Shown here in pieces: positions 1 to 64,000 of a stretch of DNA of 64,000 nucleotides (its first letter is position 1; each line of letters starts with the position of its first letter). The notes beneath the pieces were generated by a model. The model was given only the letters and a program-made list of their open reading frames with translations. It had not been told where the DNA came from and ran no database searches. The position numbers and the translations under genes are program-made. The DNA lies in NCBI GenBank assembly GCA_030532035.1, contig JAUNLX010000004.1, positions 46,111 to 110,110 of the forward strand, in the 5' to 3' direction. The DNA is from Clostridia bacterium (GTDB taxonomy: Bacteria; Bacillota; Clostridia; Oscillospirales; Acutalibacteraceae).

Positions 1-1
1 A

Positions 2-1174
2 GCAACTAAAAACTTCTCCAAGGGTCGTTTTGATGACTTTGAAATGGTTTCGGGAGAAGAACTCACTGAAAATCATCTCGTTTCTAATGGTGCATGTAAA
101 ACTTGCGTTATTCGTTGCGAAAGACGAGTAAAAGTAGATGGAAAAGTTGTTAAAGGTCCAGAACTTGAAATTTTAGGTCTTATGGGTCCAAACATATTAA
201 ATAATGACATTGAAAAAATAATTGAATGGAACTATGTCATAGATGAAATGGGTATGGACTCCATTTCTATAGCAGGCGTAATCGCATATGCAATGGAACT
301 TAAAGAAAAAGGCATTGCAGATTTTGATTTAGAATTCGGCAGAAAAGATAATATAACTGAGATAATCAAAAAGATTGCATTTCGTGAAGGCAAATTTTCA
401 GAACTTGCTGACGGTTCAAAGAGAATGAGTGACAAATACGGTGGTAAAGATTTTGCTATTCATTCTAAGGGAATGGAACTTTCCGCTTATGAGCCTCGTC
501 ACGCAGTAGGTCAAGGTCTTGGATATGCTACTTCCAATCGTGGCGGATGCCATTTGAACGCAGGATATTTAGTTGTTGTTGAGGGACTTGGTTTAGATGT
601 TGATCCACTTACACCTTTCGGAAAAGCCGCTCTCGCAATAATGTTCCAAAATCTTATGGAAGCAGTTTCTGCTTCTGGTGCCTGCCTTTTCACAAGTTAT
701 GCTGTTTTACCCGGATTTTTAATTGCAAAACCTAATTGGTGGCTCACAAGACTTATCTTGGCTGCATTCCCATATGTTGGTCCTATTGTCAATCTTTTAA
801 GTCACTTCCCACAGGCACCGAGAATAAATATTCCCTTGTTGCCCAACTCATATGCAGTAAAATACGCAACTGGAATCAAGTCAACTATGGCTCATTTCTT
901 AACCTGGGGTGCATACGGATATAATGCTGAAAGAATATCTAATATTATTCTTGGTCAAAAAGCTGACGCCGATCAATTGCCCAGCAGACTCACCGATGAA
1001 TTACAGGATAAAAATGATCCCAGAACAAAGGTGCCGCTTGAATATATGAAAAAAGTATACAACAGAGCAAGAGGCTGGAAAGACGGTATTCCAACATATT
1101 TAAGACTTAAAACTCTTGGAATAAAAATAGACAAAGCTGTCTATGATAAAGCAGTAGAGGAGGCTTATAAATAA
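2..1174 (+). CDS. aldehyde:ferredoxin oxidoreductase (AOR family), C-terminal part, 5' end outside the window
   Basis: The reading frame is open from base 2, ahead of the first in-window ATG at 44, so the N-terminal tungstopterin domain lies outside the window; about 390 of roughly 600 residues are present. The family oxidises aldehydes, or reduces acids, with ferredoxin at a tungsten-bispyranopterin site plus one [4Fe-4S] cluster. CKTCVIRC supplies three cluster cysteines (CxxCxxxC). DEMGMDS matches the first pterin-binding DxxGL/MD motif. The second motif region reads SASGAC: the fourth cluster cysteine is kept but the usual Asp is replaced by Ser. The stop codon overlaps the ATG of the MoaD-like gene by one base, and a polyferredoxin follows, as in many clostridial AOR loci. 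The physiological substrate cannot be read from the sequence. Confidence 0.93.
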   Translation, partial: ATKNFSKGRFDDFEMVSGEELTENHLVSNGACKTCVIRCERRVKVDGKVVKGPELEILGLMGPNILNNDIEKIIEWNYVIDEMGMDSISIAGVIAYAMELKEKGIADFDLEFGRKDNITEIIKKIAFREGKFSELADGSKRMSDKYGGKDFAIHSKGMELSAYEPRHAVGQGLGYATSNRGGCHLNAGYLVVVEGLGLDVDPLTPFGKAALAIMFQNLMEAVSASGACLFTSYAVLPGFLIAKPNWWLTRLILAAFPYVGPIVNLLSHFPQAPRINIPLLPNSYAVKYATGIKSTMAHFLTWGAYGYNAERISNIILGQKADADQLPSRLTDELQDKNDPRTKVPLEYMKKVYNRARGWKDGIPTYLRLKTLGIKIDKAVYDKAVEEAYK

Positions 1175-1461
1175 TGGCTGATATAACTGTAAAATTATTT
1201 GGCGTTTTCAGAACAGACACTCGTCTTGCCAAAGAAAATATAAATGTTGATGATATTGGTGGTATTTTTCCTATACTAAATGAAGTTGCGGAAAAAGTTT
1301 ATCAAAATAATTTAAAAGAAAATCCGAAATTAAAAAAACCGGATCCAATAAAATTTAACGACGCAATAGTATATGTAAACGGCGAAAAAACTACTAAAAA
1401 AAGATATAGTCTCAAAGACGGCGATGAGGTATGGATTATGTCTCCAGCCTCGGGAGGTTGA
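1174..1461 (+). CDS. MoaD/ThiS-family small sulfur-carrier protein
   Basis: A 95-residue beta-grasp protein ending in Gly-Gly (SPASGG), the tail that is adenylated and thiocarboxylated in MoaD/ThiS proteins. It starts one base inside the AOR stop codon, so the two are translationally coupled. MoaD carries sulfur for the dithiolene of molybdopterin; a copy beside AOR probably serves tungstopterin synthesis or interacts with the enzyme. The middle is somewhat longer than in a typical 80-residue MoaD. The dedicated role is inferred from position; a general MoaD/ThiS-like carrier is the safe call. Confidence 0.85.
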   Translation: MADITVKLFGVFRTDTRLAKENINVDDIGGIFPILNEVAEKVYQNNLKENPKLKKPDPIKFNDAIVYVNGEKTTKKRYSLKDGDEVWIMSPASGG

Positions 1462-1465
1462 TAAA

Positions 1466-1846
1466 ATGGCTTATAAAATAGATATAGAAAAATGCTTGGG
1501 TTGTGGAGCTTGTAAATTTAATTGTCTTTTCGATATTCCCCAACCAATAAATGATGACGCATCCATTTATGAAATTGATTTAGAAAAATGCTTGGGTTGT
1601 GGCCAATGTCAAGATATTTGTCCCAACAATGCAATTCATCCGACGGAAGATCAGAAAGATATAGCAAAAGTTGAAATTGTAAAAGAAACCTGTATCGGTT
1701 GTTCAGCTTGTGCGAGAGTTTGTCCAACTGGTGCTCCGAAAGGAAAGATAAAAGAGCCTTTTGAAATTGAACAGTCTATATGTATACAGTGCGGGGCCTG
1801 TGTGAAAAAATGCCCCAAAGATAGCATTGAGGTTACATATAAATAA
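1466..1846 (+). CDS. polyferredoxin with four [4Fe-4S] motifs
   Basis: The start is the ATG at 1466, with GGGAGG 7-8 bases upstream; a longer in-frame reading from 1424 would begin inside the MoaD-like gene and is not used. The 126-residue product has four CxxCxxC motifs: CLGCGACKFNC, CLGCGQCQDICP, CIGCSACARVCP and CIQCGACVKKCP. This suggests two back-to-back bacterial 2[4Fe-4S] ferredoxin modules. It is probably the electron partner of the upstream AOR, exchanging electrons with the soluble ferredoxin pool. The first motif lacks the usual Pro after its fourth Cys. It is the last gene before a strong terminator. Confidence 0.93.
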   Translation: MAYKIDIEKCLGCGACKFNCLFDIPQPINDDASIYEIDLEKCLGCGQCQDICPNNAIHPTEDQKDIAKVEIVKETCIGCSACARVCPTGAPKGKIKEPFEIEQSICIQCGACVKKCPKDSIEVTYK

Positions 1847-1866
1847 AAATTACATTTCATAAAAAT

Positions 1867-1897
1867 AAAACCGTGGAAAATTTCCACGGTTTTTTAT
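1867..1897 (+). terminator. rho-independent terminator, probably bidirectional
   Basis: A perfect 9-bp stem (CCGTGGAAA / TTTCCACGG, 1871-1889) is followed by a T run at 1890-1896 and preceded by A residues. It separates the AOR cluster from the convergent flavoprotein gene. Confidence 0.9.
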
Positions 1898-1904
1898 TAT
1901 AGAT

Positions 1905-4010
1905 TTATTTTATTTCTAAAGCAGCATTATATCCGCCATGAATTGCATGAGCTATTGTTCCGCTCTTTTGAGCATCTCCTGAAATTGCAATTTGAATGTC
2001 GCTGTCTTTTAATTCTTCATAGAGTTTATTAATCGAACGAACACCCATTGCCAAAACAACCATATCAACATCTATTGTTTCTTTGTTGGAATCTTTGACT
2101 GATTCAACTACAATAGCGTCTTTTTTTATTTCTAACAATTTATAATTAGGCATAAATCTAACATCGCCTTTTTCGATTCTGCTCAATGAATCTTCTCTGA
2201 GTTGGAACCAAGTTCCAGGCGCAATTTCTTTCGCCATTTCTACGATTGTAACTTTATTGTTTTGTTCAACAAGTTCTTCTGCTGTTTCAAGTCCCGTCAT
2301 TCCAGAGCCTATAACTGCAATATTTTTATTTTCTGGCTTTTCGTCGCCCATAATTATATCTGTTGAAGTTTTCACAATCGGAAGATCAATTCCAGGAATT
2401 GATTTCGGAACAATTGGTGTACCACCTGTAGAAATAATAACTGCATATGGATTCATTTTTTTGATTTCTTCTGCACTTATTTCTGTATTGTAATTTATAG
2501 TAACGCCAAGTTTTTTTACCGAATTTTCTAAGTCTTCAATTGCCCAATAGAGTTTTTTACGAAGATGAGGAGTGGAGGCAATCATAACTTGTCCACCAGC
2601 CTTTGATTCTTTTTCAAAAATCGTAACTTCAAAACCTCGGCGAGCCATAACCTTTGCTGCCATAAGACCAGAGGGGCCTGCCCCTATCACTATTGCTTTT
2701 TTACCTGCTGCGTCTCTTTTGATATTTTCATCTGAAATTTCATGCCCTAAGGCTGGATTGAGAGCACATTCTCCAGCAAGACCCTTTCCAAAGTGAACAG
2801 CAGCATGGTCGATACATGACGACATACAGTGCAGGCAACCAATGCAACGAATAATTTCGTCTTCTCTTCCCTCGTAAGCCTTATTTGCCCAATCGGGATC
2901 ACTGAAAAAGTTTCTCGCAGAGCCGACAAAGTCTCTGTTTCCTGTTTCTATAAGTTCATTTGCTTGTTTTGGCGAACGAATAAATGCTGCACCACCAACG
3001 GGAATTGTTTTTACTACAGATTTTATTTCAGCAGTCAGATAATCTCTCCAACCTACTTCAAACGATGTCGGTTCCAACCAGTAATTGTATGTATCATATC
3101 CGGCACTTGTTATATCTAAAGCGTCTACACCGAGTTCTTCAAGGTGTTTTGCAATTTTTTTGCCCTCTTCGATTGTGTATCCCTTACCTGGTTTTCCTAT
3201 TTTTTCATACATTTCATCTACTGTAAGACGAACCATTATAGGATAGTCTTTTCCACATTTTTCTCTTATTCCCAAGATAATTTCATCTAAAAATCTCAGT
3301 CTGTTTTCAAAACTGCCACCATACTCGTCTGTTCTATGGTTGGTATTTGGACTTAAAAATTGATTTATCAAATATCCATGTGCCGCATGAATTTGCACTA
3401 TATCTATCCCTGCCTTTTGACATCTGACAGCGGCATTTATAAAGTCCTGTATAACTTTTTTTATTTCTCTTTTTGTCATCGCACGATTGGGTGGAGAAAC
3501 ATGAGCACTCTTTTCAACTTTAGACGGTGCATAAACTGAGAAAATACTGAAAGTGTTCAAGTCAATCAATGAAGATTCTAAAATTGGAGTCATCATCTTA
3601 AACATCTTTTGCATAAAGTTGGGGAAAACTTTTTCTATAGGAAGTACAAAGGGAAGAAAATTATAAACAATTCCATTTACCTGTCTTCCAGCATGATGTA
3701 GTTGTATAGCTATTTTAGCGTCATGCTTGTGCACTGCTTCAACTAATTTTTTCATCGGCTCAATATGATAATCATGGCTCATTGACAATTGACCAAAAGA
3801 TGTAAGAGCATTCCAATCATTTACCCTGCATATTCCAGGAATAATAAGACCAGCACCACCACGAGCTCTGCGTTCGTGATAGGCAATAGAGCGTTCAGTT
3901 GGTGTACCGTCGGGGCGGTTTAAATTCATTTCAGCGGGAGTCATTACAATTCTGTTTTTAATAGTAACATTCCCGATTTTCATCGGCGAAAAAAGACTTT
4001 CATAATTCAT
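1905..4010 (-). CDS. NADH:flavin oxidoreductase / 2,4-dienoyl-CoA or 2-enoate reductase family iron-sulfur flavoprotein
   Basis: The 701-residue protein has the full three-domain layout of the FadH/2-enoate reductase/trimethylamine dehydrogenase family. An old-yellow-enzyme FMN barrel covers about residues 1-370 (QIHAAHGYLINQFLSPNTN), then comes an Fe-S motif (CIGCLHCMSSC with a later Cys), then FAD- and NAD(P)-binding Rossmann domains (VIGAGPSGLMAA about 450, VIGSGMTGLETA about 580). The family reduces activated C=C bonds of enoates, dienoyl-CoAs or steroid intermediates. BaiCD/BaiH are relatives, but no bai neighbours are present, so the substrate stays open. The gene is monocistronic and divergent from the cupin gene across a region holding two inverted repeats. 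Confidence 0.9.
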   Translation of the reverse strand: MNYESLFSPMKIGNVTIKNRIVMTPAEMNLNRPDGTPTERSIAYHERRARGGAGLIIPGICRVNDWNALTSFGQLSMSHDYHIEPMKKLVEAVHKHDAKIAIQLHHAGRQVNGIVYNFLPFVLPIEKVFPNFMQKMFKMMTPILESSLIDLNTFSIFSVYAPSKVEKSAHVSPPNRAMTKREIKKVIQDFINAAVRCQKAGIDIVQIHAAHGYLINQFLSPNTNHRTDEYGGSFENRLRFLDEIILGIREKCGKDYPIMVRLTVDEMYEKIGKPGKGYTIEEGKKIAKHLEELGVDALDITSAGYDTYNYWLEPTSFEVGWRDYLTAEIKSVVKTIPVGGAAFIRSPKQANELIETGNRDFVGSARNFFSDPDWANKAYEGREDEIIRCIGCLHCMSSCIDHAAVHFGKGLAGECALNPALGHEISDENIKRDAAGKKAIVIGAGPSGLMAAKVMARRGFEVTIFEKESKAGGQVMIASTPHLRKKLYWAIEDLENSVKKLGVTINYNTEISAEEIKKMNPYAVIISTGGTPIVPKSIPGIDLPIVKTSTDIIMGDEKPENKNIAVIGSGMTGLETAEELVEQNNKVTIVEMAKEIAPGTWFQLREDSLSRIEKGDVRFMPNYKLLEIKKDAIVVESVKDSNKETIDVDMVVLAMGVRSINKLYEELKDSDIQIAISGDAQKSGTIAHAIHGGYNAALEIK

Positions 4011-4089
4011 CGCAATTTTCCTTTACCATTTATTTCAAAAAAACAATAAATTTCCATTACAAAAATATGGAAAAAATTTCTCGATACAT

Positions 4090-4098
4090 ATTATAACA
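4090..4098 (-). promoter_or_regulatory. extended -10 promoter of the 2-enoate reductase-like gene
   Basis: On the minus strand TGT-TATAAT (plus 4090-4098) is a textbook extended -10 element about 80 bases upstream of the ATG. No good -35 was seen. Confidence 0.55.
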
Positions 4099-4120
4099 CC
4101 TTTGTCTATATAAATACTAC

Positions 4121-4152
4121 AATTTGTCTTTTTGTTTTTGTATCGACAAATT
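4121..4152. promoter_or_regulatory. 8-bp inverted repeat between divergent genes
   Basis: AATTTGTC (4121-4128) and GACAAATT (4145-4152) are exact reverse complements separated by 16 bases. The repeat sits between the two divergent extended -10 elements. It may be an operator, but no regulator can be assigned. Confidence 0.4.
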
Positions 4153-4168
4153 TGTTGTAATAACAACA
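4153..4168 (+). promoter_or_regulatory. putative Crp/Fnr-type activator site upstream of the cupin gene
   Basis: TGTTGT-AATA-ACAACA is a perfect 6-4-6 palindrome. Its centre (4160.5) lies about 41.5 bases before the start expected from the -10 at 4190, the position used by class II CRP/FNR activators, and no -35 box is present. A Crp/Fnr gene lies at 14489-15151, but linking it to this site is inference. Confidence 0.45.
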
Positions 4169-4186
4169 TAGCTTGTAATTTTAATC

Positions 4187-4195
4187 TGTTATAAT
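4187..4195 (+). promoter_or_regulatory. extended -10 promoter of the cupin gene
   Basis: TGT-TATAAT at 4187-4195 lies 30 bases before the ATG. AGGAGGT just before the ATG at 4226 is a strong ribosome binding site. Confidence 0.65.
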
Positions 4196-4225
4196 GTATT
4201 TGAAAATAAGACAGGAGGTAATTTT

Positions 4226-4561
4226 ATGGATAAAAAAAGAATAAAAAATATTGTACAATCAGAAGTCGTAAATTTGAAAGAACAAGTTTCATATCAAGAG
4301 GGTCAAGTAGTGAGTAAAACTCTTGCCCAAAATCCTGCAGTCAGTGTAACTCTGTTTTCATTTTCTAAAGGAGAAGAAATCAGTACGCATAATTCAGACG
4401 GAGATGCTTTTGTCACTTGCTTAGACGGTGTCGGAGAAATCACTATTGACGGTGTACCATACGAACTTCATGAGGGAGAGTCTATTGTAATGCCATCAAA
4501 TCATCCACATTCTGTATATGCACCTGAAAATTTCAAAATGTTGTTGGTAGTTGTCTTCTAA
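4226..4561 (+). CDS. small cupin-domain protein
   Basis: A single-domain, 111-residue cupin. The second half holds the recognisable core: GDAFVTCLDGVGEITIDG, then HEGESIVMPSNHPHSVYAP, with His residues placed for metal binding. There is no signal peptide or DNA-binding domain. Many such proteins in anaerobes are of unknown function, possibly metal-dependent sensors or detoxification enzymes. It is transcribed alone from a promoter carrying a palindrome at the class II activator position and ends at a strong terminator. The start is fixed by AGGAGGT seven bases upstream. No substrate is proposed. Confidence 0.85.
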   Translation: MDKKRIKNIVQSEVVNLKEQVSYQEGQVVSKTLAQNPAVSVTLFSFSKGEEISTHNSDGDAFVTCLDGVGEITIDGVPYELHEGESIVMPSNHPHSVYAPENFKMLLVVVF

Positions 4562-4581
4562 AAATATAATATATAACAAAA

Positions 4582-4613
4582 AACGGTTGTCAGTTAAAAC
4601 TGACAGCCGTTTT
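4582..4613. terminator. bidirectional terminator between convergent genes
   Basis: The stem ACGGTTGTCAG / CTGACAGCCGT has one G-T wobble and is flanked by A and T runs. It serves the cupin (+) and the HAD phosphatase (-). Confidence 0.8.
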
Positions 4614-4624
4614 AAATATTAAAA

Positions 4625-5269
4625 TCAAATAATTTTAAGTAAGTCTAAGGGATTGTCTATTATTTCTTTAGCACCCGACTCCTTTAATTCATCAACGGTG
4701 CCATAACCATAAGATACACCAACGGGATGCACATTCAAGCTAACTGCGGCATTCATATCATATTTTCTGTCGCCCAACATCAAAGTGTCTTCACAGGCAA
4801 CGCCCATTTCTACCATAGCCCGCCTTAAAATTCTTGTTTTATCGGGATTATTTTCCTTAAATAGAGTTCCGCAAATCACATCAAAATATTCATAAATTTC
4901 TAAATTTTTAAGTCCGTCTAAGACAAACACTTCTGGTTTAGATGAGGCAATTGCTAACTTTAGGGGCAAATGTTTTAATTCTTGTAGAAGCTCTCTCATA
5001 TTCTCGAAAAGCTCCATTTCATATATGCCCTTTTCTTCATAATATTTTCTGTGAATTTGCACCAATTCTTTGACAAGATCTTTGTCATCTATACCATAGA
5101 CTTCGGCATATCCTATCTCAAGTGGCAGCCCCATAAATCTCATCATATCTGTTTTCGGCTCAACATTTATATTTTTTTCCTTGAGCGCATATTGAACGCC
5201 GTTTAAAACACCAATATGGGATTTTACGACTGTTCCGTCAAAATCGAATAAAATAGCTTTAAATTTCAA
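4625..5269 (-). CDS. HAD-superfamily hydrolase, phosphoglycolate phosphatase-like
   Basis: A 214-residue HAD phosphatase. Motif I is DFDGTVV near the N-terminus (nucleophile and acid/base Asp), motif II IASSK at about 112, and motif III/IV GDRKYDMNAA near residue 170. An alpha-helical cap lies between motifs I and II, as in the Gph/PgmB subfamily. It probably hydrolyses a small phosphorylated metabolite; the exact one is unknown. It lies 4 bases downstream of the FetB-like gene and is probably co-transcribed with the FetAB pair. Confidence 0.85.
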   Translation of the reverse strand: MKFKAILFDFDGTVVKSHIGVLNGVQYALKEKNINVEPKTDMMRFMGLPLEIGYAEVYGIDDKDLVKELVQIHRKYYEEKGIYEMELFENMRELLQELKHLPLKLAIASSKPEVFVLDGLKNLEIYEYFDVICGTLFKENNPDKTRILRRAMVEMGVACEDTLMLGDRKYDMNAAVSLNVHPVGVSYGYGTVDELKESGAKEIIDNPLDLLKII

Positions 5270-5273
5270 TATT

Positions 5274-6056
5274 CTACCTCATAAAAACAAATTGACTTTT
5301 CTTATTCCAGAGAGTTTTACTTCCTACAAAAAGTGCTATGAATACAGCGATTGAATTAGATGTACAAATAGAAATCATAATGGCTATCTGATATAAAATA
5401 GCAGTTGTCGGAATTGTTCCGGATAAAATTTGCCCGGTCATCATTCCCGGCAAAGCTATTATTCCCATTCCCAGCATTGAATTGAGTGTGGGTAAGATAG
5501 CTGTTTCAAAAGATTTATCAATAAAGGGTTTCATAATTTTAGTTGGCTCGGCACCTATGTTTATAAGTGTTTCAATCATATTTTCGTTGTCATTTATGAG
5601 TTCTTGGAAATTTTTAAGAGCTAAATTCAACCCAGTCATTGTATTGCCTATAATCATTCCGCCTATAGTTATTGCATATCGTGGATTAAACATATTAACT
5701 CTTATAGTAACATTTAATACGAATATCAAAATAGACAGACCCGAAAAGACAATTGAGCCAAAAATTATCCACTTAAATTTTTTAGATAACCATTTATTTT
5801 TTGAAATAACTCTCACTGTCGCAAAAATTATCATTGCGGCAATATACAATACGGAAAAATACCAGGCTGGATTTTTAATTATATATGTGAGTATATAACC
5901 TGCTAAAATCAGTTGCACAGTCATTCTAACACTCGCAACAAATAAAAGCTTGCCATGTTTCACTTTATTTACTCTCATAATGATTGCAACTATTATTAAG
6001 AGCAAATAAGTAAGTCCAAATGATATTAAACCTACATTAGCTATCTGTTCATTCAT
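5274..6056 (-). CDS. fetB: FetB/UPF0014-family ABC transporter permease
   Basis: A 260-residue membrane protein with about seven hydrophobic segments, typical of the UPF0014 (FetB/YbbM) family. The family signatures PRYAITIGGMIIGNTM and ALPGMMTGQILSG are visible. In E. coli FetAB exports iron and helps resist oxidative stress. The gene overlaps the ATPase gene upstream by 8 bases, so the two subunits are coupled. The substrate in this organism is inferred from the family only. Confidence 0.87.
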   Translation of the reverse strand: MNEQIANVGLISFGLTYLLLIIVAIIMRVNKVKHGKLLFVASVRMTVQLILAGYILTYIIKNPAWYFSVLYIAAMIIFATVRVISKNKWLSKKFKWIIFGSIVFSGLSILIFVLNVTIRVNMFNPRYAITIGGMIIGNTMTGLNLALKNFQELINDNENMIETLINIGAEPTKIMKPFIDKSFETAILPTLNSMLGMGIIALPGMMTGQILSGTIPTTAILYQIAIMISICTSNSIAVFIALFVGSKTLWNKKSQFVFMR

Positions 6057-6669
6057 GGTCTACCCCTAAATCTATAACAAAATCTGCATATTTTGAAAAC
6101 AACTCAACATCGTGACTTACAACAATAACAGTCATCCCCTCTTTTGCAAAAAAGTCTTTGAGATTTTTTGCAAAACTCTCTGCTGTTTTCAAATCAAGTC
6201 CTGAAGTCGGTTCATCTAAGAATAAAATTTCCGATCTAAAAGAAATACAGATACTGATAAAAATTCTCTGTTTTTCTCCACCAGAAAGCTGATCAACCTT
6301 TGTATAAAGCGGAAAATCGATTTTGCATATATTGAGAAATTTTCTCTTTTCGTCATTCGTTATTGGGGGCTGTTGACGATATTCATAGAATTTATCAAAA
6401 TTTTCTTCAATTGTCCCGGGGAACAAGAAAACATGTTGAGACGCCATTAAAATTTTTTTACGAAGTTCTAAGGGTTGATAAGATTCTAAAGGCTTAGAGT
6501 CTATTTTTACTGTTCCAGAGCTTTTGTCGACAGTTGCATTCAAAATTTTTAGTAGCGAACTTTTACCCGAACCCGACGGCCCGATTAGTAAATTCAAAGT
6601 TCCCTTTTCTATCTTAGAATCTGGATATTTTATTTTATTTAGAAATGAAAGCCCAAAAAATTCAATCAT
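6049..6669 (-). CDS. fetA: FetA-like ABC transporter ATP-binding protein
   Basis: A compact 206-residue ABC ATPase. Walker A is GPSGSGKSS near residue 32, the signature LSGGEKQR near 123, Walker B ILFLDEP near 145 with D-loop SGLD, and the switch His is in VSHD. It overlaps the FetB-like permease by 8 bases. Together they form a small two-component transporter of the FetAB/YbbLM type, likely a metal (iron) exporter. The gene starts 47 bases after the glyA stop, beyond a hairpin. Confidence 0.87.
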   Translation of the reverse strand: MIEFFGLSFLNKIKYPDSKIEKGTLNLLIGPSGSGKSSLLKILNATVDKSSGTVKIDSKPLESYQPLELRKKILMASQHVFLFPGTIEENFDKFYEYRQQPPITNDEKRKFLNICKIDFPLYTKVDQLSGGEKQRIFISICISFRSEILFLDEPTSGLDLKTAESFAKNLKDFFAKEGMTVIVVSHDVELFSKYADFVIDLGVDHE

Positions 6670-6686
6670 AAATACGACCTTATTTT

Positions 6687-6716
6687 AATATCCTCGCTTT
6701 TTGGCGAGGATATTTT
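6687..6716 (-). terminator. hairpin after glyA
   Basis: The stem ATATCCTCGC / GCGAGGATAT with a short loop begins right after the glyA stop codon. On the minus strand its T tract is weak (TATTAAAAT), so it may only partly separate glyA from fetA. Confidence 0.6.
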
Positions 6717-7970
6717 TTAATAAATCGGATATGCCTTACAGATGTCGGCAACCATTTTGTTAATTTTTTCTTTATTATTATCAAAATCTTTAATCGCAAG
6801 AGAGATACACTCGGCAACAGTCTCCATATCTTTCTCGTTCAATCCTCTCGTTGTAACTGCAGGAGTTCCAACTCTGAGACCACTTGTTACAAACGGAGAA
6901 AGGGGTTCATTTGGAACACTATTTTTATTCGCAGTTATATGAACAAGGTCAAGTTTTTGTTCTAAATCTTTTCCAGTAATATCTGTTCCCCTCAAATCCA
7001 GAAGCGACATATGGTTATCAGTACCACCAGATACAAGATTTACTCCTCTGTCTAAGAGATTCTTTGCCAGAGCCTTAGAATTATTTACAATATTTTTTCC
7101 GTATGTTTTGAAGTCATCTTTAAGAGCTTCTCCAAAACAAATGGCTTTAGCTGCAATAATATGCATAAGTGGTCCGCCTTGGGTACCTGGGAAAACTGCC
7201 TTATTTACTGCTTTTTCATATTCTGATTTACAGAGAATCATTCCACCTCTTGGTCCTCTAAGGGTTTTATGAGTTGTAGTTGTAACAACATCGGCATAAG
7301 GAACAGGGGACATATGTTGATTGGAAGCAACAAGCCCAGCTATATGAGCCATATCTACCATAAACAAAGCACCAACACTCTTGGCAATTGCTGACATTCT
7401 TTCAAAATCAATCATTCTTGGATAAGCAGAAGCACCAGCAACGATGAGTTTTGGATTAGAAGATTTTGCTATCTTTTCTACTTCGTCATAGTCAATAAAT
7501 CCATCATCATTTACTCCATAGGGTATAAATTCATAAAATTTACCTGACATATTTACAGGTGCACCATGAGTCAGATGTCCTCCGCAAGCAAGGTCCATTC
7601 CCATTACCTTTGCTCCAAGGGGAATCAGTGAGAAATATGCTGCCATATTTGCCTGCGCACCTGAATGTGGTTGAACATTAGCATGTTGCGCATTAAATAA
7701 TTCTTTTGCTCTGTCAATTGCAATTTGTTCTACTTCGTCTACAAATTGGCAACCACCGTAATATCTTTTACCTGGAAGACCTTCAGCATATTTGTTAGTA
7801 AGACAACTTCCCATAGCTGCCATTACAGCTGGCGAAACAATATTTTCAGAAGCTATAAGTTCAATATTGCTTTGCTGTCTTTCAAGCTCTTTATTCATTG
7901 ATTTTGCGACTTCTTCGTCTTTGTCGCTCAAAAATTTAATAACATCAATGTTGTCACTGTACATTCTCAT
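6717..7970 (-). CDS. glyA: serine hydroxymethyltransferase
   Basis: The 417-residue enzyme interconverts serine and glycine with tetrahydrofolate, feeding one-carbon units. PLP Lys lies in [14 protein letters not shown]. Other family landmarks are [25 protein letters not shown] and FPGTQGGP; length is standard. Two in-frame ATGs lie at 7970 and 7964. GAAAGG is 4 bases from the first and 10 from the second, so 7964 is the better spaced start. It is transcribed from a good promoter, divergent from nth. Confidence 0.97.
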
Positions 7971-7995
7971 ACACCCTTTCAGAATTTATGTTAGA

Positions 7996-8024
7996 ATGAT
8001 AGCATATAAAATATGTTAGTTCAA
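7996..8024 (-). promoter_or_regulatory. glyA promoter
   Basis: On the minus strand TTGAAC (plus 8019-8024), a 17-base spacer and TATCAT (7996-8001) form a near-consensus sigma-A promoter 25 bases upstream of the glyA start. Confidence 0.7.
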
Positions 8025-8042
8025 TTAACTAAAGGTGTCGAA

Positions 8043-8669
8043 ATGGAAAAGAAAAAAATAGGATTAAAGGCAATTGAAACGCTCAAAAAACTATACCCCG
8101 AAGCAATTTGTTCCCTCGAATATAAAACTCCTTTTCAACTGCTTTGTGCAACTATGCTTTCTGCACAATGTACTGACGCAAGGGTCAATAAAATAACGCC
8201 TAATTTATTTGCAAAATATCCAGATGTCGAGACTATGTCAAAGGCGAAAAAAGAAGATGTAGAAAAAATAATTTATTCTTGTGGATTTTATAAAAATAAA
8301 GCAAATAATCTTGTCGAAATGTCCAAAAAATTAATTAAAGATTTTAATGGAGAAATTCCGTCAACAATTGACGAACTCACTACCTTACCAGGAGTAGGCA
8401 GAAAAACAGCAAATTTGATTGTAGGCGATGTTTTCGGAAAAAGTGCCATAGTTGCAGATACTCATCTTATAAGAATAGCCAATCGCTTGGGGCTCGTAAA
8501 TTCAAAAAATCCGGTTATAGTTGAAAGAGAACTAAAAGAGCTTTTGCCAGAAAAAGAACAAAATGATTTTTGTCATCGCTGTGTTTTACATGGCAGAGCT
8601 GTCTGCAAATCACAAAAGCCCAGATGTGAAGAATGTTTGTTGGCTGAATTTTGTCCTAAAAATTATTGA
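8043..8669 (+). CDS. nth: endonuclease III (DNA glycosylase/AP lyase)
   Basis: Removes oxidised pyrimidines and nicks abasic sites in base excision repair. The 208-residue protein has the helix-hairpin-helix LPGVGRKTAN with the catalytic Lys, the catalytic Asp in VADTH, and the C-terminal [4Fe-4S] pattern C-x6-C-x2-C-x5-C in CKSQKPRCEECLLAEFC. The ATG at 8043 is chosen because AAAGGTG lies just upstream; the in-frame ATG at 8013 would add ten residues unlike the family and has no ribosome site. Divergent from glyA. Confidence 0.96.
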   Translation: MEKKKIGLKAIETLKKLYPEAICSLEYKTPFQLLCATMLSAQCTDARVNKITPNLFAKYPDVETMSKAKKEDVEKIIYSCGFYKNKANNLVEMSKKLIKDFNGEIPSTIDELTTLPGVGRKTANLIVGDVFGKSAIVADTHLIRIANRLGLVNSKNPVIVERELKELLPEKEQNDFCHRCVLHGRAVCKSQKPRCEECLLAEFCPKNY

Positions 8670-8709
8670 TAAAATTCCCTTTTACCATTACAATATATGA
8701 TAGTAAAAC

Positions 8710-8729
8710 ACCCCGTATTAAGACGGGGT
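8710..8729 (+). terminator. GC-rich hairpin between nth and the uracil permease gene
   Basis: The stem CCCCGT / ACGGGG (8711-8716 with 8723-8728) is followed by TATATATATA rather than a T run. It could be a weak terminator for nth or a leader element of the permease. No PyrR or purine-riboswitch consensus was recognised. Confidence 0.4.
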
Positions 8730-8757
8730 ATATATATAAAGAATTTAGGAGGAAATG

Positions 8758-10023
8758 ATGGCTAATAAAAAAATATACAATATAGAAGACAAAGTTCCAG
8801 CCTCTATGTTGTTGCCACTTAGTATTCAACATACTTTTGCAATGTTTGGGGCGTCTGTTTTGGTTCCGATTCTATTCGGCATAGATGTTGGCATTGTATT
8901 GTTGATGAACGGTATCGGCACATTGCTCTTTATATTAATTACAAAAGCTAAGGCTCCCGCATATTTGGGTTCCAGCTTTGCTTTCTTAGCTCCAGCTACA
9001 CTTATTATTAACCAGCAAGGCTTCAACTATGCGCAGGGAGGCTTTATTTTTGTCGGTCTTCTTGGCTGTATTTTAGCTGCTGTAATATATAAATTCGGCA
9101 CAAAGTGGATAGATGTTGTCTTGCCACCTGCTGCAATGGGCCCTGTGGTTGCTCTCATAGGTTTTGAACTTGCAAAAGCTACAGTAACTGGCGGTCGTAT
9201 CGGTGCAAATATAATGGTTGACAATCGCTCAACTGCAGACATTGTAATCTTCTTAGTTACTCTTTTAGTTGCAATTTTTGGTTCAGTTTTGTTCAGAAAA
9301 TTCTTCTCCACAATTCCAATTTTAATTGCAATTGTCGCAGGATATATAACTGCAATTGCTTTTAAAACAGTTGATTTTACTCCCGTCAAAGAAGCCGCTT
9401 TCTTTACCTTGCCTCATTTCCAACTCCCAAAGTTTTCAGTAGCTGCCTGTCTTACCATGCTTCCCGTTTTACTCGTAATTGCTGCTGAACATATAAGTCA
9501 TCAAGCTGTTACAAGCAATATAGTCGGTAAAGATTTGCTCAAAGATCCAGGATTACACAGAAGTATTTTTGCAGATAATTTTTCCACTGCTCTCTCCGGA
9601 CTTGTCGGAGGTGTGCCCACAACGACATATGGCGAAAATATTGGTGTTATGGCGGTTACTGGGGTATATAATGTAAAGGTAATAGGTGGAGCTGCTGTCA
9701 TTTCAATTTTAATGGCATTTGTAGGCCCTCTATCAGCTCTTATAAGTACGATTCCAGGCAATGTAATCGGAGGTGTAACATTCTTGCTATATGGTATGAT
9801 TGGCGCCTCTGGAATCAGACTTTTAGTAGATAAAAAGGTAGATTATTCAAAATCGAGAAATTTAATACTGACTTCCGTTATTTTTATAACTGGACTTTCT
9901 GGTCTTTCAATTAAAATCGGTGCAATTAATTTAAGCGGAATGGTTTTATCTGCTGTTGTCGCCGTTATCTTATCTCTAATATTCTTTATATTCCAGAAAT
10001 TACATTTAATGAATGAAGATTAA
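8758..10023 (+). CDS. uraA: uracil permease, NCS2 family
   Basis: A polytopic transporter of about 421 residues with roughly 12-14 hydrophobic segments. NCS2 landmarks include QHTFAMFGASVLVPIL near the N-terminus, AEHISHQ, and GGVPTTTYGENIG, where the Glu belongs to the nucleobase-binding site; this version is typical of UraA/PyrP uracil:H+ symporters rather than xanthine permeases. Two adjacent ATGs occur at 8755 and 8758. AGGAGG at 8747-8752 leaves only 2 bases to the first and 5 to the second, so 8758 is preferred. prfB follows after 16 bases and is probably co-transcribed. Confidence 0.92.
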   Translation: MANKKIYNIEDKVPASMLLPLSIQHTFAMFGASVLVPILFGIDVGIVLLMNGIGTLLFILITKAKAPAYLGSSFAFLAPATLIINQQGFNYAQGGFIFVGLLGCILAAVIYKFGTKWIDVVLPPAAMGPVVALIGFELAKATVTGGRIGANIMVDNRSTADIVIFLVTLLVAIFGSVLFRKFFSTIPILIAIVAGYITAIAFKTVDFTPVKEAAFFTLPHFQLPKFSVAACLTMLPVLLVIAAEHISHQAVTSNIVGKDLLKDPGLHRSIFADNFSTALSGLVGGVPTTTYGENIGVMAVTGVYNVKVIGGAAVISILMAFVGPLSALISTIPGNVIGGVTFLLYGMIGASGIRLLVDKKVDYSKSRNLILTSVIFITGLSGLSIKIGAINLSGMVLSAVVAVILSLIFFIFQKLHLMNED

Positions 10024-10039
10024 TAAATAGAGGAGTTTT

Positions 10040-11140
10040 ATGCTTCAAATCGAACAAATCAAATCTATGCTTGAAGACAATAAAAAGCCACTTGATGATT
10101 TATATTTGGCTCTTGATATTGAAAAAAGCAAAACCAAACTCGCACAATTACAAAAGCAAACCGCTGAAAATGACTTTTGGAACGATACAGAAAATTCAGC
10201 AAAAGTTTTAAAAGAAATTGGTCAATTTAAAAATAAAATTGAAGCTTATGAAGAACTAAAAACTTCATTTGATGATACACAGGCTTTAGTTGAATTGGTA
10301 GAAGAAGAAAATGATGAAAGTCTTTTAGAAGATGCTGAAAAAGCCTTGTCTGATTTTACCATTAAATTAAATCAACTTACTTTGACAACACTTTTCACTG
10401 GTGAATACGATAAGCTCAACGCAATTTTAACTTTTCATGCAGGTGCAGGTGGTACAGAAGCTCAAGATTGGGCGGAAATGCTTGTCAGAATGTATACCAT
10501 GTGGGGAGAAAAACATGGATATAAGATAAAGACACTTGATTTTCTTGAGGGCGATGCAGCTGGAATTAAATCTTGCACTTTGCTTGTCGAGGGAATGAAC
10601 GCCTACGGTTTCCTAAAAGGCGAAGCTGGAGTCCATCGTCTTGTTCGAGTATCCCCTTTTGATTCCTCGGGTAGACGACACACTTCTTTTTCTTCACTGG
10701 AAGTAATGCCAGAAATTGACGACACTATTGATGTGGAAATAAATCCCGACGACATTAGAATGGAGGTTTTCCGTTCTTCAGGTGCTGGCGGTCAAAAAGT
10801 TAATAAAACCTCTTCGGCTGTAAGACTCATTCATGAACCGACCGGAATCACAGTTTCCTGCCAGGTTGAGAGATCTCAACATCAAAATCGTGAAATGTGT
10901 ATGAAAATGCTCAAATCTAAGTTAATTGAGATAAAAGAAAGAGAGCATTTAGAAAAAATTGAAGACATAAAGGGTGTACAAAAAGAAATTGCTTGGGGCT
11001 CTCAAATTCGTTCCTATGTATTTATGCCCTACACTCTCGTCAAAGATCATCGCACAAACTTTGAAGCTGGTAATATAGACGCAGTAATGAATGGCGATTT
11101 AGATGGTTTTATCAAAGCTTATTTAGTAGAAAATCATTAA
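10040..11140 (+). CDS. prfB: peptide chain release factor 2
   Basis: Recognises UGA and UAA stop codons on the ribosome and triggers peptide release. The RF2 tripeptide SPF (VSPFDSSGRRHTSF) and the catalytic GGQ (SGAGGQKVNKTSSA) are present; the length of 366 residues matches the family. The gene is one continuous frame: at the usual +1 programmed frameshift site near codon 26 it reads CTT GAT (LALDIEKSK) instead of CTT TGA, so autoregulatory frameshifting is absent. It follows the uracil permease gene by 16 bases with GAGG as ribosome site. Confidence 0.97.
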   Translation: MLQIEQIKSMLEDNKKPLDDLYLALDIEKSKTKLAQLQKQTAENDFWNDTENSAKVLKEIGQFKNKIEAYEELKTSFDDTQALVELVEEENDESLLEDAEKALSDFTIKLNQLTLTTLFTGEYDKLNAILTFHAGAGGTEAQDWAEMLVRMYTMWGEKHGYKIKTLDFLEGDAAGIKSCTLLVEGMNAYGFLKGEAGVHRLVRVSPFDSSGRRHTSFSSLEVMPEIDDTIDVEINPDDIRMEVFRSSGAGGQKVNKTSSAVRLIHEPTGITVSCQVERSQHQNREMCMKMLKSKLIEIKEREHLEKIEDIKGVQKEIAWGSQIRSYVFMPYTLVKDHRTNFEAGNIDAVMNGDLDGFIKAYLVENH

Positions 11141-11153
11141 ATTTTAACTCTCT

Positions 11154-11180
11154 TAGCCCACACATTTTTTGTGTGGGCTA
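11154..11180 (+). terminator. hairpin after prfB
   Basis: AGCCCACAC / GTGTGGGCT form a perfect 9-bp stem around an A/T loop. Only a weak T stretch follows. Confidence 0.55.
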
Positions 11181-11220
11181 TCCGTTTACTTAGAGTTATC
11201 GCCGTTTACCAAAATTATGT

Positions 11221-11249
11221 TTGACTTGTTTTTAAAGTATTGATATAAT
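11221..11249 (+). promoter_or_regulatory. promoter of the rpsF-ssb-rpsR operon
   Basis: TTGACT (11221-11226), a 17-base spacer and TATAAT (11244-11249) form a near-perfect vegetative promoter 66 bases upstream of the rpsF start. Confidence 0.85.
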
Positions 11250-11265
11250 CTGTCTTGTTATAAAT

Positions 11266-11305
11266 TCCTTGCTCTTGAAAAGTCAAGAGCCAAAGACCGA
11301 AAGGA
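11266..11305 (+). promoter_or_regulatory. rpsF leader, S6:S18-binding type RNA motif
   Basis: An 8-bp hairpin GCTCTTGA-AAAG-TCAAGAGC (11271-11290) is enclosed by an outer helix TCCTT / AAGGA (11266-11270 with 11301-11305) that includes the Shine-Dalgarno sequence. The 3' internal loop holds CCG at 11297-11299. A bulged CCG and a sequestered ribosome site are features of the known rpsF leader through which the S6:S18 pair represses its own operon. Assignment is by structure only. Confidence 0.65.
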
Positions 11306-11314
11306 GGTATTACG

Positions 11315-11602
11315 GTGGAAGAAAGAAAGTATGAAGCCATGCTCGTTTTTTCTGTCAAAGATGGGGAGGAAAAGGCAACAGCCTTAGCTGATAAATTCAA
11401 AGAACTCATCGAAAAAAACGGAAAAATCGAAAACTATGACGTTTGGGGCAAAAGAAAGCTTGCATATCTTATCAATGATGAACCCGAGGGTTTCTATGTT
11501 TTGATAAATTATACAGCTAAGCCCGACTTCCCTGTTGAATTTGAGAGAAATCTTAAAATCACAGAAGGCGTTTTGCGATTCCTAAATATCGTTGAAGAAT
11601 AA
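11315..11602 (+). CDS. rpsF: 30S ribosomal protein S6
   Basis: A 95-residue S6 protein that binds the 16S rRNA platform with S18. The sequence MEERKYEAMLVFS, the WGKRKLAY segment and the C-terminal RFLNIVEE are typical of clostridial S6. Translation starts at GTG (11315), 7 bases after AAAGGAGGT. It is first in the conserved rpsF-ssb-rpsR operon. The ribosome site lies inside a leader helix that probably gives feedback control by S6:S18. Confidence 0.96.
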   Translation: MEERKYEAMLVFSVKDGEEKATALADKFKELIEKNGKIENYDVWGKRKLAYLINDEPEGFYVLINYTAKPDFPVEFERNLKITEGVLRFLNIVEE

Positions 11603-11613
11603 GGAGATATTAT

Positions 11614-12066
11614 ATGTTAAATTCGGCAATAATAATGGGTAGACTTGTTGCAGATCCAGAATTACGCACAACTCAAAATGGTGTGAGCGTAACTTCATTT
11701 GCGGTTGCAGTGCAAAGAAATTTTGCAAGTGCCAACGGAGAAAAGCAAACTGATTTTATAAATGTAGTTGCATGGAGAAACCAAGCCGAATTTGTGACGA
11801 AATATTTCAAAAAAGGTCAAATGATTGCTATCAGAGGCTCAATCCAAACCAGAAGATATGAAGATAAAGCGACTGGAGCAAAGAGAACGGCTTTTGAAAT
11901 TGTTGCAGGCGAGATAAGTTTTTGCGGTGGCAAATCTGAAAACGAGCCCAAGACTAATTATTCAAATCCTGAATACAATCAAGCTCCTCCAGCTTCAAAC
12001 AATATGGACGATTTCTCAAATAATGATTTTGCAACACTTGACGAAGATGAAGATTTACCATTTTAA
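11614..12066 (+). CDS. ssb: single-stranded DNA-binding protein
   Basis: A 150-residue SSB with an N-terminal OB fold (about 1-105: MGRLVADPELRTTQNG, FINVVAWRNQAEF), a flexible Asn/Pro-rich linker and the acidic tail DEDEDLPF that binds partner proteins. It protects single-stranded DNA in replication and repair. It lies between rpsF and rpsR with short gaps and its own AAGGAGA site. Length and tail are standard, so this is the housekeeping copy. Confidence 0.97.
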   Translation: MLNSAIIMGRLVADPELRTTQNGVSVTSFAVAVQRNFASANGEKQTDFINVVAWRNQAEFVTKYFKKGQMIAIRGSIQTRRYEDKATGAKRTAFEIVAGEISFCGGKSENEPKTNYSNPEYNQAPPASNNMDDFSNNDFATLDEDEDLPF

Positions 12067-12085
12067 TTATTAAAAGGAGAAATAA

Positions 12086-12325
12086 ATGGCATACGAAAAG
12101 AACAATTATCAGAGAAGATCTCGTAAAAAGGTATGTGCATTTTGTGTTGAAAAAGCGGAATCGATTGACTATAAAGATGTAGCAAAACTCAAGAAATTTA
12201 CATCAGACAGAGCAAAAATCTTACCCAGAAGAGTTACAGGAACTTGTGCTCATCATCAAAGAATGCTCACAAATGCAATCAAACGCGCCAGACATGTTGC
12301 ACTTTTATCATTCTCAAATGACTAA
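12086..12325 (+). CDS. rpsR: 30S ribosomal protein S18
   Basis: A 79-residue basic protein. [17 protein letters not shown] carries the Cys pair seen in zinc-type S18, and [14 protein letters not shown] is the invariant S18 core. It pairs with S6 on the platform of the small subunit. It is the last gene of the rpsF operon and is followed by a strong terminator. Confidence 0.97.
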
Positions 12326-12331
12326 TAAATT

Positions 12332-12361
12332 AACCGGTTCATACGAACCGGTTTTATTTTT
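12332..12361 (+). terminator. rho-independent terminator of the rpsF operon
   Basis: AACCGGTTC-ATAC-GAACCGGTT is a perfect 9-bp stem followed by a T-rich tract. Confidence 0.9.
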
Positions 12362-12446
12362 ATATTTTTTTTAAAATCACTTGTACACTAAAAGATTTGC
12401 TCAGAATAGTTTCTTGTCTTAGATTGTCTTAAATCAAATAATTCAT

Positions 12447-12899
12447 TCAGAGCCTTTTTCTTAAGTTATTAAAAAATTCTTGCAGCAAAGTCACTATTTC
12501 GCTTTCAAAATATCCGCCAGAATAATTGACTTTATGATTTAATCCTGCGTCAAGGACATTTAGTTTCGAGCCAGTTGCTCCAAAGCGTTTATCTTTTGCA
12601 CCAAAATATAAATTTTCTATCCTTGCATTTACAATAGCTCCTGCACACATAGCACATGGTTCTAATGTAACATAGATGTCACAGTTTTCTAAGCGAAAAT
12701 TTGAAAGATTTTTGCAAGCTTCATTTATTGCGATCAATTCTGCATGCATAAGTGCATTTTTAGTTTGCTCTCGTTTATTATAACCAGAGCCTATTATTTT
12801 GTTGTCCTTTACAACCACAGCTCCAACGGGGACTTCGTCCTCTGCGTAAGCTTTTTTTGCAAGGTCAATTGCCTTTTGCATAAATTGTTCGTTGTACAT
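12447..12899 (-). CDS. tadA: tRNA-specific adenosine deaminase
   Basis: Deaminates A34 to inosine in tRNA-Arg(ACG), needed to read CGN codons. The zinc site is formed by HAE (ALMHAELIAINEA) and PCAMC (LEPCAMCAGAI); the length of about 150 residues is typical. The frame can be opened at a TTG (12905), but the ATG at 12899 (MYNEQFM) agrees better with the family. No clear ribosome site is visible; the ATG lies 2 bases after the stop of the upstream CPBP gene, so translational coupling is likely. Confidence 0.95.
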   Translation of the reverse strand: MYNEQFMQKAIDLAKKAYAEDEVPVGAVVVKDNKIIGSGYNKREQTKNALMHAELIAINEACKNLSNFRLENCDIYVTLEPCAMCAGAIVNARIENLYFGAKDKRFGATGSKLNVLDAGLNHKVNYSGGYFESEIVTLLQEFFNNLRKRL

Positions 12900-12901
12900 A
12901 A

Positions 12902-13939
12902 TCAAAAATTAAAAGTTATACTCGACTTCATATTATATATCATCAAAAGAATTGCAATAAATAAAATAGGATGTAAAAGATAAGTTTTCATAGCAAGTTT
13001 ACGATAGGAAGCCTTTAAGGACTTTGTTTTGCCTGGATTTTTAAGTGGTTTAAATTCTTTAGAATGTTTAGAGAGAACGACAAGAGAAATTATGGCACCA
13101 ATCATAATTGCAAAAACTAAAACTAAGAACAATGAGGTATATTTTTCTTCGGGCATTCTCTGAGATACAACACTCATTAAAACTGAATATGCATTATTGC
13201 AAAAATGTATTGCTATTCCTGTCCAAATAGATTCAGTTTGTATAACTACATAACTCATAAATATACCTAGCAAAGTTGCAAAGATAAATTGAACAAAATT
13301 CATATGCATTAATCCAAAGACAACTGAACTTGCGATAATGGCAAAGGTATCTCCATATTTTCTGAGCCATTGCAACAAAACGCCCCTGATGGCAAATTCT
13401 TCAATTACCGCTGGAACAACAGCCGTTCCAAACAATTCAAACAAAATCATGGATGCACCAGATAAATTTTGTTCTCCTGTGGGCGCTTGAGCGACAATTC
13501 CAAAAGGCTTGAGCCACATCGTTATCAAAGTAGTCGCATAATTGGATATAAAAATAACGGCAAAACCTATTATAATTATAAAGGGAAGTAAATTTAACGG
13601 TGGTTTTTTTTCAAAAACTCTAAGAACAGTTCTGTCTTTTCGTCCCGTTATCAGAAAAAGGACAAAAAAGGGAACTAATATCATAAGTAAAGACATTATG
13701 ACTGTAAATGATGTTCGAAAATAATAATTATTTTTATACAAATCTATAATGGCTTCATTTCCAGCAGCAAAATAACCGATTAGTTCACTTGCTAAGATAT
13801 ATGCGAAAATCGTAAGGCCTGTAGCAAGAGCAAATTTTTTGAGCGGAGACTGCCTAAATTGAAGCGGTTCATTGTTTTTGTTTGAATTTTCATTATAAAT
13901 ATCCGAGCGGATATTTCCATAAGAATAATTTTTTTGCAT
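12902..13939 (-). CDS. CPBP-family intramembrane metalloprotease (CAAX/Abi type)
   Basis: A membrane protein of about 345 residues with some eight hydrophobic segments. The family motifs are EExxxR (VIEEFAIRG) and FxxxH (VVFGLMHMN), which form the glutamyl protease site of CPBP proteins. A polar N-terminus of some 40 residues precedes the first membrane segment. Bacterial members process exported peptides or act in bacteriocin self-immunity; the role here is unknown. The ATG at 13939 is preferred over an upstream TTG at 13963. It lies directly before tadA. Confidence 0.88.
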   Translation of the reverse strand: MQKNYSYGNIRSDIYNENSNKNNEPLQFRQSPLKKFALATGLTIFAYILASELIGYFAAGNEAIIDLYKNNYYFRTSFTVIMSLLMILVPFFVLFLITGRKDRTVLRVFEKKPPLNLLPFIIIIGFAVIFISNYATTLITMWLKPFGIVAQAPTGEQNLSGASMILFELFGTAVVPAVIEEFAIRGVLLQWLRKYGDTFAIIASSVVFGLMHMNFVQFIFATLLGIFMSYVVIQTESIWTGIAIHFCNNAYSVLMSVVSQRMPEEKYTSLFLVLVFAIMIGAIISLVVLSKHSKEFKPLKNPGKTKSLKASYRKLAMKTYLLHPILFIAILLMIYNMKSSITFNF

Positions 13940-14138
13940 AGAAAAATAATACCATAATCCCAAATCTGTTTCAATTAACTTTGCCTTTTATAATATGTAA
14001 AAAACCAAAACTTTTTGCCGATAGTAACTGCTTTTTTAAAAAATTTATATTTGTAACCTTGTCACAGTACATACAAAAATAAACAAGTATAATACAAATG
14101 AAAATACAAATAAATTGGTTATTTGAAAGGAGTTAATT

Positions 14139-14450
14139 ATGGCAACATTACATTTAACAAAAGATAATTTCAAAGAAAAAGTTTTAGAATCTGATAAAAC
14201 GGTATTGGTAGATTTCTGGGCAGATTGGTGTAATCCATGTAAAATGATGGCTCCCGTTTTTGAAGAAGCATCAAACGAATACGAAGACGCTGTTTTCGGA
14301 AAAGTTAATGTAGATGAAGAAAGCGATTTAGCAAGAGAATACAGAGTTATGAATATACCTACCATTATGGCTTTCAAAAATGGAGAACTTGTTGATAAAG
14401 TTATCGGCGTTCAACCCAAATCTGCAATCCTCGACTTAGCTAAAAGATAA
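14139..14450 (+). CDS. trxA: thioredoxin with a WCNPC active site
   Basis: A 103-residue thioredoxin fold. The redox motif is WADWCNPCKM, so Gly of the usual CGPC is replaced by Asn; the cis-Pro loop is NIPTIMAF. It reduces protein disulfides in the cytoplasm. It has its own AAAGGAG ribosome site and a strong terminator. A thioredoxin reductase homologue lies at 17023-17880. Overall similarity marks it as a genuine thioredoxin rather than a glutaredoxin. Confidence 0.95.
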   Translation: MATLHLTKDNFKEKVLESDKTVLVDFWADWCNPCKMMAPVFEEASNEYEDAVFGKVNVDEESDLAREYRVMNIPTIMAFKNGELVDKVIGVQPKSAILDLAKR

Positions 14451-14457
14451 ATTGAAA

Positions 14458-14491
14458 AAACCTGCGGCAACTGCTGCAGGTTTCTTTTTTA
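14458..14491 (+). terminator. terminator of trxA
   Basis: The stem CCTGCGGCA / TGCTGCAGG (one G-T pair) is followed by TTTCTTTTTT. It probably also serves the convergent Crp/Fnr gene. Confidence 0.85.
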
Positions 14492-15151
14492 TTTTTTTTG
14501 AGCTATCTCTAAAAGCTTTTGTTTTTTTAATATTGTTATTTTGCCTCTGCCAGTTTTAATTATCCCGTCTTTTTCAAACTCACCGAGCATGCGTGTAACG
14601 ACTTCTCTTGCACTTCCGATAAGTTGAGCTAAATTTTCTTGAGTAACTTTAGCTTCTCCGTCAACTTCAATCTGTAAAAGACTATCAGCAAGCCGAGTAT
14701 CAATTCCATAAAATAATATATTTTGAGTTGCATTCATAATTTCAGAAAACCTATTTGCCATAGTTTTATATGAAAAAATCTGTAACTCGTTATTTTTTTG
14801 CATTATTTGTCTGAACACTCGTGCACCAATGACCGTAATTTGCGTATCTTCTTCGGAAGAAACATAAATATCAAAAGAAACTTCGTCCATGATACAGGCC
14901 GCAGACATAATGCAAAGTTCTCCTGGTTTTATAAAATATAAGGTATATTCTCTGCCCTGTGGAGATGTAAAGTACACTCGGAGCAGACCTGTTTTCACGA
15001 TGACTAAACCCAAACAGGTCTGTGAATTATTATGCAATATAGAATCTTTCGCATAATCTAAATTATACATATCTGACATAACTAAATTTTTTTCGTCCTC
15101 AGATAAATATTTCCAAAATTCCTGTTTTTCTAAAACTTCTCTGTTATTCAT
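14489..15151 (-). CDS. Crp/Fnr-family transcriptional regulator
   Basis: A 220-residue regulator. An N-terminal cyclic-nucleotide-binding-like beta barrel spans about 15-120 and a C-terminal winged helix about 150-215. The recognition helix SAREVVTRMLGEFEKDG keeps the Arg-Glu-x3-Arg pattern that CRP uses to read its operator. No Cys cluster typical of Fnr is present at the N-terminus, so oxygen sensing by an Fe-S cluster is unlikely; the effector is unknown. One base separates it from fbp upstream, so they form an operon. A CRP-like site at 4153 is a possible target. Confidence 0.9.
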   Translation of the reverse strand: MNNREVLEKQEFWKYLSEDEKNLVMSDMYNLDYAKDSILHNNSQTCLGLVIVKTGLLRVYFTSPQGREYTLYFIKPGELCIMSAACIMDEVSFDIYVSSEEDTQITVIGARVFRQIMQKNNELQIFSYKTMANRFSEIMNATQNILFYGIDTRLADSLLQIEVDGEAKVTQENLAQLIGSAREVVTRMLGEFEKDGIIKTGRGKITILKKQKLLEIAQKK

Positions 15152-15152
15152 A

Positions 15153-17021
15153 TCAAATTTGATTTCTATAAATTTCCAATAATTCTTTTAAATCCGCTAT
15201 CATTTCTTTTATATTCAAGCCTTTATCCGTATCTGAAATATATTGACGCCTGTCAAAATCTTGCACAATTTCTGTTTCAGACTCAACATCGGCATATTCA
15301 GACAGAACATTATCAATATCTGAAAATGGATGATGTTCCTTTATTTTCAGACAATGCGAGTTAGATATTAAGGTATAACCTGCAATTCCGGTAACCTTTT
15401 GATAAGCTTTACAAAAACCACCGTCTATAACCAACAATTTTCCGTTTGCTTTAACTGGGCTTTCTCCGGCTTTAGTGATTACTGGAGTATGTCCATTTAT
15501 TATATGTCCCCTATCATCATCTAAATCGAACTCTTTTAAGATTTTTCTACAGACCTCTTCTCTTTGGATATGTTTATAGTAGTGATTTCTCGGCTCATCA
15601 AAGTGAATTCCATTTTTAGACAAGTAAGTATTTTCAAAATTTCGAATTTCTCTGCCACAAACTGGCGATTCACTGCCCGACCAGAGATACCATATATAAT
15701 CAAGTAATTCTGGCGTTCTCTTATTAAATGCGAGCCTCACAATATTATCCCATTTATCGAGCAATTCTTTGCCTTTATATAATACTCCGTCAATTTCAAA
15801 TGAAGAAAATTCTCCATCTTCATTCATGGGTATACAGCCATGGAACAAGAGATTTCCGTTATATTTTTTATAAAGTGAACCCTTTTCCAAGAAAATTTTC
15901 ATATGCTCCTGTAAATTTTTACTATTTACAAAAGCCTTTTTTATATTCTGTAAAATATATTCTTCTTGCTCTGTCAATTTATATGGATTTTTTCTGTCGA
16001 CTGTCGGAAAATCTTTTGTATCGAGTTCATAAGTTTTGCCGTCTAACACAACAGTTCCATTATCAAAATCTACTTTTTCAAATATTAAGCGTCTTTGTAA
16101 ATTAAATTCAGGGTGAGATTTAATAATTTCTCCCTCTGTCTTCATAAGTATAACTCGTGCAGCTTTCAAAATAGGAGAAAGGCTTTCTTCAGCGGAATAT
16201 GTTGTATCTGCGAAAGTCTCAAATTCACGCAAACTTATTCCATATCCATTTTCAAACATCTCTAAATTATTATATTTTATATTATTATATAAAACTGCCG
16301 CAATGCAGGGAAGATTACCAGATGCCGCTCCCAGCCAGAGAATATCATGATTTCCCCACTCTACATCGTAGGAATGATATTCCTTTAATATATCCATAAT
16401 TTTATCGGCATGAGGACCTCTGTCATATACATCGCCCACAATATGAAGATGATCGACTGCAACTGTTTTTATGAGATTAGTTAAAGCTATTGCAAAATCA
16501 TGCTCTACATCATTTTCTAAAATAGAATCCACAATTTTGCCGTGGTATCTTGTACGGTCTATGTCTTCATCACTTTGAACATTGATAAGTTCGTCGATTA
16601 TAAAGGCAAAATCTGACGGCATAAAACTTCTAATTCTTTTTCTCGTATATTTTGATGATAAAAATCTTGCGAGTTTTATCATAGCCTCAAGATATTTTCT
16701 GAACTTCTCGTCGTCAATTTTTCCGTCTTTTACAAATTGTTCTTCTAAAACTTGTTCCGGATAATATATGAGCGTGCATAACTGCGACAATTCCTCATTT
16801 GAAAAATCGTCTTTCAACAATTTTTTGGTCTTTTCTCTGATAACACCTGAGCAATTTCTTAAAATATGGCTGAACATACCATATTCGCCATGAACATCTG
16901 ATAAAAAATGCTCTGTTCCCTTTGGTAAATTTAAGATTGTTTCTAAATTGATTATTTCAGATAAAACAGATTGTGTATCAGGATATTTGCTTGATAGCAG
17001 TTCATATACTCTTTCATTCAT
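15153..17021 (-). CDS. fbp: fructose-1,6-bisphosphatase, class III
   Basis: A large 622-residue enzyme of the Firmicute class III type (B. subtilis Fbp), with a calcineurin-like metallophosphatase core: FLSDVHGEYGMF near residue 40, VGDVYDRGPH near 195, WGNHDILWLG near 220 and NGHTPV near 500. It hydrolyses fructose 1,6-bisphosphate to fructose 6-phosphate in gluconeogenesis. The length fits the family. It sits between the thioredoxin reductase-like gene and the Crp/Fnr gene with 1-base gaps, so catabolite-type control by the neighbour is plausible. Confidence 0.96.
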   Translation of the reverse strand: MNERVYELLSSKYPDTQSVLSEIINLETILNLPKGTEHFLSDVHGEYGMFSHILRNCSGVIREKTKKLLKDDFSNEELSQLCTLIYYPEQVLEEQFVKDGKIDDEKFRKYLEAMIKLARFLSSKYTRKRIRSFMPSDFAFIIDELINVQSDEDIDRTRYHGKIVDSILENDVEHDFAIALTNLIKTVAVDHLHIVGDVYDRGPHADKIMDILKEYHSYDVEWGNHDILWLGAASGNLPCIAAVLYNNIKYNNLEMFENGYGISLREFETFADTTYSAEESLSPILKAARVILMKTEGEIIKSHPEFNLQRRLIFEKVDFDNGTVVLDGKTYELDTKDFPTVDRKNPYKLTEQEEYILQNIKKAFVNSKNLQEHMKIFLEKGSLYKKYNGNLLFHGCIPMNEDGEFSSFEIDGVLYKGKELLDKWDNIVRLAFNKRTPELLDYIWYLWSGSESPVCGREIRNFENTYLSKNGIHFDEPRNHYYKHIQREEVCRKILKEFDLDDDRGHIINGHTPVITKAGESPVKANGKLLVIDGGFCKAYQKVTGIAGYTLISNSHCLKIKEHHPFSDIDNVLSEYADVESETEIVQDFDRRQYISDTDKGLNIKEMIADLKELLEIYRNQI

Positions 17022-17022
17022 T

Positions 17023-17880
17023 TTATTTCCTCAAAAAAGCTATGGCTGATTTTGCAGCAACAGCTCCGTCATATACTGCTTTGGAAACCTGTAAAAGTCC
17101 ACGAGTACAGTCTCCTGCCGCAAAAATTCCAGGCACATTAGTTTTTCTTTCATCATCTACAATAACCCCGCCTTTATCATCAGTTAAGACACCAATTTTC
17201 TTTGCAAGGTCTGTTCCAGAAGCAACCCCAGCAGCGATGAATAATCCATCAATATCGATTTTTTCGCCATCTTCAAATTCGATATTTTCTAAATTAAATT
17301 TACCGCTCAAAGATTTTATTTTCTTATTATTTACAGTAAAAGTTTCATCTTCAACTTCCAGATCTTTTCCATTGGTAAAAATTGTAACATTTTTTGCTAT
17401 AGGTAAGAGTTCCTGTGCCTCATGTAAAGTATATTCAGAATTTCCCAAAACACCTACATTCAAGTCTTTATAAAAGAATCCGTCACAAGTGGCGCAATAA
17501 CTAACTCCTGCGCCCTCATATTTTGATAAATTTTCAATCGCAGGCTTGTTTCTGCTGATTCCATTTGCCATTATAACTGCGTCTGATTTATAAGTTTCGT
17601 CTTCAGTTGTAATTTCAAATTGTTCATTATATGCAATTGCATATACCTGTGATTTTATTACCTTTATTCCAATATTTTCTGCCTGTTTAATTCCATTCTC
17701 GAAAAGATCTTGACCGGATATTGCTGTTTCAAATCCGTAATAATTTTCTATCTTATCGGCTTTTTCGAGTCCGCCAATACCATTATGCAAAACTAAAGTT
17801 TCAATACCAGCTCGGTGTAAATAAATTGCACTGGTAATTCCAGCTGGACCTGCACCTATTACAATTACTTTTTTACTCAT
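17023..17880 (-). CDS. thioredoxin reductase-like flavoprotein lacking the NADPH-binding motifs
   Basis: A 285-residue protein. The FAD motif IGAGPAG is at the N-terminus, the redox pair C129-A-T-C132 in SYCATCDGFF, and the second FAD motif GIFAAGDC near the C-terminus: the plan of low-Mr thioredoxin reductases. The NADPH domain is unusual: the GGGDSA-type loop is replaced by GNSEYT and the HRRD segment by TNGKD. Ferredoxin-dependent flavin thioredoxin reductases of Clostridium lack the same motifs, so ferredoxin may be the donor (inference). The start is the ATG at 17880 behind AAAGGAG; the ORF can be extended to 17919, which overlaps the upstream gene. Confidence 0.88.
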   Translation of the reverse strand: MSKKVIVIGAGPAGITSAIYLHRAGIETLVLHNGIGGLEKADKIENYYGFETAISGQDLFENGIKQAENIGIKVIKSQVYAIAYNEQFEITTEDETYKSDAVIMANGISRNKPAIENLSKYEGAGVSYCATCDGFFYKDLNVGVLGNSEYTLHEAQELLPIAKNVTIFTNGKDLEVEDETFTVNNKKIKSLSGKFNLENIEFEDGEKIDIDGLFIAAGVASGTDLAKKIGVLTDDKGGVIVDDERKTNVPGIFAAGDCTRGLLQVSKAVYDGAVAAKSAIAFLRK

Positions 17881-17890
17881 TTTATCTCCT

Positions 17891-19189
17891 TTATTTTTTC
17901 TTATCTTTAGTATTTCCATGTTCTATTCTATCCCACTTAACTTCTTTTTTTAACAAACTCATAAAGAAAATGGGAACATAATCAAACCAGAAAAACGGCA
18001 TTGCAATCATACCTTTTATTTTCGATTTTTTAGACAAACTTAATTTTCCTCGCTCTTGATAGAGAAGATAACCATCAAAAATAAATAAAACACCATATGC
18101 CAAAAGAAAAATTCCGAAAAAATGTCCTAAATCAGTCAAGGTAAATGCTCTACCGGAAATAACTGAAGCAATTGATGTTATTATCTTAGATAAAAAGTTG
18201 AATAGCCCAAGAGCTATAAGCCAGATATATGGATAAAAAGAATATCCATAAGCAAATTGGGAACCGCGATTGCGAGAATATTTATTTTTCGAGGCTTTGC
18301 GAAGTTTTTTCCCGTATTCTCGGCGAACATCTATAAATCCACGCACCCATCTCAGTCTTTGTTTTATTGTCGCTCTATATTTTGTCGGTTGCTCATCATA
18401 AAATAAAGCTTTTTCATTGTATGTAGAGGTCATAGAATTCAATGCACTGTACATAGTAAGTTCAAAATCCTCTGTGAGAGAATGAAAGGGATATCCTTTC
18501 CATATTTTCTCAATATATTTGCCACTTACATACATACCTGTTCCAGAAATTAAGATATTTACTCCCTCTCTTATTTTTATTCGATTTCCAAAAGTATTGA
18601 GAGCTGGAAAAGTCAGTGAACTGCAAGTAGCAACAATATTTTCATCTCCATTTTTTGTATCTCTATATCCTATAGCTATATCATATCCAGCAAGGAAACT
18701 TTTATTCATATGATAAATAAAATAAGGATGCAAGATGTTATCTGCATCAATAATAAAATATGCATCATAGGATTTGCCTTTTAGAGCAATATCTTTTACG
18801 CATTCATCCAAAGCATATCCTTTTCTCTGCAAATGTAATTTTTTTCTCACAAAGACTGTATGCCCATATTTTTTTGCAATTTCGCAGGTTGGGTCATCTT
18901 CACTTTCAACAATTACATAAACATCTTCAGACGCTATGGGTAAAACTTGATTTTTAAGGCTCTTAAACAGTCCCTCAATTACAGCAGATTCATTGCGAGC
19001 CGGCACTAACAAACAATAATGAGGTTCATTTTTTCTAACAAAAGGAATAGGGCGATTATTGTTTTCTTTTCGGCGCTTTCTTATATATATGATAGTTATC
19101 AAAAAAGCAATTGCCGCAATTTCGACAATAAGGTCGCTCAAAACATAAATAATATCTTTAGCTAAATCAATGTAATTATATATTTGCAT
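17891..19189 (-). CDS. membrane-bound processive glycosyltransferase, family 2
   Basis: A 432-residue protein with one N-terminal membrane helix, a GT2 catalytic domain (about 50-290) and three or four C-terminal helices. Catalytic landmarks are IDADN (the DxD metal site), LTEDFEL (the TED base) and QRLRW (the Q-x-x-RW acceptor motif), a combination shared with hyaluronan, poly-N-acetylglucosamine and cellulose synthases. It likely makes a cell-surface polysaccharide or glycolipid; sugar specificity is unknown. It is the first gene of the run leading to trxB-like, fbp and crp, and its promoter region contains a 17-bp palindrome. Confidence 0.88.
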   Translation of the reverse strand: MQIYNYIDLAKDIIYVLSDLIVEIAAIAFLITIIYIRKRRKENNNRPIPFVRKNEPHYCLLVPARNESAVIEGLFKSLKNQVLPIASEDVYVIVESEDDPTCEIAKKYGHTVFVRKKLHLQRKGYALDECVKDIALKGKSYDAYFIIDADNILHPYFIYHMNKSFLAGYDIAIGYRDTKNGDENIVATCSSLTFPALNTFGNRIKIREGVNILISGTGMYVSGKYIEKIWKGYPFHSLTEDFELTMYSALNSMTSTYNEKALFYDEQPTKYRATIKQRLRWVRGFIDVRREYGKKLRKASKNKYSRNRGSQFAYGYSFYPYIWLIALGLFNFLSKIITSIASVISGRAFTLTDLGHFFGIFLLAYGVLFIFDGYLLYQERGKLSLSKKSKIKGMIAMPFFWFDYVPIFFMSLLKKEVKWDRIEHGNTKDKKK

Positions 19190-19233
19190 TCTGTTTCCTT
19201 TCGATGTCTATCCTCAATTATATATCAGTCTCA

Positions 19234-19250
19234 TATGTTTGACAAACATA
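19234..19250. promoter_or_regulatory. 17-bp perfect palindrome overlapping a promoter
   Basis: TATGTTTG-A-CAAACATA (8-1-8) lies between the divergent glycosyltransferase and amidohydrolase genes. It covers the -35 box (TTGACA, 19240-19245) of the plus-strand promoter, as expected for a repressor operator. Confidence 0.5.
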
Positions 19251-19267
19251 GTCTTTGCGAGCATAAT
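19240..19267 (+). promoter_or_regulatory. promoter of the amidohydrolase gene
   Basis: TTGACA (19240-19245), a 16-base spacer and CATAAT (19262-19267), about 40 bases before the ATG. Confidence 0.6.
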
Positions 19268-19305
19268 AATGTAAATTTATTGAAACCTTATGTGAGGATT
19301 TTATT

Positions 19306-20181
19306 ATGATTATTGATAGTCACTATCACTACTATCCTACAGAGTTTAATGTTGAAGAAAAATTTGCAGAAATGGAAGAACTTGGGATTTCAAAAATTGC
19401 ACTTATACCGCCTATAATTCCAATTTTCAAAACCGATCCCAAAAGTTTACCAATAAAGCTTATGAAAATATTATATGGTAAAAAATTTCTTTTGCCATTT
19501 TTAAAAATAAGTTTGTCTACTTTCACAAAAGATAAACAAAAAATAGATATTATGGGGACAAAATATCCTCTAATTCACAGAGTTGACAACACACCAACAT
19601 TTAATATTGCAGAAAAATATCCCGATAAATTTTTCGCTTGGTGCTTTTTAAATCCGGAAATTATGAGTGAAGAAGAGATTGATAGAGAATACAATAAACG
19701 CTCTAAAAGCTCAGTTTTTTGCGGTGTAAAAGTTCATTCTTTTTATCATCAATACAGAGCTGACAAATTAGAACATATTTTTACACTACTTCAAAAAGAC
19801 AAAAAAACCTTACTTATTCATATGGGTTTTGACGATTACGAACCGATTTTATCTTTGGCAGATAAATATCCAGATGTCAATATTATTATGGCACACTGTG
19901 GTTTCCCATATTTTCAAATAATCTGGGATGATATTATCAAGAGAAAAAATATTTTTGTAGATATATCTTCATCGCCTTATGTAAACAGAAAACTCGCTTT
20001 TTCTGCCGTTAAAAAATTAGGCGTCGACAGGTGCATATATGGTTGTGACGGTCCTTTTGGAGCTCAAAAAAACAATCATTTTGATTTGGGTTATATGATA
20101 GAAGATATTTTAAATCATTTTCCCGCCGATGTGCGCGAAAAAGTCGGATATAAAAATTTTGAAAAAATAATTTTTAGTTGA
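19306..20181 (+). CDS. amidohydrolase-family (TIM-barrel) metal-dependent hydrolase
   Basis: The 291-residue protein starts MIIDSHYHYY, an HxH metal motif on strand 1. Further ligands are likely in HMGFDDYEP (about 180), MAHCGFP (about 200) and the Asp in YGCDGPFG (about 248). This is the amidohydrolase-2 subfamily, which includes decarboxylases and lactone hydrolases; the substrate is not identifiable. It is transcribed alone, divergent from the glycosyltransferase gene, from a promoter overlapped by a palindrome. Confidence 0.85.
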   Translation: MIIDSHYHYYPTEFNVEEKFAEMEELGISKIALIPPIIPIFKTDPKSLPIKLMKILYGKKFLLPFLKISLSTFTKDKQKIDIMGTKYPLIHRVDNTPTFNIAEKYPDKFFAWCFLNPEIMSEEEIDREYNKRSKSSVFCGVKVHSFYHQYRADKLEHIFTLLQKDKKTLLIHMGFDDYEPILSLADKYPDVNIIMAHCGFPYFQIIWDDIIKRKNIFVDISSSPYVNRKLAFSAVKKLGVDRCIYGCDGPFGAQKNNHFDLGYMIEDILNHFPADVREKVGYKNFEKIIFS

Positions 20182-20218
20182 CAATAATTTTTGAAAATTT
20201 TAAATCTATTACTATTCA

Positions 20219-20236
20219 TTACAACTTTTATTGTAA
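20219..20236. promoter_or_regulatory. 6-6-6 inverted repeat upstream of a small membrane-anchored protein gene
   Basis: TTACAA-N6-TTGTAA is a perfect inverted repeat 36 bases before the gene at 20272. It could be an operator or chance in AT-rich DNA. Confidence 0.3.
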
Positions 20237-20271
20237 CTTAGTTTGAAAATTTATTTATCCAGGAGGAAAAA

Positions 20272-20721
20272 ATGAAAAAAAAGATGCCAATAGTGATAAT
20301 CATTCTATTGATTATTTTCATTATCGCTCAAAATATTTATCTGATATATCAAAATAAATATTCAGAAAAAGCTTTTATAAACAATATAAATAATGAGATG
20401 CTTTTAGGACTAAATTCTAAAGAACTTGAAAAAAAGGAAACTTTGTCTTTTGAAAAAGGTCCTCGTGGCGAGGGCATGGACGTGTCTATTTATAAAGTTA
20501 AAGACGACACACAGTTAAGAGCATTTATGAAAAAAGGACCGAATAAAACTTTGGAAAATGAGGTCGAAAATATTTTCACAAAAGTTAAATATTCCAATGC
20601 AACAATTTTCAAAAATGAATACTCTTATTATGTAATTAAAAAAGACAATGACTTTAATAATTATTACTTGATTTATTCTCACACCGAAAAGCAACTCTAT
20701 ATAATCAGAGATTTGCGTTGA
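20272..20721 (+). CDS. hypothetical membrane-anchored protein
   Basis: 149 residues. MKKK is followed by a very hydrophobic helix (about residues 6-27, rich in Ile), then a soluble region predicted to face outside; there is no lipobox Cys. The soluble part is Lys/Asn/Glu-rich with no recognised domain. The start is fixed by AGGAGG 6 bases upstream. It is monocistronic between an amidohydrolase and a DUF2804 gene, with a strong terminator behind it. Function unknown. Confidence 0.75.
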   Translation: MKKKMPIVIIILLIIFIIAQNIYLIYQNKYSEKAFINNINNEMLLGLNSKELEKKETLSFEKGPRGEGMDVSIYKVKDDTQLRAFMKKGPNKTLENEVENIFTKVKYSNATIFKNEYSYYVIKKDNDFNNYYLIYSHTEKQLYIIRDLR

Positions 20722-20763
20722 TATATTCTTGTCTTTTGGATAAAAATTACATAGTTATAATGA

Positions 20764-20804
20764 GAAAACCTCTTTACTGAATAAATCAGTAAAGAGGTTT
20801 TTAA
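20764..20804. terminator. strong bidirectional terminator
   Basis: ACCTCTTTACTGA / TCAGTAAAGAGGT form a 13-bp stem flanked by AAAA and TTTTT. It serves the hypothetical gene (+) and the DUF2804 gene (-). Confidence 0.9.
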
Positions 20805-20810
20805 TGCTAT

Positions 20811-21848
20811 TTAATATTTATTTCTGACAACTTCCAGAGCACAGATGAAATTTTCAAAATTGATGACAGAGCTGTCGTCTAAAATTGCTTTTCCCGTAAG
20901 CTTGCCAAAAACTTGATGCTGATCAGTCAAAATAATAGCAACATTCATCTTTGCATTTCTGTCTATAATCGGCTTGAAATCAGCTTCAAAACGACCGTCG
21001 TCGGAGGTAACTTTCCAAGGTTTCATATATTCAAAATTGCCGTTTTCGTCTGTTGGTATCTTAAATTGAATTTCGCTCAACTTGTGAACTTTTCCGTCAT
21101 AATAAATGCAATTTTCACTTACTTTGGAACGATCCGAAAATCCATATCCAAGATTTATTCCAAAAGATTTTCCATTTAACAGACCGCTACCAGTTCCCCA
21201 ATACCATGTATTGTCATAAGTCCAAACACCTCGTCCCCAATCAAGACAACCAAAGCACTTTCCCTTTTCGAGTATAATTTTTTTGTCACCATAAATGACA
21301 GTGCCTGTAGCTTCAAGGCAATTCATTTTACAATTATAATAAAATGCAGTTTCTTTTTCTTTCCATGGTGTACAAATAAACATCGACTCCATATCTGGTT
21401 GATAAATTGTCAAATCTGCACTTAAATTTTTATCTCCATCAAAATTTGTAAAATCACATTTTATAGTACGAACGGAATCTTTCCCGCCGAAAATGAGAGA
21501 TAGTCTTTTGGTATGGCTTTCTGCATGATAGTCTTGAACCGTCGTTCCAAGGCCAAATTTTTTGCCTCGTGGCAACAAAACAAGTTCCGATTCAGTATGT
21601 TCTACAGAATTTTTTAAATCTATTACGGACGCAGAGAGTAAACCTATATATCCCAAATCGGAAATTGTAAAAGCAACAGCAATTTCATCTGTATTAAATA
21701 AGTAATAATCCCATTCCTTTTTTCTATACCAAGGTGCTTTAACATTTTCACGCACATATTGCATATATTCATGTCTTGCCCAACCCGGATTTTCAATAAT
21801 TCCATTTTTGTTGGGAACAACCGTAGATTTTATAATTTCATTTTGCAT
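20811..21848 (-). CDS. DUF2804-family protein
   Basis: A 345-residue soluble protein recognised as DUF2804 by its aromatic signatures: WYRKKEWDYYLF near residue 40 and DWGRGVWTYDNTWYWGTGSG near 205. It appears all beta, without signal peptide or membrane segment. No biochemical function is established for the family; hydroxyneurosporene-synthase-like/lipocalin-like folds have been suggested from distant similarity. It has its own promoter and lies divergent from ybaK. Confidence 0.85.
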   Translation of the reverse strand: MQNEIIKSTVVPNKNGIIENPGWARHEYMQYVRENVKAPWYRKKEWDYYLFNTDEIAVAFTISDLGYIGLLSASVIDLKNSVEHTESELVLLPRGKKFGLGTTVQDYHAESHTKRLSLIFGGKDSVRTIKCDFTNFDGDKNLSADLTIYQPDMESMFICTPWKEKETAFYYNCKMNCLEATGTVIYGDKKIILEKGKCFGCLDWGRGVWTYDNTWYWGTGSGLLNGKSFGINLGYGFSDRSKVSENCIYYDGKVHKLSEIQFKIPTDENGNFEYMKPWKVTSDDGRFEADFKPIIDRNAKMNVAIILTDQHQVFGKLTGKAILDDSSVINFENFICALEVVRNKY

Positions 21849-21879
21849 ATTACACCTCTTTATTTTTGCTGTTTCCTAC

Positions 21880-21908
21880 ATTATAGACAATTTTAGTTCT
21901 ATGCTCAA
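21880..21908 (-). promoter_or_regulatory. promoter of the DUF2804 gene
   Basis: On the minus strand TTGAGC (plus 21903-21908), 17 bases, TATAAT (21880-21885), about 32 bases before the start. Confidence 0.7.
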
Positions 21909-21912
21909 TCAA

Positions 21913-21941
21913 TTGCGTCTTTTTATTAAATATGATATAAC
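21913..21941 (+). promoter_or_regulatory. promoter of the ybaK-like gene
   Basis: TTGCGT (21913-21918), 17 bases, TATAAC (21936-21941). Its -35 lies next to that of the divergent DUF2804 promoter. Confidence 0.65.
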
Positions 21942-21969
21942 TTTTTATATATATTATTAGAGGTATGAT

Positions 21970-22449
21970 GTGTCAAAAAAGCAAAAAACTAACGCCTGTA
22001 GAATTTTAGATCAACATAAAATTTCATATATTTTACACGAATATTATGATTCCACTGCCATAAGTGGTAAAGATGTGGCAGATTTTTTAAATGAAAATCA
22101 TGACGAAATCTATAAAACTTTAGTTTTACAGGGAAAAAGCGGAGAATATTATGTGATGATTGTATCTGCTGCCGCAAAAATCGACTTAAAAAAAGCTGCC
22201 AAATTTGTAGGTGAAAAATCTATACAGATGATTCCACAAAAAGATTTGGAAGCTTTGACAGGATATGTTCATGGTGGTTGTTCCCCCATAGGAATGAAAA
22301 AGATTTTTAAAACGGTAATTCAATCTGACGCCTTTGAAAAAGAAAAAATTTATCTGAGCGCTGGCAGAGTTGGTTTACAGTTAGAAATAAATCCCAATGA
22401 CTTACAGAAAGTCATATCAATACAATCTGGAGATATAATAGAAGAATAA
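21970..22449 (+). CDS. ybaK: Cys-tRNA(Pro)/Cys-tRNA(Cys) deacylase, YbaK/EbsC family
   Basis: A 159-residue editing protein that hydrolyses Cys mischarged on tRNA-Pro. Family features are the conserved Lys/Thr region NHDEIYKTLVLQG, the VSAAAKIDLKKAAK segment and GYVHGGCSPIGMKK, the substrate-binding loop. It starts at GTG (21970) behind AGAGG; the nearby ATGs at 21965 and 21968 are in another frame. It is monocistronic, between a promoter at 21913 and a palindromic terminator shared with the tRNA gene. Confidence 0.93.
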   Translation: MSKKQKTNACRILDQHKISYILHEYYDSTAISGKDVADFLNENHDEIYKTLVLQGKSGEYYVMIVSAAAKIDLKKAAKFVGEKSIQMIPQKDLEALTGYVHGGCSPIGMKKIFKTVIQSDAFEKEKIYLSAGRVGLQLEINPNDLQKVISIQSGDIIEE

Positions 22450-22474
22450 ATTTTTCTCAATTTAATTCATATTA

Positions 22475-22511
22475 AAAAGGTAATATCGAGATCTCGATAT
22501 TACCTTTTTTG
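22475..22511. terminator. bidirectional terminator between ybaK and tRNA-Arg
   Basis: A perfect palindrome AGGTAATATCGAG-AT-CTCGATATTACCT lies between A and T runs, giving terminators on both strands. Confidence 0.9.
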
Positions 22512-22526
22512 ATTTTATTTGCAATC

Positions 22527-22601
22527 TGGCACCCCCTGCGGGAATCGAACCTGCAACTAATCCTTAGGAGGGACTTGTTATATCCATTTAACTAAGGGGG
22601 C
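22527..22601 (-). tRNA. tRNA-Arg(CCT)
   Basis: The minus strand folds as a 75-nt cloverleaf with encoded CCA (plus 22527-22529). The acceptor is GCCCCCT / AGGGGGT with a G1-U72 wobble; the D stem is GTTA / TAAC; the anticodon loop CTCCTAA gives anticodon CCT (reads AGG); the T loop is TTCGATT. The T stem GCAGG / CCCGC contains one A-C mismatch. TGCCA ends the molecule. It has its own promoter and terminator. Confidence 0.93.
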
Positions 22602-22631
22602 GAGTGTGATTGCTTGTTTGAAACACCGTTC

Positions 22632-22660
22632 ATTTTATCACAACTGACTTTTCTTCACAA
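22632..22660 (-). promoter_or_regulatory. tRNA-Arg promoter
   Basis: On the minus strand TTGTGA (plus 22655-22660), 17 bases, TAAAAT (22632-22637), about 30 bases upstream of the mature 5' end. The -35 overlaps the terminator of the preceding operon. Confidence 0.7.
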
Positions 22661-22661
22661 A

Positions 22662-22688
22662 TAAAAAGACCGCTCAGGGTCTTTTTAT
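22662..22688 (-). terminator. terminator of the T-box/VOR operon
   Basis: On the minus strand AAAGACC-CTGAGC-GGTCTTT is followed by TTATTTG. The A-rich 5' side overlaps the stop codon of the last gene. Confidence 0.75.
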
Positions 22689-25219
22689 TTGTCATTATTT
22701 TGTTTAAGTCTTTCTATGGCTTCTTTTTTTAGTTGTTCTTTTAACACTTTGCCAGCTAAATTCAATGGAAATTTTGAGACAAATTCAACATATCTTGGAA
22801 CTTTGTGTCTAGCCATATTGAGTCTAACATAGTCTTTCATCTCATCTGCTGTCATCGAGTTATTTTCTTTTAGAATAACAGACGCCAAAATTTCTTCGCC
22901 ATATTTTTCATCGGGAATGCCTACGACTTGAACATCGCTTACCTTTGGATGAGTATAAATATATTCTTCAATTTCTTTAGGATATATATTTTCTCCTCCA
23001 CGAATTATCATATCTTTCAGCCTACCAGTTATCTTGAAATTTCCGTCTTCTGTTTTTAAAGCAAGATCTCCAGTATGTAGCCAACCGTCTTTATCTATGG
23101 CTTTTGATGTTGCTTTGGGCATTTTGTAATACCCTTTCATAACATTGTATCCTCGAGCAACAAATTCTCCAGTTTCGTTTAATTTACAGTCTTCTCCAGT
23201 TTCAGTATTTATAATTTTACATTCAATTTCTGGCAAAGGTCTGCCAACTGTCGATACTCTCACTTGCAGAGGATCATCTACTAAACTCATTGTACAACCA
23301 GGGGAAGCCTCGGTTTGACCGTAAACTATTGTAATTTCTCTCATATTCATTTTATCGACGACTGCTTGCATTACTGACATGGGGCAAGGACTACCAGCCA
23401 TAATACCAGTTCTCATAAATGAGAAATCTGTTTTTTCAAAATCTTCATGGTTTAGCATTGCAATGAACATTGTCGGCACTCCATGGCAAACCGTTATATG
23501 TTCGTTATTAATGCAGCTAAGAGATGATTTAGGAGAGAAATATGCAAGTGGGTAAATAGTCGCTCCATGTGTTATAGAAGCCAACATTGCAAGAACCATA
23601 CCGAAGCAATGGAACATTGGAACATGTATCAAAGTCCTATCTGCAGTAGACAAGTCCATTCTATCTCCTATACATTTCCCATTGTTTACAATATTATGAT
23701 GAGTCAACATAACGCCCTTTGGAAATCCTGTTGTTCCAGAAGTATATTGCATATTGCAGACATCATCTTTACTGACTTTTTCTGCCATCGCATAAACTTG
23801 CTGTAAACTCGTTTTATCTTTTAGTTTCAATGCCTTTTCCCAAGTCAAAGCACCTTTTTTCTTAAAGCCAACAGTTATAATATTGCGCAATAGCGGTAAT
23901 CTCTTTGCATACAGCGGTTCTCCGCTCTTCTTTCGTGCAAGTTCAGGGCAAAGTTGTTCTATAATGGCACTGTAGTCAGATAGTTTTGAACCTTCGGTTA
24001 AAATCAAAGTGTGCGTATCAGATTGTTTTAATAAATATTCTGCTTCGTGAGTTTTATATGCAGTATTCATAGAAACTAAAACTGCGCCAATTTTAGTAAC
24101 TGCCCAAAAAGCTATATACCATTCAGGAATATTCGGTGCCCAAATAGCAACATGAGAACCCGCTTTTACACCTAAGGAAACTAAGGCTCTGGCAAAATCA
24201 TCTACATCGTTGCGAAATTCACTATAAGTTCTCGTATAATCCAAAGTCGTATATTTTACAGCACATTGATCGGGAAAAGCCTCTGTCATTTTATCGAGCA
24301 AAGACGGTAGAGTTTCAGAAATCAAAATATCTTTTTTCCAGAGCATTTTTCCCGTATGAGTACGATTATAATAAAAATTTTCTTTGTTTTTGGAGGGATC
24401 TTCAAATCTCTGCATAAAACTTGCAAAGTGAGTGAGAATAATTTCTATATCTTTATATTCATCTAAGAGTTCTTTTTCACAGACAAAGGTAATAAAGCCG
24501 TTGTAGTTAATAGAAGATAGAGCAGACATAATTTCATTGACCGGCAATTCTCCCTCGCCTAAAAGAGTTGATTTTAATTTTCCTTTTTCTGTTTTGGCGT
24601 CTGCAAAATGAACATGCTTTATATAAGCACCGAGATTTTCTATAGTATGTTGTGGTTCTTTACCCATACTCAAACAAGTATTCTTTACATTCCATAAAGC
24701 GCCTATTTCAAGAGATGGATTTTCTTCAAAAAGAGAGCGCAGTAATTTTGTATCCTTAAATATTCCCTTTGTCTCAATTAAAAGTTCAACGCCTTTTTTT
24801 CTCGATTTATCTGAAATGGGTTTTAATATTTTAGCTAAATCAGACAAAAAATTTTCTCTGTTTTCAGCTTCTTTAAAAAATTGTAATCTAACATAGGGAA
24901 TATCTAATATTTCTGCAAGATATATACATTTTTCTAATTCTGAATAAGTATCTCTATAAATATCACTTTCTGTCTTTTCAAGAAACAGATAGGACATATC
25001 CGCCGTTGCATCTATACAAGGCAAAGAGAGTTTATTTTCAAATAGAAATCGTTTAGTTTTTGTACTCGTATAATCATTGAAAGCCCCTTTTTTGTCAGTA
25101 AAGAGGTTGTTTTTTACATTATGTGGCTCTATACCTTGAAACATAGTTTCTTTCGCCATATAACATAAATCATAAAAATTATATGTACTCCAACATTTAG
25201 TGGAAAATGCCAATTTCAT
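22685..25219 (-). CDS. fusion of a sugar isomerase-like TIM barrel with an AMP-forming acyl-CoA synthetase
   Basis: The 844-residue protein joins two enzymes in one frame. Residues 1 to about 275 are an AP-endonuclease-2/xylose-isomerase-like TIM barrel (MKLAFSTKCW, ELLIETKG, IKHVHFADAK, FVCEKE); the usual metal Asp is Asn in LWNVKN, so activity is uncertain. Residues about 295-844 are a complete acyl-CoA synthetase: YTSGTTGFPKG near 491, YGQTEASPG, GWLHTGDLA, GRLKDMIIRGGENIYPKEIE and the catalytic Lys in LAGKVLK. It should activate a fatty acid to acyl-CoA. It is the last gene of the VOR operon, 3 bases after the LeuA-like gene. Branched short-chain acids are a plausible substrate (inference). 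Confidence 0.9.
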   Translation of the reverse strand: MKLAFSTKCWSTYNFYDLCYMAKETMFQGIEPHNVKNNLFTDKKGAFNDYTSTKTKRFLFENKLSLPCIDATADMSYLFLEKTESDIYRDTYSELEKCIYLAEILDIPYVRLQFFKEAENRENFLSDLAKILKPISDKSRKKGVELLIETKGIFKDTKLLRSLFEENPSLEIGALWNVKNTCLSMGKEPQHTIENLGAYIKHVHFADAKTEKGKLKSTLLGEGELPVNEIMSALSSINYNGFITFVCEKELLDEYKDIEIILTHFASFMQRFEDPSKNKENFYYNRTHTGKMLWKKDILISETLPSLLDKMTEAFPDQCAVKYTTLDYTRTYSEFRNDVDDFARALVSLGVKAGSHVAIWAPNIPEWYIAFWAVTKIGAVLVSMNTAYKTHEAEYLLKQSDTHTLILTEGSKLSDYSAIIEQLCPELARKKSGEPLYAKRLPLLRNIITVGFKKKGALTWEKALKLKDKTSLQQVYAMAEKVSKDDVCNMQYTSGTTGFPKGVMLTHHNIVNNGKCIGDRMDLSTADRTLIHVPMFHCFGMVLAMLASITHGATIYPLAYFSPKSSLSCINNEHITVCHGVPTMFIAMLNHEDFEKTDFSFMRTGIMAGSPCPMSVMQAVVDKMNMREITIVYGQTEASPGCTMSLVDDPLQVRVSTVGRPLPEIECKIINTETGEDCKLNETGEFVARGYNVMKGYYKMPKATSKAIDKDGWLHTGDLALKTEDGNFKITGRLKDMIIRGGENIYPKEIEEYIYTHPKVSDVQVVGIPDEKYGEEILASVILKENNSMTADEMKDYVRLNMARHKVPRYVEFVSKFPLNLAGKVLKEQLKKEAIERLKQNNDK

Positions 25220-25222
25220 AGA

Positions 25223-26602
25223 TTAGCTCTCCTCATATACGATTTTATTTATTGCATTTAAATATGCCATTATACTCGCCTGTATTATGTCTGTAGAAAT
25301 ACCTCTACCGGAATAGAGTCTTCCGTCAGAACGCAGTTTAACCAAGGTAACTCCGAAAGCCTCTTTTCCCTTTGTAACGGATTTTATTTGAAAATCGTCG
25401 AGTTCATATTTTTTGCCAACAATTTTATCTAAAGCAACAAAAGCAGCGTCAATAGGTCCATTTCCAGTAGCAAGACCAACTAATTCTTCATTTTCTTTTT
25501 CTATATTTATCTGAGCGTTAGAGAACAGAGAACTTGCGCTCGTAACCATATAATTTTTCAATTTATATACAGTTGGCGCCTGAAGTGCAACACTTGCAAT
25601 AATGGCATCTAATTCTACACTACCTACATTTTTATTTTTTGTCAGCTCTTGAATTTCTCTATATACAGTGAGTTTATCTTCTGCAGATAAATCATATCCC
25701 AAGCTTTCAATAGCGCTATAAACAGCTTTTTCGTCGTCATTTCCATTGAGTATTATATCTGTATCATTGTCATATTTTATGGCAAAATTATTTTTTTCTT
25801 GTTTTTCAGGAGTGTCAATCCATAAAATTTGCCCAATTGTTCTATAGAGTTTTGAATAATCTATATTCGCCGAAAATCCATATTTATTTCCGAGGTCTCT
25901 TAAAAATTCACAGACTTCCAAAAGGAAAGTCATTTGACCGTTTATCTGTGTTTTGACCATTCCAAAGCCATCTTTTAGTGCTATTGCAGATGTCGCAGTT
26001 GCAGTTTTGATTTTATTAAAACCGCAGACGCAAAGTCTTTCTTTAAATTTTGGTGCCATATCTTTTACAAAATTTGAAAATTCATCGGGTAACATTGCAC
26101 AAGCAGAATCACAAATAGTAATAAAGGACACCCCATTTTCAAAGGTATCTTCTATTATTTTTTTGAGAAAATCTTTGTCTGCCCTCGTAGAATCAACAGC
26201 ACAAAATTCCGTTATATCTGTATATTTTTTTGTTTTTTCTATTTCATTTTCTATGTATTCAACGATATTATGTCGCTTTTTATGTAAAGTATATTCCATG
26301 CAAATATCTGAAACGGGAACTTCCAGTCGAATAATGAAATTCCTATTCTCGCCAAAAGCTTTTTCAAGATTTTGTAAGTTTTTTTCACTGTTGCTAAAAG
26401 GAACGGAAAGCTTAGCATGATTCAATAAGCTAAGTAAGGTCTTCACAAGCAAAACATCGACTTTTTCATCTTCAAGTTCAGGCAACTCGATAACATCTAC
26501 CCCCAAAGAGTCAAGTTGTCTTGCAATTTCTAATTTTTCTTTGAAAGTAAAATTTTTGTCTTTTCTACAAAGCGTTGAATCAATTATTGTAATTTTTCTC
26601 AC
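25223..26602 (-). CDS. LeuA-like protein (2-isopropylmalate synthase homologue) with degenerate catalytic site
   Basis: The 459-residue protein follows the 2-isopropylmalate synthase plan: HMGL-type barrel (about 1-270), linker, and C-terminal leucine-binding regulatory domain (LATGNGPIDAAFVALDKI, DGRLYSGRGISTDIIQAS). The active site is damaged. The DTTLRDGEQ-type motif reads IDSTLCRKDK, losing the catalytic Arg, and the metal motif HxHND reads C193-G-F-N-K197, so both His ligands are gone. Catalysis is unlikely, while the amino-acid-binding domain looks intact; a sensor or regulatory role is possible (inference). GTG at 26602 has GGGGAGG 10 bases upstream; the TTG at 26644 was rejected. Confidence 0.85.
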   Translation of the reverse strand: MRKITIIDSTLCRKDKNFTFKEKLEIARQLDSLGVDVIELPELEDEKVDVLLVKTLLSLLNHAKLSVPFSNSEKNLQNLEKAFGENRNFIIRLEVPVSDICMEYTLHKKRHNIVEYIENEIEKTKKYTDITEFCAVDSTRADKDFLKKIIEDTFENGVSFITICDSACAMLPDEFSNFVKDMAPKFKERLCVCGFNKIKTATATSAIALKDGFGMVKTQINGQMTFLLEVCEFLRDLGNKYGFSANIDYSKLYRTIGQILWIDTPEKQEKNNFAIKYDNDTDIILNGNDDEKAVYSAIESLGYDLSAEDKLTVYREIQELTKNKNVGSVELDAIIASVALQAPTVYKLKNYMVTSASSLFSNAQINIEKENEELVGLATGNGPIDAAFVALDKIVGKKYELDDFQIKSVTKGKEAFGVTLVKLRSDGRLYSGRGISTDIIQASIMAYLNAINKIVYEES

Positions 26603-26628
26603 TTTTTGGACGCCTCCCCTTTTGAAAA

Positions 26629-26665
26629 CAAATCTCTGAGTCAAAACTCAGGGATTTGTTTTGTT
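26629..26665 (-). terminator. hairpin ahead of the LeuA-like gene
   Basis: On the minus strand AAAACAAATCCCTGAG and CTCAGAGATTTGTTTT pair around a short loop, ending in TTTTC. It sits 25-60 bases upstream of the GTG start, so it could be a partial terminator, attenuator or mRNA-stabilising stem inside the operon. Confidence 0.6.
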
Positions 26666-26695
26666 ATAAAACAGATTAAATTTAAATTAAATATA

Positions 26696-27235
26696 TCAAG
26701 CTTCAAAATCTACTCCAATTTTTATTGCTTTTAAATTTGCATCGAACAGATTTGCTTTTCTCGCAGAAATGATTTTTTTCAAAGTTTTTTCAACCATTTC
26801 TTCGTCATATTCATTGAACACTTTTAACATTTGACCAGCTATTATCATATTTGCAAGAGTTGGAATACCATTTTCCCCTGCCAATGCTGTTGCTGGAATA
26901 TAATAAACGGTAACATCATCTCTTTGAACTTTTTTGTCTATCAACGATGAATCTGCAAAAATTATTCCATTGCTCTTTACCGCATTTTCATATTTATCGA
27001 GTGAGGGCAAATTCATAGCAACTAAAACATCGGGATTTGTTACAATCGGCGAACCAACGCTTTCATCTCCCACGATTACACTACAGTTTGCAGTACCTCC
27101 ACGCATTTCGGGTCCATAAGACGGTAACCAACTGACATTTTTATCTTCCAGCAAGCTTTTATATGCAATAAACTTACCTGTAAATAAAATTCCCTGTCCG
27201 CCAAAACCTGAAAACAATAAATTTCTGTTACTCAT
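26696..27235 (-). CDS. 2-oxoacid:ferredoxin oxidoreductase, gamma subunit
   Basis: A 179-residue gamma-type (CoA-binding) subunit: [14 protein letters not shown] at the N-terminus and [17 protein letters not shown] near residue 40 are the family signatures. With the alpha, beta and ferredoxin subunits upstream it builds a VOR/KOR-type enzyme that interconverts 2-oxoacid + CoA with acyl-CoA + CO2 using ferredoxin. It overlaps the beta gene by 8 bases. The operon context favours branched-chain 2-oxoacids over 2-oxoglutarate. Confidence 0.93.
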
Positions 27236-27989
27236 TTTCTCCCTCCAACTCTGCTGAACGGTCTTTGTAAACTCCTAAAGGATAGTAAGGTATCATTTTT
27301 TCGTCTATCCATTTTAAAGCTTCTTGTGGAGAAAGTCCCCAGTTAGTTGGACAAGATGAAATAACTTCAATCAGTGAAAATCCTTTTTTATCTAATTGAT
27401 TTTGGAAACCTTTTTTTATTGCTTTTTTAGCATTTTTTACTCCCTTTACGCTATTAACAGCAACTCTCTGAAGAAATTCTGGTCCCTCTAATTGAGAAAG
27501 CATTTCGCAAACTTTTATAGGATAACCACAGTCTTCTGATTTTCTACCGTATGGAGAAGTCTGTGTTACTTGTCCCACAAGGGAAGTAGGTGCCATCTGC
27601 CCACCTGTCATTCCATAAATAGCATTATTTATAAATATAATTGTAATATTTTCATTTCTTGCTGCTGCGTGAACGGTTTCTGCCATTCCGATTGACGCCA
27701 AATCTCCATCGCCCTGATAGGCAAAAACAATATTGTTTTCAGGGTCCGCTCTCTTAACACCAGTTGCTACTGCTGGAGCTCTGCCATGTGCAGCTTCAAT
27801 CATATCGCAATTAAAATAATTATATGCTAAAACTGCACAACCTACAGGGGCAATTCCGATTGTATTTCCCTCTATTCCCAGTTCATCTATAACTTCCGCT
27901 ATCAGTCTATGTACGATACCATGCGTACAACCCGGGCAATAATGTTGAGGAACATCTGCCAAAGACTTCGGTTTTTCAAAAACTTTCAT
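27228..27989 (-). CDS. 2-oxoacid:ferredoxin oxidoreductase, beta (TPP) subunit
   Basis: 253 residues. YCPGCTHGIVHRL starts the fold; thiamine diphosphate/Mg binding is seen in YQGDGDLASIG and INNAIYGMTGGQMAPTS. Cys residues near the N-terminus (CPGC) and in the middle probably hold a [4Fe-4S] cluster. It catalyses the TPP-dependent step of reversible oxidative decarboxylation of 2-oxoacids. AGGGGA precedes the ATG; 10 bases separate it from the alpha gene and it overlaps gamma. Confidence 0.94.
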   Translation of the reverse strand: MKVFEKPKSLADVPQHYCPGCTHGIVHRLIAEVIDELGIEGNTIGIAPVGCAVLAYNYFNCDMIEAAHGRAPAVATGVKRADPENNIVFAYQGDGDLASIGMAETVHAAARNENITIIFINNAIYGMTGGQMAPTSLVGQVTQTSPYGRKSEDCGYPIKVCEMLSQLEGPEFLQRVAVNSVKGVKNAKKAIKKGFQNQLDKKGFSLIEVISSCPTNWGLSPQEALKWIDEKMIPYYPLGVYKDRSAELEGENE

Positions 27990-27999
27990 ATATTTCCCC

Positions 28000-29052
28000 T
28001 CACTTATTCGCTTTTAATATTGCCTGCAAAACTTGTTCTGGCGTAGGAATCATTCCGCCGGTTCTATTACAGAGTTCTACAGGAACCTTGCATTCAGAAG
28101 CAAGTTTAACATCTTCAATCATCTGACCCATTGACATTTCAACAGTTATGATTTTTTTAACTTTTGTAACTGCATCTTTGAATGGTTTTTTAGGAAAAGG
28201 CCAAAGCGTTATGGGTCTTATCATACCAACTTTTACACCCATTTTTCTTGCTTCATCTATAGCATTTTTTGACACTCTTGCTGAAATTCCAAATGCTACG
28301 ATACAAATTTCTGCGTCGTTCATCAAATAATTTTCATATAGAGTTTCGTTTTCTTCTATTTTTTTATATCTCTCATATCGCTCAAAAACTTTATCTTCAA
28401 GTGTTTGAGGGTCTAAAAAGAGTGAATTTACTACATTCTTTTCTCTCTTGCCTTTAGTTCCGTCTGTAGCCCAAGGTTTTTCATAAGTTTCTTTTACATC
28501 AAAGTCCATTGATACAGGTTCCATCATTTGACCCAGGGTACCATCAGCTAAAATCATAGCAGTCATTCTGTATTTATCTGCTAAATCAAAACCCTTTACT
28601 GTCAAGTGAGCCATTTCTGAAACGGAAGCTGGTGCAAGTACAATCATACGAAAATCTCCATGCCCGCCACCTTTGGTAGCTTGAAAATAATCAGATTGAC
28701 TCGGTTGAATACCGCCTAATCCAGGTCCTCCTCTTTGAACATTTACTACTAAAGCGGGTAAATCGGCACCTGCAAGATATGAAAGACCCTCACTTTTTAA
28801 TGATATTCCAGGGCTCGAAGATGAAGTCATAACTCTTTTACCTGCAGAAGAAACTCCATAAACCATATTTATAGCGGCGATTTCACTTTCTGCCTGTAAA
28901 AATGTTCCTCCTATTTTCGGCATTCTCTTTGCCATATATGCTGCAATTTCAGTTTGCGGTGTTATAGGATAACCAAAATAATGCTTGCAACCAGCTTTCA
29001 AAGCCGCTTCCGCAATTGCCTCATTGCCTTTCATCAAAACTTTTTCAGACAT
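28000..29052 (-). CDS. vorB: 2-oxoacid:ferredoxin oxidoreductase, alpha subunit (VorB-like)
   Basis: 350 residues: pyrimidine-binding domain (MKGNEAIAEAALKAGCKHYF, GYPITPQTEIA, FLQAESEIAAINMVYG) and a C-terminal transketolase-like domain. The sequence and gene order (ferredoxin, alpha, beta, gamma) are those of 3-methyl-2-oxobutanoate (VOR-type) oxidoreductases. The ATG at 29052 is chosen: AAGGAGG is 10 bases upstream, while the TTG at 29061 is next to the ribosome site. It starts 5 bases after the ferredoxin subunit stop. Confidence 0.93.
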   Translation of the reverse strand: MSEKVLMKGNEAIAEAALKAGCKHYFGYPITPQTEIAAYMAKRMPKIGGTFLQAESEIAAINMVYGVSSAGKRVMTSSSSPGISLKSEGLSYLAGADLPALVVNVQRGGPGLGGIQPSQSDYFQATKGGGHGDFRMIVLAPASVSEMAHLTVKGFDLADKYRMTAMILADGTLGQMMEPVSMDFDVKETYEKPWATDGTKGKREKNVVNSLFLDPQTLEDKVFERYERYKKIEENETLYENYLMNDAEICIVAFGISARVSKNAIDEARKMGVKVGMIRPITLWPFPKKPFKDAVTKVKKIITVEMSMGQMIEDVKLASECKVPVELCNRTGGMIPTPEQVLQAILKANK

Positions 29053-29057
29053 TATTT

Positions 29058-29270
29058 TCAATCCTCCTTTTCAACAGTAATTACACAATCGGGACACATA
29101 GTTGCACAAAAAGCACAAGAAATACAATCTTCTTCATTGACTGCTTGCACCGGATGATGTCCCTTTTTATTGATAATTTTTTCAGACAGTTCAAGCACTT
29201 TTTTGGGGCAAACGTCTACACACAGACCACAGCCCTTGCACCTGTCTTCTCTTATCGTCAATTTTTTCAT
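29058..29270 (-). CDS. 2-oxoacid oxidoreductase delta subunit, 2[4Fe-4S] ferredoxin
   Basis: A 70-residue ferredoxin with two cluster motifs: CKGCGLCVDVCP and CISCAFCATMCP. It is the electron-transfer subunit of the VOR-type complex encoded just downstream and links the TPP site to soluble ferredoxin. It has a GC-poor leader of 18 bases after the P-loop ATPase gene. Gene order and size match PorD/VorD subunits. Confidence 0.93.
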   Translation of the reverse strand: MKKLTIREDRCKGCGLCVDVCPKKVLELSEKIINKKGHHPVQAVNEEDCISCAFCATMCPDCVITVEKED

Positions 29271-29288
29271 AGATTTTACCTTTCTAAA

Positions 29289-29939
29289 TTAAAATAATTT
29301 TTGCAACTTCAAAGGAAATATATTTTCTATCTTATCTTTTAGGCCGTTATATAAATCTTCTTTAACACAAGTCATTACAACGGGTAATTTTAGTTGTTCC
29401 GACAAGTTTTGTATTTTAGGTATGGTAGATAAAATATCTTCTTGTGTTGTCTCGGCTCCAAGATTGGAATTATTTACAATTCCAGTAAATTTAAGTCCGC
29501 AGGCATTTTCAATTTCATTTTTTATCTGTATAACATCTTTTTCAGTTGAAGTTAAGGGTCTGTAAAAATTAACTACCAAAAACATATCATAGTCATTTTC
29601 ATTTATTTGAGATGAAATTCTACCAAGAGCTAAAGCTCCTCTCTCATCTCCACCCACATCTACTATAAAGTTGCAATCTTTTTCGTCTACAATCGAATAC
29701 ATTTTTTGCGGAAGTGCCGGAATATCTAAATTGCTATTTGCAAAATCTGAAACTATTAGTTCAATTCCACTTTCAGCTAAAAGTTTTTCACTGTCTTTTG
29801 AACGAAAATATGGATTTACAATATCTAAATCTGCAAGTTTAACTTTTTTATTGTCCAAAGCAAAATTTAATGCCAAATTAACAGCAAAATTTGTCTTTCC
29901 GCTACCATAATGTCCCGAAATAAATACTATTCTCTTCAT
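29289..29939 (-). CDS. P-loop ATPase of the MinD/CooC-like class, associated with VOR genes
   Basis: 216 residues with Walker A HYGSGKTN near the N-terminus, VKLADLDIVNPYFR (switch I-type Asp), and a Walker B-like IVDVGGDERG near residue 93. This is the SIMIBI class (ParA/MinD/CooC), whose members insert metals or clusters or act as switches. There is no membrane helix. Its start overlaps the ilvE stop and the VOR subunits follow directly, so a maturation or assembly role for the oxidoreductase is a reasonable guess; no function is established here. Confidence 0.8.
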   Translation of the reverse strand: MKRIVFISGHYGSGKTNFAVNLALNFALDNKKVKLADLDIVNPYFRSKDSEKLLAESGIELIVSDFANSNLDIPALPQKMYSIVDEKDCNFIVDVGGDERGALALGRISSQINENDYDMFLVVNFYRPLTSTEKDVIQIKNEIENACGLKFTGIVNNSNLGAETTQEDILSTIPKIQNLSEQLKLPVVMTCVKEDLYNGLKDKIENIFPLKLQKLF

Positions 29940-31033
29940 TATTCATCAAAATTGAGTGGATAAGTCCAACCCATAAAATCTTCTACTGTTCCGGTTTGAA
30001 TGCCATAAAGAGTGTCATATAATTTTTGGGCAGTTTCTCCAACTTGTCCGTCTCCTACGGTGTAATCCTTACCTTTGTAATTTAACACTCCAATGGGTGA
30101 AATAACTGCAGCTGTTCCACTTGCAAAAATTTCTTTGAGTGAGCCGTTTTCGGAAGCTTCTACAATATCATCTATGGAAAGCTTTCTCTCGCTTACTTTC
30201 ATTCCCCATTTTTTAAGTAATTGAATTACGGAATCTCTTGTTATACCAGGTAAAATTGTTCCGCTATCAAGAGGCGCTGTTATAACTTCATCATTTATCT
30301 TAAAGAAAGCATTTGAAGTTCCAATTTCTTCAACATATTTGTGCTCTGCTGCGTCTAACCACAAAACATCTTTACAGTCATTCTTCATCGCATTTTTAGA
30401 AGCACGCATACCGCCGCCATAGTTTCCACCTACTTTGGCAAATCCTGTTCCACCTGGAGCCGCTCTTACATATTCATCTTCTACATAAATTCTCGTCGTG
30501 CTGAGGCCTCCGTCATTGGCAGAATAATATGAGCCTGTTGGGCTTAAGATAATCATAAATCTATAATGCTTCGCTGGTAAAACTGAGAAAGATACTTCAT
30601 CTCCAAAGATAAAAGGTCTTATGTACATTGCTGTTCCCTTGAGTTTTGGCATCCAGTCTTTGTCAACTTTAATAAGTTGTTCAACAGCAGCAACTAAAAG
30701 ATCATCAGGTAAATCAGGAATGCACATTCTTTCATTTGTTTTTTTCATTCTCTGAACATTCATTTCTGGACGGAAAATTTGAATGCTACCGTCAGGACAT
30801 CTATATGCTTTCATTCCCTCAAACATCATCTGCGCATAGTGCAAAACGCAGGAAGCAGGGTCTATGAGAAATGGTTCATTTGGAACGATTCTCCCGTCAT
30901 GCCAGCCTTGACCCTCATCATAGTCCATGACAAACATATGATCTGTAAAATATTTTGCAAAACCAAGTTGTGTTTCACTTTCTGGTCTTTTCTTAGGATT
31001 TTTTGTTCTCTCAACTGTAAAATTGTATGCCAT
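29939..31033 (-). CDS. ilvE: branched-chain amino acid aminotransferase
   Basis: The 364-residue fold-type IV PLP enzyme transfers the amino group between glutamate and Leu/Ile/Val 2-oxoacids. The PLP Lys is in GFAKVGGNYGGGMRAS; LHYAQMMFEGMKAYR, EEIGTSNAFF and TLPGITRDS-like (TILPGITRDSVIQ) segments are typical of the long IlvE form. It lies between the amidase and P-loop genes within the T-box operon and connects the 2-oxoacids of the VOR reaction to amino acids. Confidence 0.96.
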   Translation of the reverse strand: MAYNFTVERTKNPKKRPESETQLGFAKYFTDHMFVMDYDEGQGWHDGRIVPNEPFLIDPASCVLHYAQMMFEGMKAYRCPDGSIQIFRPEMNVQRMKKTNERMCIPDLPDDLLVAAVEQLIKVDKDWMPKLKGTAMYIRPFIFGDEVSFSVLPAKHYRFMIILSPTGSYYSANDGGLSTTRIYVEDEYVRAAPGGTGFAKVGGNYGGGMRASKNAMKNDCKDVLWLDAAEHKYVEEIGTSNAFFKINDEVITAPLDSGTILPGITRDSVIQLLKKWGMKVSERKLSIDDIVEASENGSLKEIFASGTAAVISPIGVLNYKGKDYTVGDGQVGETAQKLYDTLYGIQTGTVEDFMGWTYPLNFDE

Positions 31034-31054
31034 AATACTAACCTCTTTCTATTT

Positions 31055-31840
31055 TTATAAATTATAAATATCGTTTCTTCTGTCTGCAAAGACATTTATG
31101 TTTTCTCGAATTTTCTTTGTAATTTCAAAATCACAATCACAAAAAGCAATATCTTCTCTGTCATCTAATTTGTATAACTCTTCTCCCCAAGGGTCGTAAG
31201 AAACAGAATTGCCACCGTATTTTGTATTTCCCGCTACTCCACAGGAATTACAAGCTGCAACAAAAATTTGATTTTCTATAGCTCGAGCTCTAAGTAAAGT
31301 CAGATAATGTTCTATCCTCTCTTCTGGCCACTGTGAAACTACGAATAAAAGTTGTGCGCCGTCTAAAGCTAATTTTCTTGTAATTTCGGGAAATCGCAAA
31401 TCATAACAAATGATCAAACTACATTTTTTACCGTCTAAGACGAAAGTATCAAATCCTTTCCCAGCTGTAAAAAATTTATCTTCGCCCATTGGAGAAAAAA
31501 GATGACATTTGTCATATTCATAGATCACTTCGCCATTTCTATCAAAGACATATGCAGTATTAAAAACTGTTCCCTGTCTATTGTCGGCAATACTGCCGGC
31601 AACAATATTCACATTAAATTTTCGAGAAAGAGCTGAAAAAAGAAGTTTTGTTTCTCTGCCGTCGTTGTCTGCAAGATTTTTTAAATTGTCGGTAGGGAAA
31701 AATCCTACATTCCACATTTCAGGAAAAAAAACTACATCCGGATTTTCTCTCATAGCAGACGCCAACATTTGTTCAGCTAAACCATAGTTGTGTTTTGCAT
31801 CCGCAAGCTTCATATTCATTTGACAACAAGCAATTTTCAT
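31055..31840 (-). CDS. carbon-nitrogen hydrolase (nitrilase family), omega-amidase-like
   Basis: About 261 residues with the nitrilase triad: Glu in FFPEMWNVGFF, Lys in EYDKCHLFSPMGE and Cys in LIICYDLRFPE. The short form and YDKCHLF motif match the Nit2/YafV omega-amidase group, which hydrolyses 2-oxoglutaramate left by glutamine transamination. The location next to ilvE supports that role (inference). The ATG at 31840 is better placed behind AGGTG than the GTG at 31846. It follows the acyl-CoA synthetase fusion gene by 8 bases. Confidence 0.88.
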   Translation of the reverse strand: MKIACCQMNMKLADAKHNYGLAEQMLASAMRENPDVVFFPEMWNVGFFPTDNLKNLADNDGRETKLLFSALSRKFNVNIVAGSIADNRQGTVFNTAYVFDRNGEVIYEYDKCHLFSPMGEDKFFTAGKGFDTFVLDGKKCSLIICYDLRFPEITRKLALDGAQLLFVVSQWPEERIEHYLTLLRARAIENQIFVAACNSCGVAGNTKYGGNSVSYDPWGEELYKLDDREDIAFCDCDFEITKKIRENINVFADRRNDIYNL

Positions 31841-31848
31841 TTTCACAC

Positions 31849-34116
31849 CTACAATTTATGTCTATAAATTTTTCCGCTTATAGTTTTAGGTAGCTCTTTT
31901 ACAAAAACTACTTTTCGAGGATATTTATATGGAGCAGTATTCTCTTTTACATAATTTTGAATTTCCTTTACCAGTTCATCGCTACCCTGTGTTCCCTCGA
32001 CTAAAACTATGCTCGCCTTAACTATTTGTCCTCTTATTTCATCTTTTTCAGCTGAAACACCACATTCTAAAACATAAGGTAGTTCCATTATTACGCTTTC
32101 TATTTCAAATGGACCAATTCTATAACCAGAAGATTTGATAACATCATCAACTCGTCCAACATACCAGAAAAATCCGTCTTCATCTCTCCATGCTGTGTCT
32201 CCTGTATGGTAAGCACCGTCGTGCCAAGACGCTTTGGTCTGTTCTTCATTGTTATAGTATCCCATAAATATTCCACAGGGGATATGGTCCTTTGTCCGTA
32301 TTACTATTTCGCCGATTTCTCCGTCAGGTAAAACATTTCCGTCTTCATCTACTATATCGACATCATATAAAGGACTTGCCATTCCCATAGACCCAAATTT
32401 GTGTTTACCGCCCATTAAATTGGCTATTGCAAGAGTTATCTCTGTCTGACCAAAGCCCTCCATAATTTCTAATCCTGTAATTTGTTTGAATTGTTTATAT
32501 ACTTCAGGATTAAGTGCTTCTCCAGCAGTTGTCATATGCTTTATACTCGAAAAATCATATTTCGATAAATCTTGCTTTATCATCATTCTCAAAATGGTAG
32601 GTGGTGCGCAAAATGAAGTTATATTATATTTTTTAAATAGTGGCATTATGTCTGACGCATCAAATCTATCAAAATCATAGACAAAGACAGCTCCTTCACA
32701 GAGCCATTGGCCGTAGAGCTTGCCCCATAAAGCTTTTGCCCAACCAGTTTCGGCAATAGTAAAATGCATGCTGTTGTGTTCTACTCCATGCCAGTATTTT
32801 GCCGTTATGTAGTGGCCCAAAGCATATTTATAGTTATGCATGGCGATTTTAGGATAACCTGTTGTACCAGAGGTAAAGAAGAGCACCATAGGGTCGCTTC
32901 CACAGGGAGAATCATTTCTTCTCCTGAAATGAGTGCTGAAAAGTTGGTATTCTTCATCAAAATCGTGCCAGCCCTCTCTTTTTCCACCAACTAAAATTTT
33001 TGTTCTAAGTTTTCCAACATTTTCTTCTGCCTGCTCTACTCGACTTGCGCAGTCTTCATCTGCAGTACAAACTATGGCGTCTACGCCCGCAGATTCAAAT
33101 CTATATTCATAGTCGTGTCGTTGAAGCTGATTAGTAGCTGGTATAGCTATTGCGCCAATTTTATGCAAAGCTAAAATCGAATACCAGAATTGATAATGTC
33201 TTTTCAGTACGAGCATTACCTTGTCGCCTCTTTTTATTCCAAGAGATTTAAAGTAGTTTGCAACTTGAGCGGAACCCTTTCTCATATCATCATAGGTAAA
33301 TCTTCTTTCAACTTTATCTTTAGAAAGATGAATCATAGCTAATTTGGTAGGGTCTTTTCTGGCAACTTTATCGACAACATCAAAGGCAAAATTAAAAGTT
33401 TCTTCGTTTTTGAATTTTATATCAAGCAAAGCTCCGTCTTTGTCCTCATGCAGTTCAATAAAGTTTGCGCTCACACCATGTTTAGAAGCTTTTACAGGAG
33501 CAATAACAGTTTCTCGAGTCTTTTCTTCACTGGATTCTTCATCCGGCAAAACTACCGCTAAAAACAGACAATCTTCTCCATTTACAGCAATCATTCCATG
33601 GGGTGTAGAGCTGTTGTAATAAATGCTGTCTCCCTCATTTAAATATTCTACATGATCGCCAATTTGAACTTTCAAACAGCCTTTCATAACGAAATCAAAT
33701 TCTTGCCCAGAATGTGTAGTCAAATGAATAGGTCTATTTTGTAATTCTTGACTGAATTCATATTTTACATAATATGGTTCGGCAATTTTTTGTCGAAATA
33801 AAGGAGCAAGATTTTTAATATCTATTCCCTGCTCTTTGGCAGTTTCCTGACCCTGTCCCTTTCTTGTAATATTGTAAAACGAAAGATGAGCACTGACGCC
33901 CTCTAAAATATCTGTAACGCCTATATCAAAAATTGATGAGCATTTGTGAATAAAAGTGAAGGGAAAATCTTGAGTCCCGCTTTCATAGTTTTGATATTCC
34001 TCTAAGCTGACTCCAGTTTTTTCCGCCATTTCTGCCTGCGTAAAACCAGAAATTTCACGCATTTCCTTGATTCTCAAAGCGATTTCTAAAAGCTTTTCAC
34101 TTGCAACTGTTGTCAC
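31849..34116 (-). CDS. XRE-HTH / cupin / acyl-CoA synthetase fusion protein
   Basis: The 755-residue protein has three modules: an XRE helix-turn-helix (about 12-66: ISGFTQAEMAEKTGVSLEEY), a cupin (about 130-195: TTHSGQEFDFVMKGCLKVQIG, HGMIAVNGED) and a complete AMP-forming synthetase (about 230-755: FTSGTTGYPK near 415, GFGQTEIT, YHTGDTAWRDEDG, KSSGYRIGPFEIE, Lys in TISGKIYRHKL). HTH plus cupin is the layout of small-molecule-responsive regulators; here it is fused to an enzyme activating a carboxylic acid to acyl-CoA. It may sense its substrate or product. It starts at GTG, 7 bases after AAGGAGGAG, as the first gene behind the Ile T-box. Confidence 0.93.
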   Translation of the reverse strand: MTTVASEKLLEIALRIKEMREISGFTQAEMAEKTGVSLEEYQNYESGTQDFPFTFIHKCSSIFDIGVTDILEGVSAHLSFYNITRKGQGQETAKEQGIDIKNLAPLFRQKIAEPYYVKYEFSQELQNRPIHLTTHSGQEFDFVMKGCLKVQIGDHVEYLNEGDSIYYNSSTPHGMIAVNGEDCLFLAVVLPDEESSEEKTRETVIAPVKASKHGVSANFIELHEDKDGALLDIKFKNEETFNFAFDVVDKVARKDPTKLAMIHLSKDKVERRFTYDDMRKGSAQVANYFKSLGIKRGDKVMLVLKRHYQFWYSILALHKIGAIAIPATNQLQRHDYEYRFESAGVDAIVCTADEDCASRVEQAEENVGKLRTKILVGGKREGWHDFDEEYQLFSTHFRRRNDSPCGSDPMVLFFTSGTTGYPKIAMHNYKYALGHYITAKYWHGVEHNSMHFTIAETGWAKALWGKLYGQWLCEGAVFVYDFDRFDASDIMPLFKKYNITSFCAPPTILRMMIKQDLSKYDFSSIKHMTTAGEALNPEVYKQFKQITGLEIMEGFGQTEITLAIANLMGGKHKFGSMGMASPLYDVDIVDEDGNVLPDGEIGEIVIRTKDHIPCGIFMGYYNNEEQTKASWHDGAYHTGDTAWRDEDGFFWYVGRVDDVIKSSGYRIGPFEIESVIMELPYVLECGVSAEKDEIRGQIVKASIVLVEGTQGSDELVKEIQNYVKENTAPYKYPRKVVFVKELPKTISGKIYRHKL

Positions 34117-34131
34117 GCAATTCTCCTCCTT

Positions 34132-34407
34132 AAAAAAAAACGCACCCGTCTCAATGAAACATTGAGACGGGTGTTAAACATCCGCGGTACCACTCAAATT
34201 GCGATAATTTTATCGCCACTCTAAGAGCCCGACAGCTCCTTTGCACTAACGTAGCAATTCACGAAAGACCCTACTCGATATAAAACTTTCAAATCTCCAG
34301 CTCAGAAGTGATAAGCAATTGGCGGTTTTTATTATCGGTTTTCACCAACCACCGACTCTCTAAAATAAAAATTCGCCTGCCGTCTTCATCACAGCTTTTG
34401 TTGTGTT
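34132..34407 (-). promoter_or_regulatory. T-box riboswitch, specifier ATC (isoleucine)
   Basis: The minus strand carries a full T-box leader. Stem I shows the AGAGAG and GGTTGGTGAAAACC apical elements and the K-turn pair TGATGAAG / CTTCTGAG. In the specifier loop TTATCA lies just before CTTC; the triplet followed by a purine is ATC (plus 34310-34312), an Ile codon. The T-box GAGTGGTACCGCGG is at plus 34182-34195. A 13-bp terminator stem (34143-34173) ends in nine T. TGGT in the T-box fits a discriminator A, as in tRNA-Ile. Uncharged tRNA-Ile should permit read-through into the acyl-CoA synthetase/VOR operon. Confidence 0.92.
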
Positions 34408-34413
34408 GCGAGA

Positions 34414-34442
34414 ATTCTATTACTACTTTTTTATTTTGTCAA
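34414..34442 (-). promoter_or_regulatory. promoter of the T-box/VOR operon
   Basis: On the minus strand TTGACA (plus 34437-34442), 17-base spacer, TAGAAT (34414-34419). Transcription should start near 34407, just before Stem I of the T-box. Confidence 0.8.
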
Positions 34443-34528
34443 TAAGAAAATTTATTTTTATTGAAAATAGCAAAGTTTAACTATATTTTCTCATTCTTTT
34501 TGTCTTAATTACATATCTTATTGAGCTT

Positions 34529-35860
34529 TTATACAACTCCTTGAGCCATCATAGCGTCGGCAACTTTGAGAAAACCAGCAGCATTTGCTCCCAAAACAAG
34601 ATTTCCCTTGTCATTATATTCTTCAGCAGCATCTGCTATGTTGTAATATATATTTTCCATTATGTTTTCTAAAAGTTTATCTACTTGCACAAAGCTCTTG
34701 GACATTCTCTGTGAATTTTGCGACATTTCCAAAGCCGAAACCGAAACGCCACCTGCATTAGCTGCCTTAGCTGGTCCAAAAATAATTTTATTATTTTGAA
34801 AATACTTAATAGCTTCTGGGGTTGTTGGCATATTAGCACCTTCTGCAACTAAGATACATCCATTTTTACAGAGTTCTTTTGCGTCATCAATCAAAATTTC
34901 ATTTTGCGTTGCACAGGGAAGAGCCACATCACAGGGTATATTCCATGGGCGTTGTCCAGGAAAATATTCTGCAGTTTTTTTATGATTTACATATTCGTAA
35001 ATTCTATCTCTCTTCTTTTCTTTGATTTCTTTTAAAATTTCAATATCTATTCCGTCTTTGTCATATACAAAACCACTAGAATCAGAAACAGTCAGTACCT
35101 TCGCTCCCATTTCAAAAGCCTTTTCAACTGCATATATAGCCACATTTCCTGAGCCTGAAATGACAACATTTTTTCCATGTAAGCTTGAGTCCATAGATTC
35201 AAGTAAAGCTTGCACAAAATAAATTAGTCCATATCCCGTAGCTTCCGTACGAGCCAAAGAGCCTCCATAACTAAGTCCCTTTCCGGTTAAAACACCAACA
35301 TATTTGTTGGTAATTCTCTTGTATTGTCCAAAAAGATACCCAATTTCTTTGCTCCCAACACCAACATCTCCCGCAGGTACATCGGTATCTTCGCCAATTA
35401 CTCGATAAAGTGAGGTCATAAAGCTCTGACAAAAATGCATTATTTCATTGTCGCTTTTTCCCTTTGGATTAAAGTTACAACCACCTTTCCCCGCTCCTAT
35501 TGGCAAAGAAGTCAGCGAATTTTTGAAAATTTGTTCAAAGGCAAGGAATTTTACAACAGAAAGGTTAACTGATGGATGAAATCTCAAACCACCTTTATAC
35601 GGTCCTATTGCAGAATTAAATTGTATTCTGTATCCTCTGTTAACTCGGACTTTTCCTCTATCATCAACCCACGGAACTCTAAATACATATAGTCTTTCGG
35701 GTTCCACAAGTCTTTCTAAGAGAGCTGCATTTTGATATTCTGGATGTGCATTCAAAACGGGCTCTATCGATCTAATAAAAGACCTACTCGCCTGCAAAAA
35801 TTCAGATTGCCCACGATTGTTTTCTTCCAAGTAACTTATTATCTTTTCTCCGTATGACAT
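34529..35860 (-). CDS. gdhA: NADP-type glutamate dehydrogenase
   Basis: The hexameric enzyme of about 443 residues makes glutamate from 2-oxoglutarate and ammonia. The sequence holds PYKGGLRFHPSVN and PIGAGKGGCNFNPKGKSD (substrate Lys residues and the family signature), the DVPAGDVGVG segment and the Rossmann motif SGSGNVAIYA. The ATG at 35860 (MSYGEK) is well spaced from AAAAGG, so the GTG at 35869 is not used. It supplies the amino donor for IlvE and arginine synthesis. A leader hairpin lies 78 bases upstream. Confidence 0.96.
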   Translation of the reverse strand: MSYGEKIISYLEENNRGQSEFLQASRSFIRSIEPVLNAHPEYQNAALLERLVEPERLYVFRVPWVDDRGKVRVNRGYRIQFNSAIGPYKGGLRFHPSVNLSVVKFLAFEQIFKNSLTSLPIGAGKGGCNFNPKGKSDNEIMHFCQSFMTSLYRVIGEDTDVPAGDVGVGSKEIGYLFGQYKRITNKYVGVLTGKGLSYGGSLARTEATGYGLIYFVQALLESMDSSLHGKNVVISGSGNVAIYAVEKAFEMGAKVLTVSDSSGFVYDKDGIDIEILKEIKEKKRDRIYEYVNHKKTAEYFPGQRPWNIPCDVALPCATQNEILIDDAKELCKNGCILVAEGANMPTTPEAIKYFQNNKIIFGPAKAANAGGVSVSALEMSQNSQRMSKSFVQVDKLLENIMENIYYNIADAAEEYNDKGNLVLGANAAGFLKVADAMMAQGVV

Positions 35861-35937
35861 ATTTAGCACCCTTTTCGTTCTTATCTTGCAAAATATATTT
35901 TAAAACGCAAGATTGCGTATTAAAACTTTCAAAAATT

Positions 35938-35961
35938 AAAAGACTCAACATTGAGCCTTTT
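35938..35961 (-). terminator. hairpin with T tract upstream of gdhA
   Basis: On the minus strand AAAAGGCTCAA-TG-TTGAGTCTTTT (one mismatch) is followed by AATTTTT. It lies between the small gene at 36068 and gdhA: either the terminator of the former or an attenuator of gdhA. A second small palindrome, ACGCAA-GA-TTGCGT, is at 35905-35918. Confidence 0.5.
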
Positions 35962-36067
35962 AATAAATTTATATCGTTTTTACTTAAATTGCAAGGGGTT
36001 TACAGGTTTTATTTGAGGTTTGCCAAATTTTCCATGTTATGAATAATAAAATTACTTATCTTGCAAA

Positions 36068-36403
36068 TTATTTTATATTTTTTGTCTGTTCATTTGCTTT
36101 ACTGGTATCACCATAATAACCAGAAGCCTTTCTCTTTTCATATATTTCAACAGCTTCTCTGTGTATTCTGGCCTTTTTTTCTTTTAAAACTTTCTTTCTC
36201 TGTTCTTTTTCTTCTTTGATTTGTTTTTTACTTTTTTGTCTATTTGGGTGTATTTCAATTAACTGATTCAAAGTATCATCAGCAAAATTTACGACCTTAG
36301 GTAGTTTGTTTACAAGATAGTGAAAATTAAATGTGAGCAGAGTTGCTCCTAAAGATGTGGCAAAAGCGATTGCCGCCTTTTTTATTATATTTTCTTCTTT
36401 CAT
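36068..36403 (-). CDS. hypothetical protein with N-terminal hydrophobic segment
   Basis: 111 residues. After a short charged start, residues about 8-32 are hydrophobic (AAIAFATSLGATLLTFNF); the remainder is highly charged and Lys-rich (KKQIKEEKEQRKK), probably helical and cytoplasmic. It has a GGGGTG ribosome site before the ATG. No family is recognised. It is divergent from the GtrA gene. Confidence 0.65.
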   Translation of the reverse strand: MKEENIIKKAAIAFATSLGATLLTFNFHYLVNKLPKVVNFADDTLNQLIEIHPNRQKSKKQIKEEKEQRKKVLKEKKARIHREAVEIYEKRKASGYYGDTSKANEQTKNIK

Positions 36404-36521
36404 AATTTCACCCCTTGATTATATTCACAAAGATGATAACTTTTTTACTTTTTTATGTCAACTTTATATGTTTTATTTTTCTCTATTGATATGTTAAAAT
36501 GAATAGGTTATAGGAGGAGAA

Positions 36522-37013
36522 ATGAAAGAAGTTTTACATAATATGAAAAAAGAATATTTAAACAGGCAAACTGTCCTCTATATTATTTTCGGTCAACTCA
36601 CAACCGCCGTCAGTCTTTTGACTTTTTATTTGAGTAAATTCATATTTGACGACTTACATATAAAGTTACAACCATTTTCAATAGGAGTTCTATTTTCAAA
36701 ACCCTATCTATGGGCAAATGTTTTTTCTTGGTTTTGCTCTGTTGCTTTTTCTTTTGTAACGAGTAAATTTTTAGTATTTCACTGCAAATCTGACAACAAA
36801 ACAGCTTTTAAAGAATGCCTGAGTTACTATGGTGGAAGATTATTATCCTTACTTTTTCAACAAGTCGGGCTCTATGCTTTGGTCGACAAACTCTTTGTAA
36901 GACCACTAATCGCAAAAATAATTACAGGCGCTGTTGTTGTTATAATAAATTTCTTTTTTGCAAAATTTACTTTTTATAAAAGTGGGCATACGCCACAAGA
37001 ACAGACAGATTAA
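36522..37013 (+). CDS. GtrA-family membrane protein
   Basis: 163 residues with four predicted membrane helices (LYIIFGQLTTAVSLLTFYL; LWANVFSWFCSVAFSFVTSK; LLSLLFQQVGLYALV; ITGAVVVIINFFFAKFTFY). The family takes part in moving lipid-linked sugars across the membrane or in teichoic acid/O-antigen glucosylation. The FxxxKFTFYK-like C-terminus is typical. AGGAGG lies 4 bases before the ATG. The glycosyltransferase partner is not adjacent; the substrate is unknown. Confidence 0.88.
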   Translation: MKEVLHNMKKEYLNRQTVLYIIFGQLTTAVSLLTFYLSKFIFDDLHIKLQPFSIGVLFSKPYLWANVFSWFCSVAFSFVTSKFLVFHCKSDNKTAFKECLSYYGGRLLSLLFQQVGLYALVDKLFVRPLIAKIITGAVVVIINFFFAKFTFYKSGHTPQEQTD

Positions 37014-37064
37014 AAAATATTTATAAAATACAGCAAGTGTGAAAAAAGAAGTGGAGGAACATTT

Positions 37065-37763
37065 ATGAGTATCGTTTTTGAATGTCAAGGTTTGACTAAA
37101 AAATACGGTCATCTTTTAGCACTAAATGCCATTGATCTTAAACTTGAAAGTGGAAAAATTATCGGCTTGTTAGGTCCCAACGGAAGCGGAAAAACTACTT
37201 TGCTTAAACTCGGTGCAGGTCTTTTAGTACCGACCGAGGGGGAAGTTTTAATAAATGGTCTGAAACCATCTATCGAAACTAAAGCCGTTACAGCTTTTTT
37301 ACCAGAGCGAAATTCTTTAGATGTAAATATGACGGTAGATTATATCTTAAAATTTTTTGCGGATTTTTATTTTGATTTTAATATTGAAAAAGCACGCCGA
37401 CTATTAAATGATTTGGGCGTCAATTCAAAAAACAAACTCTCCCAACTCTCAAAGGGAAACCGAGAAAAAGTACAACTTATTTTAACTATGAGTCGAGAGG
37501 CTAAACTATATTTATTAGATGAACCCATAGGGGGCGTCGATCCTGCTTCTCGTGATTATATTTTGAAGACGATTATAAATTCATATAACAAGGACGCCTG
37601 TGTGCTTATCTCTACACATTTGATTGCCGATGTTGAAGATATTCTTGACGATTATGTTTTTATTCGTGAAGGAAAAATAATTAAAAAAGGCAATGTTGCA
37701 AGCATAAAATCCAGAAATAAAAAATCACTTGATCAAATCTTCAGGGAGGCTTTCACATGTTAG
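37065..37763 (+). CDS. ABC transporter ATP-binding protein (ABC-2/YtrB type)
   Basis: A 232-residue ABC ATPase: Walker A GPNGSGKTT (about 36), signature LSKGNREKV (variant of LSGGQ, about 125), Walker B LYLLDEP with D-loop GGVDP, and switch His in STHL. It overlaps the permease gene by 7 bases. The pair resembles YtrB/BcrA-like exporters of Firmicutes, often linked to cell-envelope stress; the substrate is unknown. GTGGAGG gives the ribosome site. Confidence 0.9.
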   Translation: MSIVFECQGLTKKYGHLLALNAIDLKLESGKIIGLLGPNGSGKTTLLKLGAGLLVPTEGEVLINGLKPSIETKAVTAFLPERNSLDVNMTVDYILKFFADFYFDFNIEKARRLLNDLGVNSKNKLSQLSKGNREKVQLILTMSREAKLYLLDEPIGGVDPASRDYILKTIINSYNKDACVLISTHLIADVEDILDDYVFIREGKIIKKGNVASIKSRNKKSLDQIFREAFTC

Positions 37764-38620
37764 GCAAATTATTTAAACATGAATTTTATCAAATGAGCAA
37801 AAAACTTTCGCCAGTTTATTTGGGAATTATTTTATTTACGATTGTAGGAAGATTTTTCTCTTTTCTTTCTACCAGAAGAATAATTGTGGAAAAAGCAAAC
37901 CATACTTTCGTATCCGTTATAAATTTTCTCTCGGGATTTTTCATTACAATTTATTTTATAATTATTTTAGGGCTGTTAGCCTACACCATAGTAATTCTCG
38001 TTACAAGATTTTATAAAAATTACTTTACAGATGAGGGATATTTAATGATGTCCTTGCCGGTGAAAACATCTGCTTTAATAAATTCAAAATTATTCAATGC
38101 TTTTATTTGGTCAATTTTCAGTATTTTACTTGTGGTTTTAGGTGGTCTGATACTTTTCTCAACCTATGATAGTCTTAAAACCTCAGCTTCTGAAACACTC
38201 AAGGTCCTCTCTGACTTATATTCAAACAGTAAAGAAACACTTGAGCGACAATTAGGTGTTCCAGTTTGGGCTGGTATTTTAGAGCTAATTGTTTTAGTTG
38301 CAATTTCAACTATCAATTTCTTCTTGGTCTTTTATGCAGCAGTTGTTTCGGCGCAGCATTCTAAAATCCGCAGCAAAGCAGTAGCTACGGTTATATACTA
38401 TTTCATAATCACAACTGTATTTTTCTTCATATTCATTGTGCAAACACTATTTTTCGGTAGCTTGCAGTCGTACCCTGAATTTCTAAATAAACTTGGTAGT
38501 GGAAATACACTTGCCATTCAAATGACTCTCATCGGTATAATGATTGAAGAATTGATTTTTACAATTATATTATATACAACTACACTCAAATCAATGAAGA
38601 CAAAACTCAATCTTCCTTGA
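37757..38620 (+). CDS. ABC-2 type transporter permease
   Basis: 287 residues with six hydrophobic segments: VYLGIILFTIVGRFF, FFITIYFIIILGLLAYTIVI, FIWSIFSILLVVLGGLILF, two further helices in the middle, and a C-terminal one. The sequence around FYKNYFTDEGYLMMSLPVK is typical of ABC-2 permeases paired with a YtrB-like ATPase. Its 3' end overlaps the convergent mfd gene by 14 bases, so no separate terminator is present between them. Confidence 0.87.
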   Translation: MLGKLFKHEFYQMSKKLSPVYLGIILFTIVGRFFSFLSTRRIIVEKANHTFVSVINFLSGFFITIYFIIILGLLAYTIVILVTRFYKNYFTDEGYLMMSLPVKTSALINSKLFNAFIWSIFSILLVVLGGLILFSTYDSLKTSASETLKVLSDLYSNSKETLERQLGVPVWAGILELIVLVAISTINFFLVFYAAVVSAQHSKIRSKAVATVIYYFIITTVFFFIFIVQTLFFGSLQSYPEFLNKLGSGNTLAIQMTLIGIMIEELIFTIILYTTTLKSMKTKLNLP

Positions 38621-41600
38621 GTTTTTGTAAAACTGAAACTACTTTTTCGGCTACAATCATTGGGCGGTTATCTAAAAGTTTAATTATAACCTTTGGTCTT
38701 TTCCCTTTACCGACTATCACACCGCCTTTGAAAAAGTCATTTAAGGCAGTTATCTCTTCCATTTCAAAAGTGTTTTTATATATAAAAAGTTCATTTTCTT
38801 GTTGACTTATCTCAACAATGCCTATATCAGCGGCTTTGCGTCTAAGCAAGGCCGTTTTTATAAGCGTTATTACTGATGTTGGCGGATTGGAAAATCTATC
38901 TTCCAACTCGGATATTAAGTCTTGGGCGTCTTCATTTGTGTATAAGTCTGCAATACGACGATAAACATATAGACGCTGATTTAAATTTTCTATATATTTT
39001 TTCGGTATGTGAGCGTTTATCTGTATATTTATCAAGCAATCTTTGTCATCATAAGCAAAATCAGTTTTTTCACCCTTTTGCTTTTTTATAGAATTGGACA
39101 AGAGCTTTATATACATCTCATATCCAACAGCATTCAATTGACCGCTCTGCGCCTTGCCCAAAAGATTTCCCGCTCCTCTAAGTTCCAAATCTCTCATAGC
39201 AATTTTAAATCCAGAGCCAAAAGCAGTATATTCTCGGATACTACGCAATCTTTTTTCTGCAATTTCGGAAAGCTGTTTTCCTCTTTTGAAAGTAAAATAG
39301 GCATATGCTTTAAGCATACTACGACCTATCCGCCCTCTAATTTGATGCAGGGCTGCAAGCCCCATACGATCTGCATTTTCAATTATCAAGGTATTTACAT
39401 TGGGAACATCTACTCCAGTTTCAATAATTGTTGTACAGACTAAAATATCAGTTTTGTGATTCAAAAGTTTTTTCCATACTTTAGTGAGTTGCTCTTCATT
39501 CATTCTTCCATGGGCTATATCGACTTGGGCTTTGCCACCTGTCATTTCTGCAATTTCCCTCGCCTTACTTTCAATTGTTTCTATGTCATTGTGTAAATAA
39601 TATACTTGCCCATGACGGCGCAACTCTTTTTCAATGGCAGCGGCAATTATCCTCTTATCATATTCTAAAACATAGGTTTGTATTGGTTGGCGGTCTGCAG
39701 GAGCCTGTTTTATTACTGATAAATCTCGTAGCCCTGAAACAGCCATATTAAGTGTTCGTGGAATTGGTGTAGCTGAGAGAGTCAAAACATCGACTGATGG
39801 ATATTTTTCTTTTAATTTTTCTTTTTGTGCAACTCCAAATCTCTGTTCCTCGTCTATAATTAAAAGCCCCAAATTGTGAAATTTTATATCTTTGGATAAA
39901 AGTCGGTGAGTTCCGACAATTAAATCTATATTCCCAGCAGATAAATCTTTTAAGATTGTATTCTGCTCTTTGGCTGTTCTAAATCTGGAAATCATATCTA
40001 TACCAACTGGGAAATCGGCAAATCTATTCGTTACAGTCAAATAATGTTGAAAAGCAAGAATAGTTGTAGGAACTACAAAGGCAACCTGTTTGCCCTCGAC
40101 AATGGCCTTGAATGCCGCTCTCAAAGCAACTTCTGTTTTGCCAAATCCCACATCTCCGCATAAAAGTCTATCCATAGGATATGGTTTTTCCATATCTTTT
40201 TTTATATCTGAAACTGCTTTTAATTGATCCTCAGTTTCATCATATTCAAACCTGCTCTCAAAATCGTTTTGTAAATCAGTATCCGGAAGATACTGATAAC
40301 CTTTAATTTTCATTCGTTTAGCATATAAAGCTATCAAATCTTTAGCAATGTCATCGGTCTGAGCTTTTATTTTTTGCTTAGTCTTCTGCCACTGTTTTGT
40401 TCCCAATTTGTTGAGCTTTGGTTTAATGATTCCGTCGTGGCTTCCAACATATTTTGACAATAAATCAAGTTGATTTACTGGGATAAATAACTCATCGCCC
40501 TTGTCATATAAGATTTTTATATAATCTTTAGTAATTCCCGTAACGGTCAGAGTTTTAATACCTTCAAACCGACCTATTCCATAATTTGCGTGAACTACAT
40601 AATCCCCATTTTGAAGATCAGAAAGGGAATTAAATGAATTTTTATTTTTCTTTTTATGGGTCTTAGGCTTAGATGTTGTACGAATATTAGAACTTATTAT
40701 TTTTAACTTTGACTCGGCAAAAGCTATTGACTCCGATAAATTGCCACTCAATATATTAATCTTATTTTGGTTCAGTTGTTCAGATAAATCAGATTTAATA
40801 TAAGCTTCTATATTTTCATCATTTAAAGTTCGGAAAACATTTTTTGCCGCTTTTTCTGTACCTGCATATAAGATATATGTGTAATCTTTATCTTCTATTT
40901 CTTCTTTCAGTTGCTTTATGGAACCCTGCCAATTTCCCTGAAATACAGAAGTTGTATTGTATTTTCTTTTTATTTCCAGAGGGAAATCTCCACGCAAAAA
41001 AGTATCTGCAAAAATTATTTGTTTAGAATAAATTTCATTGAATAGAGCGTCTGTATGTTTTATAAATTCAGAGTTCTTTTTTGTTATAAATTTTGCTTTT
41101 AATGCAAATTTTAGATCTTCAAAAAAGATTTTTTCTTCTGCCTTTGTATTTTTATATGAATTATATCCGTCACATAAAAAAATGGGGGCTGTTTCAAAAT
41201 AATCTAAAAGAGTAGTCATAGGATGAAAACTCGGAATATATTTGTCGGGATTTTCTATTTCATTTGTTTTTTCATCGTCAAAAATATATTCTTTTGCAGG
41301 TATTATCTCAATATTTTTTACTTGCCCAAGTCTTCTCTGTGAATCTAAATCAAAAACATATATATTTTCAATTTCATCATCAAAAAAATCAATTCTAAAA
41401 GGTAATTTTTGACCTGGCACAAAAAGATCGAAAATTTCTCCTCGATTGGAAAAAGTTCCTATTCCCTCAACCTCATCGCTAACTGAATATCCAGAAAATA
41501 TGAGTTTTTCTTTGAGTGTAGAAATATCTATTTTATCCCCAACAGATAATTTTAACCTTGAATTTTGAAGCACTGTTTGGGGAATGGTCCTCTGACTAAT

Positions 41601-41963
41601 TGCATAGGCAGTCGTGACTATAACTGAATTTTGTTTTTCAAAAACAGAATTTAGTGCCGCCAGACGCATATGTTCATATTCTCTTGATACAGTTTGATTT
41701 TCATCAAAAGATATATCTCGAGACGGATAATAATATGCGGGTGTGTTTAAGTTTTTCAAATCGTTTACAAAATTTACGCAGGAAGATTCATCCGGTAAAA
41801 TACAAATTATATCTTTACCAGATTGTTTTATGAGTAAACTTAAAATTATAGCTTTATATAAATCACTTGGACCTATTAGAGATATGGGAAACTCGTTGTC
41901 CTTGTATGATTTAACAAAAGCTGATAAATCGTGATTTTTTAAAAGAAAATCAAAAAAATTCAT
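38607..41963 (-). CDS. mfd: transcription-repair coupling factor
   Basis: A 1118-residue Mfd translocase that removes stalled RNA polymerase and recruits UvrA. It has an N-terminal UvrB-like module (about 1-320), a CarD-like RNAP-interaction domain (LQNGDYVVHANYGIGRFEGI), a RecG-like motor with Walker A GDVGFGKTEVA, DEEQ box (LLIIDEEQRFGV), motif III LSATPIPRTL and a C-terminal TRCF domain. Length is slightly short of E. coli Mfd. It follows pth by one base. The 3' end overlaps the convergent permease gene. Confidence 0.97.
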   Translation of the reverse strand: MNFFDFLLKNHDLSAFVKSYKDNEFPISLIGPSDLYKAIILSLLIKQSGKDIICILPDESSCVNFVNDLKNLNTPAYYYPSRDISFDENQTVSREYEHMRLAALNSVFEKQNSVIVTTAYAISQRTIPQTVLQNSRLKLSVGDKIDISTLKEKLIFSGYSVSDEVEGIGTFSNRGEIFDLFVPGQKLPFRIDFFDDEIENIYVFDLDSQRRLGQVKNIEIIPAKEYIFDDEKTNEIENPDKYIPSFHPMTTLLDYFETAPIFLCDGYNSYKNTKAEEKIFFEDLKFALKAKFITKKNSEFIKHTDALFNEIYSKQIIFADTFLRGDFPLEIKRKYNTTSVFQGNWQGSIKQLKEEIEDKDYTYILYAGTEKAAKNVFRTLNDENIEAYIKSDLSEQLNQNKINILSGNLSESIAFAESKLKIISSNIRTTSKPKTHKKKNKNSFNSLSDLQNGDYVVHANYGIGRFEGIKTLTVTGITKDYIKILYDKGDELFIPVNQLDLLSKYVGSHDGIIKPKLNKLGTKQWQKTKQKIKAQTDDIAKDLIALYAKRMKIKGYQYLPDTDLQNDFESRFEYDETEDQLKAVSDIKKDMEKPYPMDRLLCGDVGFGKTEVALRAAFKAIVEGKQVAFVVPTTILAFQHYLTVTNRFADFPVGIDMISRFRTAKEQNTILKDLSAGNIDLIVGTHRLLSKDIKFHNLGLLIIDEEQRFGVAQKEKLKEKYPSVDVLTLSATPIPRTLNMAVSGLRDLSVIKQAPADRQPIQTYVLEYDKRIIAAAIEKELRRHGQVYYLHNDIETIESKAREIAEMTGGKAQVDIAHGRMNEEQLTKVWKKLLNHKTDILVCTTIIETGVDVPNVNTLIIENADRMGLAALHQIRGRIGRSMLKAYAYFTFKRGKQLSEIAEKRLRSIREYTAFGSGFKIAMRDLELRGAGNLLGKAQSGQLNAVGYEMYIKLLSNSIKKQKGEKTDFAYDDKDCLINIQINAHIPKKYIENLNQRLYVYRRIADLYTNEDAQDLISELEDRFSNPPTSVITLIKTALLRRKAADIGIVEISQQENELFIYKNTFEMEEITALNDFFKGGVIVGKGKRPKVIIKLLDNRPMIVAEKVVSVLQKLKED

Positions 41964-41964
41964 T

Positions 41965-42531
41965 TTATGAATTATACCTATTCATAGCCTCTTCAATATC
42001 CCCTTTGACAATCAAGGGAATTGATGTCGAAATCTTTTCGGCACTTTCTTCCATTTTTTTCAATTCTTCATTTGAAAATGTCGATAAAACAAAGTTTGCC
42101 AAATCATAATTTTTGTTTTCTCTGTCTCCAACACCAATTTTTATCCTCTTAAAATCATCAGAATTTAGATATTCAATAATACTCTTTAATCCATTATGAC
42201 CTCCAGCAGAGCCGTTACGCCTTATTCTTATTTGTCCGGGGTCTAAATTTATATCATCACAGAGCACTATTAAATTGGATATATCAATTCCATAATAATC
42301 CATCACCGATTTTACAGATTTTCCGCTGTTGTTCATAAAAGTCTGAGGCTTTATCAAAATACATCTTTCATTAGCAACATCGAATTTACATAAATCGCAG
42401 AAAAGATTTTTATCTTTTCTAAAATTTGTAATCATATCGTCGGCAATTTTATCCGCAACGGCAAATCCTGCATTGTGTCTTGTATTTTTATATTCTAAAC
42501 CAGGATTGCCTAAAGCAGCAATCAAAAACAC
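41965..42531 (-). CDS. pth: peptidyl-tRNA hydrolase
   Basis: A 188-residue Pth that recycles peptidyl-tRNA released from stalled ribosomes. The catalytic His lies in NTRHNAGFAVAD; IKPQTFMNNSGKSV and LCDDINLDPGQIRIRRNGSAGGHNG follow, all standard. It lies 4 bases after glmU and 1 base before mfd, the usual Firmicute order glmU-(prs)-pth-mfd without prs. The start codon ATG (MFLIAALGNPG) matches the family. Confidence 0.97.
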   Translation of the reverse strand: MFLIAALGNPGLEYKNTRHNAGFAVADKIADDMITNFRKDKNLFCDLCKFDVANERCILIKPQTFMNNSGKSVKSVMDYYGIDISNLIVLCDDINLDPGQIRIRRNGSAGGHNGLKSIIEYLNSDDFKRIKIGVGDRENKNYDLANFVLSTFSNEELKKMEESAEKISTSIPLIVKGDIEEAMNRYNS

Positions 42532-42535
42532 ATTA

Positions 42536-43924
42536 TCACCTATCTAAGTTCTTAAGTTTTCTTGTCTTAATAACCCAGTTTTCCTTGTTTTCCTGCCTAT
42601 TACGAGCAATGGCCAAAGAATAATCAGGTACATCATCAGTAATTGTTGAACCTGCAGCAGTATAAGCAAAATGTCCTACTTTTATGGGAGAAACTAAATT
42701 TGTATTACATCCGATAAAAGCATTGTCTCCTATGGTGCTGCGAGTTTTATTAGTTCCGTCATAGTTGACGACTAAACTTCCACAACCAAAATTACAATCT
42801 TTTCCAACTTCGCAATCGCCTATGTAATTAAAATGTGGGAGCTTTGTTCCGGCCCCAACAGTACTATTTTTAACTTCAACAAAATTTCCTATATGTACTT
42901 TTTCTTCGATTATACTATCTGGTCTAATTCTGACAAAGGGTCCAATGTCTGCTTTAGATTTAATTTCACAGTCATAGGCATAGGAGCTATTGAAAATAAC
43001 CTCGTCTCCTATAATTACATTTTCTGTATAACTGTTCGGACCAATTACACAGTCTTTTCCTATTTTAGTCTGACCTTTTAATATACTTCCCGGTAAAATC
43101 GTAGTTCCAGCCTCTATAACAACACTGTCCTCAATGATAACACCGTCAATACAGGGGATTTCTACTCCGTCTAACATCAACTGTTTCAAAACTTCAAGTC
43201 TTTTTTTCTCATTTAATTGAAAAAGCTGATATTTATCATTTGCTCCCAATACAGTATCAGGGTTGTTCGTCATATAAACTCCCGTTTTCTTCGATTTATT
43301 TTTTAAAATTTCCGTTGTATCAGTCAAATAATATTCATTTGCTGCATTATTATTTTGTATATTATCTAAGGCAAAAAGTAAATCTGCTTTATTAAATACA
43401 TATACTCCGGAATTTACCTCTTTTATCTTTTGCTGTTCTTCGTCGGCGTCTTTCTGTTCTACTATTTTTTCTAAATTCCCATTACTGTCACGAATAATTC
43501 TGCCATAACCAAAAGGGTCATCTAATTTCGCAGAGAGCAATGTTACTGCCGATTTTTCTTTTTCATGTATTTTAATTAAATTTACAATAGACTTTGAGTC
43601 AACAAAAGGAGCGTCGCCATTTAGAACAATGACATTTTCACAATTACTTTTTAATAATTCATCTTTTGCCTGCATAACTGCATGGCCAGTTCCCTTTTGC
43701 TCTTTTTGATATATACAAGAATATCGTTCTCTGTAAATCGCGTCTAATTCTTCCCCTTTAAATCCAATTATCAAAATTATATCGTCAATTCCTGCACCAT
43801 GCACAGAATCTATAACTCTTTGAATCATCGGTCTAAAGAGAAGTTTAGATAAAACTTTAGGGTGCCTTGAATGCATCCTCTTTCCTTCGCCGGCCGCTAA
43901 AACAATCGCTGTGGTCTTATTCAT
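42536..43924 (-). CDS. glmU: bifunctional UDP-N-acetylglucosamine pyrophosphorylase / glucosamine-1-phosphate acetyltransferase
   Basis: The 462-residue enzyme makes UDP-GlcNAc for peptidoglycan. The uridylyltransferase domain (about 1-230) opens with VLAAGEGKRMHSRHPKVL; the acetyltransferase is a left-handed beta-helix (about 250-460) with PHFNYIGDCEVG and YTAAGSTITDDVP. The ATG at 43924 sits behind GGAGGTT; the TTG at 43939 is upstream of the ribosome site and rejected. It follows the RING-like gene with a 11-base gap. Confidence 0.97.
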   Translation of the reverse strand: MNKTTAIVLAAGEGKRMHSRHPKVLSKLLFRPMIQRVIDSVHGAGIDDIILIIGFKGEELDAIYRERYSCIYQKEQKGTGHAVMQAKDELLKSNCENVIVLNGDAPFVDSKSIVNLIKIHEKEKSAVTLLSAKLDDPFGYGRIIRDSNGNLEKIVEQKDADEEQQKIKEVNSGVYVFNKADLLFALDNIQNNNAANEYYLTDTTEILKNKSKKTGVYMTNNPDTVLGANDKYQLFQLNEKKRLEVLKQLMLDGVEIPCIDGVIIEDSVVIEAGTTILPGSILKGQTKIGKDCVIGPNSYTENVIIGDEVIFNSSYAYDCEIKSKADIGPFVRIRPDSIIEEKVHIGNFVEVKNSTVGAGTKLPHFNYIGDCEVGKDCNFGCGSLVVNYDGTNKTRSTIGDNAFIGCNTNLVSPIKVGHFAYTAAGSTITDDVPDYSLAIARNRQENKENWVIKTRKLKNLDR

Positions 43925-43935
43925 TGTAACCTCCG

Positions 43936-44835
43936 TCAAAACAAGCTCTTGAGCTGTTCAATCATATAAACATGAACAGGTAAAACGCTCGTTACATATA
44001 TAAGTACTGCACATAAAACTATTGATAGTACTGATACTCCGCCCCAGAGTTTAATTTTTTTGTCTTCTTTTTCTTTATCTTTTCCATATTTCTTTTTGAG
44101 ATATTTCAGTTTTCTCTGTATGGAAAATTTATATATGTAGTTGCCAAAAAAAGCAAGAATCACAGAGGCAACATTTATGAATCTGTTGGAATATCTCATT
44201 CCCCTTGAAGATTCTGGCAAAGAACTCATAAGTTTTCTATATTCTGTGGAATAATTATTCGCATTGATTTCTTTATTATCAATTTTTTCTTTAAATTCTT
44301 GTATGAGAGCAAAGCTCTGTCTGTAAACGTCTACATTTTCACTGTATGTTAGAGTCAAAAGCAAGGCTGGAATTATAATCATCAAAAATCCAAGAAAATA
44401 CATCTTTCTATAAAAAAGCCAGAGCCTCGGGAAAAATAATGGAGCCAAATTGATACTCAATTTCCTATTTCCACGATCCATTTTCATAAATTCAGGGATA
44501 TATTTATTGGTTCTCTTTTGTACCATAGAACCGTATTCTTTTACTGTAAATTCCCCAATTTCATCTTCAGCAGTTATTGCAACTATATCTGCTCTCTTGC
44601 GCATAAATTCTTTAATTTTTTCGTCATTGGATAACTGTTGTTCAATTTCTTCTACAACTTGAACTTTCGTCGGTTTCCATTCAAATTTTCCGTGTTCAGA
44701 TTCATGTACACAGCGTCCAGATTCAAAATAACAAGCTCTATGATGAGGCGTACCACAAACAGGGCAAACTACCACATCGTCGTTGTCTGTAAATTCTTTT
44801 TTACATTTATCGCAAATTTCTGATGTATATCTCAC
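43936..44835 (-). CDS. prokaryotic RING-like zinc-finger membrane protein
   Basis: 299 residues. The N-terminus (about 8-45) reads CDKCKKEF, then CPVCGTPHHRACYFESGRC: a C-x2-C / C-x2-C / HH / C pattern of the prokaryotic RING finger family. The rest holds three or four membrane helices (LWFYRKMYFLGFLMIIIPALLL; FINVASVILAFFGNYI; VSVLSIVLCAVLIYVTSVLP) separated by charged linkers. It may recognise ubiquitin-like or other protein partners, but no function is proven. It lies 9 bases downstream of the degenerate P-type ATPase gene and upstream of glmU. Confidence 0.75.
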   Translation of the reverse strand: MRYTSEICDKCKKEFTDNDDVVVCPVCGTPHHRACYFESGRCVHESEHGKFEWKPTKVQVVEEIEQQLSNDEKIKEFMRKRADIVAITAEDEIGEFTVKEYGSMVQKRTNKYIPEFMKMDRGNRKLSINLAPLFFPRLWLFYRKMYFLGFLMIIIPALLLTLTYSENVDVYRQSFALIQEFKEKIDNKEINANNYSTEYRKLMSSLPESSRGMRYSNRFINVASVILAFFGNYIYKFSIQRKLKYLKKKYGKDKEKEDKKIKLWGGVSVLSIVLCAVLIYVTSVLPVHVYMIEQLKSLF

Positions 44836-44844
44836 TTTTTCTCC

Positions 44845-47685
44845 TTATTTTCTTATCGTTTTAATTACAGTCATTACAGCCGAAATTACTGTCCATAAAA
44901 TTTGGAACAATAAAATTTCTAAACCAGCTATCATGGGATTTGATTGCAAAATTGACAATATAACAAATAAAATGCACGCAATCGCTAAATATACCATTGA
45001 TATTTGTTTTGACATTGAGTTTATATCGTGCAACATTACGGAATTATAGAAGGTTGAAGCAAAATTTTCAAGCGTTCCATCGTGGACAATTCCACTGTCA
45101 CATTCTTCTTTTACCGTATTTCTATATTTATTAAAAATTGATCCAGAAACAGAATTTAATACTCTTATCGATGAAGATTGCAATCTAAATTTTTGACAAA
45201 TCAATTGCTCATTTATATTGAAATCACAAGAACTTATCAATATCGGTACGCCTGTCTGTTCAATGATATGTAGTTGTTTTGCAACATCAGGGTCTTTTGC
45301 ATAAGTTACTACGAACATAGCAGAAATTTTACCCGCAATTGCAAGATAAATTATTTTTCTGCCTTTTCTAAGATACATCTTTTCCTCATTGTCAGAAAGT
45401 GCTTCAACAGAATGATTTTTCAGTAGTTCAGAACTACCAAATAGAACTCTTCTTCTATGTATCCATGCAGATAGTCCCAATTTATCTTCATATGCAAGCC
45501 CCTCGACTGGAGGTAAGAGTTCGTGTTTTCCCAAAATAACTCCGTCAAAAACGCCTTTGAGCGGGCCCTTTGATTCAATGACCATTGCCGCCGCATATAA
45601 AATGGCGTCGTCAATTCTCATATTATTAAATAATTTTATTCCAACAATTGAACAGCTATCTGCTCTAAACAAATCATTTGCGTCAAGGCAAACAGCATTT
45701 GCAGTTATAGATTTTTGAATGCTTGGATGCCCAGCAATCATCGCCCCTTTTGCGTTGAGCTTTTTATTTTCTATATAAAGTGGAAGACCAAATAGAAGTA
45801 TTGCAAAAGCGGGAACAGACATCATCAAAAAGGCATTCATTGCAGTGAGCCCAGACAATAAAGATTTAAAAACAACTGATACAGTCGCAAATATCACTAA
45901 GCTAAGTACAGTAACTATTGGAACGATTATTTTAGATATTTTATCAACTGGATTGCCACCAAAAGAATTCTTCATAAAATTAGATACTTTTTTTATTTTT
46001 GAAGAATAATAAATTGCCGGTTCGCCTATTAAAAGTCCTCTTCCCAGTTCAAAAGCATCATCAGGATTGCGAAGCACAGTGCTTGCATATAATTCAGAGC
46101 CGCTATTTAGAAAATCAAAATTGCTATATGCCCTTTTATCTACAAAATAAGTTGAAATATTATATACAAACAACATAAATATACTTTCGCTTGCGTAAAA
46201 AGGATACATATTAATTGCGTCCTGAAAATTGAAACATAAGATAATAAGTTGAGTTAAGTTAAGGACGATTGCAAGATTAATAACAGTTGCCAAATTAGGT
46301 CTTTTAGAAATAAGTCCCGTTATTCCCGTAAGTATGACTTTATAACTGAAAGCCGACGACAAAACAATTGTTACTATATTTATAATCAAATGAATTAAGA
46401 CATTTTCCAGTGTAAAAGTCGCCATTATAGTTGAAATTAGAGAAATTATAAAGAGTGCCAATGTGGATATAACTGCAATTTTATCGGACAAAATGTATTT
46501 GTCTAAAACTGACTGAATATCATTATTTCCCTTAGACAAATCAACTGTATCGTCTAATATTTCTTCGCCTGTCTCCTCTTCGGAAGTCTTTTCTCCAATT
46601 TTCTCGATTTCAGAATTTAGCTTGAAATTTTCAACTTTTTTTTGACGCTTTTCTCTTAAATTCAGCTCTTCTTTTTCTTCGTCTAATTGCTCAATTTTTT
46701 CTTCGTTGTCGAATCCCTCAAGTTTCATTTGACCCTCTATATTTAGAGGTTCTTGAATTTTATCTATCGGAGTCGCCTGTTCTGCAGCAATAATTGTCGG
46801 CAAAGGCTCTAAGTCTGCCGTTTTGTTAAACTTGCTCTTTTTTATTATCATTCCAGGTCGTTCAACTAAAGCGTCTTGCTCAGAATGTTCTCGGGCAAAT
46901 TCCTCTGTATTGGGCAAATTTCGCTTCGGAACATTCATAAAGCGTTCTCGATAACTCTGCTTAGAACTATCCGTTTGTTCTATTTTAGAATCTAAAATAT
47001 TATGGTCTATTTTGTCATTTCTAATAGGTGGTAACCCTACAGTTTTAGAGGCAAAAGAAACCATAACCGACGGGCCATTTTCAGAGATGTCGGTTTTGCT
47101 TTCAGGTTCCTCATAATCTGGGGAAACATCCGCCTGCGATTCAATGAAATCTGAATTTTTATTGTTTTTGTTGAAAAACAATTTTATTTTTTTCACAAAA
47201 GACGGTTTTTCTTCTACTTGAGTTTCTTTTGTTTCAAATTCAGGTATATTTTCTACCGTATCTGTAAATTCTTTTTCGTCATTATAAAATTTGTCGGGGT
47301 GTTTTGCGAAAAAAATGTCTCTTTTTTCAAAATCATCTTGATTTTTATCCGATTTAAAAGTTTGTTTTTCTGTATATTTTTCGATTAGCTCTTCGCTGTC
47401 AATTTCTATATCTTTTTGAAAATTTTTATCTTCATGTGATTTTTCAATTAAATCTGTAGGTTCAACATTTAATTTTTCATCACGCTTTATTTTTTCGCTA
47501 TCTGAAAAATCCTCAAAATTGATTTCAATTTTTTTTATGTCAGTATCATCAACTTTTGAATCTTGCTTTTTGTCCCCTGCTAAGAGCCTGTCAATTTCTT
47601 CAACAGACCATCTTTTGTTTGGGCTTTTGTCGCTAATATTCGGGAAATTTTCGCCCATGAAATTTTTTAAATTTTCATCGTTCAT
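44845..47685 (-). CDS. degenerate P-type ATPase-like membrane protein with long acidic N-terminus
   Basis: 946 residues. Positions 1 to about 390 are low-complexity, rich in Glu, Lys and Asp and probably disordered. Then come paired membrane helices and a P-type ATPase core. In helix 4 the usual CPC/PEGL is SVPAFAILLFGLP. The phosphorylation loop reads CLD668-ANDLF: the Asp is kept but KTGT is lost. The actuator/P-domain TGD motif reads SSCDFN, and GDGxND is not found. Ion pumping is therefore doubtful; a pseudoenzyme role is inferred. The ATG at 47685 follows AGAGGGGA; the start at 47718 would extend into rlmB. Confidence 0.8.
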   Translation of the reverse strand: MNDENLKNFMGENFPNISDKSPNKRWSVEEIDRLLAGDKKQDSKVDDTDIKKIEINFEDFSDSEKIKRDEKLNVEPTDLIEKSHEDKNFQKDIEIDSEELIEKYTEKQTFKSDKNQDDFEKRDIFFAKHPDKFYNDEKEFTDTVENIPEFETKETQVEEKPSFVKKIKLFFNKNNKNSDFIESQADVSPDYEEPESKTDISENGPSVMVSFASKTVGLPPIRNDKIDHNILDSKIEQTDSSKQSYRERFMNVPKRNLPNTEEFAREHSEQDALVERPGMIIKKSKFNKTADLEPLPTIIAAEQATPIDKIQEPLNIEGQMKLEGFDNEEKIEQLDEEKEELNLREKRQKKVENFKLNSEIEKIGEKTSEEETGEEILDDTVDLSKGNNDIQSVLDKYILSDKIAVISTLALFIISLISTIMATFTLENVLIHLIINIVTIVLSSAFSYKVILTGITGLISKRPNLATVINLAIVLNLTQLIILCFNFQDAINMYPFYASESIFMLFVYNISTYFVDKRAYSNFDFLNSGSELYASTVLRNPDDAFELGRGLLIGEPAIYYSSKIKKVSNFMKNSFGGNPVDKISKIIVPIVTVLSLVIFATVSVVFKSLLSGLTAMNAFLMMSVPAFAILLFGLPLYIENKKLNAKGAMIAGHPSIQKSITANAVCLDANDLFRADSCSIVGIKLFNNMRIDDAILYAAAMVIESKGPLKGVFDGVILGKHELLPPVEGLAYEDKLGLSAWIHRRRVLFGSSELLKNHSVEALSDNEEKMYLRKGRKIIYLAIAGKISAMFVVTYAKDPDVAKQLHIIEQTGVPILISSCDFNINEQLICQKFRLQSSSIRVLNSVSGSIFNKYRNTVKEECDSGIVHDGTLENFASTFYNSVMLHDINSMSKQISMVYLAIACILFVILSILQSNPMIAGLEILLFQILWTVISAVMTVIKTIRK

Positions 47686-48424
47686 AGTTCCCCTCTTTTC
47701 TCTGTTTTGCAACTTCATTGAAAATAATTCCCGCCGCTACAGAAGCATTCAGTGAATCTATATGCCCATAAAGCGGAATAGAAATTAAAAAATCACAAGC
47801 TTCTTTCATCGTACGAGATATACCCTTACCCTCAGAGCCTATAACTATGGCAACATTGCCTCGCAAATCAGTTTTTGACAATTCATCGCCTTTCATATCG
47901 GCTCCATATATCCAAAGCCCCTTGTCTTTTAATTCAGCTACGATATTTAAAAGGTTTTTAACTCGAGCAATTTTTATATATTCAACTGCACCAGCAGAAG
48001 ATTTAGAAACCGTAAAATTAACACTGGCACTGCGACGCTCTGGAATAATCACTCCGTCTGCCCCCATACATTCAGCGCTTCGAATAATAGCTCCTAAATT
48101 ATGTGGATCTTCAATGCCATCACAAATTACAACAAAATTATTTTTGTCTTTAGGGAAATTTAATATTTCATCCACCGATGAATATTCAAAAGAAGACGCT
48201 TTTGCTACGATACCTTGATGATTGTTATGAGCGCACATAAAATCTAACTTTTTAGAGTCTACAGTTTTAATTATGGCTCCATTTTTTTTAGCACGAGAAA
48301 TTAACCTCTGCACAATATCAGATTTATTCAATCTATCAACATATACAGTATCGAGTTCTCTTTTTGCTTTAATTGCTTCATTTACAGCATTTTTACCTAT
48401 AATCAGTTCGTCTTCGCGTATCAT
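47675..48424 (-). CDS. rlmB: 23S rRNA (guanosine-2'-O-)-methyltransferase, SpoU/TrmH family
   Basis: A 249-residue SPOUT methyltransferase (RlmB/YacO). The N-terminal RNA-binding domain is followed by the knot: motif 1 DGIEDPHNLGAIIRSAE with catalytic Asn/Arg, motif 2 IVIGSEGKGIS and motif 3 IPLYGHIDSLNASVAAGI. It modifies G2251 of 23S rRNA or a related site. It overlaps the P-type-like gene by 11 bases. It is the first gene of the minus-strand cluster and diverges from the arg operon. Confidence 0.93.
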   Translation of the reverse strand: MIREDELIIGKNAVNEAIKAKRELDTVYVDRLNKSDIVQRLISRAKKNGAIIKTVDSKKLDFMCAHNNHQGIVAKASSFEYSSVDEILNFPKDKNNFVVICDGIEDPHNLGAIIRSAECMGADGVIIPERRSASVNFTVSKSSAGAVEYIKIARVKNLLNIVAELKDKGLWIYGADMKGDELSKTDLRGNVAIVIGSEGKGISRTMKEACDFLISIPLYGHIDSLNASVAAGIIFNEVAKQRKEGNYER

Positions 48425-48543
48425 ATTTCACCATATTCAAATAATTACTTTTATCGTCAAATTTTACCATAAAATGACATTGTTTACAATTTATAAGAAA
48501 TTTATATTTATGCACTATTTTTTCGTTAATATGCAAAAATGTG

Positions 48544-48586
48544 CATATTTATTCTGTTTAATCCTTGATTTCATAGAATAAATATG
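48544..48586. promoter_or_regulatory. 12-bp inverted repeat in the arg promoter, ARG-box-like
   Basis: CATATTTATTCT (48544-48555) and AGAATAAATATG (48575-48586) are exact reverse complements with 19 bases between. Each arm resembles half or a degenerate whole ARG box (consensus with ATTCA/TGAAT ends). The right arm fills the promoter spacer and the left arm lies upstream of the -35, so ArgR-type repression is likely. Confidence 0.6.
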
Positions 48587-48592
48587 TATAAT
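48565..48592 (+). promoter_or_regulatory. promoter of the argGHCJBDF operon
   Basis: TTGATT (48565-48570), 16-base spacer, TATAAT (48587-48592), about 34 bases before the argG ATG. Confidence 0.75.
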
Positions 48593-48625
48593 AGTCTTAA
48601 ATTTGGACTTAAAGAGGAGATAAGT

Positions 48626-49852
48626 ATGATAGATAACAATAAAATTGTACTCGCCTATTCTGGCGGTTTGGATACCTCGGTTATTATACCTTGGCTAAAA
48701 GAAAATTATAAAGGCTGTGAAATAATCGCTGTATCCATTGATGTAGGACAAGGTAGTGAACTCGATGGATTAGAAGAAAAAGCTAAGAAAACGGGCGCTT
48801 CAAAATTATACATAGAAGATTTGACAAAAGAATTTGTTGAAGATTGTATTTTCCCCACAATAAAAGCTGGAGCCAAATATGAGGGAAAATATTTGCTCGG
48901 AACTTCTTTCGCTCGTCCACTGATGGCACAAAGACTTGTAGAAATTGCACGAAAAGAAAACGCCGGCGCAATTTGTCATGGTTGTACTGGTAAAGGAAAT
49001 GACCAGGTTCGTTTTGAACTATCCATAAAAGCTCTCGCACCGGATATAAAAATCATAGCTCCATGGAGAACATGGGAAATAAAATCGAGAGATGAAGAAA
49101 TAGCCTATGCGCAGGCACACGATGTTCCACTAAAAATCAGCAAAGAAGACAGCTATTCAAAAGACAAAAACATCTGGCATTTGTCACACGAAGGCTTAGA
49201 TCTTGAAGATCCTTCCAATGAGCCAACTTACGAAAAAGAGGGATTTTTAGAAATGGGAGTTTCTCCGATTGACGCTCCCGATACTCCCGAATATATTACT
49301 ATCGGATTTGAAAAAGGGAACGCAGTTTCTATAGACGGAGAAAAAATGGACGCCGTTTCTCTTCTGACAAAATTAAATGATATTGGTGGAAGAAATGGAA
49401 TCGGTATTATCGACATAGTTGAAAATCGTCTTGTTGGAATGAAATCAAGAGGCGTATATGAAACTCCAGGCGGAACAATTTTATATGCAGCTCATGAATT
49501 TTTAGAGAGTATCACTTTAGATAAAGATACCATGCAATTTAAATCTGTTTTATCGCATAAATATGCAGAACTTGTATATAACGGCAAATGGTTTACAACT
49601 CTCAAAGACGCTTTAGATAAATTTGTTGACGAAACTCAAAAAACGGTAACAGGAGAAGTAAAACTTAAGCTCTACAAAGGAAATATTATAAATGCGGGAA
49701 TGACTTCTCCATATTCGCTTTACAGTGAAGAATTTGCAACCTTTAATGAAGATGATGTCTATGATCAAAATGACGCAACTGGTTTCATCAACCTATATGG
49801 CTTGCCCCTTAAAGTCAAAGCTCTACTCAACAAAAATGGTGACTTAAAATGA
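48626..49852 (+). CDS. argG: argininosuccinate synthase
   Basis: The 408-residue enzyme condenses citrulline and aspartate with ATP. The PP-loop [10 protein letters not shown] is at the N-terminus; [23 protein letters not shown] and [14 protein letters not shown] are family motifs. The ATG at 48626 follows AGAGGAGA; the ORF open from 48584 would begin in the promoter. It overlaps argH by 4 bases and is first in a complete arginine operon whose promoter contains ARG-box-like repeats. Confidence 0.97.
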
Positions 49853-51225
49853 AACTTTGGGAAGGTCGTTTCAAAAAAAGCTTAGATAAGACAGCTGATG
49901 AATTTAATTCATCAATAAGCTTTGATAAAAATCTTTATTTTGAGGATATTGAAGGTAGTCTTGCTCACGCACATATGCTCTGTGAGCAAGGCATAATTAG
50001 CAAAGAAGATTATTCGCTAATTAAACAGGGTCTCTCTAAAATTGCTTTTGAAATTCATTCCGGAGATCTTTTAATAGATGAAGACGCTGAAGACATTCAT
50101 ACTTTTATTGAGGGTGAGTTGACAAATAGAATTGGTGACGCAGGAAAACGCTTACATACTGCCCGTAGCCGAAATGATCAAGTTGCCGTCGATTTGAGAC
50201 TATATTTGAGAAAAAGATTAGACGAAATAATAAATTCTCTATATAAACTCGTGAAAACTTTAGCTCAAAGAGCAATAGAGACAAAAGACTATGTTATGCC
50301 CTCATATACGCATTTACAGCGAGCTCAAATTTCTGTCTTTGGACACCATTTGCTCGCATATGCAGAGATGTTTCTTCGTGATATAGACAGAATGAAAGAC
50401 GCCAAAAAGAGAATGAACATTTCTCCTCTTGGCAGCTGTGCTCTTGCTGGTACTACATACAATATAGATCGTTTTATGACGGCAAAAGAACTGGGCTTTG
50501 ACGCACCATGCAATAATTCTTTAGACGGTGTTTCAGATAGAGATTATGTAATTGAAATTTTATCTGATTTTTCTATTTTGATGATGCATCTTTCAAGATT
50601 CAGTGAAGAAATTATCCTTTGGTGTTCTAAAGAATTTTCCTTTGTTGAACCAGATGATGCCTTTTCTACAGGTTCCAGTATAATGCCTCAAAAGAAAAAT
50701 CCAGATATTGCAGAACTCATTCGAGGTAAAACAGGTAGAGTATATGGTAGCTTGATGACTATGCTCACAGTTATGAAAGGTCTACCTCTTGCCTACAATA
50801 AAGATATGCAAGAAGATAAGGAAGCTATGGCAGACGCTTTGAAAACAGCAATTCAATGCTTAAATGCCTTTGAACCAATGATAAAGACGCTTAAAATAAA
50901 TAAAGACAACCTCAAAAAAGCAGCTTTAACCGGATTTATAAATGCTACAGACGCCGCAGATTATCTTGTTAAAAAAGATCTTCCATTCAGAGATGCCTAT
51001 AAAATCGTCGGAGAACTTGTGGCATATTGTATCGACAATGAAAAGACTTTAGATAATTTGAGCATAGAAGAATATAAAAAGTTTTCAGACTTATTTGAAA
51101 AAGATATATTCGATTCAGTTTCGCTGGAAAAAATGATTTCAGAGAGAACTTGTTTTGGTGCTCCCGCACCTGACAATGTTGAAAAACAAGCTAATAAAAT
51201 TTTAGAGGGAATAAAAAATGATTAA
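49849..51225 (+). CDS. argH: argininosuccinate lyase
   Basis: A 458-residue fumarase/aspartase-superfamily enzyme that splits argininosuccinate into arginine and fumarate. The signature [12 protein letters not shown] carries the catalytic Ser loop; the N-terminal [20 protein letters not shown] and [10 protein letters not shown] are standard. It overlaps argG (ATGA) and argC (8 bases), indicating coupled translation. The length is that of housekeeping ArgH. Confidence 0.97.
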
Positions 51226-52246
51226 TATCGGAATATTGGGCGCCACTGGTTACGCCGCAAACCAACTTGTATCAATTCTCTTAAAGCACAAGAATGTAAA
51301 AATATCAAAACTCTATTCACTTACTGCTGAAAAGAAAGATGTTTCTTTTAAATATCCTTCTTTTTATAAAATTTTAGATATGAAATATTCCGGTGTGGAG
51401 AATTATCCAGATGACTGCGATTTGATTTTCGCCTGTCTTCCATCTGGAGAATCAGAATTATATGCTGAAAAAGCTATTGCAAAGGGGCTGAAATTCATAG
51501 ATGTAGGCTCTGATTTTCGCCTAAAAGATGAGCAAATCAACTTAAAGTGGTATAAAAAATCTTTTCGTAATAAAGATTTGCATAAACAAGCTGTATATGG
51601 AATTTCCGAACTCAATGCAGAGCAAATTAAAAGTGCAAATTTAATTGCAAATCCTGGATGTTATCCCACTTCAGCAATTCTTGCTCTTGCTCCAATTTTA
51701 TCTGAAAATTTAACAATTAATACCCCTATCATTATTGATTCAAAATCTGGTTTAACAGGTTCTGGTAAAAGACCTACAGAAAGTTCCCATTTTGTAAATG
51801 CAAATGAAAATTTCACGCCTTATTCCATTGGCTCTCACAGACATTTACCAGAAATTGAACAGGCTCTGTCTGAGATTGCTGGAGAATACATTCAAGCAGT
51901 ATTTACTCCTCATTTGCTTCCTATAAATAGAGGAATTTTATCGTCAATATATGTAAATTGCGACAAAGAGTTTGAATTAAGTAAAATTCATAAAATATAT
52001 GAAGAATTTTATAAAGACAAAAAGTTTGTAAGACTTTTACCTTTAGGTCAAACAGTCGACATCAGACAAGTTCAAAACAGTAACTTTGTAAATTTATCAT
52101 TGCATAAGAGTGAAAATACGCTGATTATTATGTCTGCTATCGACAATATGATTAAAGGGGCCGCAGGACAGGCAATTCAAAATATGAATTTAATGTTTGG
52201 CTTTGACGAAGAAGAAGGTTTAGATTTATTTCCCAACTCTTTTTAG
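51218..52246 (+). CDS. argC: N-acetyl-gamma-glutamyl-phosphate reductase
   Basis: 342 residues; the type 1 ArgC of the linear/cyclic ornithine pathway. The NADP-binding GILGATGYAANQL is at the N-terminus; the catalytic Cys is in NPGCYPTSA near residue 145; the HRHLPEI segment holds the catalytic His. It reduces N-acetylglutamyl phosphate to the semialdehyde. It overlaps argH by 8 bases and is followed by argJ after 8 bases with AGGAGG. Confidence 0.97.
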   Translation: MINIGILGATGYAANQLVSILLKHKNVKISKLYSLTAEKKDVSFKYPSFYKILDMKYSGVENYPDDCDLIFACLPSGESELYAEKAIAKGLKFIDVGSDFRLKDEQINLKWYKKSFRNKDLHKQAVYGISELNAEQIKSANLIANPGCYPTSAILALAPILSENLTINTPIIIDSKSGLTGSGKRPTESSHFVNANENFTPYSIGSHRHLPEIEQALSEIAGEYIQAVFTPHLLPINRGILSSIYVNCDKEFELSKIHKIYEEFYKDKKFVRLLPLGQTVDIRQVQNSNFVNLSLHKSENTLIIMSAIDNMIKGAAGQAIQNMNLMFGFDEEEGLDLFPNSF

Positions 52247-52254
52247 GAGGTAAA

Positions 52255-53469
52255 ATGAAATTTATTGAAAAAGGAGTTTGTGCTCCAAAAGGTTTTTTGG
52301 CAAACGGAATTCATTGTGGTATAAGGAAAAATAGAGCAAAAAAAGACCTGGCAATAATTTTTTCCTTAGAACCCTGTAAAGCTTGTGCTGTATATACAAC
52401 AAATAAAGTTTGCGGGGCACCAATTAAACTGACTAAAGAGCATTTGAAAAATAATGTAGCCCAAGCAGTTTTGTGCAATAGCGGAGTTGCAAATACCTGT
52501 GCAATTGACGGGGTAGAAAAAGCCGAAAAAATGTGTAATTTCGCCGCCAACAAATTAAATATAAAAAGTGAAGATATGATTATTGCTTCTACTGGTGTAA
52601 TTGGCAAAGAGATAAACATAGAGCCAGTTAAAAACAATATGAATATATTGATTTCTGGTATGACCTCAAATGGTTCAGAAGATGCAGCACTCGCCATAAT
52701 GACAACTGATACAGTGAAAAAAGAAGCTGCCGTCGAATTTGAAATTGACAATAAAGTTTGTAAAATTGGTGGTATTTCTAAAGGTTCTGGAATGATTGCT
52801 CCAAATATGGCGACTATGCTCTGTTTTATAACTTCGGATGTAAATATCGAAACATCACTTCTTGAGCGTGCTCTTCGATCTGTTACTGAAGAAACCTTCA
52901 ACATGCTTTCAATTGACGGCGATACATCTACAAACGATATGGTCTCTATAATGACCAATGGCAATGCTGAAAATAAAATTATTGATACAGAAGATGAAAA
53001 TTATGAAATTTTTGTAGAAGCATTAAAAAAACTCTGTATATCTTTAGTTTGTCAAATGGCTGCCGACGGAGAAGGAGCTACTAAATTATTAATAGCTAAA
53101 GTTGTGGGCGCTCACAATGTTGACTCAGCTCGTAAAATTGCAAAAAGTATTCTTTCTTCTAATTTAGTTAAGACCGCTATGTTTGGAGAAGACGCAAACT
53201 GGGGACGAATTTTATGTGCCGCAGGATATTCGGGTGCCGATATTGATGTTTCAAAAATAGATTTACAGTTTGAATCTGAATACGGAAGTATTTCTCTTTG
53301 TGAAAATGGTTTTGGTGTTGATTTCTCAGAAGAAATGGCCTCTAAAATTCTTTCTGCTAATAAAATTAATATTATTATAAATCTTAACGATGGCAACGAA
53401 ACTGCTCAAGCTTATGGCTGTGATTTGACATATGATTATATTAAAATCAACGGAGATTATAGAACATGA
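52255..53469 (+). CDS. argJ: bifunctional glutamate N-acetyltransferase / ornithine acetyltransferase
   Basis: The 404-residue ArgJ transfers acetyl from N-acetylornithine to glutamate, making the pathway cyclic. The self-cleavage site ATMLCF lies in GSGMIAPNMATMLCF, with Thr as nucleophile of the beta chain; the alpha chain is about residues 1-184. GEDANWGRILCAAGYSGA is also typical. No argA is in the window, so ArgJ may supply both acetyltransfer steps. It overlaps argB by 4 bases. Confidence 0.97.
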   Translation: MKFIEKGVCAPKGFLANGIHCGIRKNRAKKDLAIIFSLEPCKACAVYTTNKVCGAPIKLTKEHLKNNVAQAVLCNSGVANTCAIDGVEKAEKMCNFAANKLNIKSEDMIIASTGVIGKEINIEPVKNNMNILISGMTSNGSEDAALAIMTTDTVKKEAAVEFEIDNKVCKIGGISKGSGMIAPNMATMLCFITSDVNIETSLLERALRSVTEETFNMLSIDGDTSTNDMVSIMTNGNAENKIIDTEDENYEIFVEALKKLCISLVCQMAADGEGATKLLIAKVVGAHNVDSARKIAKSILSSNLVKTAMFGEDANWGRILCAAGYSGADIDVSKIDLQFESEYGSISLCENGFGVDFSEEMASKILSANKINIIINLNDGNETAQAYGCDLTYDYIKINGDYRT

Positions 53470-54320
53470 ACAAAGACTCACGATATGAAATTTTACTATC
53501 CGCACTTCCATATATTCAGCAGTGGGCTAATAAAACCGTCGTTGTAAAATATGGTGGTCACGCAATGCAAAGTGAAAAACTTTGTATGAGTTTGATGAGA
53601 GATTTAGTCTTATTAAATTCAGTCGGTATAAAGGTCGTTTTAGTGCATGGTGGAGGCCCCCAAATTGATGAATTGCTCAAATTATATGGAAAGAAAAGCA
53701 AATTTATCAACGGGTTGAGGTATACTGACGAAGAGACAATGCAAGTAGTTAAAATGGCTCTTGCTGGAGATATAAATAAAAATCTTGTTTCTGCCATTGA
53801 AAAGCAGGGTGGCGAAGCTGTTGGGCTTTGCGGAATTGACGGCAAAATTTTAATTGCCGAAAAAATCGAAGAACCCGACTTGGGGTTTGTTGGGAAAATA
53901 AAAAAAGTAAATTGTGATTTTATAAATCTCTTACTCGACAATTCCTACATCCCCGTAATTTCCACAATTGCAGTAGATGAACAGATGAATGCTTACAATG
54001 TCAATGCAGATTATGCCGCTACAAGAATAGCTTCCGAGCTTCATGCAGAAAAATTTATTTTAATGACAGATATAGAGGGAATTAGAAAAGATGTCGACGA
54101 TCCATCCACTTTAATCTCTAAAATCGATATATCTGATTTGCCTAAATTAAAAGAAGAGGGCGTTATCTCTGGCGGTATGATACCTAAAGTTGATAGTTGT
54201 GCCGCTGCTATAAGACAGGGAGTAAATTCCGTACATATACTCAACGGAACAACAGAACACTCTATTTTAATTGAACTTTTTTCTAAGGAGGGTATAGGAA
54301 CAATGTTCCAAAAGATATGA
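53466..54320 (+). CDS. argB: acetylglutamate kinase
   Basis: A 284-residue amino-acid kinase that phosphorylates N-acetylglutamate. VVKYGGHAM binds ATP phosphates, VLVHGGGPQID is the glycine-rich substrate loop and GGMIPKVDSC carries the catalytic Lys. An N-terminal helix before the kinase core (YEILLSALPYIQQW) suggests the hexameric, arginine-inhibited form (inference). Four-base overlaps link it to argJ and argD. Confidence 0.97.
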   Translation: MNKDSRYEILLSALPYIQQWANKTVVVKYGGHAMQSEKLCMSLMRDLVLLNSVGIKVVLVHGGGPQIDELLKLYGKKSKFINGLRYTDEETMQVVKMALAGDINKNLVSAIEKQGGEAVGLCGIDGKILIAEKIEEPDLGFVGKIKKVNCDFINLLLDNSYIPVISTIAVDEQMNAYNVNADYAATRIASELHAEKFILMTDIEGIRKDVDDPSTLISKIDISDLPKLKEEGVISGGMIPKVDSCAAAIRQGVNSVHILNGTTEHSILIELFSKEGIGTMFQKI

Positions 54321-55492
54321 ATTTTGAGCAAATAAAGAAAAATTCTGCAGCCTTTTTGCCTACTTACTCCAGAGAAGAAGTTTGCTTTGTAAAGGGTAAA
54401 AATGCAACTTTGACTTCTATTACAGGCGACAAATATATTGATTTTGCCAGTGGCATAGGAGTTATGTCTTTGGGTTATAACGACCATGACTGGAATTATG
54501 CAATAATTAAGCAAACTAAAAATTTGGCTCACACTTCTAACTTGTTTTACAACGAGCCTTCAGCTAAGTTAGCTAAAATGTTAACTGATTTATCAGGTCT
54601 AAGCTTTGTATTTTTCGGTAATTCAGGAGCGGAAGCCAACGAATGTGCAATTAAACTCGCAAGAAAATACGCAAGCGACAAATATGAAAAAAAAAGAAAT
54701 AAAATTATAACCTTGAAAGATTCTTTCCATGGCAGAACTCTTGCAACCTTGAGTGCAACAGGACAAGAGGCTTTTCACAAAGATTTTGCTCCTCTCCCCG
54801 ATGGATTTGAATCTGTCGCTTCTGGAGATTTAGAGGGCTTTTGTGAAAAAATATTAAAAGACGATGTTGCCGCCGTTATGGTAGAACTCGTTCAAGGTGA
54901 AGGCGGAGTTAATGAGGCAGACAAAGAATTTATTGAGGCTGTCTGCTCTATGTGTAAATCAAATGACATTTTATTTATTGTAGATGAAGTTCAAACCGGT
55001 ATTGGGCGTTGTGGGAGTTTGTTTTTATTTGAAAAATATAATATTTGTCCCGATATAGTAACTCTCGCAAAAGGTCTTGGTGGCGGTTTGCCTATTGGAG
55101 CTTGTTTGGCTGATTTTAAATTAGAAAAAGTTTTTTCTCCCGGAGATCACGGCTCAACCTTTGGCGGAAATCCTGTTGTATGCGCTGGTGCCTGTGTTGT
55201 GCTATCAAAGATGACTTCAAATTTTTTGAAAACTGTAAATGAAAAGGGCGAATATATAAAAAAAGAGTTAGAACAATTTGATGAATTTTATGATATAACT
55301 CAACAAGGTCTTATGATTGGCGTTTCACTTAAAACTATGGAAGTCAAGAATTTAGTTTCTCTATTACTCGAAAATGGGCTTGTTGTTTTGAGTTCAAAAC
55401 ACAATCGTCTGAGACTGCTACCACCTTTAAAAATTTCATATCGAGAAATAAATAAGGGAATTAAAATTATTCGGAGTGTACTTGAGCAATGA
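54317..55492 (+). CDS. argD: acetylornithine aminotransferase
   Basis: A 391-residue class III PLP aminotransferase. FFGNSGAEANECAIKLAR binds PLP phosphate, VDEVQTGIGRCG holds the ring Asp, and the PLP Lys is in VTLAKGLGGGLPIGA. It transaminates N-acetylglutamate semialdehyde with glutamate. The position between argB and argF, with 4-base overlaps, supports argD rather than ornithine or GABA aminotransferase. Confidence 0.96.
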   Translation: MNFEQIKKNSAAFLPTYSREEVCFVKGKNATLTSITGDKYIDFASGIGVMSLGYNDHDWNYAIIKQTKNLAHTSNLFYNEPSAKLAKMLTDLSGLSFVFFGNSGAEANECAIKLARKYASDKYEKKRNKIITLKDSFHGRTLATLSATGQEAFHKDFAPLPDGFESVASGDLEGFCEKILKDDVAAVMVELVQGEGGVNEADKEFIEAVCSMCKSNDILFIVDEVQTGIGRCGSLFLFEKYNICPDIVTLAKGLGGGLPIGACLADFKLEKVFSPGDHGSTFGGNPVVCAGACVVLSKMTSNFLKTVNEKGEYIKKELEQFDEFYDITQQGLMIGVSLKTMEVKNLVSLLLENGLVVLSSKHNRLRLLPPLKISYREINKGIKIIRSVLEQ

Positions 55493-56394
55493 AAGATTTA
55501 TTAAAAATATCAGATTTAAACAAGGAAGAAATTTTATCCATTTTAGACCTTGCAGATAAATTAAAATATGAAAAACAAAATGGAATCGAACACAAACATT
55601 TATCCGGTAAAACTCTGGGTATGATTTTCAAAAAAGCATCCACAAGAACTCGAGTTTCCTTTGAAACCGGCATGTATCAATTAGGCGGTTATGCTCTATT
55701 TTTGCAAGAAAATGTTATGCAAATTGGACGAGGTGAACCCACTAAAGATACAGCAAGAGTTTTATCTCGTTATGTAGATGGAATTATGATTAGAACTTTT
55801 GAGCAAGAGGAAGTTGAAACTTTAGCGAAATTTTCCGACGTGCCCGTTATTAACGGACTTACAGACTTTGCCCATCCTTGCCAAGTGCTTGCCGATTTAA
55901 TGACTATAAGAGAATATAAAAATGATTTTGATAATTTAACCATGTGTTATATAGGCGACGGCAACAATATGGCAAATTCATTGATTGTCGGGGCTCTTAA
56001 AGTGGGAATGAATATTCATATTGCTTGTCCCAAAGGATATGAACCAGATTCTGAAGTTTTAGATTTTGCACAATCTTTTGGCGATAAATTTATGTTGACA
56101 GAAGATCCGCTCGTCGCTGCACAGGGTGTGGATGTCGTATATACAGATGTTTGGTCATCTATGGGCGACGAAGAAAATGCCGAAGAGAGAGCAAAAGCTT
56201 TTCAAGGAATTTACCAAGTGAATGAAGATTTAATGTCCCATACAGATGACGCCATTATTCTTCATTGTTTGCCAGCTCACCGAGAAGAAGAAATAACAAA
56301 TGAAAGCTTTGAAAAACATGCGAAAGAAATTTTTGATGAAGCCGAAAACAGACTCCATGCCCAAAAAGCAGTTATGGTAAGCTTGATGAAATAA
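55489..56394 (+). CDS. argF: ornithine carbamoyltransferase
   Basis: The 301-residue enzyme makes citrulline from ornithine and carbamoyl phosphate. KASTRTRVSFE is the carbamoyl-phosphate loop, DFAHPCQVLADLMTI and HCLPAHR complete the active site (HCLP Cys binds ornithine). It is the last gene of the operon and overlaps argD by 4 bases. A strong terminator follows 15 bases later. Anabolic function fits the operon. Confidence 0.97.
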   Translation: MKDLLKISDLNKEEILSILDLADKLKYEKQNGIEHKHLSGKTLGMIFKKASTRTRVSFETGMYQLGGYALFLQENVMQIGRGEPTKDTARVLSRYVDGIMIRTFEQEEVETLAKFSDVPVINGLTDFAHPCQVLADLMTIREYKNDFDNLTMCYIGDGNNMANSLIVGALKVGMNIHIACPKGYEPDSEVLDFAQSFGDKFMLTEDPLVAAQGVDVVYTDVWSSMGDEENAEERAKAFQGIYQVNEDLMSHTDDAIILHCLPAHREEEITNESFEKHAKEIFDEAENRLHAQKAVMVSLMK

Positions 56395-56408
56395 AAATTG
56401 TATAAACT

Positions 56409-56448
56409 AATTATCCTACTTGTAAATTTACAAGTAGGATAATTTTTT
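56409..56448 (+). terminator. terminator of the arg operon
   Basis: AATTATCCTACTTGTAAA / TTTACAAGTAGGATAATT, an 18-bp perfect palindrome, followed by a T run. Confidence 0.92.
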
Positions 56449-56628
56449 TAAAAATAAAAAGCCAGAGCAAAATTTGCACTGAATTTTTTATATAACTTTT
56501 ATATAACATTATACAATACTATACATCAACAAATGATTTTATTCACTTAAAAATATAAGCGTCAAAGCCTTGATATATCTCTATTTCCTCGCAATATCAA
56601 GGAAACAGAGAAAATCAAGATTATGCAA
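56449..56628. other. intergenic region 3' of ssrA
   Basis: 180 AT-rich bases with no ORF of note. The one structure is a 9-bp inverted repeat CCTTGATAT (56568-56576) / ATATCAAGG (56594-56602), which on the minus strand lies 27-60 bases after the tmRNA and may help end transcription, although its T tract is poor. Confidence 0.4.
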
Positions 56629-56980
56629 TGGTGGAGATGGCGGCAATCGAAACCGCGTCCGAGCACTCATCCGCAAAGTTTTCTACGAGCGTAGTCAATT
56701 TAATTTATTCATTCCAAAATAAAAATTAACAAAATCTTTTGAAATATATTCCCTGTAATCATGATACACTTCGGAAAAAAGCATATTCACGTACCCCGCT
56801 AAAATGACACCGTACGATAAAACTGCGGGAGGTTTTAAAGACGATGGCAACTTATATTAAGCTGCTTGTAATTGTAAATTTTTGTCGTTTCTTATTGAAA
56901 CTTGTGACATTTTAAGGTGATTATCACAGCACCGCTCGCTTTCCTTTGTTTTTAAGCCCCGTCGAAATCCTTTCATCCCC
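56629..56980 (-). ncRNA. ssrA: transfer-messenger RNA (tmRNA)
   Basis: The minus strand begins GGGGATG and continues with AAGGATTTCGACGGGG, ending in CATCTCCACCA; the two ends pair as a tRNA-like acceptor and the 3' part has a T arm with TTCGATT. The length is 352 nt. The tag frame ends AAT TTA CAA TTA CAA GCA GCT TAA (plus 56857-56880), giving NDKNLQLQAA if aligned to the E. coli ANDENYALAA tag. In that alignment the resume codon would be AGA rather than GCA. smpB lies immediately upstream. Confidence 0.95.
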
Positions 56981-57433
56981 TTATCTATCTTTTAATGCAT
57001 AGTCAATCTTTCTTTGTGCTTCTTTTTTAGCGGCAACAGCTCTCTTATCATACAATTTTTTGCCTTTACAAAGTCCAATATTTAGCTTTAACTTTCCAGA
57101 TTTGAAATAAGCTGATAGAGGAATAAGAGTATAACCTTGTTGCTTAGAAAGCCCAAATAAACGATTTATTTCTTTTCTATGCATAAGAAGTTTTCTCTTG
57201 CGTTTAGGTTCATGATTAAATCTGTTTCCAGTTTCATAGGGACTTATATGCATAGAGTAAACAAAAAGTTCTCCTTTATCAAATCCACAATATGAATCTT
57301 TGAGATTTATTCTGCCCATTCTAACGCTTTTAACTTCTGTTCCACGCAGAGCTATACCCGCTTCAAATTCACTTTCCACAAAATAATCATGATAAGCTTT
57401 TTTATTTTTTGTGACTTGAATTATTTCGCTCAT
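56981..57433 (-). CDS. smpB: SsrA-binding protein SmpB
   Basis: The 150-residue partner of tmRNA in trans-translation. Family features: NKKAYHDYFVESEFEAGIAL with GTEVKSVR, CGFDKGELFVYSMHISPYE, and the basic C-terminal tail (KGKKLYDKR, then AAKKEAQRKIDYALK) that mimics an mRNA in the A site. It is followed directly, without gap, by the ssrA gene, so the two products are made from one region. Confidence 0.97.
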   Translation of the reverse strand: MSEIIQVTKNKKAYHDYFVESEFEAGIALRGTEVKSVRMGRINLKDSYCGFDKGELFVYSMHISPYETGNRFNHEPKRKRKLLMHRKEINRLFGLSKQQGYTLIPLSAYFKSGKLKLNIGLCKGKKLYDKRAVAAKKEAQRKIDYALKDR

Positions 57434-57454
57434 ACTGCCCTGCCTTTCATTTTA

Positions 57455-58048
57455 TCATATTTCGCTGCGTCCTTCCATTGCTTTACTGAGTGTCACTATG
57501 TCGGCATATTCTAAATTAGCTCCCACAGGCATTCCATAAGCAAGTCGAGTTGTCTTTACTCCAAGAGGTTTTAAAAGTCTCGAAATATATGTTGCTGTCG
57601 TATCTCCCTCGCCAGTTAAATTAGTTGCCATTATGACTTCTTTAACTCCATCTAATCTTTCTAAAAGACGACCTATAGTGAGATCATCTGGCCCAATTCC
57701 ATTTAATGGCGAAAGAGCTCCATGAAGCACATGATAAAGACCCTTATAATTATTTGTATTCTCTATTGCAGTAACATCACGGGGATCTTCCACAACACAA
57801 ATTACAGTTTTATCTCTCGACGAATCATCACATATATCGCAAATCTCTCTGTCGGTCAAATTACAACAAAATTTGCATTTTTGCACAGTTTTCTTGACTT
57901 CCATTATGGAATTTGCAAAATCTAAAGCACGATTTTTATCCATATTCATAACGGCAAATGCCATTCGCTGTGCACTTTTATTGCCTACTCCAGGGAAAGA
58001 CTGAAAATGTTCAATTAACTTTGTAAGTGCAGTTATGTCTCGAGCCAA
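57455..58048 (-). CDS. recR: recombination protein RecR
   Basis: A 197-residue RecR acting with RecO/RecF in recombinational repair. It has an N-terminal helix-hairpin-helix (FPGVGNKSAQRMAF), a zinc finger in CKFCCNLTDREICDIC (two C-x2-C pairs) and a Toprim domain (VICVVEDPRDVTAIE, TNLTGEGDTTATYISRLL). It sits in the conserved dnaX-ybaB-recR order, with its ATG right after the ybaB stop. Confidence 0.97.
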   Translation of the reverse strand: MARDITALTKLIEHFQSFPGVGNKSAQRMAFAVMNMDKNRALDFANSIMEVKKTVQKCKFCCNLTDREICDICDDSSRDKTVICVVEDPRDVTAIENTNNYKGLYHVLHGALSPLNGIGPDDLTIGRLLERLDGVKEVIMATNLTGEGDTTATYISRLLKPLGVKTTRLAYGMPVGANLEYADIVTLSKAMEGRSEI

Positions 58049-58390
58049 TTAAAACAATCCTCCGAGTCCTGGCATATTTATGCCGTCAGTAAGTCCGCCC
58101 ATTCCCTTTTCCATCGCGTCTGTAGCCTTTCTCATAGCTTCATTTATAGATGCCATAATGAGATCTTGCAACATCTCCACATCTTCTGGGTCAACAACTT
58201 CGGGATTTATTTTTATCGATTTGAGTTCATGTGCTCCCGTTACTTCAACTTCTATAGCTCCGCCACCAGCAGAAGCACGAAAAATGCTTTCCTCAATCTC
58301 TTGTTGTTTTTTGTTCATATCCTCCTGCATAGTTTGCAGTTTTTTCATCATTTCTCCCCTTGAGGGGCCTTTAGGTATATTAGCTTTCAT
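58049..58390 (-). CDS. ybaB: YbaB/EbfC nucleoid-associated protein
   Basis: 113 residues: two long helices around a small beta sheet (GGGAIEVEVTGAHELKSIKINPE), and a Gly/Met-rich tail. YbaB forms a dimer that binds DNA. The N-terminus MKANIPKGPSRGEMMKK has extra basic residues. It stands between dnaX and recR, as in most bacteria, with GGAGG before its start. Confidence 0.95.
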   Translation of the reverse strand: MKANIPKGPSRGEMMKKLQTMQEDMNKKQQEIEESIFRASAGGGAIEVEVTGAHELKSIKINPEVVDPEDVEMLQDLIMASINEAMRKATDAMEKGMGGLTDGINMPGLGGLF

Positions 58391-58402
58391 ATTTCCTCCA
58401 TT

Positions 58403-60004
58403 TTACAGTTCAAAACCTGCTTTATTTATTGTATCAATTAAATCGTCTACGCTCTTTTCTGTCTCGACGACCTCTTCCTTTTTTTTCTCATTATTTTCAT
58501 CTTTGTCAGATATACAGAGTTCAAATCCCTTGCCATAAATTTCTGAGATAGCTTCTTTTATAATTGACAAGTGCTTTTTTTCTTTGGACATATGACAAAA
58601 TAAAGGACTGGCACCTTTTATAGAAATTTTATTATCCTCGTTGTCAATTTCAGCACAGTCTAAAGTTCCAGATAAAATACGGTCTTTTTTATAAATACAA
58701 ACAATGAATTTCTTTATTTTTTCTTGCTCATTTGAATTTTCTTCTTTGTTTTCAACAGTTGGAATTTCTTCGATTTTTATTTTCGGTTTCTCTACAACTT
58801 CTTTATTTTCTTTAATTTGATTTTCCTTTTGTTCTTTTACATCATCTTTTTTCAGATTTTCAGTTTCTTTTTTTTCTGGAATTTCTATTTTACAATCACT
58901 ATTTGTTTTTACAGTCGAATCATTAAAAAGCTCACATAATTTTATAACGGCAATTTCCATTTCAACTAATCTATTAGCGCCATTTTTTAAATTTATTCTG
59001 CTTTGCTCAATAATATCAAGTGATTCAATTATATTACTTAAGGTAATTTTTTGAGCACAAGAATTATAAAAATCCATTTCTGATTTTTCAAGATTTAATA
59101 ATTCTCCACCATTTGAAACTGCTTTAGAAAGCATAATATTCCTGAAAGCCATTATGAGCGAATCGCAAAATCTCTCCATATCTGAAAGATCTTTATATAA
59201 TTGTTCCACATTTTTAAGTGCTGTTGAAGTATCTGACTTAATAACAGCTGAGACCACTTCATATAATTTTGTTTTGTCGGCAAGCCCAATAACTTCGTGA
59301 ACTGTGTCCAAAGTTACTTTGTTATCCTTTGAAATACACTGATCTAAAATAGAAAGAGCGTCTCTCATTGCACCATCTGCAAGTGAAGCAATTAAATTTG
59401 CCGCTTCATCCGTAATAGAAGCTCCTTCATTTTGAACGACAAAATGTATTCTTTTCGCAATATCAGAAATTGAGATTCTCTTGAAATCGAATCGTTGACA
59501 CCTTGAAATAATCGTATTGGGTAATTTATGAATTTCTGTCGTAGCTAAAATAAATTTCACATGTTCCGGTGGTTCTTCTAAAGTTTTAAGCAGAGCATTA
59601 AAGGCTCCACCAGATAACATATGAACTTCGTCTATAATATAAACTCGATATTTGGCATATACAGGAGTAAAGTTTGCCTCATCTCTAAGTTGTCTTATGT
59701 TATCTACGCCATTATTGGAAGCTGCGTCAATTTCAAGTATGTCAGTTACTGCACCATCATCAATAGCCTTACAAACCTCACATTCATTACAGGGATCGCC
59801 ATTTTGGGGATTCAGACAATTAACTGCTTTTGCCAGTATTTTTGCACAAGATGTTTTACCGGTCCCCCTTGAACCGGTAAAAAGATAAGCATGAAAATGT
59901 CTGTTTTCATTTATTTGATTTTTAAGCGTCTGCGTTATCGGTTCTTGCCCCACAACATCTGAAAAAGTTTGAGGTCGATATTTTCGATATAAAGCTAAAT
60001 ACAT
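58403..60004 (-). CDS. dnaX: DNA polymerase III subunits gamma/tau
   Basis: The 533-residue clamp-loader ATPase. Walker A GSRGTGKTSCAK is near residue 45; zinc ligands are in CLNPQNGDPCNECEVC; Walker B DEVHML and sensor 1 ATTEIHK follow; the SRC motif is in TIISRCQRFDF. A Glu/Lys-rich linker (about 375-440) leads to a short tau-like end. No convincing frameshift signal for a separate gamma product was found. AAGGGGAT precedes the ATG; the SRP RNA gene lies just upstream. Confidence 0.97.
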   Translation of the reverse strand: MYLALYRKYRPQTFSDVVGQEPITQTLKNQINENRHFHAYLFTGSRGTGKTSCAKILAKAVNCLNPQNGDPCNECEVCKAIDDGAVTDILEIDAASNNGVDNIRQLRDEANFTPVYAKYRVYIIDEVHMLSGGAFNALLKTLEEPPEHVKFILATTEIHKLPNTIISRCQRFDFKRISISDIAKRIHFVVQNEGASITDEAANLIASLADGAMRDALSILDQCISKDNKVTLDTVHEVIGLADKTKLYEVVSAVIKSDTSTALKNVEQLYKDLSDMERFCDSLIMAFRNIMLSKAVSNGGELLNLEKSEMDFYNSCAQKITLSNIIESLDIIEQSRINLKNGANRLVEMEIAVIKLCELFNDSTVKTNSDCKIEIPEKKETENLKKDDVKEQKENQIKENKEVVEKPKIKIEEIPTVENKEENSNEQEKIKKFIVCIYKKDRILSGTLDCAEIDNEDNKISIKGASPLFCHMSKEKKHLSIIKEAISEIYGKGFELCISDKDENNEKKKEEVVETEKSVDDLIDTINKAGFEL

Positions 60005-60018
60005 ATAATCCCCTTATA

Positions 60019-60056
60019 TAAAAAACAAAGGTGCTTTCACTTTATCATACAGCACC
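60019..60056 (-). terminator. terminator of the SRP RNA gene
   Basis: On the minus strand GGTGCT (the 3' end of the SRP RNA) can pair with AGCACC about 15 bases later, followed by TTTGTTTTTT. It separates ffs from dnaX. Confidence 0.75.
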
Positions 60057-60152
60057 CCGATGATCCGTGGCACCCGTTGCGGTCCGCTTAATGCTGCTCG
60101 GTTCCCCGCCTGACATGATTCACGGTGCACCGTCGCACGGGACCGAAGTGCT
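60051..60152 (-). ncRNA. ffs: signal recognition particle RNA (small bacterial type)
   Basis: The minus strand holds the universal SRP helix 8: TGTCAGG, a CGG-GGAA-CCG tetraloop hairpin and AGCAGCATTAAG, flanked by GTGCACCGTG and CGGGTGCCACGG that pair in the long stem. AGCAC at the 5' end pairs with GTGCT at the 3' end. About 102 nt, the short form without Alu domain. Ends are approximate. An overlapping plus-strand ORF (60067-60282) is a shadow. Confidence 0.92.
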
Positions 60153-60188
60153 ATATGATGAAATAAAAGCATCCTCCGCTCTCGGCTT

Positions 60189-60217
60189 ATTATATCTCAA
60201 AAAGTGTTCAAAGGCAA
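60189..60217 (-). promoter_or_regulatory. promoter of the SRP RNA gene
   Basis: On the minus strand TTGCCT (plus 60212-60217), 17 bases, TATAAT (60189-60194). About 28 bases of leader would be removed to give the mature 5' end. Confidence 0.65.
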
Positions 60218-60305
60218 GCATTAAGAACGGTCTTGCAAGTTTACCTTTCGCTAAACATTACATACCTTTTACAATAAATTAAACTTTCTAAACACATTTA
60301 TAACA

Positions 60306-60335
60306 TTGTATTTTAGTGTGATTTTGTGATATAAT
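60306..60335 (+). promoter_or_regulatory. promoter of secA
   Basis: TTGTAT (60306-60311), 18 bases, and the extended -10 TGA-TATAAT (60327-60335). The leader is about 50 bases; AAGGAG is rather far (about 12 bases) from the ATG. Confidence 0.6.
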
Positions 60336-60393
60336 TCTAAAGCGTATAAATTATAGTATATTTTGACTTTAAACGAAGGAGCAAGTACATATA

Positions 60394-63117
60394 ATGGGAT
60401 TTTTGAAAAAGTTGATGGGCGATTCTTCAACAAAGGAAATCAAAAAGACTCTTCCAATTCAAAAAAAAGTTTTAGCTTTGGAAGAAGAATATAGAAAGAA
60501 GAGCGACAGTGAGCTTCGTGAGATGACGGATAAGCTGAAAAAGAGATACGAAGCTGGAGAAACCTTAGATGATTTATTGCCAGAAGCTTTCGCCACTTGT
60601 ATTGAAGCCTCGGAAAGAGTTTTGGGTATGAGGCATTATCCCGTTCAGATTATCGGTGGTATTGTTTTACATAAAGGCGGCATCGCTGAAATGAAAACGG
60701 GTGAAGGAAAAACACTTGTTGCCACTCTTCCCGCTTATTTAAATGCTTTAACAGGCAAAGGCGTTCATATAGTTACTGTCAATGACTACCTTGCCAAGAG
60801 AGACTCTGAGTGGATGGGTAAGGTTTACAGATTTTTGGGCTTAGATGTCGGTTTAATTGTCAACGGTTTAGACAATGGAATGCGCAGAAAAGCTTACTCT
60901 GCAGATATAACCTATGGTACTAATAACGAATTTGGATTTGATTACCTTAGAGATAATATGGTTTTATACAAGAAAGATAAGGTACAGAGAGGACATTTTT
61001 ATTGTATCGTCGATGAAGTTGACTCTATTTTGATTGACGAAGCAAGAACACCTCTTATCATTTCCGGTATGGGTACTGAATCAACCGACTTATACAAACA
61101 AGCAAATCGTTTTGTATCTGAACTTGTAATGACAAAAGTTACAGAATTGGATGAAAAAGAAGAGTATGAAACTGTTGCTGACGGAGATTATGTTGTTGAC
61201 GAAAAAGCAAAGACCGCTGTTCTCACTCAATCTGGTGTCAAAAAAGCAGAAGCATATTTTAACCTCGATAACCTTATGGACGGCGATAACACTACTCTTT
61301 TACACCATATAAATCAAGCAATAAAAGCTCACGGAGTTATGCACAACGACATCGATTATGTTGTGAAAGACGGTGAAATTTTAATCGTCGATGAATTTAC
61401 CGGCAGAATTATGCTCGGAAGAAGATACAACGAGGGCTTACATCAGGCAATTGAGGCAAAAGAGGGCGTTGAAGTTAAAAGAGAAAGCAAAACTCTTGCA
61501 ACAATTACTTTCCAAAATTATTTCCGTCTATACGACAAAATTGCAGGTATGACAGGAACTGCTATGACAGAGGCAGAAGAATTTAGCGAAATTTATAATC
61601 TCTATCCTGTAGAAATTCCCACAAATAAGCCGATGATAAGAAAAGATCATTCGGACATTGTATATAAAACTGAAGAAGCAAAATTCAATGCTGTTGTTCG
61701 TCAAATTCAAGAATGTAAAGCAAAAGGACAACCAGTGTTGGTTGGAACTGTATCTGTTGAAAAGTCCGAGAGATTGAGTGCTTTACTCAATAAAAAAGGC
61801 ATAAAACATGCAGTTTTAAATGCTAAAAATCACGAAAATGAAGCTCAAATTGTTGCTCAAGCTGGTCAATTCGGCGCTGTTACTATTGCAACTAATATGG
61901 CTGGTCGTGGAACAGACATTATGCTTGGTGGTAACCCTGAATTTATGGCAAAAGCTAAACTCAAGACCTTGCATTATGATAACTTTGTTATAAATGAAGC
62001 TATGGGCTTTGCAGAAACAGACAATGAAGATGTTTTGAAAGCTCGTGCAGATTTTGAGAAGTGGTTGAACATATATAGAGAAGAAGTTAAACCAGAATCT
62101 GTAAAAGTAATTGAAGCTGGTGGACTTTTCATTATCGGCACTGAGCGCCATGAATCACGAAGAATTGACAATCAGTTGCGTGGTCGTTCTGGTAGACAGG
62201 GAGATCCTGGAGAAAGCTGTTTCTATCTTTCTACTGAAGATGATTTGCTCCGACTTTTCGGCGGCGATAAAATGAAAAGATTTATGAGCACTATGAACAT
62301 TGATGAAGATATGCCAATTCAAGTTAAAATGCTCACAAAACTCATAGAATCTTCTCAAAAGAAAGTAGAAGCTCAAAACTACTATATAAGAAAACACGTT
62401 CTCGAGTACGATGATGTTATGAACAGACAAAGAGAATTGATATATGATCAAAGAAATCAAGTTCTCAATGACGCCGATTTAAGAGCTACAATTCTCAAGA
62501 TGATTGACGAAACTTTGAGAGAAGATGTAAATCTTTTCTGTCCAGAACTTGCTGAAGAATCTACTTGGAATAAAATTGGATTGCGTGATAAATGGTTAAA
62601 TGTTTTGACTTCTGAAGAAGATTTTGAAGCAGGACTTAAAAATCCTGATTTAGTTAAACTTTTAACAGAGCGTGCGCATAAAATTTATGAAGAAAAAGAA
62701 GCCGATTTCACCGCTGAAATTATGCGTGAACTTGAAAGAATGGTTCTTTTACGCAATGTAGATACTTATTGGATGGATCACATTGATAATATGGAAGAGC
62801 TCAAAAAAGGCATCGGTTTGCGTGCTTATGCTCAAAAAGATCCTGTTGTTATGTTCAAACTCGAATCTTTTGATATGTTTGATGAAATGTCTGCTGCAAT
62901 TAGAGAAAATACTGTATTCCAAATGCTGACAGTCAAACTTACAAACAAAGATCAGGTTATTAGAAACCAAGTTGCAAAAAATACAAAGACAAATGAAGAG
63001 CGAGAAGAAAAGAACAAACCTGTAAAGCGTATAACAAAAATTGGGCCAAATGACCCTTGCCCCTGTGGTAGTGGCAAAAAATATAAAAAGTGTTGTATGC
63101 TGAAAGAAAACAACTAA
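60394..63117 (+). CDS. secA: protein translocase ATPase SecA
   Basis: The 907-residue motor drives preproteins through SecYEG. Motor 1 contains Walker A MKTGEGKTLVA near residue 105 and Walker B CIVDEVDSILIDEAR near 210; TNMAGRGTDIMLGGNPE and RRIDNQLRGRSGRQGDPG belong to motor 2. Preprotein cross-linking and helical scaffold regions follow. The C-terminal zinc motif CPCGSGKKYKKCC is the SecB/ribosome-binding SEC-C element. Length is as expected for Firmicute SecA1. Confidence 0.98.
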   Translation: MGFLKKLMGDSSTKEIKKTLPIQKKVLALEEEYRKKSDSELREMTDKLKKRYEAGETLDDLLPEAFATCIEASERVLGMRHYPVQIIGGIVLHKGGIAEMKTGEGKTLVATLPAYLNALTGKGVHIVTVNDYLAKRDSEWMGKVYRFLGLDVGLIVNGLDNGMRRKAYSADITYGTNNEFGFDYLRDNMVLYKKDKVQRGHFYCIVDEVDSILIDEARTPLIISGMGTESTDLYKQANRFVSELVMTKVTELDEKEEYETVADGDYVVDEKAKTAVLTQSGVKKAEAYFNLDNLMDGDNTTLLHHINQAIKAHGVMHNDIDYVVKDGEILIVDEFTGRIMLGRRYNEGLHQAIEAKEGVEVKRESKTLATITFQNYFRLYDKIAGMTGTAMTEAEEFSEIYNLYPVEIPTNKPMIRKDHSDIVYKTEEAKFNAVVRQIQECKAKGQPVLVGTVSVEKSERLSALLNKKGIKHAVLNAKNHENEAQIVAQAGQFGAVTIATNMAGRGTDIMLGGNPEFMAKAKLKTLHYDNFVINEAMGFAETDNEDVLKARADFEKWLNIYREEVKPESVKVIEAGGLFIIGTERHESRRIDNQLRGRSGRQGDPGESCFYLSTEDDLLRLFGGDKMKRFMSTMNIDEDMPIQVKMLTKLIESSQKKVEAQNYYIRKHVLEYDDVMNRQRELIYDQRNQVLNDADLRATILKMIDETLREDVNLFCPELAEESTWNKIGLRDKWLNVLTSEEDFEAGLKNPDLVKLLTERAHKIYEEKEADFTAEIMRELERMVLLRNVDTYWMDHIDNMEELKKGIGLRAYAQKDPVVMFKLESFDMFDEMSAAIRENTVFQMLTVKLTNKDQVIRNQVAKNTKTNEEREEKNKPVKRITKIGPNDPCPCGSGKKYKKCCMLKENN

Positions 63118-63120
63118 AAA

Positions 63121-63153
63121 AAAGCCTTGAAGAAATTTCTTCAAGGCTCTTTA
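63121..63153. terminator. terminator of secA, probably bidirectional
   Basis: AGCCTTGAAGAAA / TTTCTTCAAGGCT (13-bp stem, 63123-63148) flanked by A and T runs, between secA (+) and a small minus-strand gene. Confidence 0.88.
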
Positions 63154-63159
63154 TTTATA

Positions 63160-63594
63160 TTAAGATAAAAAATCATTAAATTCTGCCGTATGTTCGATAA
63201 ATTTTTTGCCTTTCTGCAAGGCCTCTTCCTTTGAACTTTCAGGCGGAATCATAGCAGGAGCTGTATCACTGATTAGAGAATAAACTTTAATTAGCGTATC
63301 TGCTGTTCTATTTTCAATCTCTGAGAATTCAAATACGAGCCCTGTCCCTTTAGCGGTTTTAAGACTTATTAAATTTTCTGCATTTGCACTATGATTTTTA
63401 ACTACATTTAAGATCATAGGGTTGTTTAATTCATCTGATATAGAAACTGTTTTATAGTGTTTTGTTTTTCTCACAAATTCAGCATCTTCCATATCATCGC
63501 CCGATAAAACATTCAAGTCATCTGGATTTAAATCGTGTATGGAAAAATTTCCAAAATTATTTTCTTCTTCATTCAAATTTTGATTTTCAAACAT
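63160..63594 (-). CDS. hypothetical protein
   Basis: 144 residues, acidic. The N-terminus is Asn/Glu/Asp-rich (NLNEEENNFGNFSIHDLNPDD), then a mixed alpha/beta region without membrane segments. No family is recognised. It lies 10 bases downstream of another small gene and is probably co-transcribed with it. Start MFENQN has a plausible AGATATG context. Function unknown. Confidence 0.7.
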   Translation of the reverse strand: MFENQNLNEEENNFGNFSIHDLNPDDLNVLSGDDMEDAEFVRKTKHYKTVSISDELNNPMILNVVKNHSANAENLISLKTAKGTGLVFEFSEIENRTADTLIKVYSLISDTAPAMIPPESSKEEALQKGKKFIEHTAEFNDFLS

Positions 63595-63603
63595 ATCTCT
63601 ATC

Positions 63604-63798
63604 CTATTTTATTATCCAACTCAATTTTGTTTTCTCTGTTGGAATTTTAAGTGTTTTGTCTAAAAGTTTTTTATCCACAACATCTTTTGCGACATTTCCA
63701 AATTTTTCAGCGCCAGCAGCCATAGCTGCAAATACGCCCGAGGCAACAGCAAAGCCAGCAACTACACTTGCAATTATTATAGGTTCTTTATTTTTCAT
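63604..63798 (-). CDS. hypothetical small membrane protein
   Basis: 64 residues from the ATG at 63798, which follows AGGAGG; the frame opens upstream to 63849, but that start has no ribosome site. MKNKEP precedes one hydrophobic segment (IIIASVVAGFAVASGVFAAM) and a Lys-rich amphipathic tail (VAKDVVDKKLLDKTLKIP). It resembles small single-pass inner-membrane proteins; no family is recognised. The 10-base gap to the next gene suggests a two-gene operon. Confidence 0.65.
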   Translation of the reverse strand: MKNKEPIIIASVVAGFAVASGVFAAMAAGAEKFGNVAKDVVDKKLLDKTLKIPTEKTKLSWIIK

Positions 63799-63862
63799 AA
63801 AATTCCTCCTAACAAAGGTTATTATACTACAAAAATAGATTTTATTCATAGCAAGTTGGGGT

Positions 63863-63889
63863 GTAGGGGTGCCCGTTGGGCACCCCTAC
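63863..63889. repeat. GC-rich palindromic intergenic repeat
   Basis: GTAGGGGTGCCC-GTT-GGGCACCCCTAC is a perfect 12-bp stem, much richer in G+C than its surroundings. Dispersed palindromes of this GTAGGGG...CCCCTAC kind are common in gut Clostridia; other copies outside the window are expected, not seen. Confidence 0.75.
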
Positions 63890-64000
63890 GTAAATTTTCG
63901 CTTATTTTATAGCTTTGTGTGGTGTTATTAGCCGTTTGCATACTATGTAAATTTCCGCTTATTTTATAGCTTTGTGTAGTGTTATTAGCCGTTTGCACAC
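63890..64000. repeat. 57-bp tandem repeat, two units, running off the window
   Basis: Unit 1 is 63890-63946 and unit 2 is 63947-64000 (cut by the edge). Both start GTAAATTT and share the core TAGCTTTGTGT and GTTATTAGCCGTTTGCA with three or four substitutions. No ORF is recognised. Copy number beyond the edge is unknown. Confidence 0.85.

Follow-up and report, generated by a model that had tools for sequence, protein, structure and literature searches.

An isoleucine T-box operon predicted to supply branched-chain amino acids by reductive carboxylation in a Clostridia bacterium

In the window (the whole stretch of 64,000 nucleotides analysed here), an isoleucine T-box stands in front of acyl-CoA synthetases, a ferredoxin-dependent oxidoreductase, an aminotransferase and a LeuA-like protein, raising the question of whether these genes make branched-chain amino acids or degrade them, and what the LeuA-like protein (LeuX) does among them. 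We are fairly confident that the operon serves branched-chain amino acid supply by reductive carboxylation, with LeuX as a sensor and with substrates that can be assigned from the T-box codons.

Organisation of the operon and its leader

The initial annotation had described one promoter and one T-box leading into ten collinear genes, with a complete VOR-type oxidoreductase among them, and all of these elements were found (Table 1). The ten genes lie on the same strand behind the T-box, separated by intergenic gaps of no more than 51 bases or by small overlaps, in the order HTH-cupin-acyl-CoA synthetase (ACS1), nitrilase-like, IlvE, P-loop ATPase, ferredoxin, VorB, VorA, VorC, LeuX and TIM-acyl-CoA synthetase (ACS2). 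Four subunits of a VOR-type 2-oxoacid:ferredoxin oxidoreductase are present, only VorB passing its NCBIfam cut-off while the TPP-binding, gamma and ferredoxin subunits were recognised by Pfam. IlvE passed both equivalog scores (TIGR01123, and NF009897 with 460 over 307). The amidase that was also listed as an operon member does exist, as the nitrilase-like gene, but looks incidental: no counterpart turned up in the 91 related loci, among them many short contigs, and the gene is therefore probably not a core part.

Table 1. Features of the operon and its leader (positions in the window)
Feature	Position	Strand	Basis
Sigma-70-like promoter TTGACA-17-TAGAAT	34414..34442	-	consensus match at 11/12 positions
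T-box leader, specifier AUC (Ile)	34160..34401	-	RF00230, 110 bits vs gathering score 93; codon by position
Intrinsic terminator of the leader, competing with the antiterminator	34143..34173	-	14-pair stem and T run
ACS1: HTH + cupin + AMP-forming acyl-CoA synthetase, Ile type; predicted 2-methylbutyryl-CoA synthetase	31849..34116	-	Pfam; NCBIfam MbcS below cut-off; tree position
Nitrilase-like C-N hydrolase	31055..31846	-	PF00795; no counterpart in 91 related loci
IlvE-type branched-chain aminotransferase	29939..31033	-	TIGR01123, 377 bits vs cut-off 250
P-loop ATPase, travels with VOR genes in relatives	29289..29939	-	PF01656; gene order in relatives
VorD-like 2x[4Fe-4S] ferredoxin subunit	29058..29270	-	Pfam Fer4
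VorB	28000..29061	-	NF005507, 545 bits vs cut-off 399
VorA, TPP-binding subunit	27228..27989	-	PF02775; best NCBIfam match below cut-off
VorC, gamma subunit	26696..27235	-	PF01558; NCBIfam matches below cut-off
LeuX: probably catalytically dead 2-isopropylmalate synthase, LeuA_dimer regulatory domain kept; predicted leucine sensor	25223..26644	-	
ACS2: TIM barrel + AMP-forming acyl-CoA synthetase; predicted isovaleryl-CoA synthetase	22685..25219	-	Pfam; right after LeuX in 86/92 loci; AF2 model
Terminator-like palindrome at the operon end	22657..22692	.	listed on the + strand

The T-box was identified with a covariance model. Its specifier, AUC followed by A and adjoining the stem CUUC/GAAG, was read from the Rfam alignment as well as by a positional rule (codon, one base, 4-bp lower stem, N, GAG), so that the isoleucine specifier proposed earlier, a codon of the branched-chain family, holds. 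An antiterminator containing GUGGUACCGCG was visible in the Rfam alignment, and the leader's terminator competes with it; the promoter stands upstream of the T-box. The region contained 54 promoter-like sites against a shuffled mean of 46.3, and 11 terminator-like sites against 7.4; because these totals are near the shuffled means, it is only by position and match quality that the leader's promoter and terminator are supported. The leader fold was better than that of 200/200 shuffled sequences (z -3.57), and the minimum-energy fold there was not the T-box fold.

T-box codons in related loci

The co-occurrence of a T-box, VOR and acyl-CoA synthetases, for which the initial annotation had suggested a search, recurs in related loci with Ile, Val and Leu codons. 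The census comprised 92 loci (91 related ones and the window), with codons called by the strict positional rule; 26 of 151 T-box core matches, which did not lie within 700 bases upstream of a cluster gene, were excluded, and part of the T-boxes were cut by contig ends. Leu codons were called in 75 of the 80 T-boxes ahead of LeuX (70 CUC and 5 CUG; 5 without a call), and the two T-boxes ahead of an ATPase-VOR-IlvE-LeuX arrangement both carried CUC. The 43 T-boxes ahead of HTH-cupin-ACS1 comprised 14 with AUC (Ile), 21 with a Val codon (18 GUA and 3 GUC) and 8 without a call. No codon for any amino acid other than Ile, Val or Leu was called in the census T-boxes. Synonymous codon swaps (CUC/CUG, GUA/GUC) as well as compensated stems beside the codon were observed among the relatives. 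As a calibration, T-boxes ahead of asnS, asnB, pheS, valS and TrpB-like genes showed the cognate codon in 9/9 cases, read by eye with the gene known.

As many as three T-box units occur in relatives. Two HTH-cupin-acyl-CoA synthetase paralogues follow an Ile (AUC) and a Val (GUA/GUC) T-box, respectively, and the unit of the second (Val) paralogue continues into ATPase-ferredoxin-VorBAC-IlvE. In the third unit, LeuX and the TIM-acyl-CoA synthetase fusion lie behind a Leu (CUC/CUG) T-box. The three units occurred together in all three related genomes scanned for T-boxes and, with codons called strictly, in 4 of the 92 loci. LeuX was without a T-box of its own in 12/92 loci, the window among them, and the operon of the window unites what usually occurs as two or three separate T-box units. 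In this organism, the antiterminator would be stabilised by uncharged tRNA-Ile, and the whole merged operon would thereby be turned on.

Search for ilv genes and distribution of LeuX

IlvB, IlvC and IlvD had no match in the window's own assembly, while 14/14 control genomes were positive in each search, and no second LeuA-like gene was found there besides LeuX; since this assembly consists of 20 contigs and is 96% complete, these absences are not final. Across 197 genomes of the host's order, IlvC was present in 5 of the 35 genomes with LeuX versus 108 of the 162 without it (p 2e-8), the 35 including one partial LeuX match (G171) counted without a motif check; that is, LeuX and IlvC tend to be mutually exclusive in this order. 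An apparent LeuX in another genome (G120) was left out of the count, the protein carrying RDGEQ, HCHND and GERAGN. For at least one LeuX from a genome that also has IlvC (L140), the surrounding stretch contained no T-box core match. IlvD matches below the cut-off were seen in two LeuX genomes (G004 and G010).

Proposed pathway and its direction

According to the proposed mechanism, the two synthetase fusions would turn short branched acids into acyl-CoAs, the VOR-type oxidoreductase would carboxylate these to 2-oxoacids with reduced ferredoxin, and IlvE would aminate the 2-oxoacids to branched-chain amino acids. Going by the T-box codons, the Ile-type HTH-cupin-ACS1 would activate 2-methylbutyrate for isoleucine, its Val-type paralogue would activate isobutyrate for valine, and LeuX with TIM-ACS2 would serve isovalerate for leucine; in relatives each of these three units would be switched on its own. 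The window's genome yielded no Val-type synthetase; there, ACS1 may also accept isobutyrate as a source of valine.

VOR is reversible, so that sequence alone does not fix the direction. IlvE and VOR are the usual reversible enzymes of amino-acid fermentation, and they could oxidise branched-chain amino acids to acyl-CoAs, with the synthetases running in reverse to yield ATP and branched acids. We judge such catabolism very unlikely, since three product-matched T-boxes would turn on degradation during amino acid shortage, the window's assembly showed no ilv genes, and the synthetases are AMP-forming, a type that usually runs towards acyl-CoA. The lack of IlvB, IlvC and IlvD matches, the complementarity of LeuX and IlvC and the separate Ile, Val and Leu T-boxes of relatives instead support the reductive, biosynthetic direction argued for in the initial annotation. 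On a fuller version of biosynthesis by carboxylation our judgement is evenly balanced: three acid-carboxylation branches, sharing one VOR and one aminotransferase, would replace the classic pathway, each acid-activating enzyme would be switched by the tRNA of its product so that the T-box codon names the substrate, a retired isopropylmalate synthase would sense leucine for the isovalerate branch, and the logic would extend to phenylacetate.

Acyl-CoA synthetases

ACS1 adjoins the Ile-type members in the tree. The Ile and Val labels were clustered on the tree and did not form single clades, indicating that the substrate of ACS1 is not a fixed subfamily trait. Its best NCBIfam match was the acyl-CoA synthetase MbcS (NF047394), from which it differs by its HTH and cupin domains, and whose equivalog cut-off it failed (438.8 vs 850 bits). 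Branched acyl-CoAs prime fatty acids, and the likeness to MbcS would fit synthetases that chiefly feed such primers into iso/anteiso membrane lipids, with only a secondary link to amino acids. This reading explains neither why the T-boxes carry codons of three kinds, nor why VOR and IlvE genes share these units, nor the inverse distribution with IlvC, and we consider it very unlikely.

LeuX as a predicted leucine sensor

The description of LeuX as LeuA-like stands in so far as it shares with 2-isopropylmalate synthase (LeuA) the barrel fold and the LeuA_dimer domain (PF08502, 113.6 bits, cut-off 24.9), but its catalytic site is lost. R13 and D14 of the RDG motif were kept together in 0/88 LeuX members, the HxH motif retained H202 in 0/88 and H204 in 3/88, and both the GERA loop (GxGERxGN) and the HQDG linker were deleted in 88/88. 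These broken or deleted motifs rule out a working citramalate or isopropylmalate synthase, and LeuX is probably a dead isopropylmalate synthase that no longer condenses anything. The regulatory domain is its best conserved part (identity 0.705, versus 0.461 for the barrel), and this conservation alongside the loss of the catalytic motifs suggests that LeuX is probably a leucine sensor, which would bind leucine via this retained domain and thereby tune the activity of its partner ACS2, encoded immediately downstream in most loci (Table 1).

The barrel does keep invariant residues, e.g. D134, R137 and D162, and the TIM domain of ACS2 retains residues resembling a metal site (E149 in 45/49, H204 in 42/49 and D207 in 49/49), so that the TIM domain as a clear pseudoenzyme was unsupported. 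Both features would fit a joint enzyme of LeuX and the TIM domain that catalyses a novel reaction in the Leu branch; given the broken RDG motif, the loss of H202 and of both loop and linker from every member, and a barrel less conserved than the regulatory domain, we consider this doubtful and prefer a sensor. A search with the AF2 model of TIM-ACS2 returned only adenylating enzymes among the 50 matches listed, none informative on the fold of the TIM domain.

Relation to known systems

A route of branched-acid carboxylation in the rumen was reportedly described by Allison and co-workers between 1962 and 1971. As presented in two papers (PMC7356843, PMC2812497), rumen microbes convert isovalerate, 2-methylbutyrate and isobutyrate into Leu, Ile and Val by carboxylation, that is, with the same acids, products and chemistry as proposed for the present operon, to which our proposal adds a gene cluster whose T-boxes match the products and which includes a dead LeuA. 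For the rumen methanogen M. ruminantium a route from 2-methylbutyrate to Ile is probable (PMC2812497), with acid activation followed by reductive carboxylation as proposed here; this organism is an archaeon, and the available part of that paper mentions no T-box. Firmicutes operons for amino acid biosynthesis that are under T-box control (PMC2494555, PMC3766115) have the same leader type, specifier logic and terminator, whereas the T-box described here controls acid-activating synthetases and VOR; the terms 'oxidoreductase' and 'CoA ligase' are absent from the main texts of both papers. The literature searched, mostly without subscription papers and without preprints, held no gene cluster or T-box regulation for the rumen route; nor did it hold a T-box-VOR-synthetase cluster or a dead LeuA paired with a synthetase, offering biochemistry only, in line with an operon type that the initial annotation had not recognised.

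The operon and the units of its relatives may be the genetic basis of a rumen nutritional trait known since the 1960s. Because the T-box codons predict one particular substrate for each synthetase, every gene of the pathway becomes open to individual testing, and the pathway can be followed in metagenomic data. The findings also suggest that such codons may decode substrates within an acyl-CoA synthetase family. LeuX would represent a dead biosynthetic enzyme seemingly retained for its allosteric domain after loss of the pathway.

Separately, a Phe T-box was noted ahead of a phenylacetate-CoA ligase gene in one case.

Leader and organisation of the operon

As the initial annotation had proposed, a T-box leader was recognised ahead of the operon, preceded by a promoter-like site and followed by ten collinear genes. 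The intergenic gaps are 51 bases or less. The specifier loop read AUC, A, a stem CUUC paired with GAAG, U and GAG, and the isoleucine assignment was thus upheld with a codon of the branched-chain family. IlvE and VorB scored above the cut-offs of TIGR01123 and NF005507, and both AMP-forming acyl-CoA synthetases, ACS1 (HTH and cupin domains) and ACS2 (TIM-ACS2, TIM barrel), retained TSGTTG(Y/F)PK, GRVDD/GRLKD and the C-terminal GK. The gene annotated as an amidase is of the C-N hydrolase type (nitrilase-like), and no counterpart was found in 91 related loci. In relatives the P-loop ATPase gene is flanked by ACS1 and ferredoxin/VorB, and its identity was 50-61% in the first loci compared. A glutamate dehydrogenase gene, forming a separate unit, could provide glutamate for IlvE.

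Features of the window, listed operon genes first to last, and of related loci (locus:position)
Feature	Position	Strand	Remarks
Promoter-like site TTGACA-17-TAGAAT			upstream of T-box leader
T-box leader RF00230	34401-34160	-	Rfam, 110 bits (gathering 93)
Terminator	34173-34143		14 pairs, downstream in leader
ACS1
Nitrilase-like hydrolase	31055-31846		inside operon
IlvE
P-loop ATPase	29289-29939
Ferredoxin
VorB
VorA
VorC
LeuX (LeuA-like)	25223-26644	-
TIM-ACS2
Glutamate dehydrogenase, NADP-specific	34529-35869	-	NF006929; directly upstream of T-box
Merged units, Leu T-box	L087:5541; L090:5521		CUC; ATPase-VOR-IlvE-LeuX-ACS2
AUC/GUA/CUC T-boxes, first related genome	L165/L159/L152
AUC/GUA/CUC T-boxes, second related genome	L155/L158/L153
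AUC/GUA/CUC T-boxes, third related genome	L157/L162/L145		L162 codon by eye
Trp T-box with TrpB-like gene, own genome	L004:67-1734		contig C17; UGG
Phe T-box with phenylacetate-CoA ligase-like gene	L038:10846-12492		UUC
Tandem ACS1 copies	L113:14943-19291; L118:14995-17639		differing T-boxes
LeuX and TIM-ACS2	L140:9981-13814		genome with IlvC

T-box specifiers in related loci

A scan of named genomes gave at least 558 stretches encoding a relative, of which 80 were retained. By their titles these 80 are MAGs or come from uncultured bacteria, with names such as Clostridia, Oscillospiraceae and Ruminococcus, and a ruminant host is given in 44 titles by manual count. Together with the window and 11 loci from related genomes they made up a census of 92 loci, most of them truncated at the end of a contig or of the stretch fetched. 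TIM-ACS2 directly followed LeuX in 86. The co-occurrence of T-box, VOR and acyl-CoA synthetase, which the initial annotation had suggested searching for, was recurrent, and the usual full layout included all three: an Ile T-box with ACS1, a Val T-box with ACS1-ATPase-Fd-VorBAC-IlvE, and a Leu T-box with LeuX-ACS2. In the window a single Ile T-box heads the Ile-type ACS1, the VOR core and the Leu pair, and no Val-type synthetase was found there. Two further loci showed another merged form, headed by a Leu rather than an Ile T-box.

The specifier is described in a passage of PMC2494555 as usable to predict function and as located 1-5 bases ahead of GAG. Our strict rule required a codon, one base, a 4-bp stem, N and GAG. 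In a calibration set of 24 T-boxes from three related genomes, the cognate codon was present in all nine preceding asnS, asnB, pheS, valS and TrpB-like genes (by eye, with the gene known), and each genome carried an AUC T-box before ACS1, a GUA T-box before a second ACS1 and a CUC T-box before LeuX (gene identity by tblastn).

Of the 151 T-box core matches in the 92 loci, 125 lay at most 700 bases upstream of a cluster gene, and among these 125 the strict rule called no amino acid besides Leu, Ile and Val. The 80 T-boxes preceding LeuX comprised 70 CUC and 5 CUG (Leu) and 5 without a call, a second, lower-ranked codon being possible in L053; both T-boxes preceding ATPase-VOR-IlvE-LeuX were CUC. 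Ahead of ACS1 (n=43) we found 14 AUC (Ile), 18 GUA and 3 GUC (Val), and 8 without a call, which by eye or a looser rule were Val in L030, L082, L085 and L092 and Ile in L077 and L099; L057 was cut off and L118 gave no clear codon. Under the strict rule all three amino acids were called in 4 of the 92 loci (L031, L033, L064 and L101) and two in 21. Twelve loci, including the window, had no T-box of their own ahead of LeuX. The stem beside the codon showed compensated variation (GGAA/TTCC, GATA/TATC, GCGG/CCGC, GGAG/CTCC and GGTG/CACC, for example). These counts overstate the independent events, because L032/L100 and L114/L117 are near-copies (>97% in LeuX) and further loci are kin.

A tree of 53 synthetases comprised 51 ACS1 and 2 ACS2, some of them labelled with a codon read by eye. 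Ile and Val labels clustered on it (none of 500 shuffles reached so low a value for either label), but neither formed a single clade. The window ACS1 sits on a long terminal branch beside an Ile-type row (support 94/79). In each of two loci the tandem ACS1 copies, which have differing T-boxes, grouped together, a pattern suggestive of separate duplication or of gene conversion.

LeuX and the Ilv pathway

In the window's own assembly (1.13 Mb, 20 contigs, 96.3% complete) no match to IlvC, IlvD or IlvB was found, each search being positive in 14 of 14 control genomes. LeuX was its sole LeuA-like match, and the LeuC search gave only one sub-threshold match, in a frame of 659 codons, which was taken for an aconitase. 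There was one ACS1, two other matches being ACS2 and a distant adenylating enzyme (29% identity). Two further T-boxes were present, a UGG one ahead of a TrpB-like gene (NF009057), a pairing also seen in L040, L151 and L163, and a UUC one before a gene that by eye looks like pheS.

Full-length LeuX (>=263 bits) occurred in 12 of 79 related genomes, the own genome included; 1 of these 12 had IlvC above cut-off, in contrast to 40 of the 67 others (Fisher p 0.001), and IlvD was found in 1 and 39, respectively. In an even sample of 197 genomes of the order, 113 had IlvC and 36 matched the LeuX profile, or 35 after removal of G120, whose motifs identify its protein as a true LeuA. Five of these 35 genomes carried IlvC (G061, G101, G125, G220 and G233); among the remaining 162 it was present in 108 (Fisher p 2e-8, in a test that ignores kinship). 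One LeuX and TIM-ACS2 pair, in L140, was in a genome with IlvC, and its 18-kb stretch contained no T-box core match. Across the phylum the profile matched in 12 of 398 genomes, and four had LeuX-like scores, namely the own genome, another from the same family, and G292 and G629, which are outside the class and both have a CUC T-box and TIM-ACS2. The other eight had scores of 227-298 bits and lay in frames 511-570 codons long; the two of them that were checked are true LeuA.

Proposed pathway

T-boxes increase expression under shortage of the cognate amino acid. Product-specific T-boxes on acid-activating enzymes beside VOR and IlvE, in genomes mostly without IlvC, point to 2-methylbutyrate, isobutyrate and isovalerate as the acids from which Ile, Val and Leu, respectively, would be made. 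In this pathway VOR would run reductively and the T-boxes would respond to the respective tRNAs; LeuX is probably a leucine sensor. Such chemistry is described for rumen microbes in PMC7356843 and for methanogens in PMC10658910, and a statement in PMC2812497 has M. ruminantium 'probably' converting 2-methylbutyrate to Ile.

In L038, 1.3 kb from the LeuX T-box, a UUC (Phe) T-box preceded a gene resembling phenylacetate-CoA ligase, which with 523 bits falls short of the TIGR02155 cut-off of 646, and this single case suggests that the same product-tRNA logic extends to Phe from phenylacetate.
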